From positions 1 to 14,666 of the forward strand of contig JAHKZS010000049.1 in the NCBI GenBank assembly GCA_020626545.1: a DNA stretch of 14,666 nucleotides, read 5' to 3'. The notes beneath the pieces are model-generated. The model was not told the origin of the DNA and did no database searches. It was given only the letters and a program-made list of their open reading frames with translations. Below, piece after piece: positions 1 through 14,666 of the stretch (the first letter of the stretch is position 1; each line of letters starts with the position of its first letter). This DNA comes from a bacterium (GTDB lineage Bacteria; Bacillota; Clostridia; Oscillospirales; Acutalibacteraceae). The translations under genes were made by a program, and so were the position numbers.

Positions 1-14
1 CAACTATCCTCCTG

Positions 15-43
15 TTGACTTACATAATTTACTGTGCTATACT
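15..43 (+). promoter_or_regulatory. Sigma-A promoter of the Fur-family/znuA operon
   Basis: A -35 hexamer TTGACT (15-20) and a -10 hexamer TATACT (38-43) are separated by exactly 17 bp. A TG dinucleotide one base before the -10 (35-36) makes it an extended -10. The start of transcription would fall near 50, inside the inverted repeat at 44-66, so a bound repressor would block initiation directly. The elements are seen; their activity is inferred. Confidence 0.75.
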
Positions 44-66
44 AATTTGCGAACGAGTCGCAAATT
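44..66. promoter_or_regulatory. Palindromic operator, probable autoregulatory Fur/Zur-family site
   Basis: This is a perfect 9-bp inverted repeat, AATTTGCGA (44-52) and TCGCAAATT (58-66), with a 5-base centre. It starts directly after the -10 hexamer and ends just before the ribosome binding site (GAGGTG, 67-72) of the regulator gene. Fur-family repressors bind A/T-flanked palindromes over promoters and often control their own operon, so this is the best candidate for the binding site of the product encoded at 78-467. The palindrome is seen; the identity of the bound protein is inferred. Confidence 0.6.
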
Positions 67-77
67 GAGGTGAAAAT

Positions 78-467
78 ATGCCTAAATATATTACAAAACA
101 GCGAAAGCTTCTGACCGAATATCTCTCGCGTCATACCGACGAGAGCCTGTCGGCGAACCGAATCGCCGAGGCGCTGTGCGATAAAATCAGCAAAAGCGCG
201 GTTTACCGCAACCTGTCCGATATGGAAGCCGAGGGCAAGCTCAGGCGTGTAGCGGCTAACGGCTCCAGAGAGGTTATTTATCAGTATGTTGACGAGGAAA
301 AGTGTCACGACTGCCTGCATTTAAGCTGTAAAAAATGCGGAAAAACTTACCATATGAACTGCGCCGTCGCCGAGAATATTATAAAAGATATATCCGACAA
401 CGAGTTGTTCGATATTGATAAGGAAAAAACCGTGCTGTACGGAATTTGTAAGGATTGTAAAGAATGA
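78..467 (+). CDS. Fur-family metalloregulator, probably zinc-responsive (Zur-like)
   Basis: This 129-residue protein has the usual Fur-family length and layout. Residues 5-70 form a winged helix with the recognition-helix signature SAVYRNLSDMEAEGKL at 40-55. Residues 75-129 form the dimerisation and metal domain, containing HDCLHLxCxxCG (77-88) and a second C-x2-C pair at 124 and 127. In this family the two CxxC pairs hold a structural zinc, and His77, His81 and His92 are likely regulatory metal ligands. The start is fixed by GAGGTG five bases before the ATG. The stop overlaps the next start (ATGA), so the gene is translationally coupled to a zinc-type binding lipoprotein, which is why zinc is favoured over iron or peroxide sensing. 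Autoregulation through the 44-66 palindrome is likely. The metal specificity cannot be proven from sequence; a Fur or PerR paralogue remains possible. Confidence 0.88.
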   Translation: MPKYITKQRKLLTEYLSRHTDESLSANRIAEALCDKISKSAVYRNLSDMEAEGKLRRVAANGSREVIYQYVDEEKCHDCLHLSCKKCGKTYHMNCAVAENIIKDISDNELFDIDKEKTVLYGICKDCKE

Positions 468-1399
468 AAAGAATTCTTTTAATATGTCTGAGCGCGCTGA
501 TACTCGTGACCGCGGCGTCGGGATGTTCCGCGAAATCGGATAAAGGAAACAAGCTGAATATAGTGACTACGATTTTCCCGATTTACGATTGGACTAAGGA
601 GATAGCGGGCGGTAAAGCCGACGTGAATCCGCTCGTTGACGACGGAGTTGATATGCACAGCTTCCAGCCCTCCGCCGAGGATATTGTTAAAATCTCGAGC
701 TGCGATGTGTTTATCTATGTCGGCGGTGAATCCGACAGCTGGGTGGACGACGCTCTAAAGGAAAAGGTCAATAAGGATATGACCGTTATAAACCTGCTCG
801 ATGTGCTGGGCGATTCGGCTAAGGAAGAAAAGGCTGTCGAGGGTATGGAACCCGAGAAATCCGGCAACGATTCCCCCGAAACCGACGAGCATATCTGGCT
901 CTCGCTTAAAAACGCGAAAGTTCTCTGCGCGCGTATCTCCGAAAAGCTCGGTAAAATAGATTCCGCTAATAAAAAGACCTACGAGAAAAACGCCTCGGCG
1001 TATTCGAAAAAGCTCGATACCCTCGATAAATCTTACGAAAAAGCGGTAAAAGCTTCCGATAAGAAAACCGTGGTTTTCGGCGACAGATTTCCGTTTATGT
1101 ATCTCGCGGAGGATTACGGAATAAAGTATTACGCGGCGTTTAAGGGTTGCTCCGCCGAGACCGAGGCGAGCTTTAACACGATAGCGTTCCTCGCAGATAA
1201 GGTGGATAAAAATAATCTAAAGGCGGTTTTTAAGATAGAAACTTCCGACGGCAAAATCGCCGAAACGATTATATCCAATACGAAATCGAAAAATCAGAAA
1301 ATCTTAACCCTGGATTCAATGCAGTCGAAAACCGATTCCAAGTCGTCCTACGTTTCGGTTATGACGGATAATTTAAATGTTTTAAAACAGGGTTTATAA
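464..1399 (+). CDS. Metal ABC transporter substrate-binding lipoprotein (ZnuA/TroA family)
   Basis: This is a 311-residue lipoprotein. Its signal peptide ends in the lipobox AASGC, with Cys21 as the lipidated residue, so it would sit on the outer face of the membrane and deliver a metal, most likely Zn(II), to an ABC permease. Family landmarks are VTTIFPIYDWTKEIAG (34-49), DMHSFQPSAEDI (63-74) with His65, DEHIWLSLKNAK (141-152) with His143, and DRFPFMYLAEDYGIKYY (207-223), where Asp207 stands at the position that is commonly a third metal-binding His. That DRFPF form is also known in clostridial members, so it is probably a variant rather than a defect. The loop at 115-140 is acidic instead of histidine-rich. 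It overlaps the regulator by 4 bp. Cognate permease and ATPase genes are absent here; a terminator follows directly, so they must lie elsewhere. Confidence 0.9.
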   Translation: MKRILLICLSALILVTAASGCSAKSDKGNKLNIVTTIFPIYDWTKEIAGGKADVNPLVDDGVDMHSFQPSAEDIVKISSCDVFIYVGGESDSWVDDALKEKVNKDMTVINLLDVLGDSAKEEKAVEGMEPEKSGNDSPETDEHIWLSLKNAKVLCARISEKLGKIDSANKKTYEKNASAYSKKLDTLDKSYEKAVKASDKKTVVFGDRFPFMYLAEDYGIKYYAAFKGCSAETEASFNTIAFLADKVDKNNLKAVFKIETSDGKIAETIISNTKSKNQKILTLDSMQSKTDSKSSYVSVMTDNLNVLKQGL

Positions 1400-1406
1400 T
1401 AGTATA

Positions 1407-1438
1407 GCGGGTGAGCGTTTTGCTTGCCCGGCTTTTTT
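1407..1438 (+). terminator. Intrinsic terminator after the znuA-like gene
   Basis: A 9-bp stem (1408-1416 with 1422-1430, two wobble pairs) has a GTTTT loop and is followed by a run of six T (1433-1438). It begins eight bases after the stop codon and closes the metal operon. Confidence 0.75.
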
Positions 1439-1444
1439 ATTTTA

Positions 1445-1507
1445 GGGCTAAGGGCTAAGGGCTAAGGGCAAAGGGCTAAGGGCAAAGGGCTAAGGGCAAA
1501 GGGCAAA
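1445..1507. repeat. Heptanucleotide tandem array GGGC(T/A)AA, nine units
   Basis: There are nine contiguous 7-bp units with no interruption: GGGCTAA three times, then GGGCAAA, GGGCTAA, GGGCAAA, GGGCTAA and GGGCAAA twice. Only the fifth position varies (T or A). The array starts seven bases after the T-run of the preceding terminator. The function is unknown. Confidence 0.95.
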
Positions 1508-1520
1508 GGTAGCGTTGCGA

Positions 1521-1536
1521 CCGCCGCCTGCGGCGG
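1521..1536. repeat. Short GC-rich hairpin
   Basis: CCGCCG (1521-1526) pairs with CGGCGG (1531-1536) around CCTG. A GTAG tetranucleotide lies eight bases before it (1509-1512), as in REP elements, but the framework differs from the two REP-like copies downstream. A second short hairpin follows at 1581-1595 (CGCGCT, CTT, AGCGCG). Confidence 0.6.
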
Positions 1537-1658
1537 ATAAAGGGAGCAAAAGCGCTGCGCAAAATAAGGAGTATGGCGAGCGCGCTCTTAGCGCGAGACA
1601 GACGACTATATTTTGGGCTGGACATTACTTTAAATAATATCAATGTTACCTTAACACC

Positions 1659-1689
1659 GTAGGGAACACCCTCTGCGGTGTTCCGAGGC
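1659..1689 (+). repeat. REP-like palindrome with 5' GTAG, copy 1
   Basis: This 31-nt element reads GTAGGGAAC, 12 variable bases, then GTTCCGAGGC. The stem GGAACACC (1663-1670) with GGTGTTCC (1677-1684) sits directly on a GTAG foot at 1659-1662. Repetitive extragenic palindromes mobilised by RAYT (REP-associated tyrosine transposase) enzymes carry GTAG or GGAG at this position. A second copy lies in inverted orientation at 1793-1823, so this is a real repeat and not a chance hairpin. No RAYT gene is in the window. Confidence 0.7.
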
Positions 1690-1716
1690 ATCTATATTAA
1701 CGTATTTGCACTATCC

Positions 1717-1765
1717 TTTCGCCAAAGGCGAAACGGTACACGTCTACCGTTTTGCTATCGCAAAA
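1717..1765. repeat. Chain of three overlapping hairpins
   Basis: Three perfect inverted repeats share their arms. TTTCGCC/GGCGAAA occupies 1717-1733, AAACGGTA/TACCGTTT occupies 1731-1752, and TTTTGC/GCAAAA occupies 1750-1765. The 3' arm of each overlaps the 5' arm of the next by three bases, so neighbouring hairpins compete at their bases. The segment lies between the two REP-like copies. Its function is unknown. Confidence 0.75.
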
Positions 1766-1792
1766 GGAAAACTCGCCGTTAACAGTGAACTC

Positions 1793-1823
1793 GGCTCGGA
1801 ACGGCACGGAGACCGTTCCCTAC
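1793..1823 (-). repeat. REP-like palindrome with 5' GTAG, copy 2 (inverted)
   Basis: Read on the minus strand this is GTAGGGAAC, 12 variable bases, then GTTCCGAGCC. It matches copy 1 at 18 of 19 framework positions and has the same spacing. The inner stem has changed on both sides (GG/CC here, ACC/GGT in copy 1), so pairing is kept. The copies face each other across 103 bp, like the paired units of a bacterial interspersed mosaic element or the ends of a small inverted-repeat element. Confidence 0.7.
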
Positions 1824-1838
1824 TATTTATTAAAGATT

Positions 1839-1859
1839 AGGATATAGGATGTAGGATGT
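1839..1859. repeat. Heptanucleotide tandem array AGGAT(A/G)T, three units
   Basis: Three contiguous 7-bp units: AGGATAT, AGGATGT, AGGATGT. It is the second of three arrays with the same 7-bp period and an unrelated sequence. Confidence 0.8.
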
Positions 1860-1865
1860 AGTGTA

Positions 1866-1907
1866 ATTGTCCATTGTCCATTGTCCATTGTCCATTGTCA
1901 ATTGTTA
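1866..1907. repeat. Heptanucleotide tandem array ATTGTCC, six units
   Basis: There are four identical ATTGTCC units, then ATTGTCA and ATTGTTA. The degenerate units are on the side nearest the pilus promoter. The array ends about 40 bp before the -35 hexamer. Confidence 0.9.
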
Positions 1908-1935
1908 AACAATCGTGACGAACGGTTTACAATTT

Positions 1936-1975
1936 TGTCAAAGTAATTGACAGGGAATTTATATAATAGTATAAT
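1936..1975 (+). promoter_or_regulatory. Perfect-consensus sigma-A promoter of the pilus operon
   Basis: TTGACA (1947-1952) and TATAAT (1970-1975) are separated by 17 bp, an exact match to the sigma-A consensus, giving a start near 1982. The -35 hexamer is the right arm of an inverted repeat TGTCAA (1936-1941), AGTAA, TTGACA, which could be an operator that masks the -35. A second TATAAT at 1962-1967 has no -35 at usable spacing. Strength and regulation are inferred. Confidence 0.85.
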
Positions 1976-1981
1976 TCATAG

Positions 1982-2097
1982 TGGAATAATTGCGTTTAAT
2001 CGCACTCTCGGTCACGTGCATGGCTGTATCCGAATGTTTTTATTCGGAAAGAAAATATGCGGGAAATGCACGCTCTCGCGGAAAGGAAATACGCTAT
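1982..2097 (+). promoter_or_regulatory. Structured 5' leader of the pilus operon
   Basis: The untranslated leader of about 116 bases can fold into a nested structure. An outer 7-bp stem, CGTGCAT (2015-2021) with ATGCACG (2066-2072), encloses a hairpin TCCGAAT (2029-2035) with ATTCGGA (2042-2048) and a T-rich loop. The Shine-Dalgarno AAAGGA (2082-2087) lies ten bases past the outer stem. No riboswitch family was recognised. The stems are seen; a regulatory role is inferred. Confidence 0.45.
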
Positions 2098-5000
2098 ATG
2101 AGAAATTTAAATCATTTAGCAAAGGGTACAAGCTTTTTCGTAAAATTCGGTTCTGTAGTTCTCTCGGGTTTAATCGCGGCGACTGTATTTACGAGCCTGA
2201 CGCTTCCGAGCGAGCCTGTTAAGGCGGCTAAGGTTAAAACCGTTAAGACAAGCGCCTCGAGCGGCGCCGACTATACCGTAAATACTATCGGAAATACCCG
2301 AAGCGACATCTACTGGAACAACGCTACTTATTTCGATTATCTCAGCGATACCGAGATTTCTAAGGGCTGGCTCAACGCCGACCAATCCGGTACGGGCTTT
2401 AACGGCTCGTCTGACGACTGGTATCCGTTTAAGAGCTTAAACTCTACTATCAGCTCTATCGCGGGAAGTAACTCCGCTTGGTCTAAGCCTCTGTATTTCG
2501 GTAACTACTGTAATACGAACGGTTCTTATGACTCAAGCACTCACAACGGCGTTACAAGTTTGAGCGGCGTTACTAAGGATAATATCTTTAATTCCTTTAT
2601 CACTCCGCAGGTTAACCGATTCAATTACGCGGCTAATAACTCGAACGGACTTAGTAATCTGCACCAGAGCTATCCGAACCTTATGCAGAACAGTCTTACT
2701 AATTCTAACCTTATGGCGACATCCTCTCTGCCCGCGCCTTACTTTAACGCGTCGGCTTTAGGAAATAAGGTGAGAACTGTAGACAGCTTCTTCCCGTTCA
2801 GAACGACTAAGAGTAAGGGCGGTACGGGTAAAACTACCTACTACGAGTTTAACTCCAACGACGCTACCGATAACGTTTACTTTACCTGGGCTTCTACGGG
2901 AGCCGGCGGTACTAACGATTTAGTTAAACCGACTAAGGTAAACTACGGCGCGGGTAAAACCTACGGCGTAGAGGACGGACTTAAATACTTTATGAACCCC
3001 GACGACGTTTATAACGAGACGGGTACTGCTTATAAGAATAATAAGTACTACGGTATTTTCCCGTTTAATAACCGTAAGAGTAACGGCGACAGCAGAACTT
3101 CCGCCTATAACACTCGTTATATTTACGCGAGCAAGGGCGATACCGGCTGGAGCGATATTTACTGTTACTTCTTCGATAACAGCGGTAACGCTGTCGGAAA
3201 CTCTTTCCCCGGAACTAAGATGGAAGCTTACTTCGAGGGCGGTGATAACCGCAGGATTAAGATTCCCGACGGAGCGACTAAGTTTATTCTCAGCAACGGT
3301 ACAAGCGGCGGTATGAACCAGACCGGTGATATTTCCGACTTAAGCTGGGGCGCTTACTCGCTTGAGGGCTCGACTAAGTACGTTTATCTCAGTAAGGATA
3401 ATGTGGGCTGGTCTGACGGCGATACTAAGTGTTATTTCTTTAACGACAGCGGCGCTGTCGGTAACGGCTGGCCGGGATATACAATGCAGAGCTACGACGG
3501 CACTTCTAATGTACGTGTAGCGGTTCCCGCGGGAGCTACGCACTGTATCTTCAGTCAGAACGGTAATAACCAGACCGCTAACGTTGACTTACGCAATACG
3601 AATTGCGCTTATTGGCTCGGAAATGACAGAAGCGTTCACCAGTGGACTGACGCTCCCTCGGACGCGGGTATATCTTCCTCGTCTTTAAGCGTTAAGAACT
3701 GGGATTCAAAACCCAGCGACGCGGGTAAGGCTTCTCCGGGTAATGAAGCGCTCGACTACGGCTTCGGTATCAGAATGGATATGAAGTTCAGAGTACCGAG
3801 CGGCGGTTACGACGACGATAATAAGCCTGTTGAGTTCAACTACTCGGGAGACGACGACCTTTGGGTTTATATTACCGACAGAAACGGAAACTCGAAGCTT
3901 GTACTCGACCTCGGCGGTAACCATAAAAAAGCCGAGGGTAAAATCAGCTTCGTTCCGAAATCGACCAACGGTTCCGTCGCGACCTGTACATCCACGGCGA
4001 ATAACGCCTACGGTATAGGAGAGCAAAAGACTGACTTTACGTTCGACTATTCCCAGACCTACACGATGTCCATTTTCTATATGGAGAGAGGTATGTTCGA
4101 GAGTAACTGTAAAATGTCTTTCTCGCTGACTCTCCCCGAGAACAACGTTCTCGTCGATAAAACCGTAGATACCGCCGATGTAAACAGCGGTTTAGCTTCT
4201 TCTTCAAGATTTAAGTCGCTTGTTTCAGACGAAAAGTTCGACTTTACGGCGTACCAGAACGATACCGCTAAAACGGATACAGAGTACTCGCTCACCGATT
4301 CGGTAAGCGGTATTACAGACGGTCTAAAGACCGACGCCTCAAGCGGTGTATTCGAGCTTAAGGATAAACAGTCCGCCGACTTCCCGAACAAGTTTACCTC
4401 GGGAGCGAACGTTTACGTTAAGGAGGCTTACGACTCCTCTAATAAGCTCAGCTACGATACCGCGTGGACTGTTAAGGATGTTGTAAATAACAACACCGTT
4501 CTCGGTTCGACAAGCTCGCTTTCGGGCGCGGATAAACAGACCTACGCTATGAGGACTAAAAACTATCCGCTTATTGACTCTACCGCGGGAGCTGATGTCG
4601 GCGACTACGCGGAGCTTCAGTACAGCTTTGAGAACTCGGTAAAAACCGCTCCGCTCTCCATTACTAAAACAGTAAAGGATTATAAGGGCAACGATATTAC
4701 CTCGACCTCGGAGCTTAAAAACGATACCTTTGACGCTACGGTCGAAATCGACCTAAAGGACGGCGGCGGCTTTAAGACCTATGACCTCGCCTATACAGAT
4801 ACCGACGGTAACTCGGGCAGCGGCTCAACCGTTACTCTGAAACACGGCAGAACCGTTACTATCGAGGGTATCCCGATAGGCGCTGATTACAAGGTAACCG
4901 AAACCGTACCCGCTAAGTATACGAACGACAGTAATGTCTATACGGGTACAATTACCTCGGCGGGTAAAACCGTAAGCTTCGTTAATACCGAAAAAGGCCC

Positions 5001-5874
5001 CGACAGCACCACGGCTGTTATCAAGGCTAAGAAGTCCTTTAAGGACGATAAGGGTAATGACGTAAGCTTTACCGACGGTTCGTTTGAGTTCGAGCTTTAC
5101 AGAGGTACTTCTATTATTCAGACTAAGTCCGTTAGCGGTTCCTCTAAGGAAGCGTCTTTCGACGCGATAACCTATACAGACGTAGGAACTCACTCCTATA
5201 CTATTAAGGAAAAACAGCAGTCGGGCGACGGTATGATTACTTACGATACTAAGTCGTACGATGTAACAGTTAATGTTACCAAGAGCGGAAGCAATCTTTC
5301 CGCGGCGGTAAGCTACAGCGGTACAACTTCCGCGTCCACACCGCCTACCTTTAACAACATAGTTAAGACAGGCTCGGTTGTAATTAACAAGAGCAACCAG
5401 GCGGGCGGAAAGCTTAAGGACGTAACGTTTACCGTTTATAAGGTTAGTAAGGCAACCGCCGACGCTAACTCGTCCTACGATACCGTAACCTCTACGGGTA
5501 CAGTAGTGGACGATTACGTAACTGATACCGACGGTAAGGTAACTGTAAGCGGACTTCCTGTTTATAACAACAACAGTTATAATTCGGACAGCCCCTCTTA
5601 CCAGTATTACGCGCTGCTCGAAAAATCCACGGGCGATAGTAACTATCGTCTTAACCGTGTTGTAAACTACTTCTGTTTCGATAACTCGAATGATTTAACC
5701 AGAACCTACAGCTACTTAAACGGCCATCTCAGAAACCCGAAAACCGCGGGCGACGGAGTTTTAGCCGTAGTTAAGACAGGCTTGCTGTTTATCTGTTTAT
5801 CGGGACTTAGTTTACTTGTTTATTTTGTAATTAAACGCCCAAGAAAAAAGAAACTCGCTCATTTAAGAGCTTAA
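2098..5874 (+). CDS. Large pilus-associated surface adhesin: fibro-slime domain, two CBM26-like modules, isopeptide pilin domains, NPKTA sorting signal
   Basis: This is a 1258-residue cell-wall protein. The ATG at 2098 (AAAGGA ten bases upstream) gives a normal signal peptide with its hydrophobic core at 14-36; the frame stays open upstream to a TTG at 1990 but that would bury the signal. A fibro-slime domain seems split: YFDYLSD (78-84) and FFPF (231-234) belong to its first part, and SGDDDLWVYI (583-592), LVLDLGGNH (601-609) and FYMERGMFESN (660-670) to its second. Between them are two homologous modules (340-412 and 427-498) with aromatic, GWSD, CYFF, PG-x2-M and N-Q-T motifs like starch-binding CBM26. 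Stalk domains follow: about 682-850, a DUF5979-like domain at 851-965, a streptococcal-pilin-type isopeptide domain at 972-1090, and a Cna-B domain at 1091-1210. The C-terminus is a sorting signal: NPKTA (1213-1217), a hydrophobic helix, then RPRKKK. A tip or wall-anchored adhesin role is inferred. Confidence 0.85.
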   Translation: MRNLNHLAKGTSFFVKFGSVVLSGLIAATVFTSLTLPSEPVKAAKVKTVKTSASSGADYTVNTIGNTRSDIYWNNATYFDYLSDTEISKGWLNADQSGTGFNGSSDDWYPFKSLNSTISSIAGSNSAWSKPLYFGNYCNTNGSYDSSTHNGVTSLSGVTKDNIFNSFITPQVNRFNYAANNSNGLSNLHQSYPNLMQNSLTNSNLMATSSLPAPYFNASALGNKVRTVDSFFPFRTTKSKGGTGKTTYYEFNSNDATDNVYFTWASTGAGGTNDLVKPTKVNYGAGKTYGVEDGLKYFMNPDDVYNETGTAYKNNKYYGIFPFNNRKSNGDSRTSAYNTRYIYASKGDTGWSDIYCYFFDNSGNAVGNSFPGTKMEAYFEGGDNRRIKIPDGATKFILSNGTSGGMNQTGDISDLSWGAYSLEGSTKYVYLSKDNVGWSDGDTKCYFFNDSGAVGNGWPGYTMQSYDGTSNVRVAVPAGATHCIFSQNGNNQTANVDLRNTNCAYWLGNDRSVHQWTDAPSDAGISSSSLSVKNWDSKPSDAGKASPGNEALDYGFGIRMDMKFRVPSGGYDDDNKPVEFNYSGDDDLWVYITDRNGNSKLVLDLGGNHKKAEGKISFVPKSTNGSVATCTSTANNAYGIGEQKTDFTFDYSQTYTMSIFYMERGMFESNCKMSFSLTLPENNVLVDKTVDTADVNSGLASSSRFKSLVSDEKFDFTAYQNDTAKTDTEYSLTDSVSGITDGLKTDASSGVFELKDKQSADFPNKFTSGANVYVKEAYDSSNKLSYDTAWTVKDVVNNNTVLGSTSSLSGADKQTYAMRTKNYPLIDSTAGADVGDYAELQYSFENSVKTAPLSITKTVKDYKGNDITSTSELKNDTFDATVEIDLKDGGGFKTYDLAYTDTDGNSGSGSTVTLKHGRTVTIEGIPIGADYKVTETVPAKYTNDSNVYTGTITSAGKTVSFVNTEKGPDSTTAVIKAKKSFKDDKGNDVSFTDGSFEFELYRGTSIIQTKSVSGSSKEASFDAITYTDVGTHSYTIKEKQQSGDGMITYDTKSYDVTVNVTKSGSNLSAAVSYSGTTSASTPPTFNNIVKTGSVVINKSNQAGGKLKDVTFTVYKVSKATADANSSYDTVTSTGTVVDDYVTDTDGKVTVSGLPVYNNNSYNSDSPSYQYYALLEKSTGDSNYRLNRVVNYFCFDNSNDLTRTYSYLNGHLRNPKTAGDGVLAVVKTGLLFICLSGLSLLVYFVIKRPRKKKLAHLRA

Positions 5875-5899
5875 AATAATTAAAAGGAGATTATGAAAA

Positions 5900-7273
5900 A
5901 TGAAAACTACTAAGAAGATTTCAGCAGTTTTACTCGCTGTACTCTTTATCTTATCAATGATTCCGTTCGCTGTAAGCGCGGCGTCACACACTCTTACCGT
6001 AAAGCTCGAATACCCCGACTATACAGTAAATGTTTACCAGATCGCTACTGTAAAAGACGACGGTACATACCTTATCACAAACGATAACGCTCCCGCCGCT
6101 GTTAAGAATCAGGTAAGTGCGGCTGAAACAAGCACAGTTGCTCTCTTTAACGCTCTCGAGGCTGATACTGCTACAACATATCCCTCAAGCGGTACTATGA
6201 CAACTACTTCCGCCGCTTCCTCACAGACTAAAGACTTTACACTCGACCCCGGTCTTTACTATGTTAAGTTCACAGCTTTAAGCTCCAAGAACGCTACTTA
6301 CGGCAACTCTCTCGTAGTTATTGATAATCAGAACGTTACTCTCGATATTAAATCCGAGGGCAAGGTAACCGAGGGCGAAGCTTCCGTACACAAGAAGATC
6401 GTTGAGGACGGCAGCGAAATTACAAGCACAACTACAGGCACACTCGATACAGTTGAGTTCAAGCTTTCCGCTACAAGAACAGGTTCCGCTAAAAACAAGC
6501 TTTCCGAGTATGAAATCCGCGACGTAATGGACAGCGGTCTTTCCGCGAGCGACGTTAATATCACAAGCGTTGAGTACGAGGACGGTACTAAGATTACAGA
6601 CTACAAAAAGAAAACCGCTTTCACAGATACTAACAAAGACGGCGAAAACGTTAATTACACATTCGCTGTAGCTATCGGTTTCGATACTCTTAACGGCGCC
6701 GCTTTCTATACTCACTCAAACATCATCGTTAAGTATACAACAAAGCTTTCCGCGAGCGCTGTTCAGAAAACTAAGTACTACAACCACGACGACCTCTATT
6801 TCAAGAATAAATCCGACCAGGTTTCTAAGGAGAGCGGTGACACAGTAGACGTTGTAACTTATAAGCCCCAGCTTAAGAAATATGTAGCAGGCGGTACAAC
6901 TCCTCTCGCTGACGCTAAGTTCAAGCTCTATAAGAGCGACAAGGAAACTGTTATCGGTTACGGTAAATCCGACGCCGACGGTAACGTTGAGTTCTATAAG
7001 GAAGAAGCTCTCACAAACAAGCTCTACGTTAAGAAGGGCACATACTGGGCTAAGGAGTACGAAGCTCCCGCGAATTACAACCTCAACAACTCCTGGGTAG
7101 AGCTTTCCGAGGACAGCACAAACTACCTCTACAACGGTACAGTTTACAACACTCCCGTTAAGCTTCCTAAGACCGGTGACGTTGGTACAATGGCTATCAC
7201 ACTCACAGGTATCGGACTTATCCTCGCTTCCGGCGTAATGTTCATCGTTTTAAGAAAAAGAACATCTAAGTAA
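5900..7273 (+). CDS. Major pilin (LPKTG, isopeptide-forming fimbrial shaft subunit)
   Basis: This 457-residue protein has the size and order of a SpaA/RrgB-type shaft pilin. A signal peptide ends near AVSA (24-27). An N-terminal domain runs to about 155, a central D2-type isopeptide domain (about 160-315, starting at VHKKIVEDG) follows, and a C-terminal Cna-B domain (about 320-420) carries a degenerate E-box, YWAKEYEAPANY (382-393). The sorting signal is LPKTG (422-426), a hydrophobic helix and RKR. No canonical YPK pilin motif is evident; Lys151 or Lys322 are only candidates for the linking lysine. AGGAG at 5885-5889 is 10 bases before the ATG. The gene lies 25 bases after the adhesin. Its codon use differs from its neighbours: threonine is mostly ACA and serine TCG is rare or absent, which suits very high expression. 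Polymerisation by the class C sortase encoded downstream is the expected route. Confidence 0.92.
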   Translation: MKTTKKISAVLLAVLFILSMIPFAVSAASHTLTVKLEYPDYTVNVYQIATVKDDGTYLITNDNAPAAVKNQVSAAETSTVALFNALEADTATTYPSSGTMTTTSAASSQTKDFTLDPGLYYVKFTALSSKNATYGNSLVVIDNQNVTLDIKSEGKVTEGEASVHKKIVEDGSEITSTTTGTLDTVEFKLSATRTGSAKNKLSEYEIRDVMDSGLSASDVNITSVEYEDGTKITDYKKKTAFTDTNKDGENVNYTFAVAIGFDTLNGAAFYTHSNIIVKYTTKLSASAVQKTKYYNHDDLYFKNKSDQVSKESGDTVDVVTYKPQLKKYVAGGTTPLADAKFKLYKSDKETVIGYGKSDADGNVEFYKEEALTNKLYVKKGTYWAKEYEAPANYNLNNSWVELSEDSTNYLYNGTVYNTPVKLPKTGDVGTMAITLTGIGLILASGVMFIVLRKRTSK

Positions 7274-7287
7274 TATTTAAACTAAAC

Positions 7288-7318
7288 TTCGGCGGTCGGC
7301 TTTATGCCGGCTGCCGAA
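7288..7318 (+). promoter_or_regulatory. Strong intercistronic stem-loop between pilin and sortase genes
   Basis: A 13-bp stem (7288-7300 with 7306-7318) has two wobble pairs, no mismatch and a TTTAT loop. It is followed by AAAAG and not by T, so it is not a classic terminator. A second AT-rich stem, TGAAAAATA (7331-7339) with TATTTTTCA (7357-7365), lies just before the sortase ribosome binding site. The likely role is 3' protection or processing of pilin mRNA, lowering sortase output relative to pilin. Confidence 0.6.
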
Positions 7319-7386
7319 AAGTATAAAGGCTGAAAAATAGAAACTAAATTAGCTTTTATTTTTCAACTTTTATAAAGGATTTGTAT

Positions 7387-8277
7387 ATGAAAAAACGACT
7401 TCCGCTTATATTTATAATACTTGTGTTTATAGTAGGAGTAGGGCTTTTGTCCTATCCGCTTGTAAGCTCTGTGATTAATAATATCGACGCTAGAAACTCC
7501 GCCGGGGATTATTTGGTGGAGAGTAAGGCTATGCCCGATAAAGAGATAGAAGCGCTGTTAAAGGACGCTCGAAAATATAATATGAGCCTTACCGATAACG
7601 TAATTCTTACCGACCCGTTCGACGAAAAGGCTTACGCTAAAATCGGCGCTAATTATAATAAGGTGCTCAATCACCGTAAGGACGGCGTAATTTGCTACGT
7701 AGATATTCCGAAAATCGACGTCTATCTTCCCGTATTCCACGGAACCGAAAAGGCTACCCTCGCTAAAGGCGCGGGACATCTCGAGAATACTTCTTTCCCG
7801 ATCGGCGGTAAAAGTACCCACAGCGTTATCTCGGCTCACTCGGCTTACCCCGGGGAAACGTTCTTCGACTATCTTCCCGATTTAAAGAAGGGCGACGTTT
7901 TCTATATCCACGTATTAGATCGCACCCTGAAATACGAGGTTGACCAGATTAAAGTCGTGCTCCCGAGCGTAGTTAAGGATATGTATATCGAAAAGGGTAA
8001 GGACTACGTTACGCTTCTGACCTGTACTCCGTACACGATTAATACCCACAGGCTCTTAGTCCGCGGAAAGCGGGTTCCTTACTCTAAGAACGAGCCGGAA
8101 AATTCCGTAAGCTCCACGAGCGCCGTGAATATCTTCGAGGACGGATTTTTCTTCTTCGGTTATAAACTCACCGTTCCCGTTATGGCGGGTATAATCGGCG
8201 GATTTGTACTGGCGGTAATTCTTATCGTCGTATTCGTCGTAAAACGCGGCGGGAAAAAGGGGGAGAGGTATGAATAA
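7387..8277 (+). CDS. Class C (pilus-polymerising) sortase
   Basis: This 296-residue transpeptidase is membrane-bound by an N-terminal helix (about 5-27) and a C-terminal helix (about 262-286) followed by KRGGKK, as is typical of class C. The active site is complete: His151 in SAHSAYPGETFF, Cys213 in TLLTCTPYTINTHR, and Arg222. A lid motif Asp76-Pro77-Phe78, which covers the active site in class C enzymes, is present. The ATG at 7387 is seven bases after AGGA; an upstream TTG at 7381 is too close to the ribosome binding site. The enzyme would cleave the LPKTG pilin between Thr and Gly and join it to a lysine of the next pilin. It overlaps the next sortase by 8 bp, so the two are translationally coupled. 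Confidence 0.95.
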   Translation: MKKRLPLIFIILVFIVGVGLLSYPLVSSVINNIDARNSAGDYLVESKAMPDKEIEALLKDARKYNMSLTDNVILTDPFDEKAYAKIGANYNKVLNHRKDGVICYVDIPKIDVYLPVFHGTEKATLAKGAGHLENTSFPIGGKSTHSVISAHSAYPGETFFDYLPDLKKGDVFYIHVLDRTLKYEVDQIKVVLPSVVKDMYIEKGKDYVTLLTCTPYTINTHRLLVRGKRVPYSKNEPENSVSSTSAVNIFEDGFFFFGYKLTVPVMAGIIGGFVLAVILIVVFVVKRGGKKGERYE

Positions 8278-9019
8278 AATTCTCAAAAGAACCCTTATAA
8301 TTTTCGCCTGTCTGCTTCTTGTGACGGGAATAGCGCTTGTTTTGTATCAGCCTGTTTCGGTTGAACTCGGAAAAATGGAAGCTAAAAGTATAATCGAGGA
8401 GTTCGACAAAACTTATAAAGCGGTAAATAATAAGAAAAAGAATACGCCTAAACCTAAGCGGAAAGGCTCAGCTTCTTCGGCTATGAACGTAGACGTTAAG
8501 GCGCTTAAAAAAGCTTCGGTAAAATATAACAAGAGCCTGCTCGATAACCAGGGCACCGTTGATACCAGCGACTACAGTAAAGCCGCGCTCAACCTCGGCA
8601 AATACGGCGTGACTAACGGAGTGTTCGGATATATCTCCGCGCCCGCTATAAATATGTCGCTTCCGATTTACCTCGGCGCCAATAACAGCCTTATGAGTAT
8701 CGGCGCGGCGCATATGTGCAATACATCCCTGCCCGTTAATATGGAGGATACTAACTGTTGTATCGCCGGACATACAGGCTATAGAGGACGGGTTTTCTTC
8801 GATAACCTGCGCCAAATGAGCGTCGGCGACGAGATAAAGGTTAAAAATTACTGGCAAACGGTAAAGTACAATGTAATTGATACGAAGATTATAACCGATA
8901 AACAATCCGAGGATTTTTATATTAAAAAGGGTAAAAAGCTTCTTACCCTTATGACCTGCGTTTCCAACAACAAAGGCGGTTTCGACCGTTTCCTTGTAAT
9001 ATGTGAAAATAAACATTGA
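8270..9019 (+). CDS. Second, divergent sortase (class C-like core, no lid, no C-terminal anchor)
   Basis: This 249-residue sortase has one N-terminal membrane helix (about 7-26) and the full catalytic triad: His168 in AGHTGYRGRVFF, Cys230 in LTLMTCVSNN, and Arg240. Compared with the preceding enzyme it lacks the DPF lid and the C-terminal helix, ends shortly after the catalytic Arg, and has ten rather than nine residues between Cys and Arg. A lysine-rich linker (54-65) follows the membrane segment. Three further cysteines lie near the active-site His (150, 163, 164). The start codon is inside the end of the class C gene with a GGGGGAG ribosome binding site. The likely role is processing the NPKTA adhesin or anchoring finished pili to the wall. 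I could not assign it firmly to class B, C or D. Confidence 0.85.
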   Translation: MNKILKRTLIIFACLLLVTGIALVLYQPVSVELGKMEAKSIIEEFDKTYKAVNNKKKNTPKPKRKGSASSAMNVDVKALKKASVKYNKSLLDNQGTVDTSDYSKAALNLGKYGVTNGVFGYISAPAINMSLPIYLGANNSLMSIGAAHMCNTSLPVNMEDTNCCIAGHTGYRGRVFFDNLRQMSVGDEIKVKNYWQTVKYNVIDTKIITDKQSEDFYIKKGKKLLTLMTCVSNNKGGFDRFLVICENKH

Positions 9020-9028
9020 GGTGATTAA

Positions 9029-12000
9029 ATGAAAAGATTTATATCTATTGTACTGACAGCTATTATCGCGGCGTCTGTTTTCAGCGCGGCAATTCCGGCG
9101 GGCGCCGTTTCGGACGATTACTACGAGAACGGCTTCTACTTTAAGCTCGGCGAAGATAATAACGCGACTGTAACGGGTACTGACTTAGACGACGTTTTCC
9201 TGTATATCCCCGGCGACCTCGAAAACGGTTATCAGGTTACCGCTATCGGTGACGAAGCGTTTAAGGGTAATCTTAAAATGGAGTCCGTTAGCTGTGAGTC
9301 TGACCTCGAGAGCATAGGCGAATACGCCTTTGAGGACTGTTCCCATTTGGCTAAAGCTTCATTCGGCGGACAGGTCGGCTCTATAGGCAAGGGCGCGTTC
9401 TCGATGTGCTCCTCTTTAAACGAGGTTAATCTAAGTAAGAACGTCAGCTCAATCGGCGACGGCGCGTTCTTCTTCGACGAAAAACTTACCGCGTTCGGAT
9501 TCCCGAAAAATCTCGAGAGCGTTGGTGAATACGCGTTCGCCTTTTCGGGCGTTACGAACGTTATTATGAATAACAAGATTAAAACTATCCCCGAAAGGCT
9601 GTTTTACGGCTGTAAATCCCTGCGCAATATCGCGCTTCCAAAAGACCTCGAAACTGTCGGCGACTATGCTTTTACAAAATGCGAAGCCCTCGATATCGAC
9701 TCTTTCCCGAGTACGCTTAACCGAATCGGAAAATACGCGTTCAGTAATTGCGGTTTTTCTTCGATAGACTATAACGGCGCTATAATAGGCGAGGGAGCTT
9801 TCTCGAAAAATAACGATACAATCGAAGAATTGAGATTCTCCGATAACCTTAAAAAAGTCGGCAAGCTCGCGTTCTCGGAAACGAGAGTAACTAACGTTGA
9901 GCTTCCAGATAATGTAACCCTCGAGAACGGAGCGTTCGCCGCTGTCTCGACCGATAAATATTCTTTAAAAGAAACAAACTCAAAGTATATCTGCGACGAC
10001 GGAGTTGTTTATACTAAAGATAAGAAAACGCTCGTGTATTACCCTCAGGATAAGGGTTCGGCCGACGCTTCTGATGACGAAGCCGGCTATACTTACACTA
10101 TCGCGAATAAAACCGAAGCTGTCGCGCCCTGCGCTTTTTACGGCTCGAATTATGTTTCCGAGGTTAAAATGCCCGATTCCCTAAAGACAATCGGCGATTA
10201 CGCTTTTTATCAGTCGAGCTTGAAAACCATTACCGTTCCCGATTCGGTAAAAAAGCTGGGCGAATACTCTTTCGCTAATAATTCAGGGATTAAAAGTATT
10301 GACCTCGGCTCTGTCGAGGAAATCGGCGATATGGCTTTCTTAGCCTGCGCCGAAGAACCTGTTACGGTTAAAATCCCCGATACACTTAAAGCCTTTAACC
10401 CCGACGCGTTTATCAGCTCGGGAATTAAGTTCGACGTTGACGAAGCTTATAAGGCGGTAGACGGAGTTCTCTATTCCGCCGACGGAAAAACGCTTCTCTG
10501 CTATCCTAAATCCGACGATACCGAGTTTAAAATCCCCGACGGCGTTGAGGAAATCGCTCCGAGAGCTTTCGCGCTCAACAATACGGCGCTTGAGTTATCT
10601 ATCCCCGAGAGCCTAAAAACTATCGGCAAAGAAGCTTTAGAATACTTTATCAGCTACGAAGAAGAATACGAGGATTTAAAGTTTAAGGACGGAATGTATC
10701 TTATCGGCAACGTAAGCGCTGAGGTAAAGGACTACGCTTCCAAGCACAATATAGGCGTGTTTACCGAAAAGCCGTCTCAGAATATCGAATCCGTAACATT
10801 AAAGGGCAAAGAAACCGCGGACTTTACTATAAAGGGCGCGGATAAATCCGACGTAGTTTATACGTCCAATAACGACAGAATCGCTTCGGTTTCCGAAAGC
10901 GGTAAAATTACAGGACTTAAAAAGGGTACTACTTACGTAACCGCGGCGGTAGGAACCTCTTACTTTAAAGTTAAGGTTAACGTAACTTCCGACAGCGGCG
11001 TTAAATACACAGGCTTTGACGACAGCGGCTATTACAGAATTACCCCGAAAACCTACGACCAATGGCGTAAAAATTACCTGAAAAACAATCAGTATATCGT
11101 CGATAATTATAACGAAGCTTCCGACGAGACAGCTATGGGAGCTTACCAGAGCGAAGATTATTATATGGCGATGGACGGCGTAACCTACGACGGAAGCAAC
11201 TTCTACCAAAAGGCTCTCGTCGATTACGGTAAAGATTTCGAGCCGATGATTTCTATGCTCAATCACGCCTGTAATACAGAGCTCGCCCGCCATAAAAACT
11301 CCGACAGCTTAGTTCTCTACAGCGGAGCCGAGCCGTACGCTTCGAGATTGATCGCGGGCGAAAATAATACGATTAAAAGCCTTAGAGAAAAGGTCGGCAC
11401 AACTTTTAAACATCCCGAATACGTCAGCACTTCTCTGTCCCCGAATGTCGCTAATGATTTCTACAGCAAGGGCGAGGGCGTTATGTGTATTATCTACGCC
11501 GAAAAATCAGCTCTCGATAAAATCCCCGCGGGCTTAATCGCGGCTATGCACTCCGATTTCGAGTATGAACTGCTCTTTGCCCCGGGCAGTGAGTTCGAGG
11601 TTGTTGACGCGGGCGTGCGTTGGTTCGAGAACAGCGAATGGAGAAAATCCGACGACGAACCCGTGAGCAACTACCAGCGTTACGTAAAGCTCAGGCTTCT
11701 CGGCGGTAAGGATACTCCCGACAAGCGCCCGACTCCGAGTATAAGCCTTACTAAAGCGCCTAAGAATATGTATCTTAAACAGACAGCTGATCTAAAGTAC
11801 AGCTTTAAGAATACCTACGACCACAGCGCAACCTTTACGAGCAGTAATACTAAGGCAGCTAAAATCAGCAAGAACGGTAAGATAACCGCCTTGAAAAAGG
11901 GAACGACTACTATCACCGTTTCCAATTCCGAGACGAAAACTTCGTTTAAGCTCACGGTTAAAAAGCCCTCGCTGAATATTACCAAGCGTACTGTTAATAA

Positions 12001-12181
12001 GGGCAATACCTTTAAGCTGAAGGTAAAAGGCGGAGTAGGCAAGGCTAAGTTTAAATCGAAATCTAAAAAGACAGCGTCCGTTTCTAAAAAGGGCGTTGTA
12101 AAGGCTAAGAAAAAGGGCAGTACTACTATTACCGTAAAGACTAACGGAATTACCTTAAAGTGTAAGGTAAAGGTTAAATAA
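9029..12181 (+). CDS. Secreted BspA-like LRR protein with Big-type repeats and an ADP-ribosyltransferase-like domain
   Basis: This is a 1050-residue secreted protein. A signal peptide ends near AGAVS (24-28). Residues 65-580 are a BspA-type (LRR_5) leucine-rich array of roughly 23-residue repeats built on IGxxAF. Big_2-like domains follow at 585-655 and 905-977, with a third, lysine-rich and lower-confidence one at 979-1050. Between them, about 660-895 fits the ADP-ribosyltransferase exoenzyme fold: LYSGAEP (763-769), STS (800-802) and the glutamates of EYELLFAPGSEFEV (845-858), matching the STS and ExE motifs. The first motif normally contains Arg; here Ser765 occupies it, so catalysis is uncertain. 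There is no LPXTG and the C-terminus is strongly basic, suggesting charge-based retention at the surface. The gene starts nine bases after the sortase, so it belongs to the pilus operon. LRRs of this type commonly bind proteins or host surfaces. Confidence 0.85.
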   Translation: MKRFISIVLTAIIAASVFSAAIPAGAVSDDYYENGFYFKLGEDNNATVTGTDLDDVFLYIPGDLENGYQVTAIGDEAFKGNLKMESVSCESDLESIGEYAFEDCSHLAKASFGGQVGSIGKGAFSMCSSLNEVNLSKNVSSIGDGAFFFDEKLTAFGFPKNLESVGEYAFAFSGVTNVIMNNKIKTIPERLFYGCKSLRNIALPKDLETVGDYAFTKCEALDIDSFPSTLNRIGKYAFSNCGFSSIDYNGAIIGEGAFSKNNDTIEELRFSDNLKKVGKLAFSETRVTNVELPDNVTLENGAFAAVSTDKYSLKETNSKYICDDGVVYTKDKKTLVYYPQDKGSADASDDEAGYTYTIANKTEAVAPCAFYGSNYVSEVKMPDSLKTIGDYAFYQSSLKTITVPDSVKKLGEYSFANNSGIKSIDLGSVEEIGDMAFLACAEEPVTVKIPDTLKAFNPDAFISSGIKFDVDEAYKAVDGVLYSADGKTLLCYPKSDDTEFKIPDGVEEIAPRAFALNNTALELSIPESLKTIGKEALEYFISYEEEYEDLKFKDGMYLIGNVSAEVKDYASKHNIGVFTEKPSQNIESVTLKGKETADFTIKGADKSDVVYTSNNDRIASVSESGKITGLKKGTTYVTAAVGTSYFKVKVNVTSDSGVKYTGFDDSGYYRITPKTYDQWRKNYLKNNQYIVDNYNEASDETAMGAYQSEDYYMAMDGVTYDGSNFYQKALVDYGKDFEPMISMLNHACNTELARHKNSDSLVLYSGAEPYASRLIAGENNTIKSLREKVGTTFKHPEYVSTSLSPNVANDFYSKGEGVMCIIYAEKSALDKIPAGLIAAMHSDFEYELLFAPGSEFEVVDAGVRWFENSEWRKSDDEPVSNYQRYVKLRLLGGKDTPDKRPTPSISLTKAPKNMYLKQTADLKYSFKNTYDHSATFTSSNTKAAKISKNGKITALKKGTTTITVSNSETKTSFKLTVKKPSLNITKRTVNKGNTFKLKVKGGVGKAKFKSKSKKTASVSKKGVVKAKKKGSTTITVKTNGITLKCKVKVK

Positions 12182-12198
12182 AACTTAGATAAGAAAAG

Positions 12199-12227
12199 CG
12201 CGGAGGTATTTAGCTTCCGCGTTTTTT
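12199..12227 (+). terminator. Intrinsic terminator of the pilus operon
   Basis: The stem CGCGGAGG (12199-12206) with CTTCCGCG (12214-12221) has one wobble pair, a 7-base loop and a run of six T (12222-12227). It starts 17 bases after the last stop codon and ends the operon. Confidence 0.9.
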
Positions 12228-12264
12228 AATGAGTAGATTGTCACAAAAAAAGTTGCTTTTAGTA

Positions 12265-12294
12265 TTGTTTTTAATACGTAAAGTATGGTAAAAT
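12265..12294 (+). promoter_or_regulatory. Putative promoter of the STAS-kinase/permease unit
   Basis: TTGTTT (12265-12270), an 18-bp spacer and TAAAAT (12289-12294) with an extended-10 TG at 12286-12287. Two identical 10-bp palindromes, AATAATTATT, at 12292-12301 and 12312-12321 are exactly 20 bp apart and straddle the expected start. The ribosome binding site GGGAGG (12322-12327) is five bases before the ATG. Confidence 0.5.
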
Positions 12295-12332
12295 AATTAT
12301 TTGTATGATGTAATAATTATTGGGAGGAACTT

Positions 12333-13469
12333 ATGTATAAAATAAAAGGTAAGATTGACTCGAACAACGCGGCTGAGTTCGAGAAAGAGATTATGGCGGT
12401 AAAGCCTAACGAGATTGACGCGTCCGAACTTGAGTATATCTCCAGCGCGGGACTTCGTGTACTTTTAAAGCTTACGAAGTCTGTCGGCGAGGTTAGTATA
12501 TTAAATGTCACAAACTCTGTCTATGAGATTCTTGAGGTTACGGGATTTACTTCTATCCTAAATGTAAAAAAGGCTCTGCGTGAGATTTCCGTCGAGGGCC
12601 GCGAGAAGATAGGCGAGGGCGGAAACGGCGCTGTTTATCGGCTCGACGAGGACACTATAGTTAAGGTCTATAAGTCTAAGGTCGGTTTGGAAGAAATCGA
12701 CCGCGAGCGTAATTACGCTCGCACAGCGTTTATGAACGGTATTCCGTCCGTTATCGCTTACGATATGGTTAAGGTCGGCGATTGTTACGGCGTAGTGTTC
12801 GAAATGCTTAAATCGGATACTTTAGGACACGCTATGAGGGATAATCCCGAAAAGCTCGAGGAATATACCGACAGCTTTGTCGAGCTCGCTAAAACTCTCC
12901 ACACGACCGAAATGCCCGACGGCAGTATAGACCGTGTTCAGACTGTATATCATCATCTTGTTGATAACCTCGGCGAGTGGTGTTCCGACGAGGAGATTGC
13001 GCTTTTACACGGTATCGTGGACGAAATTCCCGAAGCGAATACTGTTATCCACGGCGATTTTCACCCCGGTAATGTTATGATTCATGACGGCGAGCTGGTA
13101 TTGATTGATATGCCCGGTATCTCGATGGGACCGCCTGTGTGCGACCTTGTAGCCGCTTACCGAGATATGATTTCAGCTCCGCAGGGCAGGGAGAAAGGCG
13201 CTATCGAGTACAGCGTAGGTATGTCCCCTGATTTAATCTTCAAGGTTGGAAATATGTTCTTTATGAAATACACGGGTATTTCCGACCCCGAACAGCTTAA
13301 AGAGTATTTTCAGAAACTCGGACTTTTATTAGCGTTTAATGTTGTATTGACCTGCGGTTCAGGTTCGCCCAGAGCGACAGCTCTCGCGCCTATGCTTATG
13401 GATAAGCTTCTCAGAGGAGTTGTAATACCTAACGAACAGACTGTAAAATATCTGTTTAAAACTATGTAA
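12333..13469 (+). CDS. STAS (anti-anti-sigma-like) domain fused to an aminoglycoside-phosphotransferase-like kinase
   Basis: This 378-residue cytoplasmic protein has two parts. Residues 1-85 are a STAS domain with the phosphorylation-site region DASELEYISSAGLRVLL (29-45); Ser37 or Ser38 matches the serine that anti-sigma kinases phosphorylate in SpoIIAA-type proteins. Residues 88-378 are a protein-kinase-like fold of the APH/choline-kinase superfamily: glycine loop IGEGGNGAVYR (93-103), catalytic Lys111 in VKVYK, catalytic loop HGDFHPGN (240-247) with Asp242, and metal-binding Asp259 in LIDMPG. The kinase part resembles an uncharacterised family known from Fibrobacter and clostridia (TIGR02172-type, by recall). 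The substrate is unknown; small-molecule, protein or self-phosphorylation of the STAS serine are all possible. It has its own promoter and precedes a permease by 35 bases. It is not evidence of drug resistance. Confidence 0.8.
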   Translation: MYKIKGKIDSNNAAEFEKEIMAVKPNEIDASELEYISSAGLRVLLKLTKSVGEVSILNVTNSVYEILEVTGFTSILNVKKALREISVEGREKIGEGGNGAVYRLDEDTIVKVYKSKVGLEEIDRERNYARTAFMNGIPSVIAYDMVKVGDCYGVVFEMLKSDTLGHAMRDNPEKLEEYTDSFVELAKTLHTTEMPDGSIDRVQTVYHHLVDNLGEWCSDEEIALLHGIVDEIPEANTVIHGDFHPGNVMIHDGELVLIDMPGISMGPPVCDLVAAYRDMISAPQGREKGAIEYSVGMSPDLIFKVGNMFFMKYTGISDPEQLKEYFQKLGLLLAFNVVLTCGSGSPRATALAPMLMDKLLRGVVIPNEQTVKYLFKTM

Positions 13470-13504
13470 GAGATTAAATTCTGATAGCGGAAAGGCGGGT
13501 GGAT

Positions 13505-14422
13505 ATGAATAGACTTCAGGCAAATATTTGTCTTATTTGTGTAACGCTTTGTTGGTCGACCGAGGTCGTAATTTTCGCGTGTATTCCCAATAATGTGTTG
13601 CCCTTCGCGACAACCTTTATCTGTAACGCGATTGCTTCGGTTGTTTTACTCGCCTGCTTTTTTAAGCGTATTAAGAATGAGATAACTAAGTCGGGCAAGA
13701 AGATTATACTGCGGTGTATGCTTTTAGGCGCTCTTAACTGCGGTTATAACGTACTGTATCTTTACGGGCTTAATTTCTTTGACGTTTCCACGGGAGCTTT
13801 TACCTTTTCTATGACGGTGGTTGTGCTGCCCGTAGTTCTCATTACCTTGAGAAAATCCGTGAACCCAAAGACCTGGGTATCGGTTGTGCTGGTGCTGGCG
13901 GGAATATCCTGCGCGCTGGGCGGTAGTATAAAGAGTATCCATCCCGTAGGACTGCTTTTAATGTTCTTGGGATGTATAGTCCGAGCTGTATTTATCGTTA
14001 AGCTCAACGACTTTGCTAAAGAACACGATTCAATCCCGCTGTCCGCTTTTGTTTCCGTATTCGTAGCGGTTTTCAGCTTTATAATTTGGTTTGTACTGCA
14101 ACCCGAGACTTTCTCGGCAATTCCCTGGTCGCGTACAATAGTAGCGAGCCTTTTTATACACGCTTATTTTATTATAGCGTTTGCCCAAACGCTCAATATC
14201 TTCGCCCAAAAACGCGCTACGGCGGCTGAGGCTACTATTATATACACACTCGAAATTGTATTCTCTCTGGTATGGGGAGTTGTATTGCCCGAAACTTTAA
14301 TCGACCGCGCTATTCCTACTCCGTTCCAGATAGCGGGCGCGGTGCTGATAGTATTGGGAAGTATTATCGAGATTGTAGAGTTTAAGGGGAAAAGGGGGAT
14401 AAAGAATGCTGAAAAATCTTAA
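13505..14422 (+). CDS. EamA/DMT-superfamily permease
   Basis: This 305-residue protein is hydrophobic almost throughout, with about ten membrane helices in two homologous halves, the DMT (10-TMS drug/metabolite transporter) layout. The second half carries the family-typical segment KRATAAEATIIYTLEIVFSLVWG, which begins near residue 237. Members export or import metabolites such as amino acids or nucleotide derivatives; the substrate cannot be read from sequence. The ATG at 13505 is chosen because AAAGG (13491-13495) is nine bases upstream; a GTG two codons earlier at 13499 is possible but has a poor spacing. The gene follows the STAS-kinase by 35 bases with no terminator and overlaps the next gene by 17 bp, so the three probably form one operon. 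Confidence 0.85.
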   Translation: MNRLQANICLICVTLCWSTEVVIFACIPNNVLPFATTFICNAIASVVLLACFFKRIKNEITKSGKKIILRCMLLGALNCGYNVLYLYGLNFFDVSTGAFTFSMTVVVLPVVLITLRKSVNPKTWVSVVLVLAGISCALGGSIKSIHPVGLLLMFLGCIVRAVFIVKLNDFAKEHDSIPLSAFVSVFVAVFSFIIWFVLQPETFSAIPWSRTIVASLFIHAYFIIAFAQTLNIFAQKRATAAEATIIYTLEIVFSLVWGVVLPETLIDRAIPTPFQIAGAVLIVLGSIIEIVEFKGKRGIKNAEKS

Positions 14423-14666
14423 TCTTCCAAATCCCGTAAGGCTGTGCCTTTTAACCGCGATTCTTGTACTGGTATATCTAATTATCGCCATTCCTTTTAA
14501 GGTTATGAACGTAATCCCGGGCTTTACGGATATCCGTCCTGTTATGCTGTTTAAGCCTGTTTACGGAGTGTTTTTCGGAATACCGGGTTGTATAGCGTTC
14601 GCGATAGGAAATCTTATCGGCGATATTATGAGCGGAAGCCTTAGGTTGTCGTCTATAGCCGGATTC
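14406..14666 (+). CDS. ECF-transporter S-component-like membrane protein, 3' end outside the window
   Basis: The first 87 codons are present and open to the window edge. The N-terminus has a membrane helix (about 12-30), then PGFTDIRPVMLFKPVYGVFF and GIPGCIAFAIGNLIGDIMSG. Arg-Pro after a loop, a glycine-rich FGxxG turn and AIGNxIGD are typical of substrate-binding S components of energy-coupling-factor vitamin transporters and related small membrane proteins. The start lies inside the end of the permease gene (17-bp overlap), with AGGGGG about ten bases upstream. The substrate is unknown, and another membrane protein family cannot be excluded from this fragment. Confidence 0.6.
   Translation, partial: MLKNLNLPNPVRLCLLTAILVLVYLIIAIPFKVMNVIPGFTDIRPVMLFKPVYGVFFGIPGCIAFAIGNLIGDIMSGSLRLSSIAGF

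Follow-up and report, generated by a model that had tools for sequence, protein, structure and literature searches.

In a predicted pilus tip adhesin, one loop of the fibro-slime domain serves for the exchange of lectin-like cassettes. We regard this as a larger finding than the starch-type modules that fill the loop in the present sequence. The window (the whole analyzed stretch of 14,666 nucleotides) is contig C264 of an assembly of 1.86 Mb (271 contigs, 87% complete) from a gut relative of Ruminococcus. Its adhesin, P0001, carries two CBM26 modules in this loop. It is likely that P0001 is the tip adhesin of a sortase pilus and that its receptor-binding part is an alpha-glucan-binding CBM26 pair held in a PA14-like fibro-slime loop; the receptor-binding role is supported by the use of the same loop as a cassette exchange site in relatives. 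With somewhat less confidence, we favor the broader proposal that the tip has two slots for exchangeable lectin cassettes, that the grip of the pilus is changed by recombining one loop, and that the allele of the window combines a tandem clasp for starch with a structured RNA leader of its own. The features are listed in Table 1.

Table 1. Features of the window and the evidence for each assignment.
Feature	Position	Strand	Evidence
Sigma-70-like promoter, TTGACA-17-TATAAT	1947..1975	+	12/12 consensus; consensus match only
Structured 5' leader of the pilus operon (candidate cis-regulatory RNA) with the ribosome-binding region GCGGAAAGGAAAT at its end	1978..2097	+	Conserved in four loci
Predicted pilus tip adhesin P0001, 1258 aa	2098..5874 (ATG 2098, stop 5874)	+	ORF and profile matches
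Fibro-slime (PA14-like) domain, first half, residues ~60-326	2275..3075	+	Kept in homologues
CBM26 module 1, residues 340-412	3115..3333	+	Profiles; platform columns Y357, F359, F370
CBM26 module 2, residues ~428-498	3379..3591	+	Profiles, predicted fold; platform columns Y446, F448, W458; NQT 491-493
C-terminal extension of the inserted cassette and linker, residues 499-551	3592..3750	+	Missing in empty-loop homologues
Fibro-slime domain, second half, residues ~552-690	3751..4167	+	GDDDLW at 584; TIGR02148 at 576-678
DUF7601 domain of the stalk, residues 853-964 (best stretch)	4654..4989	+	PF24547, 58.5 bits
Spy0128-like isopeptide domain FctA, residues 976-1089	5023..5364	+	PF12892, 56.5 bits; TIGR03786, 56.5 bits
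Sorting signal, residues 1213-1258 (NPKTAG, membrane span, RPRKKK tail)	5734..5871	+	Sequence
Major pilin-like protein, SpaA fold domain, LPKTG anchor	5900..7273	+	PF17802, 44.4 bits; PF00746, 21.8 (cut-off 20)
Class C sortase	7381..8277	+	NF033745, 266.6 bits (cut-off 160)
Second sortase, class C-like	8270..9019	+	PF04203, 70.5 bits; NF033745, 138.4 (cut-off 160)

Both halves of the fibro-slime domain are covered by predicted PA14-type fold matches. The match of the modeled core to PA14 lectins (yeast Epa/Flo, a Marinomonas adhesin) is at a level that a common arrangement may explain. The fibro-slime profile TIGR02148 scored slightly below its cut-off of 45 (43.9 bits) and aligned with the second half only (profile positions 18–89 of 90), and the CBM26 insertion precedes this stretch. 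A second loop slot, between residues ~620 and 645, is short in the window. The preliminary description had proposed a stalk of isopeptide and Cna-B domains. By Pfam, the stalk comprises the isopeptide domain FctA and two stretches of DUF7601; the search of P0001 gave no match to Cna-B by name. The proposed sorting signal was recovered from its motif, hydrophobic stretch and basic tail, with no Pfam call of Gram_pos_anchor on the C-terminus. The motif is of the xPxTAG type, not LPXTG, an ending common to all seven two-module proteins among P0001 and the best 120 of 7077 homologues.

The two homologous repeats described earlier at residues ~340–412 and 427–498 were confirmed with 49% identity, as was their resemblance to CBM26. 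The Pfam profile PF16738 scored 56.1 bits on P0001 (E 4.3e-15; cut-off 28.1) with a match in two stretches, and in a profile search of the genome each module passed the cut-off singly (3139–3333, 33.5 bits; 3382–3585, 34.9 bits). A local profile placed them at residues 342–412 and 429–496. The predicted fold of module 2 is a beta-sandwich like that of solved CBM26 structures; module 1 alone gave a weak fold match, and the larger model assigned it a pLDDT of ~57. The informative fold evidence came only from the VIA re-alignment and the model of the isolated tandem; a Foldseek search with the 741-residue model yielded zero rows at E<=0.001. A phmmer search of residues 328–507 against PDB sequences returned nothing useful, its single row being an autolysin at E 2.6; the segment had to be combined with eight further CBM26 modules from the genome into a profile. 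The CBM26 modules of Ruminococcus bromii Sas6 (7uwu), Eubacterium rectale Amy13K (6b15) and the Bacillus halodurans amylase (2c3h) share with the window pair the sequence profile, the predicted fold (module 2) and the aromatic platform columns. They belong, however, to enzymes or amylosome starch-binding proteins, whereas the window pair is located in the loop of a pilus adhesin that has no enzyme, cohesin or dockerin match.

The platform columns were read from 80 aligned modules, a thinned set of 93. Nearly every module of the slot-1, slot-2, N-terminal and other-genome groups has aromatic residues in the columns of Y446, F448 and W458; in modules located behind the domain the F448 column is mostly non-aromatic. 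The aromatic residues to which the preliminary description had looked for sugar contacts are in place: according to the alignment columns, both window modules possess a Tyr/Trp-type platform, with F370 replacing the tryptophan of WPG in module 1. Phenylalanine at this position is common to four of the seven first modules. Module 2 has K444 where tyrosine is usual. In the available part of a report on Sas20d1 (PMC9112005), the W72A exchange removed binding of maltooligosaccharides and Y60A that of maltotriose; from the motif spacing we read these two residues as probable counterparts of the window platform columns. It is quite improbable that the modules have drifted to another ligand such as a protein or a non-glucan glycan, in which case the loop would be a slot for receptor binding in general and the CBM fold would provide a scaffold only. 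Such drift would fit F370 in module 1, the loss of WPG or platform letters in P0034, P0032 and P0006 module 1, and the presence of modules in the same loop that are not detectably CBM26, but both window modules are aromatic at all three columns, module 2 has W458, and NQT is present in both. Taken as far as sequence and predicted fold go, the interpretation of the CBM26 pair in the preliminary description is supported, and its observations were right.

The site of the insertion is exact. In the best 120 of 7077 homologues, of which 52 were used in alignment A1 and 22 in alignment A3, many proteins align to residues 66–329 and resume at 543 with two residues between (for example P0055 at 420/423 and P0071 at 433/436). 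Measured from GIFPFNN to YGFG, the loop comprises 16–26 residues when empty, ~95–160 when it carries a single module, whatever its type, and 226–235 with two; the landmark is missing in 15 of 121 proteins. A paralogue on contig C212 of the same genome has an empty loop and is an in-genome control. These alignments place the modules between the two halves of the fibro-slime domain, as had been proposed.

The contents of both slots were analyzed in 122 rows from the best 120 of 7077 homologues, comprising 121 proteins plus the paralogue on C212, which has the same slot 2 as P0057. Skipping six rows without landmarks left 116, in which slot 1 was empty in 68, contained one or two CBM26 modules in 32 and other sequence in 16. 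Where slot 1 was empty, slot 2 was likewise empty in 28 rows, contained CBM26 in 15 and something else in 25. Over all 122 rows, CBM26 occupied slot 1 in 33 (26 single, including P0120, which is misfiled because it lacks the landmarks, and 7 double) and slot 2 in 15, eight of them with an N-terminal copy as well. An N-terminal copy alone was seen in 11 rows and a copy behind the domain in 5; 58 rows had none.

The CBM26 modules of slot 1 and slot 2 share 56% identity across 105 columns (hhalign E 5e-46), but just 32–35% with the eight other CBM26 modules of the genome. In a module tree the slot-1 modules are nested among those of slot 2, and the slot-2 module of P0037 lies within a slot-1 clade (97/90); the tree comprises 75 columns only, its deepest split is weak (79/91), and the long-branch N-terminal module of P0103 was also placed among slot-2 modules. 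A second module family occurs in both slots as well, S1b matching S2x with 96.5% and S2z with 97.0% in alignments of 3–9 rows. It is remotely like the N-terminal CBM26 (94.8%), and decoy segments from the same proteins gave at most 3.7%. Thus, among the best 120 of 7077 homologues, the CBM26 lineage and this second family are each found in both slots. Compared with the other CBM26 modules of the genome, S1b, S1e, S2y and S2z are not detectably CBM26 and S2x reached only 86%, so not all loop modules can be called starch-binding. The slot-2 homologue P0048 bears the database name 'starch-binding protein'; annotation pipelines therefore already recognize this domain. On a quickly built core-domain tree, for which the 116 rows were thinned to 98, the state CBM26, empty or other required 11 changes in slot 1 and 7 in slot 2, and CBM26 versus not required 7 and 2, respectively. 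These counts are not firm minima, because many forks are weak and the class 'other' includes two degenerate CBM26 modules, P0032 and P0036 (98.9% with slot-1 CBM26).

Close relatives differ sharply at slot 1. P0013 and P0041 are 98% identical in both flanks (266/272 and 159/162) and 92% in the rest, but 21% in the loop module. The corresponding values are 95% and 97% (flanks), 91% (rest) and 26% (module) for P0012 and P0031, and 96% and 97%, 93% and 27% for P0014 and P0031. P0011 and P0038, with flanks of 97% and 99%, have loop modules that align at the level of shuffles (score 27, reached by 65 of 200). This pair is a mosaic beyond the loop, because the stalks differ too (56%). P0011 and P0008 both carry CBM26, and their loops are 83% alike. 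P0041 represents 11 member sequences and lies on an 18-kb contig, while P0031 and P0038 represent one each; assembly chimeras are unlikely to account for all swaps, because five proteins bear the alternative module. Unlike modules between flanks of 95–99% identity point to lectin cassettes that are exchanged by recombination. In the proposed reading, the grip of the pilus would therefore be changed by recombination of a single loop.

The genes behind P0001 bear out the sortase-pilus setting suggested earlier. A backbone pilin with its own sorting signal adjoins a class C sortase. The other sortase stays below the class C cut-off, and the pilin scored 72.9 on NF033902, under the cut-off of 95. 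From this arrangement and the C-terminal sorting signal of P0001 we infer polymerization into a pilus and a position of P0001 at its tip. The order tip, pilin, sortase, sortase recurs in L014, which shares the flanks of the window, and in L015 and L016, where the flanks differ. It was also seen in L021, L022 and L024; L023 showed one sortase-sized ORF. This recurrence was judged from the order and ends of ORFs, not from profiles. With Gram-positive pili of the SpaA/SpaH type the operon has in common a tip protein, an LPXTG pilin with a SpaA domain, a class C sortase and an isopeptide domain; it differs in the alpha-glucan-type CBMs within a fibro-slime loop and in the NPKTAG signal of the tip. 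Fibro-slime proteins of Fibrobacter succinogenes are described as cellulose-binding in the accessible part of PMC4668043, and the tie of this domain to adhesion to plant polysaccharides is common to both systems. The window differs by its Gram-positive-type sortase pilus operon and by a starch-type CBM within the fibro-slime domain.

P0001 might instead be a wall-anchored starch-binding protein that is not built into a pilus, which we consider very unlikely. The NPKTAG motif would suit such a protein, and so would a precedent in R. bromii: as far as the accessible text of PMC9112005 goes, the Sas20d1-like RBR_02940 (also RBR_09240) is CBM26-like, predicted to be sortase-anchored in the wall and located outside the amylosome, like the window protein. 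It is, however, a single anchored protein with predicted helices, and its gene is described there between those of a tRNA ligase and a probable endonuclease with no pilus operon. In the window, a pilin and two sortases directly follow the tip gene, and this order is kept in relatives.

The promoter ahead of P0001 is the best of 16 found in 1300–9200 (mean 10.3 in shuffles). It is followed by a leader of 120 nucleotides that can be aligned among four loci, whereas sequence upstream of the promoter fails to align in L015 and L016. A model built from the four loci (R1) found the leader in 3 of 100 genus genomes under stricter filters, with E 1e-28 or better. The matches of the window and of G018 are both at the pilus operon, and the third genome is G075. 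The leader of G005 reached only E 1.8 with R1, yet it could be aligned by MAFFT. One of its helices is fully rewritten (CGUGCA/UGCACG to CGCACC/GGUGCG); as aligned, it breaks three of four pairs of the first helix and four of six of the inner helix. Over five leader sequences 91.3% of cells pair, and 4 of 16 pairs are changed on both sides. The covariation score of 0.262 was reached by 1 of 500 shuffles (best value when slid, 0.112), for a structure drawn from the same sequences. Alone, the window leader folds modestly better than shuffles (z -2.0). Rfam 15 contains no family for it, its two matches (E 5.4 and 8.9) being far under gathering, and by eye no similar leader was seen upstream of the fibro-slime genes of L022, L023, L024, L013 and L017. 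On these comparisons the leader is a candidate cis-regulatory RNA. An invertible promoter was also considered and rejected: only imperfect inverted repeats were found (1659–1823, 76%; 1728–1755, 86%), neither of which flanks the promoter.

The genome encodes 21 dockerins and three cohesins (two over the cut-off). CBM26 matched it 19 times with E<=10, in 16 cases over the cut-off, including the two in P0001. Pfam gave five matches for P0001 at E<=1, none of them dockerin or cohesin; an amylosome scaffold was rejected on this result, which agrees with the earlier proposal of a device distinct from it. CBM26 occurs in all 40 genus genomes (G000 included) and cohesin in 38, in 36 of them over the cut-off. 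With P0001 as query 31 of the 40 matched at E<=0.001, some only via CBM26 of other proteins; the full-length two-module form was present only in G000, G005 and G018. Among 120 family genomes P0008 matched two at E<=1e-30, G000 and one of 118 other genera, the latter in the second half and stalk only. The tip family thus appears to be rare outside the genus.

Pilus adhesins commonly bind cells. It is conceivable, if unlikely, that the modules bind a non-dietary alpha-glucan, such as glycogen, the capsule or exopolysaccharide of neighbors or the storage glucan of rumen protozoa, and that the pilus is a cell–cell or biofilm adhesin. Further matches of the predicted fold are CBM25 and CBM41 from proteins that act on glycogen or pullulan, and two of the three named relatives, a Ruminococcus MAG from the abomasum of dairy cattle and the Ruminococcus MAG RUG13235, would be in line with this (the third is a Clostridia MAG). 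The genus-wide presence of CBM26 and cohesin, however, points to dietary starch, as does starch-linked pilus expression in bifidobacteria: the accessible parts of two reports describe a sortase-pilus cluster of B. pseudocatenulatum (PMC11286577) and pilin-related proteins of B. globosum (PMC13271388) as raised on starch.

Based on these results we propose the following mode of action. The pilus operon, with tip, backbone pilin and two sortases, would hold the CBM26 modules away from the cell. The bacterium would then clasp starch granules or another alpha-glucan, the two modules binding in tandem. The pilus would act beside, not within, a cohesin/dockerin complex for starch degradation, which this genome apparently encodes too. 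Granules are the presumed natural target; CBM26-type modules bind soluble glucans as well, and the target therefore need not be granular starch.

Among the best matches to broad queries of the open-licence literature we found no description of a CBM26-bearing fibro-slime pilus tip. Ruminococcal attachment to starch has so far been viewed via amylosome proteins and a few wall-anchored binders. If our reading is true, starch-type CBMs on a pilus tip would form a long-reach attachment device separate from the enzymes, and may offer a reason for the starch-raised pilus genes of some bifidobacteria, as partly available in PMC11286577 and PMC13271388. Cassette exchange makes the ligand of such a pilus a question that can be read from sequence, with one scaffold, two slots and a catalogue of modules. 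Taken with the two modules on the tip, it suggests a bacterial grip on starch that is independent of the starch-digesting complex.

The pilus operon is preceded by a structured leader with covarying base pairs, which also occurs at ortholog loci and matched no Rfam family. Further upstream, heptamers of the sequence GGGCTAA or GGGCAAA are arranged in tandem; they are fewer at L014, a locus with the tip-pilin-sortase-sortase order and the flanks of the window. In the surface protein encoded past the sortases, residues ~780–860 bear a weak likeness to ADP-ribosyltransferases (PF03496, E = 0.027, 14.2 bits, below the cut-off of 23.4).

Features around the pilus operon and at locus L013
Feature	Location	Position
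Fur-family regulator (PF01475), then ZnuA-type metal-binding protein (PF01297)	window 78-1399	upstream of pilus operon
Tandem heptamers	window 1444-1516	between ZnuA-like gene and pilus operon
Structured leader	window 1978-2097	5' of pilus operon
Surface protein, BspA-type leucine-rich-repeat and Big_2	window 9029-12181	past sortases
STAS and APH/kinase-like domains, one fused protein	window 12333-13469	past sortases
Second fibro-slime protein of the genome	L013:304-3924	

The second fibro-slime protein gave no CBM26 match, and its slot 2 (the second fibro-slime loop) holds an unlike module. Its single chain combines a pilin-backbone domain (PF16569) with LPKTG. A sortase-like ORF, judged by eye, follows the gene.

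Among the homologues of the tip adhesin, P0075, P0092, P0093, P0104, P0105 and P0109 carry an insert of ~135–145 residues in slot 1, the loop that holds the CBM26 pair in the window. As judged from its motif order, this insert looks like a split or permuted CBM26. Profile support for that reading is only partial: S1d, the group of these inserts together with P0103, gave 93% over 24 columns when compared with the N-terminal CBM26.
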